Below, one piece after another: positions 1 through 64,000 of a stretch of DNA of 64,000 bases (position 1 is the stretch's first letter; the number at the start of each line of letters is the position of its first letter). The DNA is from Candidatus Kryptonium thompsonii (GTDB lineage Bacteria; Bacteroidota; Ignavibacteria; Kryptoniales; Kryptoniaceae): assembly GCA_001442925.1 (NCBI GenBank), contig LDXX01000006.1, positions 62,001 through 126,000 of the forward strand, read 5' to 3'. Made by a program: the position numbers and the translations under genes. Below the pieces are notes generated by a model, which was not told where the DNA came from, did no database searches, and saw only the letters and a program-made list of their open reading frames with translations.

Positions 1-743
1 TCATTTAGAGGTTCACCGCATCCAATGAGAATAATCGAATCTTCAAGAGCTGCGAATTGAATCAAGTTTCCCTTTGTTAAAATGGCAAGTTGATGCTGTT
101 TTAACTCTGCTCCATCTGAAAATTTTATTTTACCTTCGGAAACAATGCAAAAAACATTCATTGTTTCTGAAACTTCATATTTAAAGTCGCTTCCTTTTGT
201 TAACCTAACATCAAGATAAACAATTGGATAGCTAGTCCAGCTTTTCTGTTTTATTTCGTCAAATGCTCCAGATAGAAGGTTGATTTTCGTATCACCTTTG
301 TTCAGTTCAATAGCTTTAAAGTTGTAGTAGAAAGGGTCGCTCATTTTTTCCTTCGCTGGTAAATTAATCCAAAGTTGATATCCCCATAGCAAACCTTCCT
401 TCATAAGGGGCATTTCTGAGTGTATAACCCCGCTTCCAGCATTCATCCATTGCAGTCCACCGGAGGTTAGTTTTCCTGTGCTTCCCGTGCTATCTTTATG
501 TTCAAATTCTCCGTTTATCATGTATGTAAGTGTTTGAAACCCACGGTGTGGATGGGGTGGAAAACCAGCTATATAGTCATTAGGATCATCCGATTTAAAT
601 TCATCCAATAGAAGGAAAGGGTCGAGATAGTTCAAGTAAGGTGAGCCAATGTATCTTCTTAACCTTACGCCGGCGCCGTCGAAAACTTCGATGGATGGAA
701 TAACTCTGTAGACACTACGAGTTTTAATTGTTTTGATATGCAT
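1..743 (-). CDS. Pirin family protein (partial, 3' end outside window)
   Basis: The reverse strand reads open from an ATG at 743 to the window edge, about 247 codons, with no stop, so the C-terminus is missing. The translation shows pirin hallmarks: an early FPPHPHRGFQTLTY stretch giving the cupin metal-binding His residues, then GGLQWMNAGSGVIHSE, and a second cupin half ending in GCGEPLN. Pirins are bicupin iron proteins; some have quercetinase activity and others act as regulators or redox sensors, so the substrate cannot be named. It starts 6 bases after the ArsR-type gene and is almost certainly co-transcribed with it, suggesting stress-responsive control. Confidence 0.93.
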   Translation of the reverse strand, partial: MHIKTIKTRSVYRVIPSIEVFDGAGVRLRRYIGSPYLNYLDPFLLLDEFKSDDPNDYIAGFPPHPHRGFQTLTYMINGEFEHKDSTGSTGKLTSGGLQWMNAGSGVIHSEMPLMKEGLLWGYQLWINLPAKEKMSDPFYYNFKAIELNKGDTKINLLSGAFDEIKQKSWTSYPIVYLDVRLTKGSDFKYEVSETMNVFCIVSEGKIKFSDGAELKQHQLAILTKGNLIQFAALEDSIILIGCGEPLN

Positions 744-749
744 TTTAGT

Positions 750-1028
750 TTACCTTTTGCTTATAAATTTTGTGATATAATTTGAAAATTCTTCAAGCGC
801 TCGCTCATTTACGCTGAAATAGTGATATTGTCCCTCTTTTCGCACATTTACTATTCCACTTTCTTGTAAAGTTTTCAAATGGTGTGATATTGTTGGTTGT
901 TTCAAACCAACTTTTTCCGTTATCTCCTTGCAACTTATCTCCTTTGATTTGGCGATTAATTCAAAGATTTTACATCTTGTTTCATCCGCAAGTGCTTTTG
1001 CAACCTTTGAAATTTTTACCTTAGCCAT
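750..1028 (-). CDS. ArsR-family winged-helix transcriptional repressor
   Basis: A 92-residue protein made almost entirely of one ArsR-type winged helix-turn-helix: an N-terminal helix with LADETRCKIFELI, a recognition helix around LKQPTISHHLKTLQESGIV, and a beta-wing ending in YHYFSVNE. The metal-binding ELCVCDL motif of classical ArsR/SmtB sensors is absent; the equivalent stretch has a single Cys (KEISCKEI), so it is more likely a non-metal or redox sensor. It is the first gene of a two-gene unit with pirin. A perfect palindrome adjoining the -10 box of its own promoter predicts autorepression. The inducing signal is unknown. Confidence 0.9.
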   Translation of the reverse strand: MAKVKISKVAKALADETRCKIFELIAKSKEISCKEITEKVGLKQPTISHHLKTLQESGIVNVRKEGQYHYFSVNERALEEFSNYITKFISKR

Positions 1029-1057
1029 TGTGCTTAGACTTTGTTATTAAAAATAGA

Positions 1058-1079
1058 TATATAGACAAATGTCTATATA
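1058..1079. promoter_or_regulatory. Perfect 10-bp inverted repeat, probable ArsR operator
   Basis: TATATAGACA, a two-base AA spacer, then TGTCTATATA: the arms are perfectly complementary. It lies 30 bases upstream of the ArsR-family start codon and directly abuts the -10 box of the minus-strand promoter, so a bound dimer would block transcription initiation. Operator function is inferred from position and symmetry. Confidence 0.75.
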
Positions 1080-1108
1080 AATATAAGCAAATAAAATCCA
1101 AATGTCAA
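1080..1108 (-). promoter_or_regulatory. Sigma70-type promoter of the arsR-pirin unit
   Basis: On the minus strand, TTGACA (1108-1103) is followed after exactly 17 bases by TATATT (1085-1080). This is a near-consensus sigma70 promoter reading into the ArsR-family gene that starts at 1028. The palindromic operator begins at the base next to the -10 element. Confidence 0.75.
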
Positions 1109-1166
1109 GTTCAGTCACCTCGCGGGACGGGGTTGAATTTGTCAAATATTTCACGAGACTTTGTTA

Positions 1167-1216
1167 TTTGATTTTAATTCTTAGTTGGGCTAATTTATTT
1201 TAGATTTAAAATCAAA
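1167..1216. repeat. 11-bp inverted repeat upstream of thiI
   Basis: TTTGATTTTAA (1167-1177) and its exact complement TTAAAATCAAA (1206-1216) flank a 28-base spacer and end 12 bases before the thiI start. A transcript could fold here, but the arms are almost all A/T, so chance occurrence is possible. No T-run follows it. Confidence 0.35.
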
Positions 1217-1228
1217 GTTGCTTTATTT

Positions 1229-2461
1229 ATGGGTTCGACGGTTGTTATATGTCATTATCATGAAGTCGCATTGAAGCAAAAGAATAGAGAGATTTTTGAG
1301 AAGAAGTTGAGGACGAACATCGCCTTTATGCTTTCGGATATCGTCAAGCAAAATATGGTGATGCGTGGTTACGGAAGGTTGAAAATTGTTTTGCCATTTA
1401 GCTATGAAGATTCAGAAAAGGTTGAGGTTGTTAAGTCAAGGTTAAGAGATGTCTTCGGATTAACTAATTTTGGGATTGGGGTTGCTACTTCGCTTGATCT
1501 TGAAAAAATTTGTGAGGCAAGTTTAAAGGTTTTGCGAAACAAGGAATTTAAAACCTTTAGCGTAAAGACGAAAAGACAGAATAAAAAATTTCCTTTGAAC
1601 TCTATTCAAGTAAACCATGAGGTTGGCGCTTTCATTCTTGAAAAATTTAAAAACGAGGGACACGAGGTTAAAGTTGATCTTAAAAATCCTGAAGTCACAG
1701 TACATATTGAAATCGTTGACAAGGAAGCCTATGTTTACGCAGATAGATTTAAAGGTCCGGGCGGGTTGCCAGTTGGATCAAGCGGTAAAGTTGTTGCTTT
1801 GTTATCAGCTGGGTTTGATTCGCCGATAGCGTCTTATATGATGATGAAGCGAGGTGCAAGAGTTATATTCGTTCACTATCATAGTTATCCATATACTTCG
1901 TATGATTCAATTGAACAGGTTAAGCAAATTGTTAAGATTTTAAGCAAGTATCAATTTTATTCGAGACTTTACATAGTTCCGATAGCGGAGGCGCAGAGAA
2001 TAATAGTTTTAAATGCCCCTGTTGGGTTAAGGACGATTTTGTATCGAAGATTGATGGTTAAAATTGCTGAGGTCATAGCTGAAAAGGAGAAAGCAGAGGC
2101 GCTTGTCACCGGTGAAAGCTTAGGGCAAGTTGCTTCACAAACATTGAGAAATATAAGGGTTATAAATCAGATTGCGAGCTTGCCAATCCTTAGACCATTA
2201 ATTGGGGTTGATAAGGAGGAGATAATTCAAAAAGCGAGAGAGATTGGGACTTATGAAATTTCAAGCCAGCCGTATGATGATTGTTGTAGCTTTTTGACTG
2301 GGAGACATCCGGAGACATGGGCAAATTTCGAAGAGATATTTGAGGTTGAGAAAAAATTTACATGGAATGAGCTTGTCGAGATGTCGCTTGCAAAAGCCGA
2401 GGTTGAGAACATATACGCCGATTTTCTGGATAAAAATATAGTTGAAAAAATCGAGGATTGA
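1229..2461 (+). CDS. thiI: tRNA 4-thiouridine synthetase ThiI
   Basis: ThiI adenylates uridine-8 of tRNA and transfers sulfur to give 4-thiouridine; in many bacteria it also feeds thiazole synthesis. The 410 residues show the usual order: an N-terminal ferredoxin-like segment, a THUMP domain (about 60-170) and a PP-loop ATP pyrophosphatase with SAGFDSP at 193-199. A DDCC motif near residue 352 supplies the conserved core cysteine. The C-terminal rhodanese domain of the E. coli protein is absent, so this is the short Bacillus/archaeal form, which needs an outside sulfur donor. The ATG start fits the family. The next gene begins 3 bases after its stop. Confidence 0.95.
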   Translation: MGSTVVICHYHEVALKQKNREIFEKKLRTNIAFMLSDIVKQNMVMRGYGRLKIVLPFSYEDSEKVEVVKSRLRDVFGLTNFGIGVATSLDLEKICEASLKVLRNKEFKTFSVKTKRQNKKFPLNSIQVNHEVGAFILEKFKNEGHEVKVDLKNPEVTVHIEIVDKEAYVYADRFKGPGGLPVGSSGKVVALLSAGFDSPIASYMMMKRGARVIFVHYHSYPYTSYDSIEQVKQIVKILSKYQFYSRLYIVPIAEAQRIIVLNAPVGLRTILYRRLMVKIAEVIAEKEKAEALVTGESLGQVASQTLRNIRVINQIASLPILRPLIGVDKEEIIQKAREIGTYEISSQPYDDCCSFLTGRHPETWANFEEIFEVEKKFTWNELVEMSLAKAEVENIYADFLDKNIVEKIED

Positions 2462-2464
2462 AAA

Positions 2465-3544
2465 GTGTTAAGAGTTTTACCACTTTTTTTAATTCTTGTG
2501 CAATTTCTTTACTCTCAAAGCTTTAGATTGAAACGCCCGGTGCCTGACCATATTCAAATTAATGGCTCATATCTCTATGGTGAACCAAATATCCGTGATC
2601 CCCAAAATAGAGCTCACACCGGTGTTGATATTCTCGTAAGGTATGACACTGTTTATTCAGCTTGTGATGGGGTGATCTATTTTGTTGCATATAATCCGTA
2701 TGATACAGTTGGTGGATACGAGCCCAATGGAGCTGGAAACTATATTTTTATTAAAGGGCAATGGGAAGGAAAGGATTTATACTTGCTTTATGGGCATCTT
2801 TCAAGGCCGTTGAAAAATCAGGGCGACAGTGTTAAAGCCGGTGAACCTGTTGCAATTTCTGGAAATACCGGATATTCAACGGGACCACATCTACATTTTG
2901 AAATTCGACTTGGAACACCAAGATATGATGCTTACAGGACGAGGCGAAATCCTGAACTTTGGTTTGCAATGAGTGGAACAGGTGCTATTTACGGCAAGAT
3001 TCCCAACGCTCCTAATTCAACTCGAGTTGATATAAGCCCCGATCCAAAACCAAGACCACCCTATACAACTTTTAGTTATGCTTTGACTTATAATTTTAAC
3101 GATCCTTATATCGGAAGCGATGATATTTATCGAGAAAATTACGCAATAGGTGAGGTTAAGCCCGGGACTTATACGATAACTGCATTGAACGGACTTTACA
3201 GAAGAACTGTTGTTGTAAGAGCTGGTGAGGTTGTAAATGCTGATCCGCCAACGCAAGTTGCCGATGAAGAGATTAAACTTGATAGATTTGAGCTTTGTCA
3301 AAATTATCCCAACCCATTTAACACTTCAACGGTCATGAGATATTATCTCCCTGAGCCAAGACGAGTTGTTATTAAAGTTTATGATTTACTTGGGCGTGAG
3401 GTCAAAACACTTCTTGATGAAGAGAGAGGCTCAGGTTTGCATTACGCAGTTTTTGAGGCCGAGGGACTTGCAAGCGGGGTTTATGTTTATACGATTTTTG
3501 CTGGGGATTTTGTTTCTTCAAAATTTATGGTTTTTGTAAAATAA
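2465..3544 (+). CDS. Secreted M23-family metallopeptidase with T9SS sorting domain
   Basis: Probable zinc endopeptidase acting on peptidoglycan or another cell-envelope peptide. A signal peptide (residues 1-18) is followed by an M23/LytM domain with the ligands H51 and D55 (HTGVD), H111 (YGHLS) and the HLH pair H142/H144, so it looks catalytically complete. After a linker, residues about 278-359 form a type IX secretion sorting domain with NYPNPFN and VYDLLGREV. It starts with GTG at 2465, 3 bases after thiI; GAGG at the end of thiI can serve as ribosome binding site. Export through T9SS and surface retention or release are inferred from the C-terminal domain. Confidence 0.9.
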   Translation: MLRVLPLFLILVQFLYSQSFRLKRPVPDHIQINGSYLYGEPNIRDPQNRAHTGVDILVRYDTVYSACDGVIYFVAYNPYDTVGGYEPNGAGNYIFIKGQWEGKDLYLLYGHLSRPLKNQGDSVKAGEPVAISGNTGYSTGPHLHFEIRLGTPRYDAYRTRRNPELWFAMSGTGAIYGKIPNAPNSTRVDISPDPKPRPPYTTFSYALTYNFNDPYIGSDDIYRENYAIGEVKPGTYTITALNGLYRRTVVVRAGEVVNADPPTQVADEEIKLDRFELCQNYPNPFNTSTVMRYYLPEPRRVVIKVYDLLGREVKTLLDEERGSGLHYAVFEAEGLASGVYVYTIFAGDFVSSKFMVFVK

Positions 3545-3560
3545 AATTTGGAGGGTAAAA

Positions 3561-4442
3561 GTGAAGAAAATTGGTTTTATCGGACTTGGGATAATGGGTG
3601 AAGCGATGGCAAAAAGACTTTTGCAGAATGGTTATGAATTGGTAGTCTATAACAGAACTGCTGAAAAAATTTCAAAGCTTGGCGCCTCAAATGTAGTTCC
3701 AGCTTTATCGCCAGCTGAGGTTGCAAGGAATTGTGAAATTGCAATTTCAATGCTTGCTGATTCAAAAGCTGTAGAGGAAATTGTGTATGGCAAGGGTGGA
3801 ATTTTCGAGAGCATGAAGCCCGGATTTATCCATGTTGATATGAGCACGATTTCACCAATAACTACAAGAAAGCTTTACAATGATTATAAGGCTCGTAATG
3901 CTTATTTCATTCACGCACCTGTGCTCGGTAGTAAGTCACAAGCTGCGGATGGGACTTTGTTAATTTTTGCGGGTGGAGATAGAGCGGTGATAGATAAATG
4001 TAAAGACATTTTCATCGTTCTCGGGAAAAAGGTTTGGGAATTTGATTCGGTTGAAAAAGCTACGATATTAAAATTAGCAATGAATTCAATGATCGCAACA
4101 ATGATCGTTGCTCTAAGTCAAGCTTTTGTCATTGCTGATAAATCTGGAGTTTCAAAAGAAACGGTTTTGGAAATCCTTGAAAATTCTGCCCTTAACTCGG
4201 CGATGTATCAAAACAAGGGGAGGACGATAATAAATGGAAACTTTGAGCCAAACTTTTATGTCAAACATATATTGAAAGATGTAAATCTCATCCTTGAGTC
4301 AGCTATGGATTTAAAAATTTCTCTGCCGGTCATTTCGGTTATTCGTGAGCTTTATATTCAGGCGCTTTCCAAGGGGTATGAGAATGAAGATTATTCAGCC
4401 ATTTTTAAAGTTATCGCTGAGCTTGCTGGAGTAAAAATTTAA
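3561..4442 (+). CDS. NAD(P)-dependent beta-hydroxyacid dehydrogenase (HIBADH/GLYR type)
   Basis: A 293-residue member of the 3-hydroxyisobutyrate dehydrogenase family, which also includes glyoxylate/succinic semialdehyde reductases and tartronate semialdehyde reductase. It has the N-terminal Rossmann motif GFIGLGIMGEAMAKRL, a substrate-binding segment at GSKSQAADGTL, and the catalytic-lysine helix LKLAMNSM. The GSK...DG pattern is closer to glyoxylate/succinic-semialdehyde reductases than to true HIBADH, but the substrate cannot be fixed from sequence. It starts at GTG 3561, preceded by GGAGG. It lies in a plus-strand run with 10-20 base gaps. Confidence 0.88.
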   Translation: MKKIGFIGLGIMGEAMAKRLLQNGYELVVYNRTAEKISKLGASNVVPALSPAEVARNCEIAISMLADSKAVEEIVYGKGGIFESMKPGFIHVDMSTISPITTRKLYNDYKARNAYFIHAPVLGSKSQAADGTLLIFAGGDRAVIDKCKDIFIVLGKKVWEFDSVEKATILKLAMNSMIATMIVALSQAFVIADKSGVSKETVLEILENSALNSAMYQNKGRTIINGNFEPNFYVKHILKDVNLILESAMDLKISLPVISVIRELYIQALSKGYENEDYSAIFKVIAELAGVKI

Positions 4443-4453
4443 ATCTTGGTTTT

Positions 4454-5488
4454 ATGAAACTTAAACTTTTAACTTTGTTCGCTTTCATCTTTTCATCTTG
4501 TGCAACATTGAGGCCACCTTTTGAATATCAGCCCAAGATTATAATGGCTTGGGTTGTCAAAGCGGATACAACCAGTTTTTTATCCTTGCAGAGAAATTCT
4601 GCTTTAATTTCAATTGCTTCTCCAACATGGTTCAGCATTGATAGCGCTGGAAATATAATTTCAAATGTAGATTCAAATCTTTTAAATTTTGCGATTCAAA
4701 ACGATATACCATTGATGCCTTTAATAGTAAATCAGGGATTTCGCACTGATGTTGCCGAATCTTTGCTTTCAGAGCCAAGTGTTAGGGAAAGGATTGCGGA
4801 TTCAATTTTGAAACTTGTTCTTGATGGAAATTATGTTGGAATTAACCTTGACTTTGAAGGTCCTTTCGTAAGCGTTAGGGATGGATATACAAAGTTTGTT
4901 GAACTCGTTTGTGCAAAACTTCACAATTATGGAAAGATTGTAAGTGTAGATGTTGTCTCGAAAACGGAAGAGAAATTCACGGGTTGGGCTGGAGTTTATG
5001 ATTATGCTGAGCTTGGAGAAGTTGTTGATTATTTTGTGATAATGGGATATGATTATTCCGGTCGACTTGACCCGCCCGGACCAGTTGCACCAAAGTGGTG
5101 GGTTGAGGAAACGATAAAATTTGCTATTTCAAGTGGTGTGAAACCTAAAAAGATAATTCTTGGGATTCCATTTTATGGGAGGTGGTGGAAGGGAAATGAA
5201 CAGGGTAGAGGGATTTATCATCCGGAACTTAGGAGAGTGATTGCAAAGTATAATCTCAAGAAAAAATGGGATGGTAAAGCAAAAGCCCCATATTTTAAGT
5301 TCAGGGATGAAAATGGTGTTGAAAATATAATTTATTTTGAAGATGAAAGAAGTTTGTCTGAGAAGATATCGCTTGTGAACAAATATAATCTTGCCGGGAT
5401 CGCTATATGGCGACTTGATGGCGAACCAGATGAATTTTGGAAAGTTATCGAAGTTAAACTTAAACCAAAAGAATTTTTATCAAATTAA
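4454..5488 (+). CDS. GH18-like glycoside hydrolase domain lipoprotein (YaaH type)
   Basis: The first 16 residues form a lipoprotein signal peptide ending in the lipobox FSSC, with acylation predicted at C16. The remainder is a GH18-type TIM barrel like those of YaaH/SleL cortex hydrolases. The active-site strand reads YVGINLDFEG, keeping the D-x-E end of the DxxDxDxE motif but with Gly-Ile-Asn in place of the first part; later strands give FVIMGYDY and a C-terminal AIWRLDGE. It probably cleaves or binds N-acetylglucosamine-containing polymers such as peptidoglycan. As the organism shows no sign of sporulation, a cell-wall role is more likely than a spore role. Confidence 0.82.
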   Translation: MKLKLLTLFAFIFSSCATLRPPFEYQPKIIMAWVVKADTTSFLSLQRNSALISIASPTWFSIDSAGNIISNVDSNLLNFAIQNDIPLMPLIVNQGFRTDVAESLLSEPSVRERIADSILKLVLDGNYVGINLDFEGPFVSVRDGYTKFVELVCAKLHNYGKIVSVDVVSKTEEKFTGWAGVYDYAELGEVVDYFVIMGYDYSGRLDPPGPVAPKWWVEETIKFAISSGVKPKKIILGIPFYGRWWKGNEQGRGIYHPELRRVIAKYNLKKKWDGKAKAPYFKFRDENGVENIIYFEDERSLSEKISLVNKYNLAGIAIWRLDGEPDEFWKVIEVKLKPKEFLSN

Positions 5489-5503
5489 AAATGGAGGAGA
5501 GCT

Positions 5504-7519
5504 ATGAGGAAAAAATTATTTGTTTCAATTCAGTTTATTTTAACTTTGTTCGTTATTGGTTTCGCCCTTTCGCAGGAGAAATGGACGCCTGATGTTATGA
5601 TAAAATTCAAGAGAGTTGGCGCAACTGCTATTTCACCCGATGGTAAACTCGTTGCCTATACTGTTTCAGTTCCGTTAATGGAGGGGGAGAAGTCCGAATA
5701 TCTAACACACATCTGGGTTGTCTCATCAGATGGGAAAATGAATTATCAATTTACATTTGGTGAGAAATCGTGCACAAATCCATCTTTTTCTCCGGATGGT
5801 AAATATCTTGCGTTCACATCTGCAAGGGGCAAGGATGGGAAAAATCAGATATGGGTTTTGAGGTTAACCGGCGGGGAAGCTGAGCAGGTGACAAATGTTA
5901 AATCTGGAGTTATCTCTTACAAGTGGTCGCCTGATTCAAAGATGATTGCTTTTACCAGCCCTGATCCTGAAACAGAGGAAGAAGCAAAAGCGAAGAAAGA
6001 AAAACTTGATATGGTTGTGGTTGACAAGAATTTCAAATACGCTCATCTTTATGTCGTTAAACTTGAAAAAGATAAAAAAGGTGAATATCCTGTTAAGCGT
6101 TTGACATCAGGTGAGTTTCATGTTACTTCGTTTGATTGGTCTCCAGATGGTAAGTTTATTGTTTTTTCACATCAAGTTAATCCAACAGCTGATGTTTGGA
6201 CAACATCTGATATTTCAATTGTTCCATCGGATAGTGGTGCGGTGAAACCATTAATTAAATTGGGTGGAGCTGATACGAATCCGGTATTCTCCCCTGATGG
6301 AAAGTTTATAGCTTTTGAATCAGATGGTGGAACGATAAAATGGGCTGGGTTAAGGTATGTTTATATTATTCCATCAAGTGGTGGGGAACCAAAGAGATTA
6401 GCAGCTACTCCAGATGAAAACTGTAGAATAATCGCTTGGTCAAAAGATGGGAAAGAAATATATGTAAGTGAAACTTACAGAACTTCGGCTAGGGTTTATG
6501 CTGTTCCCGTTGATGGTGGCAAACCTAGAGCTTTAACTCCGGCGGATGGTAATTATACCGGCGTTTCGTTTAGCTTAGATGGAACTGCAATGGCGTTTGT
6601 TTACCAAAATTCTGAGACACCACCGGATGTTTATATAACGAGTTTGAAAAAGTTTGAGCCGAAGAAGTTAACAGATGTCAATTCCGACTTCCCGAAACTT
6701 CCAATGGGCAAAACCGAAATTTTGACATGGAAATCAAAGGATGGGAAATTTGAGATTGAAGGGCTTGTCACTTATCCTGTAAATTATGAAAAGGGGAGGA
6801 GATACCCCTTGGTGCTTTTAGTTCATGGTGGCCCAGCTGGTGTTTTCACACAGAATTTCACAGCGGCTGGTGCGGTTTATCCTATTCAGGCGTTTGCTCA
6901 AGAGGGTTATGTCGTGCTGAGACCAAATCCAAGAGGTAGCAGTGGTTATGGTAAAGAGTTTAGATTTGCGAATTATAACGATTGGGGATTTGGGGACTAT
7001 GATGATTTAATGGCTGGAGTTGATAAGTTGATTGAACTTGGGATTGTGCATCCGGAGAGCTTGTGTGTTGCTGGATGGAGCTACGGCGGTTATATGACAT
7101 CGTTTATTGTGACTAAGACGAAGAGATTTAAAGCCGCAAGCGTTGGTGCAGGGGTAACAAATTTAATAAGCTTTACAGGCACAGCTGACATACCGAGTTT
7201 CTTGCCAGATTATTTTTCAGGTGAGTTTTGGGATAGATTGGATGTTTATATGAGGCATTCTGCGATCTTTAATGTTAAGGGGGTAACGACCCCAACTCAG
7301 ATAATTCATGGTGAGGCTGATGTAAGGGTTCCAATTTCTCAAGGTAAAGAATTTTATAATGCTTTGAAGAGGCAAGGGTGTCCAACGGAGATGATAATTT
7401 ATCCACGCACTCCGCACGGTGTCCAAGAGCCAAAATTCATTGCTGATATTGGCAAGAGAATAATTGCTTGGTTTAATAAACATCTTGGTCGAGACGCTAA
7501 GCTGACGATGGAAAAATAA
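5504..7519 (+). CDS. S9-family serine peptidase (dipeptidyl/acylaminoacyl peptidase)
   Basis: A secreted 671-residue prolyl-oligopeptidase-family enzyme. After a signal peptide (about 1-23) comes a beta-propeller with at least six blades marked by SPDGK-type PD40 repeats, then an alpha/beta-hydrolase domain from about residue 410. The catalytic triad is visible: S526 in GWSYGGYM, D606 in HGEADVRVP and H638 in TPHGV. Such enzymes release dipeptides or acylated residues from short peptides. With the M23 and M16 genes beside it, it fits a peptide-scavenging periplasmic set. GGAGG precedes the ATG. Confidence 0.93.
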   Translation: MRKKLFVSIQFILTLFVIGFALSQEKWTPDVMIKFKRVGATAISPDGKLVAYTVSVPLMEGEKSEYLTHIWVVSSDGKMNYQFTFGEKSCTNPSFSPDGKYLAFTSARGKDGKNQIWVLRLTGGEAEQVTNVKSGVISYKWSPDSKMIAFTSPDPETEEEAKAKKEKLDMVVVDKNFKYAHLYVVKLEKDKKGEYPVKRLTSGEFHVTSFDWSPDGKFIVFSHQVNPTADVWTTSDISIVPSDSGAVKPLIKLGGADTNPVFSPDGKFIAFESDGGTIKWAGLRYVYIIPSSGGEPKRLAATPDENCRIIAWSKDGKEIYVSETYRTSARVYAVPVDGGKPRALTPADGNYTGVSFSLDGTAMAFVYQNSETPPDVYITSLKKFEPKKLTDVNSDFPKLPMGKTEILTWKSKDGKFEIEGLVTYPVNYEKGRRYPLVLLVHGGPAGVFTQNFTAAGAVYPIQAFAQEGYVVLRPNPRGSSGYGKEFRFANYNDWGFGDYDDLMAGVDKLIELGIVHPESLCVAGWSYGGYMTSFIVTKTKRFKAASVGAGVTNLISFTGTADIPSFLPDYFSGEFWDRLDVYMRHSAIFNVKGVTTPTQIIHGEADVRVPISQGKEFYNALKRQGCPTEMIIYPRTPHGVQEPKFIADIGKRIIAWFNKHLGRDAKLTMEK

Positions 7520-7593
7520 TTTGATTGACTGAGTTAAGTTGCTGATTTTAGCTTCGGATTTTTTAAACTTTAAAACAAAAACGAAAAATAAAA

Positions 7594-8919
7594 ATGAAAA
7601 AATCAATCGTTTTACTTATGCTTCTTATCTCTAACCTTGCGATTTCACAAAATAAAATTTTTCCTTTCAAAATTAACAAGGTTGTTCTTGAAAATGGGTT
7701 AACTGTGCTTTCCGTTCCTTTTGATTCGCCAGGGATAATAGCTTATTACACTGTTGTCAGAGCTGGTTCAAGGAATGAAGTTGAGCCCGGGAAAACCGGC
7801 TTTGCTCACTTTTTTGAGCATATGATGTTTCGTGGGACGGAGAAATATCCGGAACAGGTTTATAACGATATTTTAAAACGGCTTGGGGCTGATTCGAATG
7901 CTTTCACAACTGCTGATTGGACAGCATATCACATTGTTGCAAGTAGTGATGCGCTTGAGACAATCATCGATATTGAGTCCGATCGTTTTATGAACTTGAA
8001 GTACACAGAGGAGCAGTTCAAGACCGAGGCGGGCGCAATTTTGGGTGAGTATAACAAAAGTGCTTCAAGTCCGTTCCTTCCCCTTTACGAAAAGCTTCAA
8101 GATCTTGCGTTTACGACCCACACTTATAAGCATACAACGATAGGATTTTTAAAAGACATACTTGATATGCCGAATCAATACGATTATAGTTTGCAATTTT
8201 TTGATCGATATTATCGCCCGGAAAATTGTGCAATTGTTGTCGTTGGTGATTTCGACCAAAAGAAGTTAATCGAACTTGTTAAAAAGTATTACGGTGGATG
8301 GAAAAGAGGAAATTACAAACCTGAAATTCCTGTTGAGCCACCACAGACGGAAGAGAGAGTTGGCCATATCGGGTGGAAGGGTAAAACATTGCCTTACCTT
8401 GCTATAGGTTATCATGTTCCAGAGTTTTCAACTAAAAATATTGAGCGCGCTGCCATTGATTTCGTCTCCGAGCTTCTTTTTTCCAGAACTGCTCCGCTTT
8501 ACCAAAAACTTGTAATTGAAAAGCAGTGGGTTGATTTCATTCAAGGTGGAGCACCAAGTCGAAGAGATCCGTTTTTATTCACTATTTTGACCAGAATTAA
8601 AAATGAGAATTTAATCGATTCTGTGAAGAATGAAATTTTTAATGCAATTGAAGAGTTAAAAACAAAACCTGTTCCCAAAGAAAGGCTTGAGCAGATAAGA
8701 TCATATCTTAAATATTCTTTTGCTATGTCGCTTAATAATCCAAATACTGTCGCTTATGTAGTTGGAAATTACTTCCAGTTGACGGGTGATCCTGAGTCTG
8801 TAAACGAACTTTATCAGCTATATGAGAAAGTGACCCCACAGGATGTAATGAATGCAGTAAAAAAATACTTCACAAAAGAGAACAGAACAATAGTAACATT
8901 AACGGAGGAGAAAAAATGA
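7594..8919 (+). CDS. M16-family zinc peptidase, catalytic subunit
   Basis: A 441-residue secreted M16B peptidase (signal peptide about 1-18). The inverted zinc motif HxxEH is present as H72-F-F-E75-H76, and E152 in GEYNK lies at the expected distance for the third ligand. Bacterial M16B enzymes act as heterodimers of a zinc-bearing subunit and a partner that completes the substrate chamber; the next gene supplies that partner, overlapping by 4 bases (ATGA). It probably degrades peptides in the periplasm. Confidence 0.94.
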   Translation: MKKSIVLLMLLISNLAISQNKIFPFKINKVVLENGLTVLSVPFDSPGIIAYYTVVRAGSRNEVEPGKTGFAHFFEHMMFRGTEKYPEQVYNDILKRLGADSNAFTTADWTAYHIVASSDALETIIDIESDRFMNLKYTEEQFKTEAGAILGEYNKSASSPFLPLYEKLQDLAFTTHTYKHTTIGFLKDILDMPNQYDYSLQFFDRYYRPENCAIVVVGDFDQKKLIELVKKYYGGWKRGNYKPEIPVEPPQTEERVGHIGWKGKTLPYLAIGYHVPEFSTKNIERAAIDFVSELLFSRTAPLYQKLVIEKQWVDFIQGGAPSRRDPFLFTILTRIKNENLIDSVKNEIFNAIEELKTKPVPKERLEQIRSYLKYSFAMSLNNPNTVAYVVGNYFQLTGDPESVNELYQLYEKVTPQDVMNAVKKYFTKENRTIVTLTEEKK

Positions 8920-10409
8920 AAGCAAGCAAAATAATTTTACTGATGTTGTTAGCAGTGGCAATTTCATCGGCGAAAAATTCGGAGATAAAGATTAAAGAGC
9001 TTTACAGTCCAAATTATCCAATAATAACATTCAGGGTAATGATTGGGACGGGTTCTGTGAATGATCCGAAGGGGAAGGAGGGTTTAAATGCTTTGACAAT
9101 TTTAATGCTTGCGCAGGGTGGGACCAAGGAACTAACATACAAAGAAATTCAAGAAAAACTTTACCCTTGGGCAGCGAGGATAAGTTATCAATTTGACAAA
9201 GAGGTCAGCGTTATAATTGGCGAGGTCCACAGAGATCACCTTGAAAAATTTTACAAAATTTTCTCCGATTTGATCTTAAATCCAAGGTTTGATGAACAAG
9301 ATTTCAAAAGAAATAAGGATTTGTTGTTAAACTACATTAGAGCAACGATAAGAAGCGGGGATGATGAAGAGCTTGGGAAACAAGCCCTTGTTTGGTTTAT
9401 ATACGAAGATCATCCTTATCATTCTCCGGAGTTTGGAACTGTTGAGGGATTAAACAACATTACGCTGGAGGATGTGAAAAACTTTTATAAAAAATATTTC
9501 ACGCAAGGTAATATAACGTTTGGAATTGCTGGCGGTTACCCAAAAAGTTTAATTCAAAAGATAAAGAAAGATTTTTCAAAACTTCCTTTGGGGAAACCTG
9601 AGCCAGTTAAGTTGCCGGAGCCGAAGAAAATTAATGGGCTTGAATTTCTTTTGATTGAGAAGGAAACACGCTCAACGGCGATATCATTTGGATTTCCAAT
9701 TTCAATTAATCGCTCTCATAAGGATTTCTACGCTTTGATGGTTGCAAATTCATACTTTGGGGAACATAGAACTTTCAATGGCATTTTGATGCAAAAGATA
9801 AGGGGTCAGCGTGGTTTAAACTATGGCGATTACTCGTATATTGAGCATTTCGTCCAAGATGGCGGTTCAACTTTTCCAGTTCCAAACATACCAAGGAGAC
9901 AGCAATATTTTAGCGTTTGGATAAGGCCCGTTGAAAATAAAAATAGGCATTTCGTTTTAAGGCAGGCGATAAGGGAACTTGAGATTTTGGTTAAGAATGG
10001 GTTAAGTGAAAAAGATTTCGAGTCGACGAGGGAATTTTTGCTGAACTATTCGAAGTTGTGGGTCCAAACTCTTAACAGACGGCTTGGCTATATGATGGAC
10101 TCCGATTGGTATGGGATTGAATATTTCATTGATAAAATTCAGAAGGAACTTCCCAAGTTAACAGTTGAGGATGTTAACAATGCGATAAGGAAATATCTTA
10201 ACTTTGAAAACATCAAAATAGTTGCTGTGACGAAGGATGCGCAGTCATATATGCAGGATTTAGTTTCAAATAAGCCAAGCCCAATATCTTATGTAAGCCC
10301 CGTGTCACAGTCGATTCTTGAGGAGGATAAGATAATACAAGAGTATAGGTTAAATGCCAAGCCGGAAAATTTCAGAATAATGTCGGTTGACGAGGTTTTT
10401 GAAAAATAA
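8916..10409 (+). CDS. M16-family peptidase-like protein, non-catalytic partner
   Basis: A 497-residue secreted protein with the two-domain M16 fold but no HxxEH motif: the equivalent helix reads LNALTILMLAQGGT, with no zinc ligands. It retains the conserved Arg and Tyr of the C-terminal domain (RGQRGLNYGDYSY), which in paired M16B enzymes is typical of the non-catalytic subunit and helps bind substrate in the partner's site. The start overlaps the stop of the catalytic subunit by 4 bases, indicating translational coupling and a 1:1 complex. A GC-rich hairpin follows. Confidence 0.9.
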   Translation: MKASKIILLMLLAVAISSAKNSEIKIKELYSPNYPIITFRVMIGTGSVNDPKGKEGLNALTILMLAQGGTKELTYKEIQEKLYPWAARISYQFDKEVSVIIGEVHRDHLEKFYKIFSDLILNPRFDEQDFKRNKDLLLNYIRATIRSGDDEELGKQALVWFIYEDHPYHSPEFGTVEGLNNITLEDVKNFYKKYFTQGNITFGIAGGYPKSLIQKIKKDFSKLPLGKPEPVKLPEPKKINGLEFLLIEKETRSTAISFGFPISINRSHKDFYALMVANSYFGEHRTFNGILMQKIRGQRGLNYGDYSYIEHFVQDGGSTFPVPNIPRRQQYFSVWIRPVENKNRHFVLRQAIRELEILVKNGLSEKDFESTREFLLNYSKLWVQTLNRRLGYMMDSDWYGIEYFIDKIQKELPKLTVEDVNNAIRKYLNFENIKIVAVTKDAQSYMQDLVSNKPSPISYVSPVSQSILEEDKIIQEYRLNAKPENFRIMSVDEVFEK

Positions 10410-10416
10410 ATTTTAT

Positions 10417-10440
10417 GGGCGGGTTTATCCCGCCCGGTTT
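10417..10440 (+). terminator. Hairpin after the M16 pair, probable weak terminator
   Basis: GGGCGGG (10417-10423), loop TTTAT, CCCGCCC (10429-10435), then GGTTT. The 7-bp all-GC stem is strong but the T-run is only three bases after two G, so termination may be incomplete. The radical SAM gene starts at 10443 immediately downstream. Confidence 0.5.
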
Positions 10441-10442
10441 AT

Positions 10443-11507
10443 ATGAGCCCGTGTAGTATTTGTGGTGAAAGAAATTTTGTTTCAAAGGTTTTTAATGCTT
10501 GCATCAATTGTATACGCAAAAATAAAGACAATGTAGTTGAGAAGATTCTTAAATTTCACGCCCAAACGAGAGCAGAATTTAACCTTCCTTCTCAAATTCC
10601 ACATTCAACTTTTGATAAAAGTGTCACTTGTAAAATCTGTGGCAACGAGTGTAGTTTATCTGAGGGTGAAGTTGGGTATTGTGGATTGCGAGTGAATTTT
10701 GGAGGAAAATTATTTCATCTTGCTGGCACATCAAATAATGGGTTACTTGATTGGTATTTTGATCCTTTGCCAACGAATTGTGTTGCTAGCTGGGTTTGCG
10801 ATGGCTCAAAGCAAAGCGGGAAAAAGAATTTAGCTGTGTTTTACAGAAGTTGCAGTTTCAATTGTTTATTTTGTCAAAATTGGCATTTCAGGGAGACAAA
10901 TATAAAAAGGGCGAGAAAAATTTCTGCGGATGGGCTTGCGGATGTCGTTGATGATGAGACATTTTGCGTTTGTTATTTCGGTGGGGATCCATCTACGCAG
11001 GTGGTTCATGCGATTAATGCTTCAAAGATAATTTTGAGAAAGAGAAACGATGTTCGAATTTGTTGGGAGACGAACGGAAATATGAATAAGAAATTTCTTG
11101 AGGTTGCCGTTAAGTTATCTCTTGAGTCAGGTGGTTGTATAAAATTTGATATAAAGGCATACAATGAAAACTTAAATATAGCTTTGTGCGGTGTAAGTAA
11201 TCGTAGGACATTGGAAAATTTTGAATTTGCTTGTCGATTTATAAGTCAACGTCCCGAGCCCCCACTTGTTGTTGCAAGTACACTTGTTATACCCGGATAT
11301 ATCGATGCTGAAGAGGTTTATCAAATTGCCAAATTCATAGCTCAATTTGATAAAAACATCCCCTACTCCTTGCTTGCATTTTATCCGCAGTTTTATCTTT
11401 GCGATCTCCCAGTGACATCAAAACAGTTGATGAGGGAATGTGTGGATGCAGCGATTTCAGGGGGCTTGAAAAGAGTTTATATTGGGAATGTTCATTTGCT
11501 GATTTGA
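10443..11507 (+). CDS. Radical SAM protein with N-terminal cysteine-rich segments (PflA/AmmeMemoRadiSam-like)
   Basis: A 354-residue radical SAM enzyme: the CxxxCxxC cluster motif is C137-SFN-C141-LF-C144, followed by QNWHF as in the pyruvate-formate-lyase-activase (COG1180/COG1313) group, and a GGDPS segment matches the SAM-binding GGEP position. Two cysteine pairs at the N-terminus (C4/C7, C20/C23) look like a small zinc ribbon, and C63/C66/C70/C80 form a second Cys-rich patch typical of AmmeMemoRadiSam-system enzymes. No glycyl-radical enzyme gene is nearby, so the substrate is unknown. The gene is convergent with tRNA-Arg. Confidence 0.8.
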   Translation: MSPCSICGERNFVSKVFNACINCIRKNKDNVVEKILKFHAQTRAEFNLPSQIPHSTFDKSVTCKICGNECSLSEGEVGYCGLRVNFGGKLFHLAGTSNNGLLDWYFDPLPTNCVASWVCDGSKQSGKKNLAVFYRSCSFNCLFCQNWHFRETNIKRARKISADGLADVVDDETFCVCYFGGDPSTQVVHAINASKIILRKRNDVRICWETNGNMNKKFLEVAVKLSLESGGCIKFDIKAYNENLNIALCGVSNRRTLENFEFACRFISQRPEPPLVVASTLVIPGYIDAEEVYQIAKFIAQFDKNIPYSLLAFYPQFYLCDLPVTSKQLMRECVDAAISGGLKRVYIGNVHLLI

Positions 11508-11512
11508 GATAG

Positions 11513-11587
11513 TGCCCCTGGCAGGATTCGAACCTGCGACACGCGGTTTAGGAAACCGCTGCTCTATCCATGCTGAGCTACAGGGGC
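11513..11587 (-). tRNA. tRNA-Arg (anticodon CCT)
   Basis: Reverse-strand cloverleaf: acceptor stem GCCCCTG pairs with CAGGGGC, the D-arm carries AGCTCAG...TGGATAGAGC, the anticodon stem GCGGT/ACCGC closes a loop TTCCTAA with anticodon CCT (decodes AGG), and the T-arm has the GTTCGAATC consensus. The discriminator base is A; no CCA is encoded. It ends 6 bases from the convergent radical SAM gene. Confidence 0.95.
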
Positions 11588-11730
11588 GAAGTGAATTTTT
11601 TTTAAAATTAAAAAAAGAGAAGAAAAAAATCAACAAATCTGAGGTGTGGTACTTTAGGTTTAGAAAGTTGTTTTTTTAGGAACGATTTTTTTAACTTTAA
11701 AAAAGTAGAAATTCAAATCGCAAACTTCAG

Positions 11731-12774
11731 ATGGGAAAGCAGAGGAAGGGCATAAAGATAACTCCGGAATTAATTGAGGAAATAACAAAGTTAGTTGACG
11801 AAAGGATCCGGATCACATATGTGAAGCGAGATGATTTCGAGGGTTTGAAGGAAATAGTTAGACAACTTAGTGAAAATGTTCTTTCCCTTGCAGAAGCGCA
11901 GAGAAGGACACAAGAGGAGTTTGTATTGTTTAGAGAGATGACCGAGGAGAACTTTAGGAAGGTATGGGAGGCTATAAATCAACTCACAATTAGAGTAGAT
12001 CAGCTTGCTGAAGCGCAGAGGAGAACTGAGGAGAGGTTGGATGCATTTGAGAGGACAACTGAGGAGAATTTTAAGAGGGTATGGGAAAGCATAAATCAGC
12101 TTGCTGAGGCGCAGAGAAAGACGGAAGAGAGGCTCAGTTCACTTGCTCAAAGAGTTGATGAACTTGCTGAGGCACAGAGGAAAACGGAAGAGAGGCTCAA
12201 TTCGCTTGCTCAAAGAGTGGATGAACTTGCTGAGGCACAGAGGAAGACTGAAGAGAGCATCAATTCGCTTGCTCAAAGGGTAGATCAGCTTGCTGAGGCA
12301 CAAAGGAAGACTGAGGAGAGATTAAATCAACTTATAGCTGAGCATCAGAGGACAAGGGAGATACTTGCTGGTATTTCTGATACAGTTGGATATGGGCTTG
12401 AGGATAAGGTTATGCTTTATATGATGAAGGAGTTTGCAAGAGATGAATATGGAATTGAAGCCGAAGTAGTAGGGCGGAAGAACATTGTCTATCCGGATGG
12501 GAGATATGATGAGGTCAACATTTATATTGAGGGAAGAAGAAATGGTGAAAAGGTTTATGTGATCGGTGAATGCAAGTCGAGGCCAAGTAAGAGTGAGGTT
12601 GATAAGCTTGTCAAGAAGAGAGAAAGGTTGAGAAGTTATCTAAATGCCGATGTCTATGTTTTTATAGTTGGTTATCATTTCACACCGGAAGTTGAACTTT
12701 ATTTGCAGGAGGAATATCCTGAAGTGAAGGTATTTAGGAGTTATGAATTTGAAATGAGGTACGGGAGGAAATAA
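11731..12774 (+). CDS. Coiled-coil protein with C-terminal PD-(D/E)XK-like domain (DUF3782 type)
   Basis: A 347-residue cytoplasmic protein. Residues about 35-210 form a long coiled coil; 124-207 consist of four 21-residue (three-heptad) repeats beginning LAEAQRKTEE. The C-terminal domain (about 215-347) resembles the DUF3782 nuclease-fold family: D260 in GRYDEVN and E280-x-K282 in VIGECKS give the D...ExK pattern of PD-(D/E)XK enzymes. Proteins of this type are common, often multi-copy, in thermophiles and cyanobacteria; no function is established. The domain is preserved, so DNA binding or cleavage is possible but unproven. It precedes mutS by 20 bases, which may be chance. Confidence 0.75.
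   Translation: MGKQRKGIKITPELIEEITKLVDERIRITYVKRDDFEGLKEIVRQLSENVLSLAEAQRRTQEEFVLFREMTEENFRKVWEAINQLTIRVDQLAEAQRRTEERLDAFERTTEENFKRVWESINQLAEAQRKTEERLSSLAQRVDELAEAQRKTEERLNSLAQRVDELAEAQRKTEESINSLAQRVDQLAEAQRKTEERLNQLIAEHQRTREILAGISDTVGYGLEDKVMLYMMKEFARDEYGIEAEVVGRKNIVYPDGRYDEVNIYIEGRRNGEKVYVIGECKSRPSKSEVDKLVKKRERLRSYLNADVYVFIVGYHFTPEVELYLQEEYPEVKVFRSYEFEMRYGRK
12100..12351 (+). repeat. Four in-frame 63-bp tandem repeats
   Basis: Four consecutive 63-base units encode 21-residue coiled-coil repeats (residues 124-144, 145-165, 166-186, 187-207). The first two are nearly identical in DNA; the fourth diverges after its first half. Unit length equals three heptads, so gain or loss of a unit would lengthen or shorten the coiled coil without breaking register. 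Confidence 0.85.
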
Positions 12775-12794
12775 AATAAAATTTTTTCGATATT

Positions 12795-15431
12795 ATGTCA
12801 ACGCCATTGATGAGGCAATACCGTAAGATAAAAGCACAATATCCAGATGCTATAGTTTTGTTTAGAATGGGCGATTTTTACGAAACGTTTGAGGAAGATG
12901 CAAAGATAACAGCCAAAGTTTTGGGTATAGCTTTAACCAAAAGAGCAAATGGTGCAGCTGCTGATGTGCCGCTTGCAGGGTTTCCACATCATGCACTTGA
13001 TACATATCTTCCAAAACTTGTCAAGGCAGGATATAAGGTTGCCATTTGTGAACAACTTGAAGATCCAAAGTTAGCAAAGGGGATAGTCAAACGAGATGTT
13101 ATTGAGATAGTCACTCCGGGCGTTGCTGTTAGCGATAAACTTCTTGACAATAGGGCAAATAATTTTGTTTGCGCTTTATTTTTTAAAGGTGATAAAGTTG
13201 GAGTTGCTTTCGCTGATGTATCAACAGGTGAATTTTATACAACCGAGGTTAAAATCGATGAATTATCTAATTTGCTTGACACTATAACTCCAAGTGAAAT
13301 TTTATACAGTAAATCGCATAAAGATATCATCGAACAAGTTTTTGGAGAAATTCAAGTCAAACCAGCTTTCACGAAGCTTGAAGATTGGGTTTTTAAATAT
13401 GACTACGCTTTTGAAATTTTAACGGGGCATTTTCAAACTCAATCATTGAAAGGTTTTGGTATAGATGATCTTGAGATTGGAATAATTTCTGCGGGGGCTG
13501 TTTTGCATTATCTTCAAGATACCCAAAGGACGAGGCTGGTTCATATTAAGAGAATTTCTCGATTCGATGTGAGCGATTATATGATACTTGATCCTGCCAC
13601 GAAGAGAAATCTTGAGATAGCGGTTTCATATTTAGGTGAGACAACCTATGGCACACTTTTTTCAGTTATAGATAGAACCCAAACCCCGATGGGGGCACGT
13701 CTTTTGAAACGATGGGTTTTAAGACCTTTAAAGAAACTTGAGCCGATCCAAAAAAGACTTGAAGCAGTTAAGGAACTTTATGAGAACTCAAAGTTAAGAA
13801 AAGAACTCAAAGAGATTCTCGCTGAGATCGGTGATATCGAGAGGTTGATATCGAGGATAGCAATTCGTGCTCATCTTCCAGGGACGACAGGCAGGGCAAA
13901 TCCAAGAGATATGATAAGTTTGAAAGAGTCGCTTAAGAAAATTCCTAAGATAAGGTCATTGCTTGCCGAGGTCAAGTCAGAAACACTTCAGAAGATATAT
14001 AAACTTTTGAATCCGCTTGAAAATATCATTGCATTAATAGAATCTGCGATAGTTGATGATCCACCGGCTACTGTCGCAGATGGAGGAGTTATAAGGGATG
14101 GATATAATCCGGAACTTGATGAATTGCGTTATATAAGTCGTTCAAGCAAAGAGTTTATAGCAAGTTTGCAGCAAAAGGAAAGGGAGAGAACCGGGATCCC
14201 AAGTTTAAAGATCGATTATAATTCTGTTTTTGGCTATTACATTGAAATAACAAAGGCACACCTTGATAAGGTCCCACCAGATTATATACGAAAGCAAACG
14301 CTTGTAAATGCCGAAAGATTTATTACGCCGGAATTGAAAGAGTATGAGGAGAAAATATTTACTGCCGAAGAGAAGATGGCTGCGCTTGAGGCTGAGCTTT
14401 TCAATCAATTGAGGGAGAAAATTTCCGAATATACAGAATCAATTCAGAAAAATGCACAGTTGATAGCAATGCTCGATTGTTTTGTCTCGCTTTCTGAAGT
14501 TGCGGTTGAAAATAATTACACATGTCCTATCGTTGACGATAGCGATGTGATTGAAATAAAAGAGGGGAGACATCCGGTTGTCGAGAAAATTTTGCCACCT
14601 GGAGAAAAATTTGTTCCAAATGATGTTAGGCTTGATAATTCTGAGAATCAGATTTTAATAATTACTGGTCCGAATATGTCTGGTAAAAGCGTTTTTTTGA
14701 GGCAGGTTGGTTTGATAGTCTTGTTAGCTCAAATTGGGAGTTTTGTTCCGGCAAGTTATGCTAGGATCGGGATTGTTGATAGAATTTTCACAAGGGTTGG
14801 GGCTTCGGATAACATAGCTGGGGGTGAGAGCACATTTCTGGTTGAAATGCACGAGATGGCGAATATTTTAAACAATGCCACACCTCGCAGTTTGATACTT
14901 TTGGATGAGGTTGGCCGTGGGACAAGCACTTTTGATGGGATTTCGATAGCATGGGCAATAACTGAGTATCTTCATGAGAACCCAAGAGTAAGAGCTAAGA
15001 CAATTTTTGCAACACATTATCATGAGTTGAATGAGCTCGCTGAACTATACCCAAGGATAAAGAATTTTAAAGCGGATGTCAGAGAGGTTGGGGATAAAGT
15101 TATATTTTTGCATAAAATTGTCCCTGGATATGCGGACCACAGTTATGGTATAGAAGTTGCGAAAATGGCTGGATTGCCGAAGGAGGTTACTGATAGAGCG
15201 AAGGAAATTCTCGCAAATCTAGAGCAGAAGGAGCTAACACCACAGGGCAAGGTAAAGAAGAAGATTTCGAAAGAGGCGTTGATGCAAAAGTTTCAGATAA
15301 GTTTATTTGAGTTAAACGATGATAGATTAAGGCAGGAGATTTTAAATCTTGACATTGACAATATGACGCCACTTCAAGCTCTTTTAAAACTTCAAGAGTT
15401 AAGGGGGAAAATAAGGAGCGGGGAGCTTTAA
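12795..15431 (+). CDS. mutS: DNA mismatch repair protein MutS
   Basis: A full-length 878-residue MutS1. The mismatch-recognition motif is F28-Y29-E30 in GDFYETF; connector, lever and clamp domains follow, and the C-terminal ABC ATPase shows Walker A GPNMSGKS at 625-632, the signature region STFLVEM, Walker B LILLDEVGRGTS and the ATHYHEL switch. A C-terminal helical tail is present. MutS recognises mispairs and recruits MutL; no mutL lies in this window. The ATG start fits homologues, which begin a few residues before the MRQY segment. Confidence 0.97.
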   Translation: MSTPLMRQYRKIKAQYPDAIVLFRMGDFYETFEEDAKITAKVLGIALTKRANGAAADVPLAGFPHHALDTYLPKLVKAGYKVAICEQLEDPKLAKGIVKRDVIEIVTPGVAVSDKLLDNRANNFVCALFFKGDKVGVAFADVSTGEFYTTEVKIDELSNLLDTITPSEILYSKSHKDIIEQVFGEIQVKPAFTKLEDWVFKYDYAFEILTGHFQTQSLKGFGIDDLEIGIISAGAVLHYLQDTQRTRLVHIKRISRFDVSDYMILDPATKRNLEIAVSYLGETTYGTLFSVIDRTQTPMGARLLKRWVLRPLKKLEPIQKRLEAVKELYENSKLRKELKEILAEIGDIERLISRIAIRAHLPGTTGRANPRDMISLKESLKKIPKIRSLLAEVKSETLQKIYKLLNPLENIIALIESAIVDDPPATVADGGVIRDGYNPELDELRYISRSSKEFIASLQQKERERTGIPSLKIDYNSVFGYYIEITKAHLDKVPPDYIRKQTLVNAERFITPELKEYEEKIFTAEEKMAALEAELFNQLREKISEYTESIQKNAQLIAMLDCFVSLSEVAVENNYTCPIVDDSDVIEIKEGRHPVVEKILPPGEKFVPNDVRLDNSENQILIITGPNMSGKSVFLRQVGLIVLLAQIGSFVPASYARIGIVDRIFTRVGASDNIAGGESTFLVEMHEMANILNNATPRSLILLDEVGRGTSTFDGISIAWAITEYLHENPRVRAKTIFATHYHELNELAELYPRIKNFKADVREVGDKVIFLHKIVPGYADHSYGIEVAKMAGLPKEVTDRAKEILANLEQKELTPQGKVKKKISKEALMQKFQISLFELNDDRLRQEILNLDIDNMTPLQALLKLQELRGKIRSGEL

Positions 15432-15459
15432 TTTTTTTGTTCCCATTATCAAAACTGAG

Positions 15460-15482
15460 TTTTACATAGTGAAACAGTAAAA
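15460..15482. promoter_or_regulatory. Inverted repeat upstream of iclR, candidate operator
   Basis: TTTTAC (15460-15465) and GTAAAA (15477-15482) are complementary and separated by 11 bases; the flanking two bases each side pair partly. It lies just upstream of the -35 box of the catabolic operon, a usual site for IclR-family binding. The role is inferred from position only. Confidence 0.4.
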
Positions 15483-15492
15483 TTATTAACTA

Positions 15493-15521
15493 TTGACACA
15501 AATTAGGAGATTTTTTATCTT
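15493..15521 (+). promoter_or_regulatory. Probable promoter of the iclR-dmp operon
   Basis: TTGACA (15493-15498), a 17-base spacer, then TATCTT (15516-15521): a good sigma70 match 27 bases before the iclR start. As no other clear promoter or terminator interrupts the genes up to dmpN, it may drive the regulator and pathway together. A -24/-12 sigma54 promoter, typical of DmpR-controlled phenol operons, was not seen. Confidence 0.6.
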
Positions 15522-15547
15522 ATTTCAGAACAAATAGCTCAAGGAGC

Positions 15548-16333
15548 ATGCGCATCGCACAAAAAAATAGTTCAATCGAGAAAGCATTCGCGATTTTGTC
15601 TGTCTTCTCGCAGAACGGGGGGCGATTTGAGCTTGGCGTTGGGGAGATAAGTAAAATTTTGAAAATGCATAAGAGCACTGTCCATAGATTCCTTCGTTCG
15701 ATGGAGAAAGTTGGGGTCATTGAAAGAAATAATGAAACGGGGAAATACAGGTTAGGTCTTAAACTTTATGAGCTTGGGAATAGCGTCTCATTGAAAAAAA
15801 TTATGGTTGATAGAGCAAGAAAATATCTTGAGGACTTGCATTGGTATTTAAATGAAACTGTTCATTTTGCGACGCTTAAAAATGGCGAGGTTGTGTATCT
15901 TGATAAAATAATCGCCGATAGAAATTTTGTAATTATCTCAGAAGTTGGAAAAAGACTACCAGCACATTGCACGGGGCTTGGTAAGGCAATGCTTGCCTTT
16001 TTACCTGAATCAGATGTTAAGAGGATTATAAAGGAAAAGGGATTGAAAAAATTTACGAAAAATACGATCACGAATAAGAAAGATTTATTTGAAGAATTGA
16101 AGAAAATAAGAGAGTGCGGATATGCGATTGATAATGAAGAAATTGAAGATGGATTAAGGTGCATTGCTGCGCCAATTTTCAACGGCGATGGGGAGGTAAT
16201 AGCGGCGGTGAGTATCTCAGGTCCATCAAGTAGAATCAATGAGACAACTTATGAAGAATACTCAAAGCATGTAATTAAAACTGCGAGATTAATTTCAGAA
16301 GAGTTAAAAAATGTAAATTGGAGGCTTATCTAA
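15548..16333 (+). CDS. IclR-family transcriptional regulator of the aromatic operon
   Basis: A 261-residue regulator with an N-terminal winged helix-turn-helix (about 8-70, with ISKILKMHKSTVHRFLRSM) and an IclR effector-binding domain (about 75-255, containing LPAHCTGLGKAMLAF and a conserved GLRCIAAPI). IclR proteins often control aromatic catabolism, for example PcaR, PobR and CatR-type regulators. It is the first gene of the operon; its stop overlaps the start of dmpC (TAATG), so it should sense a pathway substrate or intermediate and control its own operon. AAGGAG sits only one base before the ATG, unusually close, so translation may be modest. Confidence 0.9.
   Translation: MRIAQKNSSIEKAFAILSVFSQNGGRFELGVGEISKILKMHKSTVHRFLRSMEKVGVIERNNETGKYRLGLKLYELGNSVSLKKIMVDRARKYLEDLHWYLNETVHFATLKNGEVVYLDKIIADRNFVIISEVGKRLPAHCTGLGKAMLAFLPESDVKRIIKEKGLKKFTKNTITNKKDLFEELKKIRECGYAIDNEEIEDGLRCIAAPIFNGDGEVIAAVSISGPSSRINETTYEEYSKHVIKTARLISEELKNVNWRLI
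16320..16324 (+). promoter_or_regulatory. Ribosome binding site fixing the dmpC start
   Basis: GGAGG lies 8 bases before the ATG at 16333, which overlaps the iclR stop as TAATG. This favours 16333 over an in-frame TTG at 16318, which would place the start upstream of this site. Confidence 0.7.
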
Positions 16334-17835
16334 TGAGTGTAGTAAATGAATTAACGGATAAAAAAGGTGGAGTAATAAACAAAATTCTAGAGTTAAAAAA
16401 TTTCATTGGGGGTAAATTTGTTGATTCTGTAAGTGGTAAAAGATTTGAAAGCAAATATCCTGCGACGAATGAAGTTATAGCAACTGTTCCTGAAAGTGGG
16501 AAGGAGGATGTCGAGCTTGCAGTTAAATCTGCCGTTGAGGCTTTTAAAGTATGGAGCAAGATGCCAGTTAAAGAGAGAAGCAAGTATTTGATGCGAATTT
16601 CTGAGCTTATTATGAACAAACTTGATGAGCTTTCTTATCTTGAGTCGATAGATGTTGGTAAGCCTATAAAGCTTGCCAAGGGGATGGAGGTGCCGCGGGC
16701 GTCTTATAACTTTTCCTTTTTTGCTGAATTTGCAAAATATGTTCATACAGAGTTTTATGAAACGGATGATCGGGGTGCAATAAATTATGTTTTGAGGCGT
16801 CCAGTTGGCGTTGCTGGTCTTATAACGCCTTGGAATCTTCCGCTTTTGCTCACGACTTGGAAAGTCGCTCCTTGTCTTGCTGCCGGTAATACTTGTATAA
16901 TAAAACCTTCTGAACTTACGCCGATAACTGCGACAAAGCTTGCTGAAATCGCAGCTGAAGCTGGGCTTCCAGATGGTGTTTTAAATGTTGTTCATGGGTT
17001 TGGTCCAAATTCTGCTGGCGAATTTATAGTTTCTCATCCAGATGTTAAGTTAATTTCACTCACGGGGGAAACAACAACAGGGCAGGCAATAATGAGAGCT
17101 GCATCCCAGCACTTGAAAAAGTTATCTTTTGAACTTGGCGGGAAAAATCCAAATATAATCTTTGCTGACGCAGACATTGAGCAGGCGCTTGATGTGACAA
17201 TTCAATCAAGTTTTTCAAATCAGGGTGAGGTTTGTCTTTGTGGTTCAAGGATTTATGTTGAGAGAAAAATTTACGATGAATTCGTGGAGAAACTTGTGGA
17301 AAGAGCTAAAAGAGTTAAAGTTGGTGATCCATTAGATCCCGAAACCGATATGGGGGCTTTGATAAGTGAGGAACATTTACATAAAGTTCGCACCTACCTT
17401 GAAATTGCGGTCGCTGATGGAGGAAAAATTTTAACAGGGGGCAAAACACCTGAGCACCTTCCTGAAAAATTTAAATCTGGCAATTGGCTTGAGCCTACCG
17501 TGATAGTGGGGTTAAATGATAATTGTAGAGTGGTGAAAGAAGAAATTTTTGGACCAGTGGTAACCGTTTCGCCATTTGATGCCGAGGAAGAAGTAATTGA
17601 AAGAGCAAACAATACTCATTATGGGTTAAGCGCAACTATATGGACAAGGGATTTAGCCCGAGCACATAGGGTAGCTGCACAAATTGAAGCTGGGGTTATA
17701 TGGATTAACACATGGTTTTTGAGGGATTTGAGAACGCCTTTCGGTGGAATGAAGATGAGTGGAATTGGAAGAGAGGGCGGAATTTATAGTTTTGAGTTCT
17801 ACACAGAGTTGAAAAATGTATGCATAAAGTTGTGA
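16333..17835 (+). CDS. dmpC: 2-hydroxymuconic semialdehyde dehydrogenase
   Basis: Oxidises the ring-cleavage product 2-hydroxymuconic semialdehyde to 4-oxalocrotonate with NAD, the first step of the oxalocrotonate branch. The 500-residue protein has the aldehyde dehydrogenase core: GVAGLITPWNLPL (cofactor site), general base E267 in FELGGKNPN and nucleophile C301 in NQGEVCLCGSR, followed by KEEIFGPV. The NQGEVCLCGSR form and the closing tail (FYTELKNVCIKL) are characteristic of the DmpC/XylG group rather than generic betaine-aldehyde enzymes. It is coupled to iclR by a 1-base overlap. Confidence 0.93.
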   Translation: MSVVNELTDKKGGVINKILELKNFIGGKFVDSVSGKRFESKYPATNEVIATVPESGKEDVELAVKSAVEAFKVWSKMPVKERSKYLMRISELIMNKLDELSYLESIDVGKPIKLAKGMEVPRASYNFSFFAEFAKYVHTEFYETDDRGAINYVLRRPVGVAGLITPWNLPLLLTTWKVAPCLAAGNTCIIKPSELTPITATKLAEIAAEAGLPDGVLNVVHGFGPNSAGEFIVSHPDVKLISLTGETTTGQAIMRAASQHLKKLSFELGGKNPNIIFADADIEQALDVTIQSSFSNQGEVCLCGSRIYVERKIYDEFVEKLVERAKRVKVGDPLDPETDMGALISEEHLHKVRTYLEIAVADGGKILTGGKTPEHLPEKFKSGNWLEPTVIVGLNDNCRVVKEEIFGPVVTVSPFDAEEEVIERANNTHYGLSATIWTRDLARAHRVAAQIEAGVIWINTWFLRDLRTPFGGMKMSGIGREGGIYSFEFYTELKNVCIKL

Positions 17836-17859
17836 ATTTGTTCTTTTAGCTTTGTTTCC

Positions 17860-18669
17860 GTGATAGACGCAAATAAACTTTATCAAAATATGCCCGATTA
17901 TATTGAAAAATTTGCCGAGGAATTATACTGGGCAGAAGTGAATTTAAAGCCAATTGAACCCTTAACATCAAGGAATGGGAATATTACGATTGAAGATGCG
18001 TATAAGATACAGATTAAAAATGTTGATAGGAAGTTGAAAAATGGGTGGAAGATAAAGGGGAAGAAGATAGGCATTACAAGTTATGCGGTTCAAAAAATGT
18101 TGAATGTAAATCAGCCCGACTTCGGCTATCTTTTTGACACGATGTATGTTGAAGATGGGGGCGTTGTTAAACTTGACAGTTTAATTCAGCCGAGGGTTGA
18201 AGGGGAGATCGCATTTGTTATGGAAAAAGATTTAAAGGGTCCTGGCGTCACAGTGGCGGATGTTTTGAAAGCTACTGCATTTGTTGTCCCGTCGATTGAA
18301 ATTGTTGACAGTAGAATTAAGGACTGGAAGATAAGGATTCAAGATACGATCGCTGATAATGCTTCTTCGGGTTTATTTGTTTTGGGTGGGAAGAAGACAG
18401 TTGTGGATAATCTTGATTTTAGATGTCTTGGTATGATACTTGAGCAAAATGGTGAAGTTGTTGTTTCGGGTGCTGGTGCAGCTTCACTTGGAAATCCTGT
18501 AAAAGCTGTTGCATGGCTTGCAAATAAACTTGCAGAGTTTGGAGAATATTTAAGAGCTGGTGAGGTTGTTCTTTCGGGGGCGCTTGCCCAACTTGTGGTT
18601 CCAAAGAAAGGTGACTTTTTCAAAGTATCTATTCAAAAACTTGGAAGTGTAAGTGTGAAATTTGAATAG
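17860..18669 (+). CDS. dmpE: 2-hydroxypenta-2,4-dienoate (2-oxopent-4-enoate) hydratase
   Basis: Adds water to 2-oxopent-4-enoate to give 4-hydroxy-2-oxovalerate. The 269-residue protein belongs to the hydratase/decarboxylase family. The motif GKKIGITSYAVQ...NQPDFGYLF matches the hydratases (MhpD/DmpE) rather than the decarboxylases, and the metal-site acids are seen in EGEIAFVME and SIEIVDSR. It starts with GTG at 17860. The paralogue at 20983 is the decarboxylase; the two differ clearly at the QPDFG position. It keeps the same place relative to dmpF-G-H-I as in Pseudomonas dmp operons. Confidence 0.88.
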   Translation: MIDANKLYQNMPDYIEKFAEELYWAEVNLKPIEPLTSRNGNITIEDAYKIQIKNVDRKLKNGWKIKGKKIGITSYAVQKMLNVNQPDFGYLFDTMYVEDGGVVKLDSLIQPRVEGEIAFVMEKDLKGPGVTVADVLKATAFVVPSIEIVDSRIKDWKIRIQDTIADNASSGLFVLGGKKTVVDNLDFRCLGMILEQNGEVVVSGAGAASLGNPVKAVAWLANKLAEFGEYLRAGEVVLSGALAQLVVPKKGDFFKVSIQKLGSVSVKFE

Positions 18670-18679
18670 GAGTTAAACA

Positions 18680-18940
18680 ATGTATGTAAAGTTTACAAGA
18701 TTTCTTGACAGGTTTGTTGAATTTCGTCTTTCACATTATTCCGACTGGCTTGAGTCAGGAAACCTTGTGATGCCATACGAGATATTCGAGGATTTCAGGG
18801 TGAAAAATAAAATTGTTCTTGTCGCAGATAGCGAAGAAGATAAAAATAAAATTAACGAATACTTGAAACATCTTGTGAGATTGAAGATAAAATCACCTGA
18901 AGAAATCGACATAGACGAATATTTCCCAATAAAATTTTAA
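18680..18940 (+). CDS. Small protein, candidate DmpK-like phenol hydroxylase assembly subunit
   Basis: An 86-residue soluble protein with no signal peptide, encoded 10 bases after dmpE and 7 bases before dmpF, with GGAG before the ATG. I do not recognise it with certainty. Its first half (KFTR...RFVEFRL...[17 protein letters not shown]) follows the pattern I recall for the DmpK/PoxA small subunit (FVEF...LP...F..F...N), the one component otherwise missing from this hydroxylase gene set. DmpK helps load iron into the oxygenase. If correct, the gene has moved from its usual place before dmpL. Otherwise it is an unnamed pathway-associated protein. Confidence 0.6.
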
Positions 18941-18947
18941 TTCAAAA

Positions 18948-19913
18948 ATGTCGGCTGAATATAAAAATGGCAAAGTTAAGTGTATAATTGTTGGCAGTGG
19001 GAACATAGGGACTGACCTTTTGATAAAAATTTTGCGATATTCGAAGAATCTTGAACCAGTTATGATGGTTGGTATAGATCCAAATTCTGATGGGCTTGCG
19101 CGCGCAAAGCGACTTGGAATAGAGACAACTTATGAGGGGATAGATGGTTTTTTAAAGAGGAAAGATTTAGTTGATGCGGTTGATATAATTTTTGAAGCCA
19201 CAAGTGCTAAAGCCCATATTCAAAATGCGCCGATTTATAAAGAGCTTGGTAAGATTGCAATTGATTTAACTCCGGCTGCCTTGGGTCCTTATGTGGTTCC
19301 ACCTGTAAACTTAGGTGAACACCTTGACAAGTTAAATGTTAATCTAATAACATGTGGTGGGCAGGCAACAATTCCGATGGTTTATGCGGTTTCACGAGTT
19401 GTTAAGGTTCATTATGCCGAAATAGTTTCTTCAGTTGCAAGCAAAAGTGCGGGACCTGGGACAAGGCAGAATATAGATGAATTCACTCAAACGACAGCGA
19501 AAGGTCTTGAGGTTATAGGTGGAGCAAGGAAAGGGAAAGCGATAATAATTCTGAACCCAGCTGAACCGCCAATAATTATGAGAAATACGGTTTACACGAT
19601 AACGGATGAATGCGATAGCGAAGATATTCGTGAATCAATTTATCAAATGGTTGATGAGGTGAAAAAATATGTGCCAGGGTATAATTTAAAATCGGAGCCA
19701 ATATTTGACCCGCTTGATAAATATCCGATAAGAATACCTGGGTATGGTGAATTCAAACGTGGATATAAAGTTACAATTCTGCTTGAAATTGAAGGGGCTG
19801 GGCATTACTTGCCCAAGTATGCAGGGAACCTTGATATAATGACATCGGCAGCTCTTAGAGTTGGAGAACTTTTTGCGGAGAAAATTTTAAGGGAAAAATC
19901 AGTTGTCCAATAA
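18948..19913 (+). CDS. dmpF: Acetaldehyde dehydrogenase (acetylating)
   Basis: Converts acetaldehyde, CoA and NAD to acetyl-CoA, receiving acetaldehyde channelled from the aldolase DmpG. The 321-residue protein has the Rossmann motif [12 protein letters not shown] near residue 15 and the catalytic C136 in [12 protein letters not shown], both diagnostic for the DmpF/MhpF family. It is followed after 18 bases by dmpG, as in other meta-pathway operons, in keeping with the known DmpFG complex. Confidence 0.95.
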
Positions 19914-19931
19914 AACAATTGGAGATTAAAA

Positions 19932-20969
19932 ATGGAAGGTAAAAAAATTATCATAAATGATGTAACCCTTCGCGATGGGATGCATGCGATGTCCCATCAA
20001 TATGAAATTGAAGATATGGTGGAGATAGCGAAAGCACTTGATGAGGCTGGGGTTGATATAATCGAAGTTTCTCACGGTGATGGGCTTGCGGGGAATGCGA
20101 TAAACTACGGTTTTTCGAAGTATCCCGAGACTGAGTATATATCCGCTGTTGCAGGTGTGTTAAAAAATGCAAAACTTGATGTTTTGCTTCTGCCGGGAAT
20201 TGGAACAATTGAAGATCTTGAAGTTGTGATTGACCTTGGCGTCAAGGTTGTGAGGATAGCGACACATTGCACCGAGGCTGATATAGCAATTCAGCATATT
20301 GAATATTCAAAAGGTAAAGGACTTGATGTTGTTGGATTTTTAATGATGGCTCATATGATCTCACCTGATGAGCTTGTGAAACAGGCAAAAATTATGGAGA
20401 GCGCGGGGGCTGATTGTGTCTATGTTGTTGATTCCGCTGGAGCGATGTTACCCCAAGATGTAGCTGATAGAATCAAGGCTTTTAAGGATAATTTAAATTG
20501 TCAAGTTGGTTTTCATGCGCATAATAACCTTTCGCTTGGTGTTGCGAATTCACTTGCGGCTGTTCAAAGTGGGGCTGATAGAATTGATGCGTCACTTTGC
20601 GGGCTCGGTGCAGGCGCTGGGAATGCACCACTTGAAGTTTTAATTGCTGTTTTCAACAAAGCCGGAATTAAAACGAGTTGCGACCTATATAAACTTATGG
20701 ACGCAGCTGAAGATATTGTCAGACCTATGATGAAAAGGAAAGGAGTTGAAGTTGTGATTGACAGAGATAGTTTATCGCTTGGTTATGCTGGGGTTTACTC
20801 GTCATTTTTACTCCATGCGAAAAGAGCTTCACAAAGATTTGGCGTTGACACAAGGGATATTTTGTTTGAACTTGGCAGACGGAGGATGGTTGGAGGACAA
20901 GAGGATATGATAATTGACGTTGCTGTTGAACTTGCAAATGGCTTGAAAAATGAACTTGAGGTTAAATAA
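19932..20969 (+). CDS. dmpG: 4-hydroxy-2-oxovalerate aldolase
   Basis: A class II pyruvate aldolase that splits 4-hydroxy-2-oxovalerate into pyruvate and acetaldehyde. The 345-residue protein has the HMGL-like TIM barrel with [12 protein letters not shown] (catalytic Arg, metal-binding Asp, and a His used as base), SHGDGLAG and the metal-binding GFHAHNNL. The C-terminal communication domain, which contacts DmpF, is present. A GGAG site precedes the ATG. The stop lies 13 bases before the chosen dmpH start. Confidence 0.95.
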
Positions 20970-20982
20970 AGGATTTGAAAAG

Positions 20983-21789
20983 ATGCCCAAGAGAAGAGAA
21001 AAAAATAAAAATGGCAAATTAAGGCAAATAGCAAATTATCTGCACCAATGTGAAATTGAGAGGAAAGAAGCAGAACAAATCGTTAAGATACACCCTGAAA
21101 TAGGTATTGATGAGGCGTACCTTATCCAGAGGGAACTTGTCAAACTTAAATTATCTCGGGGGGACAAAATCATTGGGTATAAGCTTGCTTTCACAACTAG
21201 GACCAAGCAAAGATCAATGGGGATTTCAACTGTTGGATTTGGTTATCTTTTTGACTATATGAAAATAGATGATGGGGGTGAACTTAATTTAAATGATGTG
21301 ATTCATCCGAAGGCGGAGGCTGAAATTGCCTTTATAATTGGTGAAGATTTGTCAGGCGATGTTTCACCTTATGAGGTTATTGAGGCGACGAAGTTTGTTG
21401 CTCCAGCGATTGAATTTGTTGATTCAAGATATAAGGATTTTAAGTTTGAATTGGTTGATGTCATCTCTGATAATTTTTCAGCTTCGCGATTTGTAATTGG
21501 CTCTGACGTTAAAAAACCGAGCGAGGTTGATTTGAGATTATCGGGTGTAATTTTTGAGAGGAACGGTGTTGTTGAAAAAACCGGGGCTTTGGGGGCTGTG
21601 CTTGGAAATCCCGCTATAGCAGTTTCTCAACTTGTAAAATTCCTTTCAAAGCGAGGAGAAAAGGTAAAGGCTGGAAGTATAATTCTTACCGGGAGTATAA
21701 CTGAGGCTATTGAAGTTAAAGAAGGTGATTTTATCCGTGTGTCAATATGTGGAGTTGGGGAAGTTTCAACTTATATAGTGAAAAAATAA
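20983..21789 (+). CDS. dmpH: 2-oxo-3-hexenedioate (4-oxalocrotonate) decarboxylase
   Basis: Decarboxylates 2-oxo-3-hexenedioate to 2-hydroxypenta-2,4-dienoate. It is a paralogue of the dmpE hydratase, but the segment IIGYKLAFTTRTKQRSMGIS...GFGYL matches decarboxylases (GYKLG.TSRAK). Metal-site acids appear in AEAEIAFIIGEDL and IEFVDSR. The ATG at 20983 is chosen because AAAGGA ends 9 bases before it; an in-frame ATG at 20950 inside dmpG would add 11 residues. Its N-terminus is unusually basic (PKRREKNKNGK). In homologues it forms a complex with the hydratase. Confidence 0.88.
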   Translation: MPKRREKNKNGKLRQIANYLHQCEIERKEAEQIVKIHPEIGIDEAYLIQRELVKLKLSRGDKIIGYKLAFTTRTKQRSMGISTVGFGYLFDYMKIDDGGELNLNDVIHPKAEAEIAFIIGEDLSGDVSPYEVIEATKFVAPAIEFVDSRYKDFKFELVDVISDNFSASRFVIGSDVKKPSEVDLRLSGVIFERNGVVEKTGALGAVLGNPAIAVSQLVKFLSKRGEKVKAGSIILTGSITEAIEVKEGDFIRVSICGVGEVSTYIVKK

Positions 21790-21800
21790 AAAGGTTTTAT

Positions 21801-22028
21801 ATGCCAGTAGTGATAATTCACATGCTTTCTGGAAGAAGCTCGGAGATGAAAAGAAAGTTAATCAAAAAGGTTACAGATGCAGTTGTTGATTCATTAAATG
21901 TTAAGCCGGAGAGCGTCAGGGTGATAATAAATGAAGTTGATAAGGAAAATTTTGCTGTTGCTGGGTTGCCAATCGAGGAATATAGAGCTAAGAACGGGTT
22001 AAGTAAAGTTAAAAGCAAAAATAAATAA
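21801..22028 (+). CDS. dmpI: 4-oxalocrotonate tautomerase
   Basis: Isomerises 2-hydroxymuconate (4-oxalocrotonate) to 2-oxo-3-hexenedioate, the substrate of DmpH. The mature protein starts with the catalytic Pro directly after the initiator Met (MPVVIIHMLSGRS), which fixes the start at 21801. Arg residues in SGRSSE and SVRVIINE correspond to the Arg11 and Arg39 used for substrate binding. At 75 residues it has a short basic C-terminal extension compared with the usual 62. Confidence 0.92.
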   Translation: MPVVIIHMLSGRSSEMKRKLIKKVTDAVVDSLNVKPESVRVIINEVDKENFAVAGLPIEEYRAKNGLSKVKSKNK

Positions 22029-22030
22029 AA

Positions 22031-22040
22031 ACGGAGGTGC
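22031..22040 (+). promoter_or_regulatory. Strong ribosome binding site shared by oxygenase genes
   Basis: ACGGAGGTGC precedes dmpL by 4 bases; the same 10-mer stands before dmpN (23413-23422) and dmpB (28143-28152). It is a near-ideal anti-Shine-Dalgarno complement and marks the three oxygenase genes. Confidence 0.65.
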
Positions 22041-22044
22041 TATC

Positions 22045-23073
22045 ATGTCTGTACAATATGAGATCAAACAAAAGGTAATCGAACCAAAGCGGTTAGCTTT
22101 TGATTATCTCCTAAAGCGTTATGGAAACAGACCGGCTTCGAGGTATGAAGAAGCAACGGTTGATATTCAGCAGAGAGAGAACTTTCATTATCGCCCAACA
22201 TGGAGAGAGGGGGTAGAGATTTTTGATGTGAATTATTCTGAGTTAAAGTTGACAGATTATTATTCTTTTCTTGACCCAAGGCAGTATTACTATTATACTT
22301 ACAATGCAACAAGAGCAAAAAATTATGAGGCGGTTGATAAGTATTTTGAGTTTTGCGAGGAGCGCGGGCTTTTTGAGAAGGTGAATGAGGATTGGCTTAA
22401 GGTTTTTAACAGATATTTCATACCCTTGAGACATCTTGAATATGCAGGATGGATTTTATTGGTTGGGGTTGCGAGATTTGGCTATGGAACTTCTATAACT
22501 CAATGTGCGGAATTTAACGCATGTGATAAGTATGGCAATGCTCAACTTATAACGAGGATTGCATTTGAGCTTCCTGAGCCTGATGGAGATATTTTTGAAA
22601 ACGCTAAAAAGACATGGCTTGAGGACAAAATCTTTCAACCTTTGCGTGAGTATGTTGAAAAATTGTTAACCATTCAAGATTGGGGTGAGGTTTTGATAGG
22701 ACAAAATCTTGCAATTGATGTGTTTGTTAATCCCCTCGTTCACATTGAACTTGATAATCTCGCTGTTGAAAATGGAGTTACAACTTTTTCATTCTTTAGC
22801 AAGTATTTCTATGATATGTACAAAGATAATATGCGGTGGACGGAAAAGCTTTTTGAGGTTTTACTTTCCGACCCAAATTATGGGGAGAACAACAGGAAAT
22901 TCATTGAGTCAAAACTAAATTATTACGCTGGACAAATTTCGAAAGCAATTGATGAATTTGCAGATGTATTTAAGATGCCTAAGAAAAAAGGTGATTTCAA
23001 AAAAGCAAAGGAGAATGTGTTAAACCATGCGCGTGAGGTTTATGGTAAACTTGGCCTAAACATTAAAATTTAA
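22045..23073 (+). CDS. dmpL: Phenol hydroxylase beta subunit (P1)
   Basis: The structural beta chain of a soluble diiron multicomponent phenol hydroxylase; it pairs with DmpN in an (alpha-beta-gamma)2 hydroxylase. The 342-residue protein has the family's features: an RPTWREGVEIFD segment, DYYSFLDPRQYYYYTYNATRA and helices around LLVGVARFGYGTS. It belongs to the ferritin-like superfamily but lacks the EXXH iron ligands, as expected for this subunit. It lies 16 bases after dmpI with a strong GGAGGT site. Confidence 0.93.
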   Translation: MSVQYEIKQKVIEPKRLAFDYLLKRYGNRPASRYEEATVDIQQRENFHYRPTWREGVEIFDVNYSELKLTDYYSFLDPRQYYYYTYNATRAKNYEAVDKYFEFCEERGLFEKVNEDWLKVFNRYFIPLRHLEYAGWILLVGVARFGYGTSITQCAEFNACDKYGNAQLITRIAFELPEPDGDIFENAKKTWLEDKIFQPLREYVEKLLTIQDWGEVLIGQNLAIDVFVNPLVHIELDNLAVENGVTTFSFFSKYFYDMYKDNMRWTEKLFEVLLSDPNYGENNRKFIESKLNYYAGQISKAIDEFADVFKMPKKKGDFKKAKENVLNHAREVYGKLGLNIKI

Positions 23074-23088
23074 AAGGGAGGTACGAAA

Positions 23089-23391
23089 ATGGTAGCAGTA
23101 GAAACAAAGAGAGAAAGGTTCGTATCGGTTGACCTTCAGAAGACAGAGGAAGGTTATAATGTTCTTCGGGCAATTTTAAAGGATAATCCTGATGCAAAAG
23201 TTGATGAATTTCCAGGCTATTACAAGGTCAAGCATTCAAATAAGCTTACTATCAAGCGTGAGACTGTTGAAAGCTTTATGGGGCGTCCTTGGGATACGCA
23301 GGAGTTTAACCTTGTTATAATTTCGTATTCTGGAAATTTCGCTGAGTGGGATGATGAAAAAATAGTCATTCAGTGGGACACGCATATGTAA
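23089..23391 (+). CDS. dmpM: Phenol hydroxylase regulatory component (P2)
   Basis: The cofactorless effector protein of the MmoB/DmpM family, which binds the hydroxylase and tunes the diiron site and substrate access. The 100-residue protein begins with a short charged tail, followed by FVSVDLQKTEEGYNVLRAIL, a Gly-Tyr turn (FPGYYKVK), and the strand NLVIISYSGNFAEWDDE typical of the family. It lies 15 bases after dmpL with GGGAGGT upstream. Confidence 0.93.
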   Translation: MVAVETKRERFVSVDLQKTEEGYNVLRAILKDNPDAKVDEFPGYYKVKHSNKLTIKRETVESFMGRPWDTQEFNLVIISYSGNFAEWDDEKIVIQWDTHM

Positions 23392-23428
23392 AAAGTTTAA
23401 AAACAAAAACCAACGGAGGTGCAAGGCT

Positions 23429-24967
23429 ATGGCTAAAAAGAAATTAACACTGGCTCAAAAGTATCATATCTATACGCGTGGGTTGGACTGGGAGCCAACT
23501 TATGTGAGCAAAAAGGATATTTATCCTTATGCTGAATATGAAGGGATTAAAATTAAGGATTGGAATAAGTGGGAGGATCCATTCAGAATGACTGTTGAAG
23601 CATATTGGAAATATCAGGCTGAGAAAGACAGGCGTTTTTATGCAATTCTTGATGGCTTCATTCAGAATCAAGGTCATTTGACCCTTTCTGATGCAAGATA
23701 TTTGAATTCAATTAAGCTTTTTATTCAAGGTGTTACACCGCTTGAGTATATGGCACATCGCGGTTTTGCTTTCGTAGCAAGACATTTGCCAGGACCTGGA
23801 CCAAGGACGGCAGCATTTTTCCAATCGATGGATGAGTTAAGGCATACGCAAATTGAAGTTCACGCAGGAAGCAACTTTAACAAATATTACGATGGTTTTC
23901 ATTCGATGACGCTTATGCATGATAGGGTTTGGTATTTAAGCGTTCCGAAATCTTATTTTGATGACGCAGTCACAGCTGGTCCATTTGAGTATGTGACCGC
24001 AATTTCGTTTTCGTTTGAGTATGCCCTTACTAATCTACTTTTCGTTCCGTTTATGTCGGGGGCAGCATATAACGGCGATACGCCGACGATGACATTTGGA
24101 TTTAGCGCGCAATCTGATGAATCAAGACATATGACACTTGGACTTCAAGTTGTGAAGTTCTTGCTTGAACAACATGAGGATAATGTTCCAATAATTCAAA
24201 GATGGATTGACAAATGGTGGTGGCGTGGTTATAGGTTGACATCTCTCGTTGGGGCTATGATGGATTATATGCTTCCGAAGAGAGTTATGTCGTGGAAGGA
24301 ATCATTTGAACTTTACATCGAGGATCAGATTCTTGAAGGATTATTCAGGGATCTTGAAAGGTATGGGATCAGACCACCGTTGCATATGGAGCAATCAATC
24401 AAGGAGAAGGAATTCTTATCGCATGATGTTTACTGGATCTTGTTCTCGTTTACATTTGCAGCTGCTTTCCATTCATGGATTCCGAAAGAAGAGGAAATGG
24501 AATGGCTTGCGGAGAAATATCCAAGGACATTTAATCAGTATTATCGTTGGAGATATGAAAAGGCAAAACAAGCGAAGACACCACTTCCAGGGGACAGATT
24601 CTATTATATCGGTTTGCCACAACTGTGTCAAGTTTGCCAGATACCGATGGGCTTTACAGATCCCGATGATCCAAATAATTTTGTTCAGAGATATGTTGAG
24701 TATGAAGGAGAAATTTATCATTTCTGTTCCGATGGTTGCAAGTGGATATTTGAACAAGAACCAGAGAAATATGTTCAAGCATGGCTACCTGTTCATGAGA
24801 TTTATAAGGGTAATTGCTTTGCTGAGCCACCGAAAGGACCAGATGATGTTGTACCGCAAGTTTTGAAGTGGTATAATATCCAGACAGACAATTTCGATTA
24901 CTTTGTCTCCGAAGATTACAAGAATTGGAAAGAGTGGCATAAAGACATGGCAACTGTTGTTGTTTAG
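23429..24967 (+). CDS. dmpN: Phenol hydroxylase alpha subunit, diiron oxygenase (P3)
   Basis: The catalytic chain that inserts oxygen ortho to the phenolic hydroxyl, giving catechol. All six carboxylate/His iron ligands are visible with the right spacing: E106, E136-x-x-H139 (DELRH), E197 (FSFEYA) and E231-x-x-H234 (DESRH). The C-terminal region has a YHS-like cysteine quartet, C400/C403 and C433/C437, consistent with the zinc site of phenol hydroxylase alpha chains. At 512 residues the length is normal. A terminator-like hairpin follows it inside the operon. Confidence 0.95.
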   Translation: MAKKKLTLAQKYHIYTRGLDWEPTYVSKKDIYPYAEYEGIKIKDWNKWEDPFRMTVEAYWKYQAEKDRRFYAILDGFIQNQGHLTLSDARYLNSIKLFIQGVTPLEYMAHRGFAFVARHLPGPGPRTAAFFQSMDELRHTQIEVHAGSNFNKYYDGFHSMTLMHDRVWYLSVPKSYFDDAVTAGPFEYVTAISFSFEYALTNLLFVPFMSGAAYNGDTPTMTFGFSAQSDESRHMTLGLQVVKFLLEQHEDNVPIIQRWIDKWWWRGYRLTSLVGAMMDYMLPKRVMSWKESFELYIEDQILEGLFRDLERYGIRPPLHMEQSIKEKEFLSHDVYWILFSFTFAAAFHSWIPKEEEMEWLAEKYPRTFNQYYRWRYEKAKQAKTPLPGDRFYYIGLPQLCQVCQIPMGFTDPDDPNNFVQRYVEYEGEIYHFCSDGCKWIFEQEPEKYVQAWLPVHEIYKGNCFAEPPKGPDDVVPQVLKWYNIQTDNFDYFVSEDYKNWKEWHKDMATVVV

Positions 24968-24989
24968 TTTATAACTTTTCAAACAATTG

Positions 24990-25016
24990 GGGCGGGTAAT
25001 TCTAACCCGCCCTTTT
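24990..25016 (+). terminator. Intra-operon hairpin between dmpN and dmpO
   Basis: GGGCGGGT (24990-24997), a 7-base loop, ACCCGCCC (25005-25012), then TTTT: an 8-bp perfect GC-rich stem with a short T-run. It looks like a weak intrinsic terminator or a transcript-stabilising 3' hairpin. Because dmpO-P-D-Q-B continue on the same strand with no clear new promoter, partial read-through is expected. Confidence 0.7.
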
Positions 25017-25045
25017 AAAAAGAAAAATAAATAAGGAGGTTTAAA

Positions 25046-25369
25046 ATGCCCGTTAAAGCCCTTTACAATTACAAGTTCCCCCCTCGCGATAGAGCGGAAG
25101 TTTTTGGAGATGATATCTTGGTGTATGCCTACTGGATTGATAATCCTTTCTTTTGCTCTGCTTCAGCTTGGAGAGTTCCCAAAAATATGAAATGGAAAGA
25201 CTTCGTAGCGCAAATCTTTGGTCAACTCTACGGACTTGATCCTGATTTTAAGAAGGTGAAATCTTGGAAATGGTATCATTTTGATCAGGAATTTAATCCA
25301 AGCGATGAAAAGACATTGGCTGAGCTTGGCTTGCGACATAAGTCAATTGTTAAGTTTAAACCTGCATAG
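25046..25369 (+). CDS. dmpO: Phenol hydroxylase gamma subunit (P4)
   Basis: The small gamma chain of the hydroxylase. The 107-residue protein matches the P4 family: an N-terminal PVKALYNYKFPPRDRAEVFGDD, a central NPFFCSASAWRVPKNMKWKDF and a ubiquitin-like fold ending LGLRHKSIVKFKPA. It contains no cofactor motif. It has a strong AAGGAGG site and is the first gene after the internal hairpin. Confidence 0.93.
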   Translation: MPVKALYNYKFPPRDRAEVFGDDILVYAYWIDNPFFCSASAWRVPKNMKWKDFVAQIFGQLYGLDPDFKKVKSWKWYHFDQEFNPSDEKTLAELGLRHKSIVKFKPA

Positions 25370-25391
25370 AAACAAAAAATCTTGAAACTTT

Positions 25392-26459
25392 ATGAAATAT
25401 AAAGTTAGAATAGAGCCGATTGGAGTTGAAGTAAGTTGCGATGGAAATCAAACAATACTTGATGCATGTTTAAGAAATGGAGTTTGGGTCCCGCATGCTT
25501 GCACTCACGGGACCTGTGCAACTTGTAAATCAAGGATCATTGAAGGTGAAGTTGATTTTGGTCTTGCTTCGAATTTCGCGCTGATGGATTTTGAAAGAGA
25601 GGAAGGTTATGTTCTGCTGTGCACCGCAAAACCGAGAACAAATCTTGTGATTGAAGCTGATGTTGAAGTTGAAGAAGGAATTGAATTCTATCCAGTGAAG
25701 GACTTCACTGGTAAGGTTGTTGAAATTTTAGATTGCGCACGGGATACGCGCAAAATTCAAATTGAAATCGAGAATGATAAAATCTTTTATCTTGCGGGTC
25801 AATACATTCAACTTTACATTCCAGGAACGGAGCAAAATCGCGCTTATTCAATTGCATCAAGACCGTTGAAGGATGGGAATTCCACGATTGAGCTTCACAT
25901 AAAGAGGGTACCTGGTGGTCTTGGGTCAGGATATGTTTTTGAGGAATTAAAGGAGGGAGACAAGGTTAGATTTGCGGGCCCGTTTGGCAGGTTTATTTTT
26001 AGGAAAAATTTCGATAATCCAATTCTTTTTTTGGCTGGTGGAACTGGACTTGCCCCAATTAAAGCTATGATACTCGATGCTATCTCAAATGGTTTGAAAC
26101 AAGAAATGTATCTTTTTCATGGTGTGAGATCGACGCGGGATTTGTATGATAAAGATGTTTTTGAGGAGATCGAAAGAGAAAATCCAAACTTTCATTATAT
26201 CCCTGCTTTGTCAGAGAAATTGCCCGAAGATGAGTGGGATGGCGAACTTGGTTTTGTTCATGAAGTCCTTGAAAGAAAATTTCAGAAATTTTCTGGTTTC
26301 AAAGCTTACATTTCAGGACCACCACCCATGGTTGACGCTTGTATAAAAGTATTAATGCGTGGAAGATTGTTTGCTGAAGATATTTACACTGAGAAGTTTT
26401 TCACTGAAAAAGATAGAATTGAAGGAGGTTCAAAAGTTGGCATTATATCAAGAATTTGA
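25392..26459 (+). CDS. dmpP: Phenol hydroxylase reductase (P5), FAD/2Fe-2S
   Basis: Passes electrons from NADH through FAD and a plant-type 2Fe-2S centre to the diiron site. The 355-residue protein starts with a ferredoxin domain, ligands C37, C42, C45 and C77 (CTHGTCATC...LLC), then an FAD domain with RAYSIASRP and a nucleotide domain with LAGGTGLAPIKAM. Domain order and length are those of DmpP. The last 23 bases overlap the chosen dmpD start. Confidence 0.95.
   Translation: MKYKVRIEPIGVEVSCDGNQTILDACLRNGVWVPHACTHGTCATCKSRIIEGEVDFGLASNFALMDFEREEGYVLLCTAKPRTNLVIEADVEVEEGIEFYPVKDFTGKVVEILDCARDTRKIQIEIENDKIFYLAGQYIQLYIPGTEQNRAYSIASRPLKDGNSTIELHIKRVPGGLGSGYVFEELKEGDKVRFAGPFGRFIFRKNFDNPILFLAGGTGLAPIKAMILDAISNGLKQEMYLFHGVRSTRDLYDKDVFEEIERENPNFHYIPALSEKLPEDEWDGELGFVHEVLERKFQKFSGFKAYISGPPPMVDACIKVLMRGRLFAEDIYTEKFFTEKDRIEGGSKVGIISRI
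26422..26428 (+). promoter_or_regulatory. Ribosome binding site selecting the dmpD TTG start
   Basis: AAGGAGG ends 8 bases before a TTG at 26437 that is in frame with dmpD. The nearest in-frame ATG codons (26359, deep inside dmpP, and 26480) have no comparable site, so TTG is preferred. Confidence 0.65.
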
Positions 26460-27306
26460 AATCAAAGATGAAAGCAAGATGATCGATTTGAAAAAGCTTG
26501 AGGTTGGCGATTATGAGGTGATAGGAGGGATAAAAACACATTTTCATAGGGCTGGCTCTGGGAAGCCAATTGTATTTCTTCATGGCTCAGGTCCCGGAGT
26601 TTCTGCGTGGGCGAATTGGAGATTGACATTGCCATATTTTGCTGAAAACGGTTTTGAGGTTTTTGCTCCGGATATAGTTGGATTTGGGTATACCGAAAGG
26701 CCGAAAGATTTTGAATATACTCATAGAAATAGGGTCAAGCATGTCATTGACTTCATCAAGCATTTTGATCTTAAAGAAGTTAACATTGTTGGTAATTCGA
26801 TGGGGGGAGCCATTGCCCTTGCGGTTGCACTTGAAATTCCGGAGAGAATCAGAAAGCTTGTGATAATGGGAAGCGTTGGTGTTAAGTTCCCTATAACGAA
26901 TGGGCTTGTAACCGTCTGGGGGTATAAGCCAAGCATCGAGAATATGAGAAAAGTTATTGAGGCTCTTTCAAGTAATCCATCACTTGTCGGCGAAGATTTG
27001 ATTCGTATGAGATATGAAGCATCAATTCAACCGGGATTTCAAGAGACATATGAAAAAATGTTTTATCCACCTTATCAAAAGCACATCGATGAAATGGATG
27101 TTGAAGATAGGTTAGGTGAGATAAAAGTGCCAACCCTTGTAATTCATGGAAAGCTTGATAAAGTTATACCCTACCAAATTAGTGTGAGAATTTTTGAGAA
27201 ATTGCCAAACGCTGAACTTCATATTTTTGGTGATTGCGGGCATTGGACGCAAATTGAAAAGAGAGATGAATTTAACGAGCTTGTGAAGAGTTTTTTAAGT
27301 CGTTAG
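26437..27306 (+). CDS. dmpD: 2-hydroxymuconic semialdehyde hydrolase
   Basis: An alpha/beta hydrolase of the C-C bond hydrolase group that cleaves 2-hydroxymuconic semialdehyde (or 2-hydroxy-6-oxohepta-2,4-dienoate from methylphenols) to 2-oxopent-4-enoate plus formate (or acetate). Motifs are the oxyanion turn HGSGPGVSAWANW, nucleophile Ser in GNSMGGA, Asp in HGKLDKVIP and His in CGHWTQIEK. About 289 residues from the TTG start, close to DmpD/XylF. Having both dmpD and dmpC means both branches of the meta pathway are encoded, so methyl-substituted phenols could also be used. Confidence 0.9.
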   Translation: MALYQEFEIKDESKMIDLKKLEVGDYEVIGGIKTHFHRAGSGKPIVFLHGSGPGVSAWANWRLTLPYFAENGFEVFAPDIVGFGYTERPKDFEYTHRNRVKHVIDFIKHFDLKEVNIVGNSMGGAIALAVALEIPERIRKLVIMGSVGVKFPITNGLVTVWGYKPSIENMRKVIEALSSNPSLVGEDLIRMRYEASIQPGFQETYEKMFYPPYQKHIDEMDVEDRLGEIKVPTLVIHGKLDKVIPYQISVRIFEKLPNAELHIFGDCGHWTQIEKRDEFNELVKSFLSR

Positions 27307-27344
27307 TCTTTCTTGTTTATAAAACTAATTAAATTAGGTTCCTG

Positions 27345-27770
27345 ATGTTGACTCAAAGCAAATATGTTTTAACATCTGAACTTGCGAGAGAAATAGTAAA
27401 TAAAGCGGAAGAGGAAGCTAAAAAATATGGAGTTAGTGTATGTATTGCTGTGGTTGATGATGGTGGAAACTTAGTTGAGTTCAGGAGGATGACAGGTGCG
27501 CCGATTTTGAGCATTGGCATATCGCAAGACAAAGCATATACTGCGGTTGCCTTTGGCATCCCAACGAGTGAATGGTATAAATTGATAAAAGATGAACCAG
27601 CGCTTTTATATGGAATAGTGCACACGCCAAGGTTGATAATTTTCGGTGGTGGATTGCCAATAAAGTTAAATGGGCAAATAATTGGTGGAATAGGCGTAAG
27701 TGGTGCCACTGCTCAACAAGATGAGGAAATCGCAAGGGCTGGTGCTTCAATTGTTCAAAAAGTTAAATGA
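27345..27770 (+). CDS. HbpS/GlcG-like protein (DUF336)
   Basis: A 141-residue cytoplasmic protein of the GlcG/HbpS (DUF336) family, recognised from ALYGIVHTPRLIIFGGGLPI, the GQIIGGIGVSGATAQQDEEIARAG ending pattern and overall size. Some members bind haem (HbpS of Streptomyces); others sit in aromatic, glycolate or diol operons without known function. It lies 38 bases after dmpD and 9 bases before dmpQ. A role in protecting or loading the redox components is possible but cannot be shown from sequence. The ATG has only a weak ribosome binding site. Confidence 0.85.
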   Translation: MLTQSKYVLTSELAREIVNKAEEEAKKYGVSVCIAVVDDGGNLVEFRRMTGAPILSIGISQDKAYTAVAFGIPTSEWYKLIKDEPALLYGIVHTPRLIIFGGGLPIKLNGQIIGGIGVSGATAQQDEEIARAGASIVQKVK

Positions 27771-27779
27771 AGTAAAGGT

Positions 27780-28133
27780 ATGAACAACGAAGTTACTTTT
27801 AAGATACATCTTATACCTAATGGAATAAGCTTTATATGTAAAGCTGGTGAAACAATCCTTGACGCTGCGTTAAAGGCTGGGATTGAATTACCGCACGGTT
27901 GCACAAAAGGTGGCTGTGGAGTTTGTAAAATCAAAGTTAAAGGGAAGGTTGATTTCGGTAGGGTTTCAAAGGTTATGCTTACAGATCAAGAAAAAGAGAG
28001 TGGATTTTGTCTCTCTTGTAGAGCTGTTCCACTTGAGGACTTGGAAATAAGCTTAATTGATGGGTCGATGGTAAAAGTTATCCGATATGATGACTTTTAT
28101 TCATTTCTTTTTAAAACAAGGGCAAATCTTTAA
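27780..28133 (+). CDS. dmpQ: Plant-type 2Fe-2S ferredoxin for catechol dioxygenase reactivation
   Basis: A 117-residue ferredoxin with cluster ligands C41, C46, C49 (CTKGGCGVC) and C77. In meta-cleavage operons the XylT/DmpQ ferredoxin reduces the active-site iron of catechol 2,3-dioxygenase after oxidative inactivation, especially by 4-methylcatechol. The gene lies 22 bases before dmpB, the same neighbourhood as in Pseudomonas. The C-terminal tail of about 25 residues is longer than a bare ferredoxin core. Confidence 0.9.
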   Translation: MNNEVTFKIHLIPNGISFICKAGETILDAALKAGIELPHGCTKGGCGVCKIKVKGKVDFGRVSKVMLTDQEKESGFCLSCRAVPLEDLEISLIDGSMVKVIRYDDFYSFLFKTRANL

Positions 28134-28155
28134 AAATTAAAAACGGAGGTGCGCC

Positions 28156-29079
28156 ATGCCATTCAGAATTTCTCGTTTGGGTTATGTTGAGGTCAAGGTA
28201 CTTGACCTCGACGATGCGCTTGATTTTTACACAAATGTTCTTGGGCTTCGTTTAGTTGAGAGATTAGGAAATAAGGCATACTTGAAAACATGGGATGATC
28301 AGCTTGCTTATAGCGTTATATTGACTGAGTCGGATACGGCTGGGATGGTAAGAGCAGCTTTCAGGACGGTTGATCCTGAAGATGTTGATTATTTTGAGAG
28401 AAAGTTAAAGCAATACGAGGTTCCTTACGAGGTTATACCAGAGGATTATAAACGTGGTAAAGCTTTGAGATTTAAAACGCCCTCAGGCCATACTTTTGAA
28501 ATTTTCAATGAAATTGAAATCCCAGGGAATTATCTCCCTAAGGAAAGCCCAGATCCATGGCCAAGGGACTTGAAATCAGATGCGATAAATCCACCCAAGA
28601 TTGACCATACATTGATTACAGCGCCTGATCCGACGAAGATGATAAAGTTTTGTGAAGAGGTGCTTGAATTTAGAGCGACGGAATATATTGTGAATAATGA
28701 AGGTCAACCAATAGCTGCATGGTTATATCAAGCAAGACAGCAACCACACGATCTTGCCATTGTGCCTGGGCGAGAAGCCGGTATGCATCATTTTGCATTT
28801 CATATTTCAAGTGCACAGGATATTTTCCGTGCAGCAGATATAATGGTTATGAACGATGTTAAAATTGATTGGGGTCCAGGGCGTCATGGAATAACGCGCG
28901 GTTCTGGTATTTATTTCTTTGATCCATTTGGAAATAGAATTGAAACTTTCGGCGGATACACTGCATATCTCTACGATCCAGGTGCAAAGCCAATTGTTTG
29001 GACTGAGGAGACGATGGGTAAAGGCATATTCTATTATGAACGTAAGCTTGTTGAAACATTCTTAACGGTTTACACATAA
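28156..29079 (+). CDS. dmpB: Catechol 2,3-dioxygenase
   Basis: The extradiol ring-cleavage enzyme converting catechol to 2-hydroxymuconic semialdehyde. The 307-residue, two-module vicinal-oxygen-chelate protein carries all iron ligands in the second module: H151 (KIDHTLI), H212 (GMHHFAF) and E263 (RIETFGG). Acid-base residues H198 and H244 and Tyr253 correspond to His199, His246 and Tyr255 of XylE. It is the last gene of the operon, preceded by the strong ACGGAGGTGC site and followed by a strong terminator. Placing the ring-cleavage gene last is unusual. Confidence 0.95.
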   Translation: MPFRISRLGYVEVKVLDLDDALDFYTNVLGLRLVERLGNKAYLKTWDDQLAYSVILTESDTAGMVRAAFRTVDPEDVDYFERKLKQYEVPYEVIPEDYKRGKALRFKTPSGHTFEIFNEIEIPGNYLPKESPDPWPRDLKSDAINPPKIDHTLITAPDPTKMIKFCEEVLEFRATEYIVNNEGQPIAAWLYQARQQPHDLAIVPGREAGMHHFAFHISSAQDIFRAADIMVMNDVKIDWGPGRHGITRGSGIYFFDPFGNRIETFGGYTAYLYDPGAKPIVWTEETMGKGIFYYERKLVETFLTVYT

Positions 29080-29087
29080 TTTTTAAG

Positions 29088-29112
29088 GCGGGGCTTCAAA
29101 GCCCCGCTTTTT
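29088..29112 (+). terminator. Strong intrinsic terminator ending the dmp operon
   Basis: GCGGGGCT (29088-29095), tetraloop TCAA, AGCCCCGC (29100-29107) and then TTTTT. The perfect 8-bp GC-rich stem plus T-run is a textbook intrinsic terminator 8 bases after the dmpB stop. Confidence 0.93.
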
Positions 29113-29223
29113 ATTTCCCGCTTTTAAGTCCCTCCATTTTTCCCACCGATAATTTGTTTGTTTCACCTTTTTAGCATAAATTTTTTGAACAAATTTAAAA
29201 ACAAAATTAGTGCCCTTTTTCAG

Positions 29224-30252
29224 ATGCAAAATAAAAATTTGCCTATAGATAAAGTTAGACGGATTATAGAAAGCTCGCAAAATTTTGTCATCACCACGCA
29301 TGTTAGCCCGGACGGTGATGGACTTGGCTGTGAAATAGCTCTTTTATATTTTCTTGAAAAACTTGGGAAATCGGCGGTTGTTATAAATGTCAGTGAAACA
29401 CCGGGTAATTACAAATTCCTTGATCCAGAAAATAGGTTCTTAATTTTTGACGAACAAAATTTTGATCAGATAGAAAAAATCTTGAATACTGATGTCATTT
29501 TCATATGTGATATGAATCAGTCCAGCAGGTTGAAAACGATGGAGAAATATGTGCTTCAAAGCAAAGCGATAAAAATTATAATTGATCATCATCTTGAAGC
29601 CCAAGATTTTGCCGATTATTATTTGATCGATGTTGATGCACCTGCGAGTGGCGAGATTGTTTATAAGCTTATAAAGTCTTTCGATGGTTTTGAAATAGAT
29701 AAAAAAATTGCAACTGGAATTTACACTGCAATCATGACTGATACGGGTTCCTTTAGATTTCCCAGGACTGATTCTGAAACACATCGCATAGTTGCGGACC
29801 TCCTTGACGCTGGAGCAGATCCGGTTGAGATTTATGATAAGGTCTATGAACAAAGTTCTTTGGGAAGAATTAAACTTCTTGGTAAGTGTCTTTCAGAGCT
29901 TGAAACGAGATATGATGGAAGGCTTGGATATATAGTCGTCACCCAAGATATGCTTAAAAATTACGGAGTTGAGGAGTGGGAAACCGACGGTTTTGTGCAA
30001 TCAATTTTGAAAATTGCCGGTGTGAGGGTGGCTATTTTTATTCTTGAGTTAAAAGATGGAATTAAATTAAGCTTCAGATCGAAAGGTGAGATACCGATAA
30101 ATGAACTTGCTAAAGAATTTGGCGGAAATGGGCATAAAAATGCAGCCGGGGCACGCTTGTATAACATCACCCTGGATGAAGTTATAAACCAAGTCATTCA
30201 AAAAGCAGAAAAATACGCATATTTTGAAAAACAAATTGAGGTTGCAAAATGA
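29224..30252 (+). CDS. nrnA: DHH-family nanoRNase / pAp phosphatase
   Basis: A 342-residue DHH-DHHA1 phosphoesterase of the NrnA group, which degrades very short RNAs and dephosphorylates 3'-phosphoadenosine 5'-phosphate. The manganese motifs are THVSPDGDGLG, CDMNQ, DHHLEAQD and a TGSFRFPRTDSETH stretch; the DHHA1 end has GGNGHKNAAGARL. The ATG at 29224 matches family N-termini (LPIDKVRRIIESS); an upstream TTG at 29158 would add an unlikely AT-rich extension. pepA overlaps it by 4 bases. Confidence 0.9.
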   Translation: MQNKNLPIDKVRRIIESSQNFVITTHVSPDGDGLGCEIALLYFLEKLGKSAVVINVSETPGNYKFLDPENRFLIFDEQNFDQIEKILNTDVIFICDMNQSSRLKTMEKYVLQSKAIKIIIDHHLEAQDFADYYLIDVDAPASGEIVYKLIKSFDGFEIDKKIATGIYTAIMTDTGSFRFPRTDSETHRIVADLLDAGADPVEIYDKVYEQSSLGRIKLLGKCLSELETRYDGRLGYIVVTQDMLKNYGVEEWETDGFVQSILKIAGVRVAIFILELKDGIKLSFRSKGEIPINELAKEFGGNGHKNAAGARLYNITLDEVINQVIQKAEKYAYFEKQIEVAK

Positions 30253-31766
30253 AGTTGAAGTATTCAAAAGGAACGATAACCACTGTTAAGGCAGATTCAA
30301 TAATTTCATTTACTTTCTCTGACGAAAATTTACTTAAGGAAACGACAAATAGACTTGATAAATTTCTTAACGGTCAGCTTAACGCTTTAATATCAGCGGG
30401 AGATTTTAAAGGGAAGGAAAAAGAACTTGCCGTGCTTTATCCAACGAATTCAACGATGAAAGCAAAGAGAATAATACTTGTAGGTCTTGGTGAAAGAGAT
30501 AAAATAACACTCGAAAAATTACGGCGCTCTTGTGCAGTTGCTTCTAAAAAAGCTCAAAGCCTGAAGTCTGAGACAATTGCAATTGAATTTCCTGATTATT
30601 CGCTATTTAAAGATAAAATTAATGAGACGCTTGACTATTTCGCACAATCAATAGCTGAAGCTTCGGTTCTTGCGCTATACAAATTTGACAAGTATTTAAC
30701 CGATGAGGAAAAGAAGAACAAGAAGGTTAAAGAGGTAAACATCTTTTCTGAAAAGGAATCAAACGAGATAAAGGAAGGGATTAGAGTTGCTGATATAGTT
30801 TGCAGTGCTGTTTATTTTGCCAGAGACCTTGCAAATGCTCCTGCGAATGAAATTTATCCTGAGACGCTTGCAAAGGCAGCAGTTAACTCTGGTAAAAAAT
30901 ATGGTTATAAAGTTAAAGTTCTTGATAAACCTGAAATTGAAAAGCTTGGCATGGGTGGATTGTTGGCTGTGAACTCCGGAAGTTCAAAACCGCCCAAATT
31001 CATCATTATGGAGTATAATGGAAATCCAAGAAGCAACGAAAGATATGTAATTGTTGGAAAAGGTATAACATTTGACAGCGGTGGTATTTCGCTTAAGCCA
31101 GCACAAGGGATGGATGAGATGAAAATGGATATGTCTGGGGCAGCTGCTGTGATTGCAACTATGGAAGCCGTTGCAAGGTTAAAATTGCCCGTTAATCTTG
31201 TCGGGCTTGTCCCAGCGACTGAAAATATGCCCAGCGGTTCTGCATATAAACCCGGTGATATTTTAAAAACATACATCGGCAAAACTATTGAAGTTGACAA
31301 TACAGATGCGGAGGGCAGGATTATACTTGCGGATGCCCTTGGGTATGCTCAAAGATATAAACCAACCGCGATAATTGACCTTGCGACCTTAACAGGTGCG
31401 TGTGTTGTAGCGCTTGGATATTTCGCAACCGGTATGTTTGGAAACGATGAAAAACTAATGGAAGAAATTAAGAAGGCGGGAGAAAAAACTTATGAACGCG
31501 TGTGGCCACTTCCGACTTGGGACGAATATGATCAACTTATAAAAAGTGATGTTGCAGATGTTAAAAATACGGGTGGAAGATGGGCTGGAGCGATAACCGC
31601 TGCAAAGTTCTTACAAAAGTTCGTGGGTAATTATCCATGGGTTCACCTTGATATCGCTGGAACCGCGATGCTTGATAAAGAATATGATTATCAGCCGAAA
31701 GGTGGTTCTGGAGTTGGAGTGAGGTTGCTCGTTGAATTTTTCAGGAACAAATCCAAGAAGAAATAG
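30249..31766 (+). CDS. pepA: Leucyl aminopeptidase (M17)
   Basis: A cytosolic two-metal aminopeptidase of 505 residues. The N-terminal macro-like domain (about 1-165) is followed by the catalytic domain with VGKGITFDSGG, KMDMSGAAA, the family signature NTDAEGRIILADAL and a following DLATLTGA. These provide the Lys, Asp and Glu metal ligands. It removes N-terminal residues from peptides and would finish the breakdown begun by the secreted S9/M16/M23 enzymes elsewhere in the window. Coupled to nrnA by ATGA. Confidence 0.96.
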   Translation: MKLKYSKGTITTVKADSIISFTFSDENLLKETTNRLDKFLNGQLNALISAGDFKGKEKELAVLYPTNSTMKAKRIILVGLGERDKITLEKLRRSCAVASKKAQSLKSETIAIEFPDYSLFKDKINETLDYFAQSIAEASVLALYKFDKYLTDEEKKNKKVKEVNIFSEKESNEIKEGIRVADIVCSAVYFARDLANAPANEIYPETLAKAAVNSGKKYGYKVKVLDKPEIEKLGMGGLLAVNSGSSKPPKFIIMEYNGNPRSNERYVIVGKGITFDSGGISLKPAQGMDEMKMDMSGAAAVIATMEAVARLKLPVNLVGLVPATENMPSGSAYKPGDILKTYIGKTIEVDNTDAEGRIILADALGYAQRYKPTAIIDLATLTGACVVALGYFATGMFGNDEKLMEEIKKAGEKTYERVWPLPTWDEYDQLIKSDVADVKNTGGRWAGAITAAKFLQKFVGNYPWVHLDIAGTAMLDKEYDYQPKGGSGVGVRLLVEFFRNKSKKK

Positions 31767-31877
31767 GTTTTCTTTTATAGAATTTACCTTAGAGTAAGGT
31801 CAAAATTAAAAATGTTTTTCTAATGAAGTCGGATTGTAATTGTAGACATAACAAAGAGATATATTTGCTTAACATAG

Positions 31878-32816
31878 ATGCGCGTTTCAATTTTATCAAA
31901 AATAGGGAACACCCCGCTTATAAAGATAGAGAAAATAACCTCACATTTAAAGGAAGTTTCAATTTACGCAAAGGCGGAGTGGTTCAACCCCGGGGGTTCG
32001 GTTAAAGACCGGCCCGCTTTTTACATGATAATGGACGGGATAAAACGTGGGCTTTTAACCAAGGATAAAATCATAATTGACGCAACGAGTGGAAATACCG
32101 GAATTGCTTATGCAATGATAGGAGCTATCCTTGGTTATAAAGTTAAACTTGCCCTGCCAAGTAATGCAAGCATTGAAAGGAAGAGAATCCTTAAAGCGTA
32201 CGGAGCTGAGCTTATCCTCACAGATCCTCTTGAGGGGACAGATGGAGCACAAAAAGTTGTGAAGCAGATCGTTGAAAGTGATCCAGATAAGTATTTTTAT
32301 CCAGATCAATATAACAACGAAGCAAATTGGCGTGCACATTATGAGACAACAGCGGTTGAAATTATAAATCAAACAAAAGGTAAGATTACCCACTTTGTCG
32401 CTGGGCTTGGAACCACTGGGACATTCGTTGGAACGGCGAAGAGGCTGAAGGAGTTTAATCCTGAGATAAAAACCATAGCGGTTCAGCCCGATCTCCCTCT
32501 TCACGGGATTGAAGGTTTAAAACATCTGCCCACAGCGATCGTTCCGGGAATTTTTAAGCCAGAGCTTGTAGATGAAACCATTGAAATTTCGACTGAGGAA
32601 GCATATGAGATGGTCAAATTGCTTGCAAGGGAAGAAGGTCTTCTCGTGGGAGTTTCATCAGGAGCAGCTATGGCAGCGTGTTTAAAATTGGCGCAGAGGA
32701 TTGAGAAAGGCTTAATCGTAACGGTTTTCCCAGATTCAGGGGTAAAATATATAAGTGAAAAGTTTTGGGATGCAGATGCATATTTAGAAAATATCGCAAG
32801 TAAAATAAAATTATAA
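31878..32816 (+). CDS. Cysteine synthase (CysM-like, PLP-dependent)
   Basis: A 312-residue fold-type II PLP enzyme of the cysteine synthase family. PLP lysine K43 lies in NPGGSVKDR; the phosphate loop reads GLGTTGTF and SGNTGIA binds the substrate carboxylate. The neighbours (JAMM protease, MoaD/ThiS-like carrier, E1-rhodanese enzyme) match the CysO-dependent route of Mycobacterium and some thermophiles, in which O-phosphoserine or O-acetylserine is condensed with a carrier-bound thiocarboxylate. This context favours a CysM role, although ordinary sulfide-using cysteine synthase is possible. Confidence 0.88.
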   Translation: MRVSILSKIGNTPLIKIEKITSHLKEVSIYAKAEWFNPGGSVKDRPAFYMIMDGIKRGLLTKDKIIIDATSGNTGIAYAMIGAILGYKVKLALPSNASIERKRILKAYGAELILTDPLEGTDGAQKVVKQIVESDPDKYFYPDQYNNEANWRAHYETTAVEIINQTKGKITHFVAGLGTTGTFVGTAKRLKEFNPEIKTIAVQPDLPLHGIEGLKHLPTAIVPGIFKPELVDETIEISTEEAYEMVKLLAREEGLLVGVSSGAAMAACLKLAQRIEKGLIVTVFPDSGVKYISEKFWDADAYLENIASKIKL

Positions 32817-32817
32817 A

Positions 32818-33252
32818 ATGCGAGTGATAGAAATACCAAATGAAATTTTCGAGGAGATAAAGTTGCACGCAGAGAAAACGTATCCAGAGGAATGTTGCGG
32901 TATTTTGATCGGGAAGCTTGATGGCTTGCAGAAATTTGTCTTTGAAATTTTAAAAGTTGAAAATTCAAAAGAGAACGAAAGAGAGAGAAGATATTTGATC
33001 AAGCCGCAGGATTATATCAATGCCGAAAAATATGCAAGGACGAAAGGTTATGACATTATCGGATTTTATCACTCTCATCCCGACCATCCGGCGATGCCAT
33101 CTGATTACGATAGGGAACATGCTTTTCCATTTTTATCCTATGTAATTGTCTCTGTTGAAAAAGGAAAAACAGGCGAAGTTAAAAGTTGGCTTTTGAAGGA
33201 AGATAGAAGCGGGTTTGATTTTGAGAAAATCGAAATTAAAAATAAAATTTAA
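32818..33252 (+). CDS. JAMM/MPN+ metalloprotease (Mec+-like)
   Basis: A 144-residue zinc isopeptidase-type protein with an intact JAMM motif: H85-x-H87, seven residues, S95-x-x-D98, and the catalytic Glu in YPEECCG (about E25). In Mycobacterium the Mec+ homologue releases cysteine from the CysO-Cys adduct. It begins one base after the cysteine synthase gene and precedes the carrier gene by 8 bases, so all act in one pathway. It might also trim the carrier's extra C-terminal residue. Confidence 0.9.
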   Translation: MRVIEIPNEIFEEIKLHAEKTYPEECCGILIGKLDGLQKFVFEILKVENSKENERERRYLIKPQDYINAEKYARTKGYDIIGFYHSHPDHPAMPSDYDREHAFPFLSYVIVSVEKGKTGEVKSWLLKEDRSGFDFEKIEIKNKI

Positions 33253-33260
33253 TTACGGAA

Positions 33261-33539
33261 ATGCCTGTTAAAATTACGATCCCAACGCCGTTAAGACCAT
33301 ATACTGAAAATAGAGATACAATTGAAGTTGAAGGACAAACTATAAGAGAATTGCTTAAAGATATGACAGAAAGATATCCGCAGTTGAAGCGACATCTTTT
33401 TTCCGAGGATGGCAGATTGAGAAGTTTTATCAACATTTATGTTAACGATGAGGATATAAGATATCTTGATGGTGAAAATACAAAAGTAAGCGAAGGTGAT
33501 GTTGTAAGTATAATTCCAGCGATTGCTGGTGGAAATTGA
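33261..33539 (+). CDS. Ubiquitin-like sulfur carrier (MoaD/ThiS/CysO type)
   Basis: A 92-residue beta-grasp protein with family features: VEGQTIRELLKDM, INIYVNDEDIRYLDG, and the tail EGDVVSIIPAIAGGN. Such carriers are activated as C-terminal acyl-adenylates on the final Gly and converted to thiocarboxylates. Here the Gly-Gly pair (G90-G91) is followed by one extra Asn, so adenylation at Gly would require removal of N92, a plausible task for the adjacent JAMM protease. Gene context points to a CysO role over molybdopterin synthesis. Confidence 0.85.
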   Translation: MPVKITIPTPLRPYTENRDTIEVEGQTIRELLKDMTERYPQLKRHLFSEDGRLRSFINIYVNDEDIRYLDGENTKVSEGDVVSIIPAIAGGN

Positions 33540-33561
33540 AAACAAAGAATTTTATCAAATC

Positions 33562-34749
33562 ATGGTGGAGGAAATTTTAAATTTCGGATTAAATCTTGAT
33601 GTTGAAAATGTTGAACTGACACGTGAGGAATTTTTAAGGTATGGTCGTCATTTGATTATACCTGAAGTTGGACTTAAGGGACAAAAGAAGCTGAAATCAG
33701 CAAGTGTTCTTATAGTTGGTGCGGGAGGGCTTGGTTCTCCGCTTGCGTTTTATCTTACAGCAGCTGGGGTCGGTAGAATTGGGATAGTTGATTTTGATGT
33801 CGTTGATTTTTCAAATCTTCAAAGGCAGATAATTCACACCACAAAAGATGTGGGTAGATCTAAACTTGAATCGGCAAGAGAAAAACTTTCCGCTTTAAAT
33901 CCAAATGTTAAGATCGAAACTTATGAGACACGTCTCACGAGCGAGAACGCACTTGAGATAATTAAGGATTATGACATCGTCGTTGATGGGACAGACAATT
34001 TCCCAACGCGTTATCTTGTTAACGATGCTTGCGTCCTTTTGAAGAAACCGAATGTTTATGGAAGCATATTCAGGTTTGAAGGGCAAGTATCTGTTTTTTA
34101 TGCCGAGAAAGGACCTTGCTATCGTTGCCTTTATCAGGAGCCACCTCCACCAGGGCTCGTCCCAAGCTGTGCTGAAGGTGGAGTTCTTGGAGTTTTACCA
34201 GGGATCATAGGAACGCTCCAGGCGCTTGAGGTGATAAAGTTAATTCTCGGGGTTGGAAGGCCATTGATTGGGAGATTACTTTTGTTTGACGCTCTTAAAA
34301 TGAGTTTTAGAGAGTTAAAGTTGAGAAAAAATCCGAATTGCCCAGTTTGCGGTGAAAATCCAACGATTAAGGAGTTAATTGATTATGAAGCATTCTGCGG
34401 AATTACACCCGAACAAATTCTCCATGAGTCGGGCTTCGAGATAACGGCTGAGGAATTGAAAGCAAAACTTGAAAATGGCGAAAACATAATTTTGATCGAT
34501 GTTCGCGAGCCACACGAGTATGAAATTAACAGAATTCACGGAAGCAAATTAATTCCACTTTCTAAACTTCCGGAGATGGTTAATGAACTGGATCAGACGA
34601 GTGAGATTGTGCTTTATTGCAAGATGGGAGGGCGAAGTGCAAGGGCTGTGCAATTTTTAAGGGAGTTAGGTTTTACAAGGGTCAAAAATCTTGCTGGCGG
34701 AATTGACGCTTGGATTGAAAAAGTTGACCCCAATATGCCGAAGTATTAA
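33562..34749 (+). CDS. E1-like adenylyltransferase/sulfurtransferase with rhodanese domain (MoeZ type)
   Basis: Activates and thiolates ubiquitin-like sulfur carriers. The N-terminal MoeB/ThiF domain has the ATP loop GAGGLGSP, RQIIH, zinc cysteines C186/C189 and C260/C263, and C203 in PSCAEGGV. The C-terminal rhodanese domain (about 290-395) has the active-site loop C353-KMGGRS, so the protein can accept persulfide sulfur itself. The start is uncertain: ATG 33562 gives 395 residues; a TTG at 33523 overlapping the carrier gene would add 13. Together with the upstream genes it completes a self-contained thiocarboxylate route to cysteine. Confidence 0.92.
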   Translation: MVEEILNFGLNLDVENVELTREEFLRYGRHLIIPEVGLKGQKKLKSASVLIVGAGGLGSPLAFYLTAAGVGRIGIVDFDVVDFSNLQRQIIHTTKDVGRSKLESAREKLSALNPNVKIETYETRLTSENALEIIKDYDIVVDGTDNFPTRYLVNDACVLLKKPNVYGSIFRFEGQVSVFYAEKGPCYRCLYQEPPPPGLVPSCAEGGVLGVLPGIIGTLQALEVIKLILGVGRPLIGRLLLFDALKMSFRELKLRKNPNCPVCGENPTIKELIDYEAFCGITPEQILHESGFEITAEELKAKLENGENIILIDVREPHEYEINRIHGSKLIPLSKLPEMVNELDQTSEIVLYCKMGGRSARAVQFLRELGFTRVKNLAGGIDAWIEKVDPNMPKY

Positions 34750-34821
34750 TTTGTCCCACCGGCAGTTTTAATTTGAAAAATTTTGCAACTTTTGGTAACT
34801 TTTTAAAAAAGGAAAAAGTAC

Positions 34822-35271
34822 ATGAAAAGGATTGGGCTGTTAATTTTGTTCTTTTTATTTCCTTTTATCTCGAACTCGCAAAACAAACTTGGTCTTGGTG
34901 TTTACCTTGGCGTTCCAACTGGGATAACAGGGAAATATCTTTTATCAAAGACAAATTCCGCAGATCTTTTATTTGCATGGCGATTCAATGATGCTTTCTT
35001 TGCACAGGGGCATTATAATTTCAACATCTCTGAGATTGATAGATATAAAGACGGCGTGTTTAATTTTTATGCGGGTCCGGGGCTATTTTTTAAGGCTATC
35101 TCAGGAAAATCAAGGGGAGAGGATTCTTTTGGGATAAGTGGGAATTTCGGTTTAAACTATTTTTTGAAGCAAAGGTATGAATTTTTCTTTGAGCTTTCAC
35201 CAAAGCTTGGGCTTGTTCCTGGAACTGATTTTGATTTAACCGGTGGAGTTGGATTTAGATTTTTCTTTTAG
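34822..35271 (+). CDS. Small secreted protein, likely outer-membrane beta-barrel
   Basis: A 149-residue protein with a clear signal peptide (residues 1-19, LILFFLFPFISNSQ). The mature part alternates polar and aromatic residues with Gly-rich turns and ends in a Phe (VGFRFFF), a pattern seen in small outer-membrane barrels whose last strand ends in an aromatic residue. No named family is recognised. It lies 72 bases after the sulfur-carrier cluster and shows no obvious functional tie to it. Confidence 0.7.
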   Translation: MKRIGLLILFFLFPFISNSQNKLGLGVYLGVPTGITGKYLLSKTNSADLLFAWRFNDAFFAQGHYNFNISEIDRYKDGVFNFYAGPGLFFKAISGKSRGEDSFGISGNFGLNYFLKQRYEFFFELSPKLGLVPGTDFDLTGGVGFRFFF

Positions 35272-35295
35272 AAATATAAATTTTCATTTTTCAAG

Positions 35296-35637
35296 GTGAA
35301 GAAGATAAAATTGCTTCAAATAGCGCACGCAAGATCTGGGGACAAAGGGAATTCAGCTAACATTGGGCTTATCGCAAGAAAGCCGGAGTATTATAAAATT
35401 CTTGTTGAGAAGGTTACACCTGAAGTTGTCAAAAAACATTTTGAAGGGATTTGCCTTGGTCCCGTTGAAAGATGGGAGTTGCCAAATTTATATGCATTAA
35501 ATTTTTTACTTCATGACGCACTTGCTGGAGGTGGAACTGTATCCTTGCGCAATGATGCTCAAGGTAAAACGCTTGCTTATGCTCTTTTGCGCCTTGAGAT
35601 AGAGGTTCCGGATGATTTTGAAGTTGATCCAGTTTAG
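35296..35637 (+). CDS. Stand-alone AtuA C-terminal-like domain protein
   Basis: A 113-residue protein matching the C-terminal domain of AtuA, a protein of the acyclic terpene utilisation pathway: AHARSGDKGNSANIGLIARKP, then LYALNFLLHDALAGGGTVSLR, then DAQGKTLAYALL. In AtuA this follows a larger DUF1446 domain, absent here. Short stand-alone versions exist near acyl-CoA metabolism genes in other bacteria. The function is unknown. The start is GTG at 35296 immediately after an AAGG sequence. Confidence 0.75.
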   Translation: MKKIKLLQIAHARSGDKGNSANIGLIARKPEYYKILVEKVTPEVVKKHFEGICLGPVERWELPNLYALNFLLHDALAGGGTVSLRNDAQGKTLAYALLRLEIEVPDDFEVDPV

Positions 35638-35673
35638 CGTTTAACTCAATTGCAATAAATCTTTTTATTATTG

Positions 35674-38466
35674 ATGGCTAAGAAAGAGAAACTTTTCCTT
35701 CTCGATGGGACAGCCCTTGCATATCGGGCTTATTATGCGTTTATTGGCAGACCCCTTGTCACATCTGGTGGGATGAATGTAAGTGCGGTTTATGGCTTTA
35801 CAAACTCTCTGATTAAAATCCTTGAGGAAGAAAAACCCGATTATATTGCCGTTGTATTTGATTCAAGCCAGCCAACTTTCAGACACGAGATGCACCCGGA
35901 GTATAAAGCCACGCGTGAGAAGATGCCGGAAGATATGGCGATTCAACTTCAAAAATTAAAAGAGGTAATTGAAGCATTTAACATTCCAATTCTCGAAATC
36001 CCTGGCTATGAAGCCGATGATGTCATGGGGACAATTGCTAAAATCGCTGAATCAAAAGGGATTGAAACATATCTTGTCACTGGTGATAAAGATTTCCTGC
36101 AACTTGTTTCGCCGATGATAAAGATTTATAGACCTACCAAAGGGCTTGCAGATATTGAGATAGTTGATGTGGATAAAGTTAAACAAGAGTGGGGTGTTAC
36201 GCCAGAGCAAATTGTCGATGTGCTTGGACTTATGGGAGATAAAGTTGATAATGTTCCAGGAGTTCCAGGGATAGGTGAAAAGACAGCGGTTCAACTTATA
36301 AAAGAGTTTGGCTCAATTGAAAATCTTATAAAAAATGTCGATAGGATTCCAACTCAAAAAATAAAGGAAAATCTCAAAAGTTCCATAGAAAAAGCGCTTC
36401 TCTCAAAAACGCTTGTCACAATAAAAACAGATGTTCCGCTTGATATAAATATTTATTCGCTAAAGGCAAGCCAGCCGAATAGGGAAAAACTTGCTGAACT
36501 TTTTTATGAACTTGAATTCAAAAGTTTAATTAAAAAGCTTGGTCTTACTTCCGCAGTAAGGGAAGTTGAAGAAGAAAAAATTGAAGAACAGAAAAAGCCA
36601 GTAAAATATAGTTCAATAAAAACTGAACCCCATCAGTATCACATAATTAAGAGCATCGATGAGTTAAAGGACCTTGTTGATAAGTTAAAATCGGCAGATT
36701 TAGTTTCGTTTGATACTGAGTCAACAGGGATAGAACCACTCAATGCGGATCTTATAGGGATCTCGTTTGCAGTAAAACCTGGGGAGGCATTTTATGTGCC
36801 TGTTTCGGTTGAAACAACAAGTTCTGATTCACTTTTTGAGCTGGAGAAGAAAAAGAAAACACATGGGATTGAAATTGAGACTGTTTTAAAATATGTTAAG
36901 CCAATACTTGAGGATCCTGGGATAAAGAAGTGTGGGCAAAACTTAAAATATGATATGCTCTTGATGGCTAAATATGGGGTATGGATCAGCGGAATAAGTT
37001 TTGACACTATGGTTGCTGGTTATATCCTTAACCCTGAGGGTTCCCATACGCTTGAGGCTCTTGCAAAGGAATACCTTAAATATCAAGTGATACCAATTTC
37101 TCAACTTATCGGGGAGGGACGCTTTCAGAGAAAAATGAGCGAGGTTCCCGTTGAAAAAGTAGCTGAGTATGCTTGTGAAGATGCAGATGTAACTTTAAAG
37201 CTTGTGGATAAACTTAAAAATGAACTTGAAAGAAGAGAACAACTTAAACTGTGTGAAGAGGTTGAGTTTCCACTTGTTGAAGTCCTTGCTCATATGGAAT
37301 TTTCGGGGGTTAAGTTAGATACAGATCTATTAAGGGAGATGAGCAAAGAGCTTGACAGGATGTTGGATAATTTAACTCACGATATTTATCGGCTTGCTGG
37401 AACAGAGTTCAATATAAATTCACCGCAACAGCTTGCGGATGTTCTTTTTAAAAAATTAAAACTACCTCCCGTTAAAACGACTAAGACAGGTTATTCAACC
37501 GATGTCGAAGTTTTAGAGGAGCTCGCAAAAGAGCATCCGATTGCGGAGAAATTGCTTGAATATCGCCAAATTCAAAAATTGAAATCCACTTATGTTGACG
37601 CCCTCCCAAAACTGGTGAATCCAAAAACAGGTAAAGTTCACACATCGTTTAATCAAACTGGGACGGCAACTGGGAGGTTATCAAGCAGTGATCCAAATCT
37701 TCAAAATATACCCATTAGAACCGAGATTGGAAGAGAGATACGGAAAGCTTTTATCCCATCTGAACCAGATTGGTTCATAATGTCAGCTGATTATTCTCAG
37801 ATAGAGCTTCGTATAATGGCTCATCTCTCTGGAGATGAAAACTTAATTTCAGCCTTTAGAAAAGGACTTGATATTCACTCTTCAACTGCGGCAAGTGTTT
37901 TTGGGGTTAGACCTGAGGATGTGAATTATGAGATGAGGCGAAAGGCGAAAGAGGTTAATTTTGGAATTATGTATGGCATAAGTCCTTATGGGCTTTCACA
38001 ACGACTTGGGATTCCACAGCCTGAAGCGAAAAAGATAATTGAGGTTTACTTCCAGAGATTTCCAAAGGTAAAGGAGTATATCGATAAAACAATTGCTGAG
38101 GCAAGACAAAAAGGTTATGTTGCTACATTGCTTGGCAGGAGAAGATATGTCCCTGATATAAATAGCAGAAACAGGACTGTTAGAGAGTTTGCGGAGCGGA
38201 CAGCGATAAATATGAGAATTCAGGGGACAGCAGCTGATTTGATAAAACTTGCTATGGTTAGAATCTATGATGAGATGAAGAAGAGAAAATTTAAATCAAA
38301 AATGATTCTACAAGTTCACGATGAGCTTGTTTTTGATGTCGCACCTGATGAAGTTGAGCAGTTAAAAGAGATCGTGCTTGATAAGATGCAGAACGCACTT
38401 CAGCTTGATGTGCCTCTCGTTGTTGAACTTGGTGTAGGTAAAAATTGGTATGAAGCGCACGAATAA
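35674..38466 (+). CDS. polA: DNA polymerase I
   Basis: A 930-residue three-domain polymerase. The N-terminal 5'-3' exonuclease has FLLDGTALAYRAYYAF and the acidic cluster PGYEADDVMGT/TGDKDFLQL. The 3'-5' proofreading domain looks active: FDTESTG, NLKYDML and the YACEDADVTL motif. The polymerase domain has DYSQIELRIMAHLSGD (motif A), RRKAKEVNFGIMYG (O helix, Phe at the sugar-discrimination site) and QVHDELVFD (motif C). The ATG at 35674 is preferred over an adjacent TTG at 35671. Its stop is 4 bases from the end of convergent ackA. Confidence 0.97.
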   Translation: MAKKEKLFLLDGTALAYRAYYAFIGRPLVTSGGMNVSAVYGFTNSLIKILEEEKPDYIAVVFDSSQPTFRHEMHPEYKATREKMPEDMAIQLQKLKEVIEAFNIPILEIPGYEADDVMGTIAKIAESKGIETYLVTGDKDFLQLVSPMIKIYRPTKGLADIEIVDVDKVKQEWGVTPEQIVDVLGLMGDKVDNVPGVPGIGEKTAVQLIKEFGSIENLIKNVDRIPTQKIKENLKSSIEKALLSKTLVTIKTDVPLDINIYSLKASQPNREKLAELFYELEFKSLIKKLGLTSAVREVEEEKIEEQKKPVKYSSIKTEPHQYHIIKSIDELKDLVDKLKSADLVSFDTESTGIEPLNADLIGISFAVKPGEAFYVPVSVETTSSDSLFELEKKKKTHGIEIETVLKYVKPILEDPGIKKCGQNLKYDMLLMAKYGVWISGISFDTMVAGYILNPEGSHTLEALAKEYLKYQVIPISQLIGEGRFQRKMSEVPVEKVAEYACEDADVTLKLVDKLKNELERREQLKLCEEVEFPLVEVLAHMEFSGVKLDTDLLREMSKELDRMLDNLTHDIYRLAGTEFNINSPQQLADVLFKKLKLPPVKTTKTGYSTDVEVLEELAKEHPIAEKLLEYRQIQKLKSTYVDALPKLVNPKTGKVHTSFNQTGTATGRLSSSDPNLQNIPIRTEIGREIRKAFIPSEPDWFIMSADYSQIELRIMAHLSGDENLISAFRKGLDIHSSTAASVFGVRPEDVNYEMRRKAKEVNFGIMYGISPYGLSQRLGIPQPEAKKIIEVYFQRFPKVKEYIDKTIAEARQKGYVATLLGRRRYVPDINSRNRTVREFAERTAINMRIQGTAADLIKLAMVRIYDEMKKRKFKSKMILQVHDELVFDVAPDEVEQLKEIVLDKMQNALQLDVPLVVELGVGKNWYEAHE

Positions 38467-38470
38467 ATTT

Positions 38471-39688
38471 TTATTTTTCTGCCATCACCTTACTTTTGCT
38501 TACTATCTCAGCTGTGTCAAGGGCTATAACGAGCTCCTCGTTTGTTGGGATAACAAGAACTTTAACTTTTGAATCATCTGTTGTTATAATTTTTTCCTTC
38601 TCTGGTGAGTCGTTTTTCTCATCATCGATTTTAATCCCAAGAAATTCAAGTCCCTCACAAACTTTTTTTCTTACATCTGGGCTATTTTCACCAATTCCTG
38701 CGGTGAAAACGATGGCATCAACTCCACCCATCGCTGCTGCATAAGCACCGATGTACTTTTTTATGCGATAACAAAAAACTTCAAAAGCAAGTTTTGCCCT
38801 TTGATTTCCATTTTTCATTTCGCTTATTATCTCACGCATATCACTGCTTACGCCTGAAATCCCAAGAAGTCCACTGTGTTTATTTAAAAGAGCATTTATT
38901 TCTGACATTGTTAATCCTTCTTTGCTCATTATGTAAAGAATGACCGCTGGGTCTAAATCTCCTGAGCGTGTTCCCATAAGCAAACCTTCAAGCGGTGTAA
39001 ATCCCATCGTCGTATCAATTGACACACCGAATTTGACCGCAGACATACTGCAACCATTTCCAAGGTGGGCAGTTATAATTCTTAATTGTTCAATTGGAAG
39101 TCCAAGTATTTCACTTGCTCTTTTTGAAACATATCTATGTGAAGTTCCATGGAATCCATATCTTCTGATTTTATACTTTTTGTAAAGTTCATAGGGCAAA
39201 CCGTAGATGAACGCGTATTCCGGCATCTTTTGGTGAAAAGCGGTGTCAAATACTGCAACCTGTGGGGTATCAGGAAGAAGTCGCTTGCAAGCCAAAATTC
39301 CGCGAAGGTTATGTGGGTTATGAAGCGGAGCAAGTTCAATGTTTTCTCTTATTTTTTCAATCACTTCATCGGTTATTAAAACTGAATCTGAAAATGTTTC
39401 GCCACCATGGACAACCCGATGCCCAACTGCTTCGATCTCAGATTTATCTTTTATCACCCCATGGTTTTTGCTTAGAAGGATAGCAATTACATATTCAATT
39501 GCAATATTGTGGTCAAGTATTTCCCCGCTTATTTTAACTGTATCTCCATCTTCTCTAACGTGGGTTAAAATTGCATCGTCCATTCCTATCCTTTCAACTT
39601 GACCTTTCGCAAGAACGCTGTAAGTTGAAGTCTCGATGAATTGATATTTAATTGAAGAACTCCCTGAATTTAAAACGAGAACTTTCAT
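38471..39688 (-). CDS. ackA: Acetate kinase
   Basis: Interconverts acetyl phosphate and acetate with ATP/ADP. The 405-residue protein starts with [15 protein letters not shown], has [23 protein letters not shown] with the catalytic His, [23 protein letters not shown] and [10 protein letters not shown], all hallmarks of the ASKHA acetokinase fold. The ATG at 39688 is used; a GTG one codon earlier is possible. No pta gene is in the window. It could link acetyl-CoA from phenol breakdown to substrate-level ATP formation, but it lies in a different operon. Confidence 0.96.
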
Positions 39689-39733
39689 CACAAGTGTTAT
39701 TTTGTTTTTAAAAAGGCATGGTTTCGAGCTAAA

Positions 39734-40675
39734 TCAAGTTATTTTCCTCCCGTATTCGTCATATTTAAAAAATCCTTCGCCTGTTTTCTTGCCAAGTTTG
39801 CCCTCGCGGACAAGTTTTCTAAGTAATGGGCACGGTCTATATTTTTCACCGAGTTCTCTATAAAGTGTTTCCATCCATGTTAAAACCTCATCAAGCCCCA
39901 TTGTATCTGCCATTTCAAGTGGTCCCATTTGAAAGTTATATCCAAGTTTCATTGCCGTATCAATTCCCTCAGCAGTTGCAATTCCTTCCATCAAAACATG
40001 CATCGCTTCGTTTAACATCGGCACAATAACTCTCGTCGTTACAAATCCAGGGTATTCATAAACTTCCACGACGGTTTTCCCAATTTGCTCCGCAAATGCT
40101 TTAACTTTTTTAAAGGTCTCATCGGATGTTTTGAGCGCTCTGACAAGCTCAACTAACGGGACTTTTGGAACGGGGTTTAAAAAGTGCATCCCAATGATTT
40201 TATCAGGTCGCTTTGTCACTTCCGATATTTTGGTCAATGATAGCGTTGATGTATTTGAAACGAAGATTGTGTGTGGTGGACAAATTTCATCAAGTTTTTT
40301 GAAAATTAATTTTTTAAGTTCAAAATCTTCATCGACCGCTTCAATTACAAGTTCACATTCTTTCACATCTTCAATATTGGTTGTCCATTCAATTCTGTTT
40401 AGAATTGATTTCTTTTCGCTTTTTGTCATTGCCCACCTTTGAATTTCATAATCAAGCGCCTCTTCAAGTTTTTCTTTAGAGATATTTAGTGATTCTTCAT
40501 TTTTCTCAACCGCGATGACATCGAAGCCTGCTTGTGCTATTGCTTGGACAATTCCGCGACCCATTACGCCAACTCCTATAACTGCAACATTTTTTATCCT
40601 TTGCAAATCTTCAGAAATTGGTTTAAAATCGCTAAATATTTCAGATTTAAGAAGTTCTCCCGAATTTTGCTTCAT
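39734..40675 (-). CDS. 3-hydroxyacyl-CoA (3-hydroxybutyryl-CoA) dehydrogenase
   Basis: A 313-residue NAD-dependent enzyme of the short 3-hydroxyacyl-CoA dehydrogenase group. Motifs are GVGVMGRGIVQAIAQAGFDV (Rossmann), FVSNTSTLS (catalytic Ser), GMHFLNPVP (catalytic His) and EYPGFVTTRVIVPMLNEA. The C-terminal helical domain ends GEGFFKYDEYGR. It has a roughly 25-residue N-terminal extension relative to clostridial Hbd, so the true start may be further in. It may act in beta-oxidation or butyrate-type metabolism. Same strand as lptD upstream and ackA downstream. Confidence 0.92.
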   Translation of the reverse strand: MKQNSGELLKSEIFSDFKPISEDLQRIKNVAVIGVGVMGRGIVQAIAQAGFDVIAVEKNEESLNISKEKLEEALDYEIQRWAMTKSEKKSILNRIEWTTNIEDVKECELVIEAVDEDFELKKLIFKKLDEICPPHTIFVSNTSTLSLTKISEVTKRPDKIIGMHFLNPVPKVPLVELVRALKTSDETFKKVKAFAEQIGKTVVEVYEYPGFVTTRVIVPMLNEAMHVLMEGIATAEGIDTAMKLGYNFQMGPLEMADTMGLDEVLTWMETLYRELGEKYRPCPLLRKLVREGKLGKKTGEGFFKYDEYGRKIT

Positions 40676-40762
40676 GCCTTAGCATTTCCGTTTTTATTTT
40701 CGTCTCGATGTTTTTAAAAAATTATGGATAATTTTAAAGTTATGCAAGGATGACGGGTGGAA

Positions 40763-43180
40763 TTATCTACCGATGTTGGACTTTCTCTTCACAATTTTTA
40801 AATCATGTAACTGCGGTGCTTTTACCCTTATTTCAAGATCAAAACCTCTCGCATATCCAACGGGTCTCCATTCAAAGTTTGCTTCCCAGCAGTGTAAATC
40901 CCTGTAAATGCTTATACTTGGGACAACTATTTCCTTACGTATGGGATCATAGCTTCCGCTGCCCATTATCCTCCAATTTTTCGTAACATCAAACCCAAAG
41001 GTAAATCTCAGGTTTGCTGATTTTATTGTTTGGTATGGAGTTATTCTGCTCAATGAAAAATCAAAGCCAAATGAAAAGTTCCATCCAAATTCAAAGCTTG
41101 GTTTGAAAGGCTCGTAATTTTTAAAAAATTCCGCTCCTGTTCCTTCAATTCCTTGCATTCTTTCGGTTTCTTGCTTCTTTCTTCCAGAGAAAGTGAACGA
41201 GAATGCGAGAGAAAAATTTGTTAATCTGGCAATTTTCCCCTCGCGAATTAATAGCTCTGTGCTGTTGAATTTATAGAAATCAAATGTGGAGCTTGAAAAA
41301 ATATCAATGCCAGCAATTGTAGTTCGTGCGGTGACAAATAAGGGAGAAAGTTTTTTGTTTGGGTCAACGAAATTATATGAGAAAGATAAGTTTAAGTTTA
41401 AAAGTTGGTATTTTTTCGGTTGCCCCGCGGAATCACTTGAAGTCGTCTTCATTTCAAAGATATTCCCAATTCCAACATTTAAGGATTGTAATTTGCCAAT
41501 GGGTGCACCACCAAAAATAGAATTTTCAAAGTAGCTGTATTTTACAATTTGACCTGTTGAATCGACGTAAGAACCGTAATTTTTCCAGAATGGGGATGAA
41601 AAATCGGGTTGATAGACGAGTGAAACGCTTGGCATTAATGTGTGTCTAAAACCTGAAATACCAAAAATCTCGGGTTGCCAAATTCCGTAAAGTTTTGTTG
41701 AAACTGAAACGCCAAACTTAAAATATCTTGCTTGGAAGAAACCCTTTTGAATTTTGGTTTCAACCTGTTTTGTCTCTGGATTGTAAAATTTTATGGTTCG
41801 TCTGTCATACCAGTTTTCATAGTAGGTGAAGAACGGGGTTACATTAAAATATCTAATCGTCGGTGCAAAGTTAACCGATAAATTGTGTGCCATACCGTAG
41901 CTAAATTGTTTCGTCATTGCTGTGCTTCTTTTGTTCACAAACCTTGATGAATAGCCAAAACTTAATCTTTGATGCCATTTCCCATCTGTTACACCATATA
42001 CGCCTCCAGCGAATGGAAAAACTTGGGGTAGCGAAAAGGAAATTTCGGGTAGCACTTCGTCAACTGTGCCTGTGTTCAAATTTTGAACTCGTGACGCGTT
42101 AATGGATATTGAACCATTTATGCTTTCGATAGTTTTTGAATAGCTTACATTTGAGATTAATGTTTGTTGAAGGACATCTCTTACGGTTGTTCCAGTTGCG
42201 CGAAAATAGTTGTTAGTTGAAATATTGACATTTGCACTTATCCTTGATGTTGGATCTATGTTTTGGCTATGAATTATGTTGAGTCTCCACTCTTTGCTTG
42301 ATGTTTTATCGGGATCACCTTCTTCACCGCTGTAGAAATTTGCAAATGCAAAGCCTATTGCGCCGTTAAATTTATATCTCAGTGCATATCTGAAATCGCT
42401 GGAGACTTGCCATCCACCGCGTGTGTACCAATCAAATGTTGTAGCGAAATCAGCGTAATCGCTCATAGCCCAGTAATATCCAAATCTTTTAAAGTAAAAA
42501 CCAGTGTTGTATGTTTGTCCCCAAACTGGTGGAATAAACCCTGATCTTCGTCCTGATTTGTTTGGGAAAACACCAAATGGCAAGGCAAAGACGGGAACAT
42601 CGGCAATGTATAAAACTACAGGGCGAGCAATAACTTTGTCGTTCACAATTATTTTCATCTTTCGACCTTCGATATAGAAGTGCGGTTCTTCAGCATCGCA
42701 TGTTGTATATCTTCCTTTATAAACGAACAAGACATCTTTATCAACCTTTTTTACTCTGTCACCATAGTAAAATGCGTTTTCCATTTGTGTTGTTGCTTGC
42801 GTAATCCTTCCCTTTTGCGTTTTAAAGTTGTAAGCAAGTTTAAAACCGTGATACTCTTCCCCGCCATCGTTTAAAATTGGTGCTCCAGTGATTTTATTGC
42901 CAGTTGAGTCAGGTATTCCCGATGCTTCAAGCAAAGTGCTATCAAGATTCATTCGGACAAATGCGGATCTCAAACGCATTGTTTTATATTTTATATCTGC
43001 GTTTCCAAAAAGGAACATATTTCGGTTTTCAACATCATAAATCGCGGAGTCAACCGCTGTATATACAACGGTTGTGTCTATTTCACTTTTTCTAACTTTT
43101 GTGGTATCTGCATGTTCTTGAGCATTTATAGTTGCGAAAAAAATTAAAAGCACAATTATTTCAATTCTCAATCTGTTCAC
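40763..43180 (-). CDS. lptD: LPS-assembly outer-membrane protein LptD (OstA)
   Basis: An 805-residue outer-membrane protein with signal peptide (about 1-20), an N-terminal OstA-like beta-jellyroll segment (AIYDVENRNMFLFGNADIKYKTM) and a large C-terminal beta-barrel. The conserved CDAEEPHFYIEGRKMKI and FALPFGVFPNKSGRRSGF segments are typical of FCB-group LptD. It inserts LPS into the outer leaflet, so the organism should be a diderm with LPS. The gene begins 27 bases after the rpsA terminator hairpin; whether it has its own promoter is not clear. Confidence 0.88.
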   Translation of the reverse strand: MNRLRIEIIVLLIFFATINAQEHADTTKVRKSEIDTTVVYTAVDSAIYDVENRNMFLFGNADIKYKTMRLRSAFVRMNLDSTLLEASGIPDSTGNKITGAPILNDGGEEYHGFKLAYNFKTQKGRITQATTQMENAFYYGDRVKKVDKDVLFVYKGRYTTCDAEEPHFYIEGRKMKIIVNDKVIARPVVLYIADVPVFALPFGVFPNKSGRRSGFIPPVWGQTYNTGFYFKRFGYYWAMSDYADFATTFDWYTRGGWQVSSDFRYALRYKFNGAIGFAFANFYSGEEGDPDKTSSKEWRLNIIHSQNIDPTSRISANVNISTNNYFRATGTTVRDVLQQTLISNVSYSKTIESINGSISINASRVQNLNTGTVDEVLPEISFSLPQVFPFAGGVYGVTDGKWHQRLSFGYSSRFVNKRSTAMTKQFSYGMAHNLSVNFAPTIRYFNVTPFFTYYENWYDRRTIKFYNPETKQVETKIQKGFFQARYFKFGVSVSTKLYGIWQPEIFGISGFRHTLMPSVSLVYQPDFSSPFWKNYGSYVDSTGQIVKYSYFENSIFGGAPIGKLQSLNVGIGNIFEMKTTSSDSAGQPKKYQLLNLNLSFSYNFVDPNKKLSPLFVTARTTIAGIDIFSSSTFDFYKFNSTELLIREGKIARLTNFSLAFSFTFSGRKKQETERMQGIEGTGAEFFKNYEPFKPSFEFGWNFSFGFDFSLSRITPYQTIKSANLRFTFGFDVTKNWRIMGSGSYDPIRKEIVVPSISIYRDLHCWEANFEWRPVGYARGFDLEIRVKAPQLHDLKIVKRKSNIGR

Positions 43181-43206
43181 TTTGATCGTTTGAGAAGTTT
43201 TTTAAA

Positions 43207-43246
43207 ATAAAAAAGCCGTCCGCGACCATTGAAGGACGGGACGGCT
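43207..43246 (-). terminator. Intrinsic terminator after rpsA
   Basis: On the minus strand AGCCGTCC (43246-43239) pairs perfectly with GGACGGCT (43221-43214) across a 17-base loop, followed by a run of T (TTTTTTATTTT). It lies 24 bases after the rpsA stop and just before lptD. Confidence 0.85.
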
Positions 43247-43269
43247 GCAAGCTGGAGTTTTGGTTTAAT

Positions 43270-45210
43270 TTAGTTTTGTTTTTGTTGAGCCCCCTGAGCT
43301 CTTTGCCCAGGGTAATTTTCTTTTCCATGATTTGATTCAATGAAGACGCGTTCCTCACCCTCAGCTTCAATTCCGATCGATGTAACAGGTGCTTTAAGTT
43401 GTGCTTCATCAGATGGAACTGGATGTTTGGCAAGGAATTCTTTGACAAGTCGTTCAGACTTATCTTTGAAATATTCAGATACGGAAAGAATTATTTTCTG
43501 CCTTTCTTTGTCAAATTCGATTACCTTCAACGGTAGCGTTTCACCCTCTTTAAAGACAGCATGAATATTTTTTATCTGGGTATGTCCTGGGAGTAAGTGC
43601 GAAATAGGAACAAAAGCATCAACACCATCTGGTAACTCCACGATTACACCTTTTTCAATGATTCTTACTATCTTACCTTGTGTTTCCGTTCCAACTTTGT
43701 AAATTTGTTCGAGCTTATCCCATGGATTTGGATAAATTTGCTTATGCCCAAGGGTTACACGCCTTTGCTCTTTATCTATTCCAAGTATAACAACATCTAT
43801 TTCTTGATCTTTTTTCACAACCTCAGCGGGATGGCGAATTTTCTTCGTCCATGATAGATCTGAAATATGAATTAAACCATCAATTCCAGGCTCAAGTTCA
43901 ACGAACACGCCAAAGTTTGTGATATTTCTAACTATTCCCTTATGCTTTGAACCAATCGGATACTTTTCCTCGACTTTTTCCCATGGATCTGGTTCGAGAC
44001 GTTTCATGCTCAACGAGAGTTTTCTACCCTCTTTATCAAGGTGCAAAATGACCGCATCGACTATCTGTCCCATCGTTACAAATTGAGATGGATGCTTTAT
44101 ATGTTGCGTCCAACTCATTTCAGAAATATGGATAAGTCCCTCTATCCCTTTTTCAATCTCTATGAATGCACCGTAATCGGTAATTGCAACAACTTTACCT
44201 GTAACCTTTTGCCCAACTTTATATTTTTGGTCAATGTTATCCCATGGATGCGGTTGAAGTTGCTTTAATCCAAGGGAGACACGCTTGACTTTTTCACCAG
44301 TTGGAAGAGTGACCTCATCAACTCTTGTTACAACCATTTCAAGCTCTTGGTCAAGCTGGACAACTTCGGATGGGTGGTTAACTCTTCCCCATGAAAGATC
44401 CGTTATGTGAATTAATCCATCGATTCCATCCATATCAACGAATACACCAAAGTCAACGATTGCTTTAACTGTACCTCTAACTCTGTCTCCAACTTTAACT
44501 GTTTCAAAGAACTTGCGTTTGCGTTCTTCAAGTTCTTTCTCAACAAGCGCTTTTCTGCTTACGACGACATTTTCAGCAGCTTGATTGATTTTTACAACTT
44601 TGCATTCGATTTCTTTTCCAACCCATGCGTCATAATCTCTGATGGGTTTGATGTCAACCTGTGAACCAGGTAAAAATGCAAGCAACCCATCGATATCAAC
44701 AACGAATCCACCTTTAATTCGTTTTATGATTGTTCCTTTTAAAATTTCATCCTTTGCAAAAGCCTCATTTACTCTCTTCCAAACCCTAAGGAAATGAGCT
44801 CGTTTATGAGAGACAACAATTTGTCCCTCTTTGTCTTCAACTTTTTCGATGCTGACCTCAACTTTATCCCCAACCTTTAAAGCTTCGGGGTTTCTAAATT
44901 CATTTAGCGGAACAATGCCTGGGGATTTAAATCCAATGTCGATTACTACTTCACCTCTTTCTCGATCAATCTCGATCACCTCGCCTTCAAGAATATCACC
45001 TTCAACAACCTTGCTGAGAGATTGCTCGTAGAGTTTAAGTAATTTTTTCTGCTCCTCTTCGCTATATCCTCCCTCATTGTAAATTTTAATTTTATCCCCC
45101 TTTCTCTTTTTCAAATAAGATGTCACCGTTTCATGCTCATCTTCAGCAATTTGTGGCGCCGTTTCTTGTTGCGTTGGATTTTGGTTTAAATTTTCAAAAA
45201 TTTCCGCCAT
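43270..45210 (-). CDS. rpsA: 30S ribosomal protein S1 (six S1 domains)
   Basis: A 646-residue S1 protein that binds mRNA and helps load it on the 30S subunit. Six S1 RNA-binding domains can be followed: the first near GDILEGEVIEID, then GTIIKRIKGGFVVDI, GTVKAIVDFGVFVDM, GKVVAITDYGAFIEI, GIVRNITNFGVFVEL and GKIVRIIEKGVIVEL. It has an acidic, Gln-rich N-terminus and a Gln-rich tail of about 45 residues. The ATG at 45210 is fixed by AGGAGG 10 bases upstream; an upstream in-frame start would run through the leader hairpin. Confidence 0.95.
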   Translation of the reverse strand: MAEIFENLNQNPTQQETAPQIAEDEHETVTSYLKKRKGDKIKIYNEGGYSEEEQKKLLKLYEQSLSKVVEGDILEGEVIEIDRERGEVVIDIGFKSPGIVPLNEFRNPEALKVGDKVEVSIEKVEDKEGQIVVSHKRAHFLRVWKRVNEAFAKDEILKGTIIKRIKGGFVVDIDGLLAFLPGSQVDIKPIRDYDAWVGKEIECKVVKINQAAENVVVSRKALVEKELEERKRKFFETVKVGDRVRGTVKAIVDFGVFVDMDGIDGLIHITDLSWGRVNHPSEVVQLDQELEMVVTRVDEVTLPTGEKVKRVSLGLKQLQPHPWDNIDQKYKVGQKVTGKVVAITDYGAFIEIEKGIEGLIHISEMSWTQHIKHPSQFVTMGQIVDAVILHLDKEGRKLSLSMKRLEPDPWEKVEEKYPIGSKHKGIVRNITNFGVFVELEPGIDGLIHISDLSWTKKIRHPAEVVKKDQEIDVVILGIDKEQRRVTLGHKQIYPNPWDKLEQIYKVGTETQGKIVRIIEKGVIVELPDGVDAFVPISHLLPGHTQIKNIHAVFKEGETLPLKVIEFDKERQKIILSVSEYFKDKSERLVKEFLAKHPVPSDEAQLKAPVTSIGIEAEGEERVFIESNHGKENYPGQRAQGAQQKQN

Positions 45211-45242
45211 TAACTTTCTACCTCCTATTATTTGGTTTTTGC

Positions 45243-45299
45243 GCCTGCGTGGAAAGTTAACGCCAAAAGCCATCCAAAACTCGTTAACTCCACACAGGC
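45243..45299 (-). promoter_or_regulatory. Leader hairpin upstream of rpsA
   Basis: Arms GCCTGCGTGGAAAGTTAACG (45243-45262) and CGTTAACTCCACACAGGC (45282-45299) form 17 base pairs with one mismatch and a 2-base bulge around a 19-base loop. There is no T-run on the minus strand, so it is not an obvious terminator. It lies between ispH and rpsA, ending 33 bases before the rpsA ATG, where a translational autoregulatory element would be expected. Confidence 0.6.
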
Positions 45300-45314
45300 A
45301 GGTTTAACATTCCT

Positions 45315-46226
45315 TTACGATGGCTTTTGAAACTCTTTATCAACTTGCCCATTGCATAACTTTTCAACTGCTTTCTTAACCTCTTCCATCAACCATTGCG
45401 GGGTTGATGTCGCACCTGTAATCCCAACTGTTTCACAATCTTTGAACCACTCAATGTTTAACTCCTTTGGTGTCTCTATAAAGTAGGTTCTCGGATTCTC
45501 TGCTTTGCAAATATCGTAAAGAACCTTACCGTTTGAGCTATTTTTCCCAGCTACAAAAATTACAACATCGACGCTTTTTGCAAACTCTTTTAATTTATCG
45601 TCTCTGTTCGAAACCTGCCGACAGATCGTGTCTTTTGCAATGAATTCAACCGCATCATCTTCGGGATTTATCACCACAAGCTCTTCTACTCTTTTTTCAA
45701 GCTCTTCTTTTATTTTGTAGAACAAATCCTTCGACATCGTGGTTTGTGAGAACAGGACAACTTTTCCAGTCAGGGGAACTTTATCTATTTCTTCAAGCGA
45801 CTTTATTACGATCGCATTTCCGTCGCATTGTCCAACAAGTCCGATCACCTCAGGATGGTCTTTTTTTCCAAATATTACAACACGATATCCATCAAGATAA
45901 AATTTCCTCACCCTGCTTTGAAGTTTTGTAACGACAGGACAAGTTGCATCGATAATTTCAACGCCATATTTTTTCGCAATTTCATATGTTGATGGTGGTT
46001 CCCCGTGTGCACGGATTAACACTTTTGCACCCTTAGCGTTTTTTAGCTCCTCATGGCTTATCGTGGTCAATCCTTTCTCCCTTAGTCTCTCAACTTCAAC
46101 AGGGTTATGAATTATCTCCCCAAGGGAGTAAAGTTTCCCTGAAGCGTTCAACTCCTTTTCAGCCATCTCAATTGCTCTCACAACTCCCCAGCAAAATCCA
46201 GCATTTTTATCTATGATAACTTGCAT
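45315..46226 (-). CDS. ispH: 4-hydroxy-3-methylbut-2-enyl diphosphate reductase
   Basis: The last enzyme of the MEP isoprenoid pathway, a 4Fe-4S reductase producing IPP and DMAPP. The 303-residue protein has cluster cysteines C12 (AGFCWGV), one in DATCPVVTK and one in KDTICRQVSNR, plus conserved RAHGEPPS and GITGATSTPQWL. The ATG at 46226, after GAGG, gives the standard N-terminus; an in-frame TTG at 46238 is less likely. cmk ends 8 bases upstream, and the cmk-ispH-rpsA order is found in other bacteria. Confidence 0.95.
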   Translation of the reverse strand: MQVIIDKNAGFCWGVVRAIEMAEKELNASGKLYSLGEIIHNPVEVERLREKGLTTISHEELKNAKGAKVLIRAHGEPPSTYEIAKKYGVEIIDATCPVVTKLQSRVRKFYLDGYRVVIFGKKDHPEVIGLVGQCDGNAIVIKSLEEIDKVPLTGKVVLFSQTTMSKDLFYKIKEELEKRVEELVVINPEDDAVEFIAKDTICRQVSNRDDKLKEFAKSVDVVIFVAGKNSSNGKVLYDICKAENPRTYFIETPKELNIEWFKDCETVGITGATSTPQWLMEEVKKAVEKLCNGQVDKEFQKPS

Positions 46227-46234
46227 TGTTTTCC

Positions 46235-46951
46235 TCAATTTGAATTTTGATTTATTAATTCATATGCCTTTTTCAGGACAAGTTCTACTTGTTCCTCAAT
46301 TGTCAAATTTGTGGTATCTATCTCAATGGCATCATCTGCTTTTTTCAACGGAGAAATTTCACGATTTGAATCAAACTCGTCTCTTTCTTCGATTTCTTTT
46401 ATCAATTTTTCAATTTCAATTTCAAAACCTTGAGCTTTCAACTCTTTTTGTCTTCTCTTTGCCCTTTCCTTTACATCAGCCGTCATAAAGATTTTTAAAT
46501 CTGCGTTCGGAAAAACAACCGTTCCAATATCCCTACCATCGATCACAACTCCGCCGTCTTTTCCAAGTTCTCGCTGTTTTTTAACCATTATATCTCTGAC
46601 CTTCGGGTGCGCACTTACAACGCTGACGAGCGATGTTACTTCAGGGGTTCTTATCTTATCGCTCACATCTCGGTTGTCAAGTATAACTTTAAGGTTTCCG
46701 TTTTCGTAAATAAGATCGATCCTCGTATTTTCAGCAAGTTTTACAATCGAATCTTCATCATTCGGGTCAACATTTGACTCAATTACCTTAAGCGTGAGAG
46801 CTCTATACATTGCGCCAGTGTCGATATATGTATATCCAAGTTTTTGAGCCACGAGTCGAGCAGTTGTACTTTTGCCCGAACCCGCAGGACCATCAATAGC
46901 TATTATTATCTTCCTCATTCCTTTATAAGCTTCGAAACCATTGTCTTTCAT
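46235..46951 (-). CDS. cmk: Cytidylate kinase
   Basis: Phosphorylates CMP and dCMP. The P-loop is GPAGSGKSTTARL, followed by YIDTGAMYRALTL, a CMP-binding insert with PEVTSLVSVVSAHPKVR, and the lid GRDIGTVVFPNADLKIFM with RAKRR. The start is uncertain: ATG 46951 gives 238 residues with no clear ribosome binding site, while ATG 46918 gives the usual MRKIIIAIDGPAG N-terminus but has AAAGGA directly against it. First gene of the minus-strand run cmk-ispH-rpsA, divergent from the TPR gene at 47235. Confidence 0.94.
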   Translation of the reverse strand: MKDNGFEAYKGMRKIIIAIDGPAGSGKSTTARLVAQKLGYTYIDTGAMYRALTLKVIESNVDPNDEDSIVKLAENTRIDLIYENGNLKVILDNRDVSDKIRTPEVTSLVSVVSAHPKVRDIMVKKQRELGKDGGVVIDGRDIGTVVFPNADLKIFMTADVKERAKRRQKELKAQGFEIEIEKLIKEIEERDEFDSNREISPLKKADDAIEIDTTNLTIEEQVELVLKKAYELINQNSN

Positions 46952-47065
46952 AGCTTTTAAATATAAAAAATAAGCCTAAAATAAGCAAACAGAAAACCAC
47001 CTCTTATCAACAATGCACCTTTGCGGAACTTGTTGTTGCCGTAGTGAGCGCTTTGTATAATTTTT

Positions 47066-47094
47066 TTGACTATGTTTTCAATTTTTATTAATTT
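47066..47094 (+). promoter_or_regulatory. Candidate promoter in the cmk/TPR divergent gap
   Basis: TTGACT (47066-47071), 17-base spacer, TAATTT (47089-47094). It would give a leader of about 130 bases to the TPR gene at 47235. The 283-base gap between the divergent genes otherwise shows only AT-rich sequence with no other clear element. Confidence 0.35.
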
Positions 47095-47234
47095 AGCAAT
47101 GGTTTTCGGTGTGAAAAATGCTTTGAAACGCAGGCTCGTTTCTTGTTGTTATTGTAATGATGGATAGGAGTTAAATTCGTGAAGTTTTTAAACAACGGAA
47201 ATTAAATTTTTAAATAAACTTTCGAAAGATCTTA

Positions 47235-47951
47235 ATGCTTAACAAAGATTATATTCTCGGCATCATTGAGAAAAAGCTTAACACAGGTGATACTCAGGGG
47301 GCAATAAAATTCATAGAAGCGCTAATTAAAGATAACCCCAATGATCTTGATGCTTTAAATTTGCTTGCAATCGCCTATCGCTTGAAGGGAGATTTTAACG
47401 AAGCTATGCGCATTCTTAAAAGATCGCTAAAAATTGACCCGAATTATCCAGAGACCCGATATCATCTTGGACTTCTTTATTATGAGCAGGGGGATTATCT
47501 CAAAGCAATTGGCGAATTCTATAAGGCGATCGAGAATTATTTGCCTTCTGAAAGAAGCTGGAAATCAGATGCTTACACCGCGCTCGGTGAGACATTTTAT
47601 AAACTTGGAATGATTGATGATGCGATTAAATCATGGAAAACGGCGCTTGAGATTTATCCCAGAAATAAGCGTGCAAAATATTACCTTAACAAGGTTAAGG
47701 CTGGGAAGATCAAAAGAGTTAAAAAACCGATACTCGTTTTTGACTTTCTGCGTTTTAGCGACATGAAAATTGATGAATACCTTAAGCAGAAAGGCAAAAA
47801 TAAATTTGATTCCGAGAGAGAGTATAAACATGTGCTCAACAAAATTATCAATGCGTGGAACACTAATGTTTCAAAAGTTTCGGATAAACTGAAAAGAATG
47901 ACTGACAAGGAGAAGTTAAACTATTTCAGATCGATAAAAATAAAGTTCTAA
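47235..47951 (+). CDS. Tetratricopeptide repeat protein
   Basis: A 238-residue soluble protein. Residues about 13-155 contain four TPR motifs, for example DLDALNLLAIAYRLKGDF, YPETRYHLGLLYYEQGDY and DAYTALGETFYKLGMID. The C-terminal 85 residues are Lys-rich, helical and of no recognised family (DFLRFSDMKIDEYLKQKG). TPRs mediate protein contacts; no partner can be named. No signal peptide, so probably cytoplasmic. The SDR gene starts 7 bases after its stop. Confidence 0.85.
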   Translation: MLNKDYILGIIEKKLNTGDTQGAIKFIEALIKDNPNDLDALNLLAIAYRLKGDFNEAMRILKRSLKIDPNYPETRYHLGLLYYEQGDYLKAIGEFYKAIENYLPSERSWKSDAYTALGETFYKLGMIDDAIKSWKTALEIYPRNKRAKYYLNKVKAGKIKRVKKPILVFDFLRFSDMKIDEYLKQKGKNKFDSEREYKHVLNKIINAWNTNVSKVSDKLKRMTDKEKLNYFRSIKIKF

Positions 47952-47958
47952 TCTTGCT

Positions 47959-48750
47959 GTGGATCTTGGGCTTAAAGATAAAGTTGCAATAGTTACAGCA
48001 TCAAGTAAAGGACTTGGCAAAGCGTGTGCCCTTGGCCTTGCCCGAGAAGGAGCAAAAGTTGTGATCTGCGCAAGGGATGAAAACGATCTTCAAAAGGCTA
48101 AAAATGAAATTGAGAGAAATGCAGACAATGAAATCATGGCAGTTCGAGCAGATGTCACGAAATATGAAGATATAAAAAACCTCGTCAAATCAACTGTTGA
48201 AAAGTTTGGAACCGTTCATATACTTGTCACAAACGCCGGTGGACCTCCAAGTGGTTATTTTGAGAATTTTTCCGATGATGATTGGAACAATGCGTTTAAT
48301 TTAAATTTCATGAGCACCGTGAGATTGATAAGAGAAGTTTTACCGTACATGAAAACTCAAAGATGGGGTAGGATAATCAATATAACTTCTGTCACCGTTA
48401 GACAACCAATTGATAATCTCATACTTTCAAATTCAATCCGTATGTCTGTCGTAGGTTTAGCTAAGACGCTTGCACTTCAACTTGCCAAGTATAACATTTT
48501 GATCAATAATGTTGCTCCAGGTTATACTCTTACAGATAGGGTTAAATATGTGATAGAGCAGCGTGCCAGTGAATCAGGTAAGACATTTGACGAAATTAAA
48601 TCAGAACTTGCCAAAGATATCCCGCTTGGGAGATTAGCGGAACCGGAAGAACTTGCAAATCTTGTCGTTTTCCTTGCCTCTGAAAGAGCAAGCTATATAA
48701 CAGGAACCACAATTCCAGTTGATGGTGGTTGGATTAAGGGAGTCTATTGA
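47959..48750 (+). CDS. SDR-family oxidoreductase-like protein lacking the catalytic Tyr/Lys
   Basis: A 263-residue short-chain dehydrogenase/reductase fold protein with a modified cofactor loop (TASSKGLGKA) and NAGG. The active-site Ser is kept (S144 in NITSVTV) but the YxxxK motif is replaced by S157-xxx-R161 (LSNSIRMSVVGLAKTLA). This matches a known BKR-like SDR subgroup with GGPPSGYF and LSN..R in the same places, annotated as 3-oxoacyl-ACP reductase-like but without the normal tetrad. The reaction is unknown. It starts with GTG at 47959 and is followed closely by the PLD-like gene. Confidence 0.85.
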   Translation: MDLGLKDKVAIVTASSKGLGKACALGLAREGAKVVICARDENDLQKAKNEIERNADNEIMAVRADVTKYEDIKNLVKSTVEKFGTVHILVTNAGGPPSGYFENFSDDDWNNAFNLNFMSTVRLIREVLPYMKTQRWGRIINITSVTVRQPIDNLILSNSIRMSVVGLAKTLALQLAKYNILINNVAPGYTLTDRVKYVIEQRASESGKTFDEIKSELAKDIPLGRLAEPEELANLVVFLASERASYITGTTIPVDGGWIKGVY

Positions 48751-48767
48751 AAAATGAGAATGGTTTG

Positions 48768-50459
48768 ATGATGAAAAGACTTCTCCTTCTTTTTCTTTTT
48801 TTATTCTGTAACCTTTACGCCCAAATCGTAAAAGTCTCACCTTATGAAAAATATGTTGACTCAACCAAGATAACCTTCTTTTGGAAGACGATCTCGGTTT
48901 CTGACTCCAGAGTTAAAATTGGTAAAACACCTAACTTTGAAATTGGTGAATTTGTTGACACAACAAAAACCAAAGACCACGAAATAACAATAACCGGACT
49001 TGAACCAGCGACGATTTACTATGTCCAAATAGCTTCTTACGGCATCTTTAAGGATTCCATTCAATTTATATCTTCAACCTCTTCTGATTCAAGATCAACC
49101 GGTAGGATAAATGTTTACTTTAACAAGAGTATTGATACAACTGTTAGTATCTGGCAAAAAGCAACCGGAAATGTTGACCTAAAAGCTAAATTAATTGAGC
49201 GGATAAATCAGGCTAGATATTCAATTGATATTTGTATTTATAACTTTTCAGGCACAGTTGCAAGCCAAATCGCCGATGCCCTTGTCAATGCTAAAAATCG
49301 GGGTGTGAAAATTAGGTTTATAACTGAAAAGGAAAATTACAATCTAGCTCGTACTGGTTATTCAAAATTAATAAATGCTGGAATTCCAATCCTTGCCGAC
49401 AATACCGATGGTTATATGCATAACAAATTTGTCGTGATCGATTACAGAGATCCAAATTCTTGGGATAATGTTTGGGTTATAACTGGCTCGTGGAATTTTA
49501 CTGATGAAGGGACTTACCGCGACTTTCAAAATGTTATAGAAATTCAGGATAGAGCTATTGCTGGGGCATTTACCAGAGAGTTTGAAGAGATGTGGGGTGG
49601 TTCGGGTGATTTGCCAGATACCTCTAAATCAAAATTTGGTGCAAACAAAACAGATAACACTCCACATTTCTTTAATATCAAAGGGAAAAAAGTTGAAGTT
49701 TACTTCAGCCCATCTGATGAAGTTGCTTCAAAAATAGTCAATGCGATAAATCAAGCAGATCATTCAATCTTTTTCGCACTTTTAACATTTACGAGTCAAA
49801 CCCTTTCAAATGCACTTTACACAAGGTATAATTCTGGCGTTAGAAACATCAAGGGAATTCTAGATAATAACACAGATCAAGGAAGCCAATATTCTTTTCT
49901 CAGCGGGTTTTCAGAAGTTTTGCTCGACACAGATAAAACAGCTTTATTTCATCATAAATACTGCTTGATCGATCCAACACATATTTATTCAAATCCGATT
50001 TTAATCACAGGCTCTTACAATTGGTCTAATTCTGCTGAAGCAAGGAACGATGAAAATGTCCTTATAATTTATGATACGCTTCTTGTTAACCTTTATCTTC
50101 AGGAGTTTGTTGCAAGATATAAGCAAAATGGTGGTGGCAATGTGATCACATCTGCTCGAAAAATTGAAGGTGAATCTTTATCCTTTAAACTCTCACCCAA
50201 TTATCCAAATCCGTTTAACTCTGAGACAAATATAACATATGCAATTCCCTTTGATGGTTTTGTCAGTTTGAAAGTTTTTGATGTTCTCGGCCGGGAGGTT
50301 TTTTCAGTTGTGAATTCATATCAAACGGCGGGAGAGTATCGGTTGAATTTGAAATTTGATAATGTTAATTTAGGTTCTGGAGTTTATTTTTATCGTCTTG
50401 AGCTTTACGGCTCGGGACAAAAATTATCGGATACAAAAAAGATGATCGTTATAAAGTAA
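48768..50459 (+). CDS. Secreted phospholipase D-like protein with T9SS sorting domain
   Basis: A signal peptide (about 1-18) precedes an N-terminal fibronectin-III-like or purple-acid-phosphatase-N-like beta domain (to about residue 100), two PLD domains and a T9SS sorting domain (last about 80 residues, with NYPNPFNSET and VFDVLGREV). Both HKD motifs are complete: H218-x-K220-x4-D225 and H395-x-K397-x4-D402. The enzyme would hydrolyse phosphodiester bonds outside the cell; substrates in this family include phospholipids and nucleic acids. The ATG at 48768 is chosen because it starts the signal peptide; an in-frame TTG lies at the SDR stop. Confidence 0.88.
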   Translation: MMKRLLLLFLFLFCNLYAQIVKVSPYEKYVDSTKITFFWKTISVSDSRVKIGKTPNFEIGEFVDTTKTKDHEITITGLEPATIYYVQIASYGIFKDSIQFISSTSSDSRSTGRINVYFNKSIDTTVSIWQKATGNVDLKAKLIERINQARYSIDICIYNFSGTVASQIADALVNAKNRGVKIRFITEKENYNLARTGYSKLINAGIPILADNTDGYMHNKFVVIDYRDPNSWDNVWVITGSWNFTDEGTYRDFQNVIEIQDRAIAGAFTREFEEMWGGSGDLPDTSKSKFGANKTDNTPHFFNIKGKKVEVYFSPSDEVASKIVNAINQADHSIFFALLTFTSQTLSNALYTRYNSGVRNIKGILDNNTDQGSQYSFLSGFSEVLLDTDKTALFHHKYCLIDPTHIYSNPILITGSYNWSNSAEARNDENVLIIYDTLLVNLYLQEFVARYKQNGGGNVITSARKIEGESLSFKLSPNYPNPFNSETNITYAIPFDGFVSLKVFDVLGREVFSVVNSYQTAGEYRLNLKFDNVNLGSGVYFYRLELYGSGQKLSDTKKMIVIK

Positions 50460-50469
50460 TTCATTAACT

Positions 50470-50997
50470 GTGGAGAAAAATCTACCATACGATGAAATAA
50501 GAAGGCGCTTTATTGAATCAAATGACTTCAACGAAATTTTTGATGCGGTTGAGGAGGCAATAAGGCAAAGAATTGAAGATGTTGAACTTTATAGGTTGCT
50601 TTTTTGGAACAATTCGCTTTCTGCTGAGGCAATAGCGATGTTTGGTGAGAAGATAGCGAATGAGTTTCCCGCAATAGCGTACGATGTTTATATGTGGCTT
50701 GCGAGTGTTTTTGAGACCGTGTTTTCAAAGTATGACAATTACGAAGGCGCTTTGAAATTTTATAAAAAAGCATCGCAAATCAAGCCACAAGAGATTGATC
50801 CATATCTTGATGCTGCGGATTGTTACGACCCCGATCTTAACATTCCACCAGCTGAGTCTTTAATTGAGTTTTTGCTTGAGGGTTTAAAACATGTTAGAAC
50901 TTCTAAACCAATTTATCAGAGATTGTGCGCTTTACATAAAGCTATCGGAAATGAAGAGATGGCAAGATATTATGAACAAAAGATAAAAGAGATTTGA
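50470..50997 (+). CDS. TPR-like hypothetical protein
   Basis: A 175-residue, all-helical, acidic protein. One clear TPR-like unit (NYEGALKFYKKASQIKPQEIDPYLDAADCY) sits in the middle, flanked by helices that pair similarly; the ending YQRLCALHKAIGNEEMARYYEQKI is another. No signal peptide or catalytic motif. It starts with GTG at 50470 and its stop overlaps the TTG start of the transporter gene, so the two are co-translated. Function unknown. Confidence 0.75.
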   Translation: MEKNLPYDEIRRRFIESNDFNEIFDAVEEAIRQRIEDVELYRLLFWNNSLSAEAIAMFGEKIANEFPAIAYDVYMWLASVFETVFSKYDNYEGALKFYKKASQIKPQEIDPYLDAADCYDPDLNIPPAESLIEFLLEGLKHVRTSKPIYQRLCALHKAIGNEEMARYYEQKIKEI

Positions 50998-51881
50998 GCA
51001 GGGTCGATTTAAGGGGATATTTAAGCATAGCGACGGCAACTTTATTTTGGGGATTTTCGGCAACAATAGCAAAATTTCTATTCAAGCACGAAGTTGATCT
51101 TTTAACACTTGTGCAGATGAGATCCACTCTTTCCTTCATAGTTTTGTTTTTTGTCCTTTTTGTATTTAAAAGGGAATATGTAAGAATTTCAACGAGCGAT
51201 ATTCCCCACTTTGTCTTGCTTGGGGTAATTGGAATTGCTGGTTCGAATTTTACATATTATTTCACCTTAAACGAGATAAATGTCGCAACGGCGATAATAA
51301 TGCAGTATACTGCCCCTGTTCTTGTTGTTTTATACGGGGTTTTATTCGGGAGTGAGAAAATTACATTTGTTAAGATAATTTCGGCGTTTCTTTCGCTCGT
51401 TGGATGCTCGCTTGTTGTTCGAATCTTTGATTTACAGTTTTTAAATCTAAGCAAGATTGGAATTTTAAGTGGCATTGCTTCGGCATTTTGCTGGGCATTT
51501 TTTAATATCTATGGAAAGAAAACCAGTTCAAAATACAACATTTGGGGAAATCTTACCTTTGCGTTGATGTTTGCGGGAATTTTTTGGCTTCTGATAAATC
51601 CGCCTTGGAAGATCTTTAATTCGGGTTATTCGGCAAATGATTGGCTTATATTTCTTGTCTTTGCGATGATCTCTGTGTTGTTTCCTTACTTTTTCTATTT
51701 CAACGGATTAAGGTATATTTCTTCATCTTCAGCGATAATTACAAGCACGCTTGAGCCTGTTGTTGCGATTGTCTCTTCGTGGATAATCATTGGAGAGAGG
51801 TTAACTTTGATTCAAATTGTTGGTTCGATTCTTGTTCTGATGTCAGTTGTTTTGTTGCAGATGAAAAGAGATGTAAATTGA
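50994..51881 (+). CDS. EamA/DMT-superfamily transporter
   Basis: A 295-residue inner-membrane protein with ten predicted membrane helices arranged as two EamA repeats, seen in ATATLFWGFSATIAKFLFKH at the start and GIASAFCWAFFNIYGKKTSS in the middle. The last helices carry LEPVVAIVSSWIIIGERLT, the typical end of drug/metabolite exporters of the RhaT/YdcZ type. The substrate cannot be predicted. The TTG start overlaps the preceding stop (TTGA). Confidence 0.88.
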   Translation: MSRVDLRGYLSIATATLFWGFSATIAKFLFKHEVDLLTLVQMRSTLSFIVLFFVLFVFKREYVRISTSDIPHFVLLGVIGIAGSNFTYYFTLNEINVATAIIMQYTAPVLVVLYGVLFGSEKITFVKIISAFLSLVGCSLVVRIFDLQFLNLSKIGILSGIASAFCWAFFNIYGKKTSSKYNIWGNLTFALMFAGIFWLLINPPWKIFNSGYSANDWLIFLVFAMISVLFPYFFYFNGLRYISSSSAIITSTLEPVVAIVSSWIIIGERLTLIQIVGSILVLMSVVLLQMKRDVN

Positions 51882-51920
51882 AAGCAAGTTTATGGATGAA
51901 ATTTTAAAGACATTGGCGAG

Positions 51921-51929
51921 TGTTATAAT
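51921..51929 (+). promoter_or_regulatory. Extended -10 element before tatD-rSAM
   Basis: TGTTATAAT combines a TGn extension with a perfect TATAAT, 80 bases before the tatD-radical SAM gene. There is no good -35 box, as expected of an extended -10 promoter. Confidence 0.4.
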
Positions 51930-52008
51930 ACATTGAGAGATGCGAAATCAAAAACCCAAAGTTTTGAGAAAGTTTTTCAGGTGGTTTGAAAAATAAAAAG
52001 GTTAAATC

Positions 52009-53409
52009 ATGTTAATTGACACTCATTCACATATTTACTGGGACAGTTACGATAGCGATAGAGACGAGATGCTCAAGAGGGCGATCGATTCTGGCGTTAA
52101 ATATATCATTTGCCCTGGGACGGACATTGAAACGAGCATGAAAGCGATTGAACTTGCAGAAAAATATGATTTTGTCTACGCAGCTGTTGGTTTTCACCCC
52201 CATGATGCTATAAAAGCTGAAGAGAAGGAACTTGAAAAGATAGAGGAATTAAGTTACCATCCAAAGGTTGTCGCAATAGGTGAAATTGGGCTTGATTTTT
52301 ACTACAATTTTTCGCCAAGGGATAAACAGATCGAAGTTTTTAGAAAGCAAATTCAAATTGCAAAAAGACGGAATCTTCCCGTTATAATACACAATCGGGA
52401 ATCGCACAAGGAAATTTTTGAAATTCTTGAGTCCGAGATCGATGGTAAGTGGACTGGGTTTGGAAAACTTGTGGATGGGAAATTGCCACCGCCACGAGGA
52501 GTTTTTCATACATTTAGTGGAACTGTTAAAGATGCTTGGAGGGCTATAAATCTTGGTTTTTACATCTCAATTTCTGGAGTTATAACCTTTAAAAATGCGG
52601 ATAAATTAGTTGATGTTGTTAAGGAAATTCAACCTGAGCATTTGCTTGTTGAAACTGACTCTCCATTTCTTGCACCGCATCCATTCCGTGGAAAAAGAAA
52701 TGAACCAATGTATGTTAAGTTTGTGGCTGAAAAAATTGCACAGATTCAAGGTTTTACAGTTGAAGATATTGAGAGAACGACAACATTCAACGCTTATCGT
52801 CTCTTTAGAATTGGACCTAAACCTGAACCAAAAATTGCTTATAAAATCAGGAATTCACTTTGCCTCAATGTGACTTTGCGTTGCAACGCTGACTGCGTTT
52901 TCTGTGATAGAAAAGGTGAAGCGATAGTTAAAGGTTATTTCCTTAAGATCGATCGTGATCCAACGGCGGAGGAATTTATCAAAGAAATTGGTGATCCTAA
53001 AAAGTATGATGAGATTGTCTTCGTTGGATATGGTGAGCCAACGATACGGCTTGATGTAGTCAAAGAAGTTGCAAAATATGTAAAAGAGCATGGAGGTAAA
53101 ACACGGCTTGATACCGATGGGCATGGAAATTTGATCAATAAGAGAAATATCGTTCCAGAGCTCGTCGGTTTGATCGATGTTGTGTCAATTAGTTTAAATT
53201 CAATTGACCCAATGGAATATGGCAAATTAATGAATATAGATGGTGAAAAATTTCATCGGGCGATGATTGAGTTTGCCAAGGAGTGTAAAAAACATGGGAT
53301 TGAAACTGTTATGACGATAGTTGGAGTAGATGGGATTGATGTTGAGAGGCATAGAAAGTTTGTTGAAGAGGAACTTGGAGTAAAATTTAGATTTAGACCT
53401 TTATTTTAA
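52009..53409 (+). CDS. TatD-family nuclease fused to a radical SAM domain
   Basis: A 466-residue two-part protein. Residues 1-265 form a TatD metal-dependent hydrolase with DTHSH (H6, H8), GEIGLDF, HNRES, HTFSGT and ETDSPFLAPHP; TatD enzymes act as 3'-5' DNases or related nucleases. Residues about 280-466 form a radical SAM domain with C292-xxx-C296-xx-C299 and FVGYGEPTIR, matching the 'TatD family-associated' radical SAM proteins that in other genomes are encoded beside or fused to tatD. The radical SAM substrate is unknown. serine dehydratase genes follow one base after its stop. Confidence 0.9.
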   Translation: MLIDTHSHIYWDSYDSDRDEMLKRAIDSGVKYIICPGTDIETSMKAIELAEKYDFVYAAVGFHPHDAIKAEEKELEKIEELSYHPKVVAIGEIGLDFYYNFSPRDKQIEVFRKQIQIAKRRNLPVIIHNRESHKEIFEILESEIDGKWTGFGKLVDGKLPPPRGVFHTFSGTVKDAWRAINLGFYISISGVITFKNADKLVDVVKEIQPEHLLVETDSPFLAPHPFRGKRNEPMYVKFVAEKIAQIQGFTVEDIERTTTFNAYRLFRIGPKPEPKIAYKIRNSLCLNVTLRCNADCVFCDRKGEAIVKGYFLKIDRDPTAEEFIKEIGDPKKYDEIVFVGYGEPTIRLDVVKEVAKYVKEHGGKTRLDTDGHGNLINKRNIVPELVGLIDVVSISLNSIDPMEYGKLMNIDGEKFHRAMIEFAKECKKHGIETVMTIVGVDGIDVERHRKFVEEELGVKFRFRPLF

Positions 53410-53410
53410 T

Positions 53411-54073
53411 ATGCCGAGCATATTTGACATACTTGGACCTGTGATGATAGGTCCATCAAGTTCGCACACAGCGGGTGCTGCAAAACTTGGTTATGTTGCA
53501 CGACAACTTCTTGGAGCAGAACCAAAGCAAGCTGAAATAACTCTTTATAATTCCTTTGCGAGAACTTATAAGGGGCATGGAACGGATAGAGCAATCATCG
53601 GGGGAATTTTGGGTATGAAACCTGACGATGAAATGTTGCGAAATTCACTTGAAATAGCGAAGGAAAGAGGGTTAAAGTATACATTTAAGCTTATAATGAA
53701 AGCACCAAAACTTCATCCGAATTCAGCGAGGATAAATTTAACTGATCTTGATGGAAATAAAATTGAAATGGTTGGTTCATCTCTCGGTGGGGGAAGAATT
53801 GAAATCGTTGAGATCGAAGGATTTAAAGTTAGTTTTTCTGTTATGACGCATACAATTGTTATCATAGCAGATGATATACCGGGTAGCATTGCTCATATAA
53901 GTGGAGCGATCGCTGAGAAAAATATAAACATTGCAAATATGTTTGTGTCAAGGGAAGAAAAGCTTGCAAACATGATAATTGAAGTTGACCAAGATGTTCC
54001 GCCGGAGGTTTTGGAGAAAATTCGTTCTTTCAAATGGGTTCATTATGTTAGATTAGTTGAACCAATTTTATAA
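53411..54073 (+). CDS. sdaAB: L-serine dehydratase, beta subunit
   Basis: The 220-residue beta chain of iron-sulfur L-serine dehydratase, which deaminates serine to pyruvate and ammonia. The N-terminal domain has GPVMIGPSSSHTAGAAKLG, a family signature that contacts the alpha chain; the C-terminal ACT domain (about 145-220) starts at FSVMTHTIVIIADDIPGSIA and may sense serine. The alpha-subunit gene follows after 20 bases. Confidence 0.95.
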   Translation: MPSIFDILGPVMIGPSSSHTAGAAKLGYVARQLLGAEPKQAEITLYNSFARTYKGHGTDRAIIGGILGMKPDDEMLRNSLEIAKERGLKYTFKLIMKAPKLHPNSARINLTDLDGNKIEMVGSSLGGGRIEIVEIEGFKVSFSVMTHTIVIIADDIPGSIAHISGAIAEKNINIANMFVSREEKLANMIIEVDQDVPPEVLEKIRSFKWVHYVRLVEPIL

Positions 54074-54093
54074 AAAATTAGGAGTCAAGAGCC

Positions 54094-54975
54094 ATGGAGA
54101 TAAATTCTTTTGAGGACATCTTAAAATATTGCCGGGAGATGAAGGCAACTATCCCAGAGGTGATGATTGAATATGAAATCAGAAAAACTGGGAGGACTCG
54201 GGAACAAATTATTGAGGGTGTTCGAAAAATTTTAAATGTCATGATAGAGTCAGTCAATAATGGCTTAACTCGGGATGTTAAATCCCCAAGTGGTTTACTT
54301 AACAATTTTGCGAAAAAGGTTTATAATGCGAAAGTAAATACCTTAACTGTTAATTTTAAAAAGGCAATCGCAAGAGCTATGGCTGTGAGCGAAGTTAACG
54401 CATGTATGGGAAGAATTGCAGCAGCTCCGACCGCTGGTTCATCTGGAATTATGCCAGCAGTTATAACGACGATGATGGAAGAACATGGAATCACAGAAGA
54501 TAAAGCAATTGAGGGATTGCTCGTTTCTTCTGCAATTGGTTTGTTAATAGTTAAAAATGCTTCCGTTGCTGGCTCTGAGGCTGGATGTATGGGAGAAACT
54601 GGAAGTGCAGCAGCGATGGGCGCTTCGGCGATTGTTTATCTTTTGGGAGGAGACAATAGACAAATTGAAAGCGCAGCCTGTTTTGCAATTCAAGGGGCTA
54701 TGGGTTTAGTCTGCGATCCAATTGCAGGACTTGTTGAGGTCCCATGTATCTTCAGAAATGCCATAGGGGTTGCGAATGCTTTCACATCTGCTCAAATAGC
54801 TTTGTCAGGTGTTGAATCAGTGATCCCGCTTGATGAAGTTATACTTGCGATGAACGAGGTTGCAGAGTTGATGTCACCTAAACTTAAAGAGACAGCACAA
54901 GGAGGGCTTGCGAATACGAAAACAGCGAGGGAAATTCAGAGAAGGTTTATTTATCAAATCGATATAGGGAAATAA
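54094..54975 (+). CDS. sdaAA: L-serine dehydratase, alpha subunit
   Basis: The 293-residue catalytic chain binding a 4Fe-4S cluster that acts as Lewis acid. Cluster and active-site cysteines are in NACMGRIAAAPTAGSSG, SEAGCMGETGSAAAM and CDPIAGLVEVPC. It works with the preceding beta subunit, as in Bacillus and Clostridium. Pyruvate from this reaction joins the same pool as pyruvate from the phenol pathway. Confidence 0.96.
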   Translation: MEINSFEDILKYCREMKATIPEVMIEYEIRKTGRTREQIIEGVRKILNVMIESVNNGLTRDVKSPSGLLNNFAKKVYNAKVNTLTVNFKKAIARAMAVSEVNACMGRIAAAPTAGSSGIMPAVITTMMEEHGITEDKAIEGLLVSSAIGLLIVKNASVAGSEAGCMGETGSAAAMGASAIVYLLGGDNRQIESAACFAIQGAMGLVCDPIAGLVEVPCIFRNAIGVANAFTSAQIALSGVESVIPLDEVILAMNEVAELMSPKLKETAQGGLANTKTAREIQRRFIYQIDIGK

Positions 54976-54988
54976 ATTTTTTCGCTAA

Positions 54989-57088
54989 ATGACATTTCTA
55001 AATCCAACTTTTTTATTTGCACTTTTTGCTTCAGCGATACCTGTTTTGATTCATCTTTTTAACCTTCGGAGGTTGAGAACGGTTGAGTTCAGCAGTATTA
55101 AGTTTTTAAAAGAATTACAACGCTCGAGGATTCGCTCTTTAAAAATAAAGCAGATTATTCTTTTAATTGTTCGTGTCCTTGCCATTGTTTTCCTTGTTTT
55201 GGCGTTTTCAAGACCTGTGATAAAGGGTTATCTTTTCAATCCGATTGTTGCAGGACAAGCGAGAAGCAGCGTTGTTATAATTCTCGATAACACATTGAGC
55301 ATGGCTTCAATTGATGAAAGGGGCAGATTTATAAATCAAGCTAAAGCAATCGCTCAAAGAATTGCGGACCTTTTAACTGAGTCGGATGAATTTGCGTTAA
55401 TTCGCCTATCTGAGGTCCCAGAAGCTGCAACTGGAGGCTTTGTGCATAATATATCATTTTTGAGGAAACTTATTGATGAAACAGAGTTTACATATACACA
55501 TAAAAGTCTTGCCGAAGCTTTTGTTTCCGCTGGTGAAATTATTGAAAGGGCGAAAAATTTAAACCGAGAAGTTTATATCATTTCTGATCTTCAAAAAGGC
55601 GGGTTTGCTCTTGGCTCATCCGATACAATCAATCGCAGGATTAAACTACCGCCTGATGTTCGAGTTTTTCTGATAAATGTCGGTGAATTCACGGGGCAAA
55701 ATTTTTCAATTGATAAAGTTGACATAAAGAATAGAATAGTTTTTCCAGGGCGAATGCTTGAGCTTGAGACGACCGTCTCAAATCATGGACAAAATGATGT
55801 GTCAAATTATGTCGTCAGCATCTTTTTAAATGGAAGAAGGGTTGCACAAAAGGGTGTTAACCTTAAGAACCAATCATCACAAACGGTTAATTTCAACATT
55901 TTAATAGAAGATTTATCGGGATTTGTAGATGGATTTGTTGAGATTGAAGATGATAATTTTAGCTTTGACAACGGGAGATATTTTACGCTTTTCATACCGT
56001 CCGAGGTGAAGATTTTACTCGTCGGCGATGAGGATGACTTGAGATTTATCAAACTTGCTTTTTCGACCATTCAAGAGATTTATAAAAAATCATTTTTCAG
56101 TCTGACTCAGGTTTCACCCCAAGCAATTACTCGAATTAATTTTTCTGATTTTGATGTGGTTTTTCTTGTTAAGCCATCTCAGATTGAAGTAGAAACATCA
56201 AGGAGGTTAAAAAGCTTTGTATCCAGCGGTGGAGCGGTCATTCTATTTGTTGGTGGTAATGCAAACTTTAAAAATTTGAATCAAAACTTTAACTCAATTT
56301 TTGAATTGCCCGAGTTTGATGGTCCTGTAAAGCAGAGAATGCTCTTTTCAAAAATTGATCTAAATCATCCGATCTTTGAGGGTGTATTCACGGAGGCGCC
56401 ACGAAAATTTGACTCCCCTGAGTTCAAAGAATATGTTAAGTTCAGAGCAAATTATGGTTTTAGAAGTATTATCGAGTTTGCGGATGGAAATCCATTTTTG
56501 ATCGAGAAAGATGCGGGCAATGGGAAAATTATCATTTTCACATCTGAACCCACGGATAAAACATCTGACTTGCCCTATAAGGGGATCTTTATACCGCTTG
56601 TTTTTCAATCTGTCTTATATACAGTGGCTCCTTCTGGTTTCAAAGCTGAATATACAATTGGCGATACCGCTGAGATAAGGGTTGATTTCATGAAAAGATT
56701 TTATGGACAAATTCCTAAAGACCTTAAACTCAAACGCCCCGATGGGAGTGATTTTGCTTTTAGATTAAGTGGTGATTTCGTAAGGATAAATCAAGCGACA
56801 ATCCCTGGAGTTTATCTGATCTCAAACGGCGGTGCTAAAAGTTTTTTAAAAATCGCTTTTAATCCACCTGCGACGGAGTTTTCGTATGAAAAGGAAGATG
56901 AAAGTAAAATTATTGCCTTTTTGGATCGGGTTGGGACAAAGCAGTATAAAATACTTTCAAATTTGGATGAGCTCAAAGTCAAAGATGAAATTTTGAAGGC
57001 AAGATATGGGGTTGAATTATGGAAAACTTTTCTTGTTCTTTCTATTTTGATGTTTTTTGCCGAAAGTTTGATTTCAAGAAAGATGTAA
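54989..57088 (+). CDS. BatA-like membrane protein with VWA domain
   Basis: A 699-residue protein anchored by N-terminal helices (FLNPTFLFALFASAIPVLIHL and IILLIVRVLAIVFLVLAFS), the typical BatA/aerotolerance N-domain with the conserved LIHLFNLRR turn. A von Willebrand A domain follows with VVIILDNTLSMAS, a MIDAS-like DxTxS variant of DxSxS. The middle contains a CARDB-like beta domain and a glutamine-amidotransferase-like segment (VFLVKPSQIEV...LKSFVSSGGAVILF); a final membrane helix ends the protein. This architecture is common in Bacteroidota and planctomycetes. The function is unknown. Confidence 0.82.
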   Translation: MTFLNPTFLFALFASAIPVLIHLFNLRRLRTVEFSSIKFLKELQRSRIRSLKIKQIILLIVRVLAIVFLVLAFSRPVIKGYLFNPIVAGQARSSVVIILDNTLSMASIDERGRFINQAKAIAQRIADLLTESDEFALIRLSEVPEAATGGFVHNISFLRKLIDETEFTYTHKSLAEAFVSAGEIIERAKNLNREVYIISDLQKGGFALGSSDTINRRIKLPPDVRVFLINVGEFTGQNFSIDKVDIKNRIVFPGRMLELETTVSNHGQNDVSNYVVSIFLNGRRVAQKGVNLKNQSSQTVNFNILIEDLSGFVDGFVEIEDDNFSFDNGRYFTLFIPSEVKILLVGDEDDLRFIKLAFSTIQEIYKKSFFSLTQVSPQAITRINFSDFDVVFLVKPSQIEVETSRRLKSFVSSGGAVILFVGGNANFKNLNQNFNSIFELPEFDGPVKQRMLFSKIDLNHPIFEGVFTEAPRKFDSPEFKEYVKFRANYGFRSIIEFADGNPFLIEKDAGNGKIIIFTSEPTDKTSDLPYKGIFIPLVFQSVLYTVAPSGFKAEYTIGDTAEIRVDFMKRFYGQIPKDLKLKRPDGSDFAFRLSGDFVRINQATIPGVYLISNGGAKSFLKIAFNPPATEFSYEKEDESKIIAFLDRVGTKQYKILSNLDELKVKDEILKARYGVELWKTFLVLSILMFFAESLISRKM

Positions 57089-57108
57089 AATTAAAGGTAC
57101 CTTGAAAA

Positions 57109-57966
57109 ATGAAGGTTGAGGTTAAACCTTTATCTCTTCGTAATGCTTCGGGGAACAAAATAACAGGGGATGTTCATTTTGTAAGGGATTTTTTACCAGC
57201 ACCTGTTGTGATTTATTCGCACGGATTTCTCGGGTTTAAAGATTGGGGTTTTATCCCTTATGTTGCGGACAAATTTGCTGAGAGCGGGTTTGTCTTTGTG
57301 AGATTTAATTTCTCGCATAATGGAATAGGCGAAAATCCAAATAAGATAACTGAATTTGATAAGCTCGCAAGAAACACCATCTCGAAGCAAATTGAAGATT
57401 TAACTTCGGTTATCGATTATGTTTTTTCGGATGAATTTAAGATTTTAACCAGTGGTGAGGTGTTTTTGCTTGGGCATTCGGGTGGTGGCGGAATTTCGAT
57501 TATCAAAGCTGTTGAGGATGAAAGGGTAAAGGCTCTTGGTTTATGGGCTTCAATATCGACTTTCAGAAGGTATAGCCGACATCAAATTGAAGAATTGAAG
57601 AAAAATGGTTATATTTTTGTGCGTGTTCCTGATTCTGTGATTCAAATTAGAGTTGAAAAAATTGTTTATGACGATTTCGTGGAAAATCAAGATAGATACG
57701 ATATAACGAAGGCAATTTCAAAATTAAACATACCGATTTTAATCGTTCATGGAACTGCAGATGCGATAGTTCCAGTGGTTGAAGCAGAGCAGTTAAGAGA
57801 TGCAAATCCTAAGCATACAAACTTTATTTTAATTCCAGAGGCTAATCATCTGTTTAATATAAAGCATCCCATGGAGTTACCGAGCAAACAACTTAATATG
57901 GCTATTGATGTGACAATTTCTTTTTTTAAAAATTTAATTGAAAACAAAAAAGCGATTAAGGAATGA
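57109..57966 (+). CDS. Alpha/beta hydrolase (serine esterase/peptidase-like)
   Basis: A 285-residue cytoplasmic hydrolase. The oxyanion strand is VIYSHGFLGFKDW, the nucleophile Ser is in LLGHSGGGG, the acid Asp in HGTADAIVP and the base His in EANHLFN. It resembles the dienelactone-hydrolase/BAAT-like group of carboxylesterases. The substrate is unknown. The following bioY gene overlaps it by 4 bases (ATGA), so it might act on a biotin-related ester such as a pimeloyl ester, but BioH-like identity is not supported by motifs. Confidence 0.82.
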   Translation: MKVEVKPLSLRNASGNKITGDVHFVRDFLPAPVVIYSHGFLGFKDWGFIPYVADKFAESGFVFVRFNFSHNGIGENPNKITEFDKLARNTISKQIEDLTSVIDYVFSDEFKILTSGEVFLLGHSGGGGISIIKAVEDERVKALGLWASISTFRRYSRHQIEELKKNGYIFVRVPDSVIQIRVEKIVYDDFVENQDRYDITKAISKLNIPILIVHGTADAIVPVVEAEQLRDANPKHTNFILIPEANHLFNIKHPMELPSKQLNMAIDVTISFFKNLIENKKAIKE

Positions 57967-58517
57967 AGCAAACAAAGGCTCTATCTTTAGATTTCAACAA
58001 GACGATCGTTTTAACCCGATTGCTTTGGGTAGTTGCTTTCACAGGACTTACATTTCTTGGTGCCAAGATAGAAATTCCCACCGAACCTGTCCCATACACT
58101 CTTCAAACAATGTTTGTTCTTTTAAGTGCTGCTTTTCTTGGTCCATATTTGGGTGCTTTAAGTCAATTTATTTATCTTGCGCTTGGAAGTGCTGGACTTC
58201 CAGTTTTCGCTGGACCGATCGCTGGTTTTTCAAAACTTCTTGGACCAACAGGTGGTTATCTTCTCGCCTTCCCAATTTCAGCTTTTGTTGTTGGATATCT
58301 TGTGAAGTTTAAAAATAGTTATTGGTGGATTGCTTTTTCAATGTTTTGTGGTTTGATCTTGATTTTTGCTTTTGGGACGATTCAGTTAAACTTGGTTTTG
58401 ATTCATAATTGGGGCGAGGCCATAAAATCAGGCTTTTTGATTTTCTCGTTTTGGGATTTATTGAAACTTTTTGCGTCGGCTTCGATTTATGCAAGCTTGA
58501 AAAGATTTTACAAATAA
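57963..58517 (+). CDS. bioY: Biotin transporter BioY
   Basis: The 184-residue substrate-binding membrane component of an ECF-type biotin importer, with six predicted helices. Family hallmarks are VAFTGLTFLGAKIEIP, PVPYTLQTMFVLLSAAFLGPYLG and GSAGLPVFAG...LLGPTGGYLLAF. No bioMN genes are adjacent; BioY can work alone or with shared ECF modules. It implies that biotin is imported. Confidence 0.92.
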   Translation: MKQTKALSLDFNKTIVLTRLLWVVAFTGLTFLGAKIEIPTEPVPYTLQTMFVLLSAAFLGPYLGALSQFIYLALGSAGLPVFAGPIAGFSKLLGPTGGYLLAFPISAFVVGYLVKFKNSYWWIAFSMFCGLILIFAFGTIQLNLVLIHNWGEAIKSGFLIFSFWDLLKLFASASIYASLKRFYK

Positions 58518-58531
58518 AATTTGCTTGTTAA

Positions 58532-59524
58532 ATGCATCTAACAGAGACATTGATGTGGATTTTGTTTAATATATTTGTAATTGGAATGCTTGCCCTTGAC
58601 CTTGGGGTCTTCCATAGAAAGGCTCACGAGATAAAGCTTAAAGAGGCTATCATATGGAGCATCGTTTGGATTTTGCTCGCTTTAATTTTTAATGTTCTTG
58701 TGTATTTCTGGCATGGGACCCAGGCAGCGCTTGAATTTTTAACAGGTTATCTTGTTGAGAAGTCCTTGAGCATGGATAATATTTTTGTCTTTCTGATGAT
58801 TTTTTCCTATTTCGGTGTGAAACCCATGTATCAGCATAAGGTTTTATTTTGGGGAATCGTAGGTGCAGTAGTTATGAGGGCAATTTTCATATTCGCAGGT
58901 ATAACATTAATCAAACTTTTCCATCCCATAATTTATGTCTTTGGTGCTTTTCTTATCTTCACTGGAATAAAGATGGGATTGCAAAAAGACAGAGAGATTC
59001 ATCCAGAGAAAAATCCAGTCTTGAAGGTTTTCAGAAAAATTTTCAAGATCACACCTGACTATGTTGACGGTAAATTTTTCATAAGGCAGGGTAAAAATCT
59101 GATAGCCACCCCGCTTTTCGTTGTCCTTTTAATCGTTGAAAGCACTGATGTTATGTTCGCTGTTGATTCAATTCCAGCGATAATTGCCATTACTCGTGAC
59201 CCGTTTATAGTTTACACATCAAATATATTTGCAATACTTGGTTTAAGAGCTCTTTACTTTGCTATCGCTGGATTTGTAACCATGTTTAGATTTTTCAAAT
59301 ATGGGTTGTCCGTTATCCTTGTTTTTGTCGGGATAAAAATGTTGATTTCAGATATCTATAAAATTCCAACTTTGATTGCTCTTATTGTTGTGTTCAGCAT
59401 AATTACTATTTCAATTCTTGCATCCGTCTTAATACCGGAATCAAAACCAGCAGTAGCTGCTAACCCCGGGGTCGAGGAAAATTTAAACGAAGAAGAAAAA
59501 TCAAAAACAAATAGTGGGGGTTAA
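58532..59524 (+). CDS. TerC/Alx-family integral membrane protein
   Basis: A 330-residue inner-membrane protein with about nine helices. The family markers are [33 protein letters not shown] and [20 protein letters not shown], carrying conserved acidic residues within the membrane. Alx/TerC proteins export manganese and help metalate secreted proteins in other bacteria; here that is inferred from the family. The C-terminal 30 residues are hydrophilic. hemB follows 1 base after the stop. Confidence 0.92.
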
Positions 59525-59525
59525 A

Positions 59526-60548
59526 ATGGGAGTTGCACAATTAATAACTCGGACGGTTGGATTTCCAACTTTACGACTTCGCCGTTTGAGGATGACCGAA
59601 CAATTTAGAAAAATGGTGGCTGAGACTCAACTTTCCGTTGATGATTTTATCTATCCGCTTTTCGTATGCCCTGGTGAAAAGGTGAAAAGGGAAGTTCGTT
59701 CAATGCCTGGGGTTTATCAGCAATCCATAGACAACATAATTCGTGAGTGTGAAGAGGTTTATAAACTTGGAATTCCAGCTGTGATATTGTTTGGAATTCC
59801 TGAGAGAAAGGATGAATTTGGTTCCGAAGCTTACGATGAGAATGGTATAATTCAAAGGACAGTTAGAGCGTTGAAGAAGGAAATTCCTGAGCTCGTTGTT
59901 ATAACTGATGTTTGTTTATGTGAATATACTTCGCATGGACATTGCGGAATAGTCAGGGAGGTTGCCCCGGGCAAGTATGAAATTGTTAATGATGAAACGG
60001 TTGAACTACTTGCGAAAGAGGCTCTAACCCATGCGGAAGCAGGCGCTGATATGGTAGCACCAAGCGATATGATGGACGGAAGGGTTTCAGCTATAAGAAA
60101 AATTCTCGACGAGAACGGATTTCAAAATGTCCCGATAATGTCATATGCTGCGAAATATGCATCTGGTTTTTATGGACCATTTAGAGAAGCGGCGGAGTCA
60201 GCGCCGAAGTTTGGTGATAGAAGAAGTCATCAAATGGATCCGGCTAATTCTGATGAAGCCTTGCGTGAGATCGCTCTCGATATCCAAGAGGGAGCTGATA
60301 TCGTCATGGTTAAACCAGCTCTTGCTTATCTTGATGTGATTTACAGGGCAAAGCAAGAATTTAAAGTGCCGATTGCAGCATATCAGGTGAGTGGGGAATA
60401 TTCAATGATAAAAGCGGCTGGTTTAAATGGATGGATAGATGAGCAGAGGATAATGCTCGAGACATTAACTGCGATAAAAAGGGCAGGGGCAGATTTGATT
60501 TTGACATATTTTGCAAAGGATGCTGCTAAAGTTTTGAAGGGAAGTTGA
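59526..60548 (+). CDS. hemB: Porphobilinogen synthase (delta-aminolevulinic acid dehydratase)
   Basis: Condenses two 5-aminolevulinate molecules to porphobilinogen in haem synthesis. The 340-residue protein has the zinc-binding [12 protein letters not shown] loop, so it is a zinc enzyme, the Schiff-base lysines in [15 protein letters not shown] and [12 protein letters not shown], and RMSV-type substrate loop [11 protein letters not shown]. The ATG at 59526, with a G-rich site upstream, is used. No other haem genes are nearby. Confidence 0.96.
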
Positions 60549-60604
60549 TTAGATAAAGCTCTGCTGTGGATTTAATTTGTCGGGGAATTTTTAGATTTTT
60601 CCGC

Positions 60605-60633
60605 TTGAAAATTTCAATTAAAGTTTTTATCAT
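60605..60633 (+). promoter_or_regulatory. Candidate promoter before the coiled-coil gene
   Basis: TTGAAA (60605-60610), a 17-base spacer, TATCAT (60628-60633), ending 33 bases before the ATG at 60667. Matches to the sigma70 consensus are moderate. Confidence 0.35.
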
Positions 60634-60666
60634 TATAGAAATTTCAAAAGCTAAACTTGAAGTTTT

Positions 60667-61284
60667 ATGGAGATTTTTGGAGTTGCCCTAACAGTAATTT
60701 CGCTAATACTTGCTTATCAAGCGTGGCAAAATGGAAAATTGATGAAGCAGATGCATGTTGAAAGCATGGCTATGATCAAAAGTATAAAAGAGTTAAATGA
60801 GGCAATCAAGGAAGATATGCGAATTTCAAGTCAGGAAACGAGAGCGTTGCTTGAAAGGATGGAGAGGTCAAGCCAGGAGACAAGAGCATTGATTGAGAGT
60901 ACAAGTGAGGGAACGAGGGCATTAATTGAAAGGATGGAAAAGTCAAGCGAAGAGATGAGAGCACTGTTTGATGAAAGGATGGAGAGGTCAAGCCAGGAGA
61001 CAAGAGCATTGATTGAGAAATCAAGCGAAGACACGAGGGCATTGATTGAGAGAACAAGCGAGGAAACAAGAGCATTAATTGAAAGGTCAAGCCAGGAGAC
61101 GAGGGCATTGATTGAGAGGATGGAAAGGTCAAGTGAGGAGATGAGGGCGTTGCTTGAGAGAATTCAGAAAGGGCAGGAGGAAGCTAGAAGGGAAATGGCA
61201 AGCGCCATTAAATATATTGCTGAGTTAATTGTTGCAGATGGTGAGAGAACGAGGGAACTTTTAAGAGCAAGGGGGCAAGTTTAA
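60667..61284 (+). CDS. Membrane-anchored coiled-coil protein with 11/14-residue repeats
   Basis: A 205-residue protein with one N-terminal membrane helix (about 4-20, FGVALTVISLILAYQAW) and a long charged coiled coil. Residues 54-165 consist of short repeats built on S-S-x-E-T/M-R-A-L-x-E-R; units alternate mainly between 11 and 14 residues (one of 15). The last 35 residues (AIKYIAELIVADGERTRELL) are an ordinary helix. No family or function is recognised. It lies between hemB and the NSS transporter gene, apparently in its own transcription unit or with the latter (42-base gap). Confidence 0.75.
   Translation: MEIFGVALTVISLILAYQAWQNGKLMKQMHVESMAMIKSIKELNEAIKEDMRISSQETRALLERMERSSQETRALIESTSEGTRALIERMEKSSEEMRALFDERMERSSQETRALIEKSSEDTRALIERTSEETRALIERSSQETRALIERMERSSEEMRALLERIQKGQEEARREMASAIKYIAELIVADGERTRELLRARGQV
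60826..61161 (+). repeat. In-frame 33/42-bp tandem repeats
   Basis: About nine units encode the SSxETRALIER-type motif; 33-base and 42-base versions are interspersed (one 45-base unit). Several units differ by only one to three bases, implying recent expansion by unequal recombination or slippage. The reverse strand also stays open across the region because of the repeat. Confidence 0.8.
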
Positions 61285-61326
61285 ATCCCATCTTTAAAAT
61301 CAAAAACTAAATTCAAAGGAGGCGTA

Positions 61327-62880
61327 ATGGCGAAAAGAGAGCGTTGGGGGACAAGAATTGGATTAATACTTGCAATGGCTGGCAACGCAGTTGGACTTGG
61401 AAACTTCTTGAGGTTTCCAGTTCAAGCTGCGCAAAATGGAGGGGGAGCATTTATGATTCCTTATTTTGCTGCTCTTTTCTTGCTTGGAATACCTTTGATG
61501 TGGGTTGAATGGGCTGTTGGAAGATATGGTGGGAAATTTGGGCATGGAAGCGCTCCAGGAATGTTCGATGCTATGTGGAAAGCCCCGATTTCAAAATATC
61601 TTGGTGCACTTGGACTTTTCATATCGACCGTGATAATGGTTTATTACACATACATTGAATCATGGACGCTTGGGTTTAGTTTTTTCTCAATTACGAAGGC
61701 TTATTTTGGGGAAACGACTTTTGATGCGATGCGAAGTTTCTTGCAAAGTTATCAGGGTATAGAAAAAAATTATTTTCAAAGCATTTTACCAGCGTATTTC
61801 TTTATGTGCGTTACTTTGTTTCTTAACTTTTTCATTCTCTACCGTGGTATATCGAGGGGCATTGAGATGCTTGCAAAGATAGCTATGCCAACGCTTTTTC
61901 TCTTTGCGATTATTCTCGTTATAAGAGTTGTAACGCTTGGAACGCCTGATCCCGTGAATCATCCCGATTGGAATGTTGAAAGTGGGTTTGCTTTTATCTG
62001 GAATCCTGATTTTTCGAAACTTGGGGATGCAAAAATTTGGCTTGCTGCAGCAGGACAGATTTTCTTTACATTAAGTGTTGGGATGGGAACTCTCCAAGCT
62101 TACGCAAGCTATCTTCGTGAGAATGATGATATCGCGTTAAGTGGTCTTTCAACTGCATCCACAAACGAGTTTGTTGAGGTGATCCTTGGTGCAAGCATCG
62201 CAATTCCAGTTGCTGCTGCTTTCTTTGGGATTGAAACAACACAAGAAATCGCAAAGGGTGGTGCATTTAATCTTGGATTTGTGTCGATGCCGATAATTTT
62301 CCAAAAACTTCCTTTCGGTGAGTTTTTTGGCTTCCTTTGGTTTTTGCTTTTGTTCTTCGCTGGAATAACTTCATCTGTTGCAATGGCTCAGCCTTTAATT
62401 GCATTTCTTAAAGAGGAATTTGGAATCTCCCATGGTAGAGCAACAGCTTTAATTGGTTTTTCTGTTTTCATCGCTATTCAATTTGTCGTCTTTTTCTTAA
62501 AGCATGGATTTCTTGATGAGATGGATTATTGGGCTGGAACATTTGGACTTGTACTTTTTGCTTTATTTGAGATTATAATTTTCGCGTGGATATTTGGAAT
62601 GGACAAAGGCTGGGCTGAAATTACAAAGGGTGCAGATATAAAAGTGCCTAAAATATTCTACTACATCATAAAGTACATAACCCCACTTTATCTTCTTTTC
62701 ATCATGGTAAATTGGTTGATTCAAGATGCCGTTCCAACATTTTTGATGCAAGGCGTCAAACCTGAAGATATACCTTATAGATGGGGTGCAAGAGGATTAA
62801 TGCTGTTAATTTTCATAGCAATAATTCTAATGGTCAAAGTTGCGTGGGATAAACGAAACAAACAAAATCGGGGTAAATAA
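61327..62880 (+). CDS. Sodium-dependent NSS-family transporter (MetP-like)
   Basis: A 517-residue neurotransmitter:sodium symporter of the LeuT fold with about 12 helices. The first helix carries the sodium/substrate site AGNAVGLGNFLRFPVQAAQNGGGAF; later helices include SVGMGTLQAYASY and FAGITSSVAMAQPL. Bacterial members import amino acids; the small protein encoded directly after it suggests a MetPS-type methionine/alanine importer, although the substrate is inferred. AAAGGAGG precedes the ATG. Confidence 0.92.
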   Translation: MAKRERWGTRIGLILAMAGNAVGLGNFLRFPVQAAQNGGGAFMIPYFAALFLLGIPLMWVEWAVGRYGGKFGHGSAPGMFDAMWKAPISKYLGALGLFISTVIMVYYTYIESWTLGFSFFSITKAYFGETTFDAMRSFLQSYQGIEKNYFQSILPAYFFMCVTLFLNFFILYRGISRGIEMLAKIAMPTLFLFAIILVIRVVTLGTPDPVNHPDWNVESGFAFIWNPDFSKLGDAKIWLAAAGQIFFTLSVGMGTLQAYASYLRENDDIALSGLSTASTNEFVEVILGASIAIPVAAAFFGIETTQEIAKGGAFNLGFVSMPIIFQKLPFGEFFGFLWFLLLFFAGITSSVAMAQPLIAFLKEEFGISHGRATALIGFSVFIAIQFVVFFLKHGFLDEMDYWAGTFGLVLFALFEIIIFAWIFGMDKGWAEITKGADIKVPKIFYYIIKYITPLYLLFIMVNWLIQDAVPTFLMQGVKPEDIPYRWGARGLMLLIFIAIILMVKVAWDKRNKQNRGK

Positions 62881-62882
62881 AA

Positions 62883-63014
62883 ATGAAATTCACAACCGAA
62901 GGAATTATCTTCATGGTACTTGCGTGGGGAATCGTCGCAACTCTAACAATTTATTGCTTTGCTAAAGTTCTGAAAACCAAGGTAGGGTATAACAATAATC
63001 AAGATGAGGATTAA
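62883..63014 (+). CDS. MetS-like small subunit of the NSS transporter
   Basis: A 43-codon gene beginning 2 bases after the transporter stop. Translation gives MKFTTEGIIFMVLAWG, continuing as one membrane helix (about residues 7-29), then a short basic-to-acidic tail ending QDED. This matches the MetS-type small subunit (usually 30-45 residues, one helix, same position) required for MetP activity in Corynebacterium glutamicum. The tight spacing suggests translational coupling and a stoichiometric complex. Confidence 0.82.
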   Translation: MKFTTEGIIFMVLAWGIVATLTIYCFAKVLKTKVGYNNNQDED

Positions 63015-63023
63015 AAAAATAAA

Positions 63024-63049
63024 AAAGCCCGGGCAAAGTCCCGGGCTTT
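63024..63049. terminator. Bidirectional intrinsic terminator
   Basis: AAAGCCCGGG (63024-63033), 6-base loop, CCCGGGCTTT (63040-63049): a perfect 10-bp stem. On the minus strand it is followed by a long T-rich run and lies just after the T9SS protein stop; on the plus strand it follows the MetS-like gene, where the T-run is only three. It can serve both converging genes. Confidence 0.9.
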
Positions 63050-63055
63050 AATGTT

Positions 63056-64000
63056 CTACTTGAGAAGCATCATCTTTTTAGTCTGGATGAATTTGCCTGC
63101 CTTCATCACATAGAAATAAACACCTGAGGAAACTTGTCTACCATCTCTATCTGTTCCATTCCATCTTACGCGATATTTTCCGGGTTGTACAAATTCGTTT
63201 ACAAGTGTCGTGACTTCTCTGCCAAGTATATCGTAAACTTTTATCTCAACATTTACGGCGATCGGAACGGAGAATTCGATATCTGTTGTTGGGTTGAACG
63301 GATTTGGATAGTTTTGAGCGAGGTGGAATTCTTTTGGAATTTCATCCGTGGCAATTTGTACTTTGACTGGTTTCGGAGCTTCTCTTATTTCAATTGCATC
63401 TGCTCTGATGACAAAACTATCTTGCTTCGCCCTGTTGACAAGTGAATCAGCGTAATACGCGTTGACAAGGGCTGTATCATTTTCAAGTCTGATATAACCA
63501 AAAATTGCTGTCTGCTTTGAACCCATTGTGAAGTCGCGTCCACCACGCCTGAACTCGAACCTACCGAGGTAAATTCTCTCAACCCCGAGCTGACTTACAA
63601 TGACAGTTTCAGGTTGAGCTCCACCTTGTTGATAAATCAAATACCTTGCTCTTGGCGTTGAATTACTTGCTGCAAGCCCTGTCCTAGCCCAAACATCGAA
63701 ACTATCAACCTCAGCTGCTCCTTCTCTGAATGGGATATACGGATACCACTCCGCAAAAGCTCCTGGCGCACCATAGATATAAGCAATCAATCTTGAATTG
63801 TTAATTCCACTTCCAGTTATTCTGTTCCACTTATTGTAGGTTGTATCAACAGGTGGAGAAACATAATCAACAATCGGAGGTTGAGCGTAAAATTCATTTT
63901 CAACATCGTTATCTGCATAAATCAGCGTTCCTCTTCCAGTGCCGGTGAAAACTATGGTTAAAACACTATCATACCTTGAATTTGATACGATGTAGAGAGT
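63056..64000 (-). CDS. T9SS-sorted secreted protein, C-terminal part (5' end outside window)
   Basis: The minus-strand frame is open from the stop at 63056 to the window edge, at least 314 codons, so only the C-terminus is seen. The last 80 residues form a T9SS sorting domain with NYPNPFNPTTDIEF, VYDILGREVTTLV and SSGVYFYVMKAG. The part before it (about 230 residues) is beta-rich, with RGTLIYADNDVENEFYAQPP and a stretch resembling lectin or jelly-roll sequence, but no family is recognised. It is probably a large extracellular or surface protein. The segment contains no usable ATG near 63790, so it should not be read as a short complete gene. Confidence 0.85.
   Translation of the reverse strand, partial: TLYIVSNSRYDSVLTIVFTGTGRGTLIYADNDVENEFYAQPPIVDYVSPPVDTTYNKWNRITGSGINNSRLIAYIYGAPGAFAEWYPYIPFREGAAEVDSFDVWARTGLAASNSTPRARYLIYQQGGAQPETVIVSQLGVERIYLGRFEFRRGGRDFTMGSKQTAIFGYIRLENDTALVNAYYADSLVNRAKQDSFVIRADAIEIREAPKPVKVQIATDEIPKEFHLAQNYPNPFNPTTDIEFSVPIAVNVEIKVYDILGREVTTLVNEFVQPGKYRVRWNGTDRDGRQVSSGVYFYVMKAGKFIQTKKMMLLK

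Follow-up and report, generated by a model that had tools for sequence, protein, structure and literature searches.

The window, by which we mean the whole stretch of 64,000 nucleotides of Candidatus Kryptonium thompsonii DNA that was analysed, contains an operon of phenol hydroxylase and meta-cleavage genes arranged in the order IclR-type regulator, dmpC, dmpE, a small dmpK-like gene, dmpF, dmpG, dmpH, dmpI, dmpL, dmpM, dmpN, dmpO, dmpP, dmpD, an HbpS-like gene, dmpQ and dmpB. The features on which our analysis is based are as follows.

15548-16333, plus strand: IclR-type regulator (Pfam IclR_C), just upstream of the operon
16318-17835, plus strand: dmpC, 2-hydroxymuconic semialdehyde dehydrogenase (TIGR03216 is the best NCBIfam model, with a score slightly below its cut-off; start of the reading frame uncertain)
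17860-18669, plus strand: dmpE, 2-oxopent-4-enoate hydratase (best NCBIfam model TIGR03220, 353.6 bits against a cut-off of 408.8)
18668-18672, plus strand: AGGAG ribosome-binding site of the dmpK-like gene, 7 nt before its start, read from the sequence
18680-18940, plus strand: dmpK-like gene, 86 aa, putative divergent auxiliary or assembly subunit of phenol hydroxylase
18713-18724, plus strand: FVEF motif (residues 12-15), matching VEF of DmpK
18764-18775, plus strand: LVMP motif (residues 29-32), matching ELxLP of DmpK
18785-18808, plus strand: FEDFRVKN motif (residues 36-43), matching AFxxFCxxN of DmpK, with Arg40 at the place of the DmpK cysteine
18948-19913, plus strand: dmpF, acetaldehyde dehydrogenase (acylating) (TIGR03215)
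19932-20969, plus strand: dmpG, 4-hydroxy-2-oxovalerate aldolase (TIGR03217)
20950-21789, plus strand: dmpH, 4-oxalocrotonate decarboxylase (best NCBIfam model TIGR03218, 260.3 bits against a cut-off of 350.55)
21801-22028, plus strand: dmpI, 4-oxalocrotonate tautomerase (Pfam Tautomerase), filling the slot before dmpL that is normal for dmpK
22045-23073, plus strand: dmpL, hydroxylase beta subunit (aligns with annotated plasmid DmpL)
23089-23391, plus strand: dmpM, regulatory protein (Pfam MmoB_DmpM, above cut-off)
23429-24967, plus strand: dmpN, diiron hydroxylase alpha subunit (53-60% identical to phenol hydroxylases annotated on plasmids)
25046-25369, plus strand: dmpO, hydroxylase gamma subunit (Pfam Phenol_monoox, above cut-off)
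25392-26459, plus strand: dmpP, ferredoxin-FAD reductase (NCBIfam scan)
26359-27306, plus strand: dmpD-type alpha/beta hydrolase, overlapping dmpP (start of the reading frame uncertain)
27345-27770: HbpS-like gene between dmpD and dmpQ
27780-28133, plus strand: dmpQ-type [2Fe-2S] ferredoxin (Pfam Fer2)
28156-29079, plus strand: dmpB, catechol 2,3-dioxygenase (TIGR03211, above cut-off)

An earlier reading of the sequence alone had placed the small gene between dmpE and dmpF and had found every hydroxylase component except a DmpK in front of dmpL. Both statements are borne out: the best NCBIfam models for the two flanking genes agree with the assignment (that for dmpE below its cut-off), the hydroxylase genes dmpL, dmpM, dmpN, dmpO and dmpP are intact, and dmpI precedes dmpL with no dmpK candidate between the two. 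The diiron motifs of DmpN are invariant in comparison with annotated plasmid phenol hydroxylases. The HbpS-like gene is missing from the corresponding place in a close relative, L022 (between 18636 and 18656). Outside the operon, at 11731-12774, lies a gene for a coiled-coil protein in which a unit of about 21 aa is repeated (AEAQRKTEERLNSLAQRVDQL). This protein is 347 aa long in the window and 304 aa in L022, so that the number of its repeats evidently varies.

The small reading frame starts with ATG and ends with TAA after 86 codons; the dmpE stop lies 10 bp before it, and dmpF follows 7 bp after its own stop. Among seven sampled genomes of the genus (Candidatus Kryptonia/Thermokryptus) six carry an orthologue, with amino-acid identities of 80-94%, and in the loci read, in the window as well as in relatives including L022, the flanks are constant, with dmpE on the upstream and dmpF on the downstream side. 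Each of the five genus genomes with a completeness of at least 93% has both the gene and dmpO, the latter about 6.2-6.4 kb farther downstream; in a 71% complete genome (G005) it shares a contig with dmpL, dmpM and part of dmpN, in L022 it likewise belongs to an operon with dmpLMNOP, and the seventh genome (G001, 78% complete) has neither the gene nor dmpO. A scan for promoters and terminators gave counts near chance and no element that separates the gene from the rest of the operon. One could argue from its shortness, and from the lack of any database annotation above cut-off, that the frame is a spurious, untranslated stretch between dmpE and dmpF. We give practically no credence to this explanation, as the frame is kept in six genomes, has a ribosome-binding site and fits tightly into the operon, and the selection test has already refuted it: wherever dS could be estimated, dN/dS is about 0.04-0.08, and the changes are concentrated at the third codon position. 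The gene is real, and strong purifying selection acts on it.

What the gene encodes is less evident from standard annotation. Scanned as a single sequence against Pfam and NCBIfam, the protein gave nothing above cut-off, and its identity appears to lie outside the coverage of these family models. The sequence-only reading had tentatively suggested a relocated DmpK, pointing to the pattern FVEF, LVMP and F-x-D-F-x-x-x-N; all three elements are present in this order, the third as FEDFRVKN, and with them the conserved frame of DmpK motifs, VEF, LxxP and FxxFxxxN. We assembled an independent DmpK profile that includes no Kryptonia sequence; its 11 members, plasmid-borne proteins annotated as DmpK (Proteobacteria and Arcobacter), all match Pfam PF06099 (Phenol_hyd_sub). 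Applied to the 1,002 open reading frames of the window, the profile gave our protein 19.6 bits and the runner-up 5.2; applied to the whole 2.6-Mb genome, it returned this protein as the single match (E 0.0027); and in 391 genomes of the class its top six ranks were the six Kryptonia copies (E 1e-4 to 3e-3), followed at rank seven by a match of E 0.011 inside a 1,145-aa frame.

Comparison of the alignments themselves led in the same direction. Using hhalign, the six orthologues aligned with DmpK at a probability of 91.6% (P 8e-7) with the motifs in register. The Kryptonia alignment is shallow, and for this reason the result was calibrated by column shuffling, in which the best of 300 shuffles scored 24.2 (best shuffle P 5e-4) as against 37.8 for the real alignment; in a corresponding HMM test the orthologues averaged 21.0 bits, and the best mean among 2,000 shuffles was 4.9. 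Reciprocally, a profile of the Kryptonia proteins searched against 2,247 reading frames of plasmid loci placed DmpKs at all ranks from 1 to 6 and all 12 DmpKs of these loci within the top 15. The check proposed earlier, a profile search against the DmpK family, thus succeeded with the independent profile and hhalign, and in part with Pfam: PF06099 weakly matches four of the six orthologues, with a best E of 0.0054 and all below its curated cut-off of 25 bits, and does not match the window copy. The profile, shuffle, reciprocal and Pfam results taken together argue for homology to DmpK and not for a chance motif, and we consider the frame to be very probably a long-diverged DmpK of the phenol-oxidising enzyme.

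A small lineage-specific protein unrelated to DmpK, perhaps DUF1398-like, with motifs arisen by chance or convergence, would be consistent with the fact that the window copy matches DUF1398 (PF07166) at a sub-threshold E of 0.019 and PF06099 not at all, and that single-sequence and pattern searches of genome contigs, plasmids and viral contigs found no relatives beyond the genus (the genome-contig search added two further Kryptonia and no other source). However, none of the 11 real DmpKs shares the DUF1398 match, for which reason we rejected it as noise together with weak matches to NTE_Ploop and PRK01022; in the same Pfam scan of the orthologues PF06099 (0.0054) outperforms DUF1398 (0.019); and the shuffle controls, the reciprocal search and the genome-wide ranking all favour DmpK, which makes an unrelated origin very unlikely in our opinion.

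Structure prediction was of middling confidence. The best AlphaFold model (pLDDT 77, with the other four at 42-57) has three strands, the third of them at LVMP, then a helix at FxxFxxxN and a second helix, and Foldseek and VIA-align searches with this model gave no match that rose above the noise (E 0.5 or higher; Z 3.4 at best). Our search of viral contigs found no DmpK. Two records of Acinetobacter phage MD-2021a (H61, H62) carry a complete gene for a phenol hydroxylase alpha subunit and are possibly misfiled bacterial or plasmid contigs. Separately, a partial DmpK match covering query residues 36-85, with about 48% identity among the matches listed, turned up in about 300 plasmids (for instance, H100-H122), the majority from Salmonella, E. 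coli and Acinetobacter; seemingly, these matches are truncated dmpK genes carried by mobile regions.

According to our analysis the protein is a very distant member of the family. Its mean identity to proteobacterial counterparts is 23.8%, compared with 30.9% for DmpL, 34.4% for DmpM, 31.0% for DmpO and 57.6% for DmpN, and within the proteobacterial set the corresponding values are 39.8% for DmpK, 45.5% for DmpL, 46.4% for DmpM, 42.2% for DmpO and 65.0% for DmpN; from this comparison of DmpK with L, M and O it follows that the divergence of our protein exceeds that of the other small subunits to some degree, though not wildly. Across the hydroxylase genes (22045-26459) DmpN keeps about 58% identity to the proteobacterial enzymes and L, M and O keep 31-34%, which means that the partners have diverged far more than the catalytic subunit. 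All six orthologues have Arg40 in place of the cysteine of the FC motif, which is invariant in the 11 sampled DmpKs; the VEL step of DmpK reads SGN or SGE in the orthologues; and the invariant glutamate of the ELxLP strand is retained in four of the six and replaced by Asn28 in the window copy (18761-18763) and in its nearest relative, L002. The C-terminal third cannot be aligned confidently with DmpK, and the tail is longer. The location differs as well: dmpK directly precedes dmpL in every plasmid locus with a dmpK in reach, and our gene does not, being separated from dmpL by the block dmpFGHI and thus found four genes from the usual place. No sampled proteobacterial operon has the gene in this position, and the direction of the move is something that we infer. 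The earlier suggestion that the subunit had moved and diverged thus agrees with what we see.

These differences may raise the question of whether the protein still performs the work of a DmpK. Members of the family bind the oxygenase and have been linked to the formation of the iron-loaded enzyme. We propose that the small gene encodes an auxiliary subunit for the multicomponent phenol hydroxylase whose genes (dmpLMNOP) lie about 3.1 kb downstream. This subunit would bind the hydroxylase DmpLNO, promote iron loading or retention in the diiron site, so giving the active enzyme, and then leave or be displaced from it. In Pseudomonas sp. OX1, according to a secondary source, the hydroxylase gains affinity for iron through PHK (PMC7570240). 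A descendant of DmpK with a changed job, such as a stabiliser of the DmpF-DmpG dehydrogenase-aldolase channelling complex or a heat-stability factor, would account for the position directly before dmpF and then dmpG in the genomes read, and for the extended tail and the absence of the invariant cysteine, the loss of which would then reflect the new role. On the other hand, acting together needs no adjacency within one operon, L, M and O are nearly as diverged and have kept their role, and the genome would be left without any other DmpK to fill the original function, so we regard such a replacement of function as quite unlikely. Somewhat broader is the idea that, in thermophiles, a cysteine-less DmpK descendant beside dmpFG has had its role altered or extended: it might, for instance, load iron in a heat-tolerant way through another contact, or connect the hydroxylase with the lower pathway. 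This too we consider unlikely. Whole-genome searches by Pfam scan and by the DmpK profile revealed no second DmpK, and a clear dmpK elsewhere, which would have spoken against the original suggestion, is therefore not to be found in this genome. Since the genome has no second DmpK and the gene remains in the company of dmpLMNOP, the same role as that of DmpK is the best reading, and we very probably deal with a highly diverged DmpK (P0/PHK), one that would most likely work much as other DmpKs do.

The operon itself was probably acquired by the genus. A search of 395 sampled genomes of the phylum detected DmpN in that of the window and in none of the other 394, and in 391 genomes of the class dmpO was seen in this genus only, the one exception being a match below cut-off in a broken frame; it is the failure to find these genes in the other sampled genomes that suggests acquisition. 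In the DmpN tree the Kryptonia sequence falls inside the phenol hydroxylases, apart from two outgroups, and without a resolved sister. The phenol/catechol pathway in Kryptonia is not new, because the catechol meta-cleavage potential of the group was reported earlier (PMC4737851).

What our analysis would add is the missing subunit of the phenol hydroxylase in an uncultured, thermophilic hot-spring lineage, a DmpK of Kryptonia that escapes family search at standard cut-offs. The strong selection on the gene argues that even at high temperature the DmpK subunit is not dispensable. A very distant homologue without the conserved cysteine also bears on whether DmpK function needs this residue, and it would probably supply structural studies with a heat-stable DmpK, the copy of the PDB that we searched having no DmpK sequence.

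All in all, we see here a known component in a diverged form, with its gene relocated. With DmpK/PhK/PHK (P0, PF06099) it shares the motif order VEF, LxxP, FxxFxxxN, the operon with LMNOP, the single copy, the profile similarity and the size class (86 aa, as against 57-99 aa in the 11 sampled DmpKs); it differs in its identity of about 24%, in scores below the Pfam cut-off, in the arginine in place of cysteine, in its other tail and in the slot between dmpE and dmpF. MimG and Ycf54 are accessory proteins of other diiron monooxygenases which likewise aid maturation (PMC7570240), and we saw no relation between their sequences and ours. At the level of the operon, several proteobacterial phenol operons that we compared have a sigma-54-dependent regulator of the DmpR type beside dmpK, as opposed to the IclR-type regulator which heads the operon in the window, and the same difference holds against the dmp operon. 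The Pseudomonas dmp operon has the order KLMNOPQBCDEFGHI, and K-L-M-N-O-P was seen in the plasmid loci; all hydroxylase and meta-cleavage genes are present in both the Pseudomonas operon and that of the window, if the small gene is counted as dmpK, and it is the gene order that differs between them.
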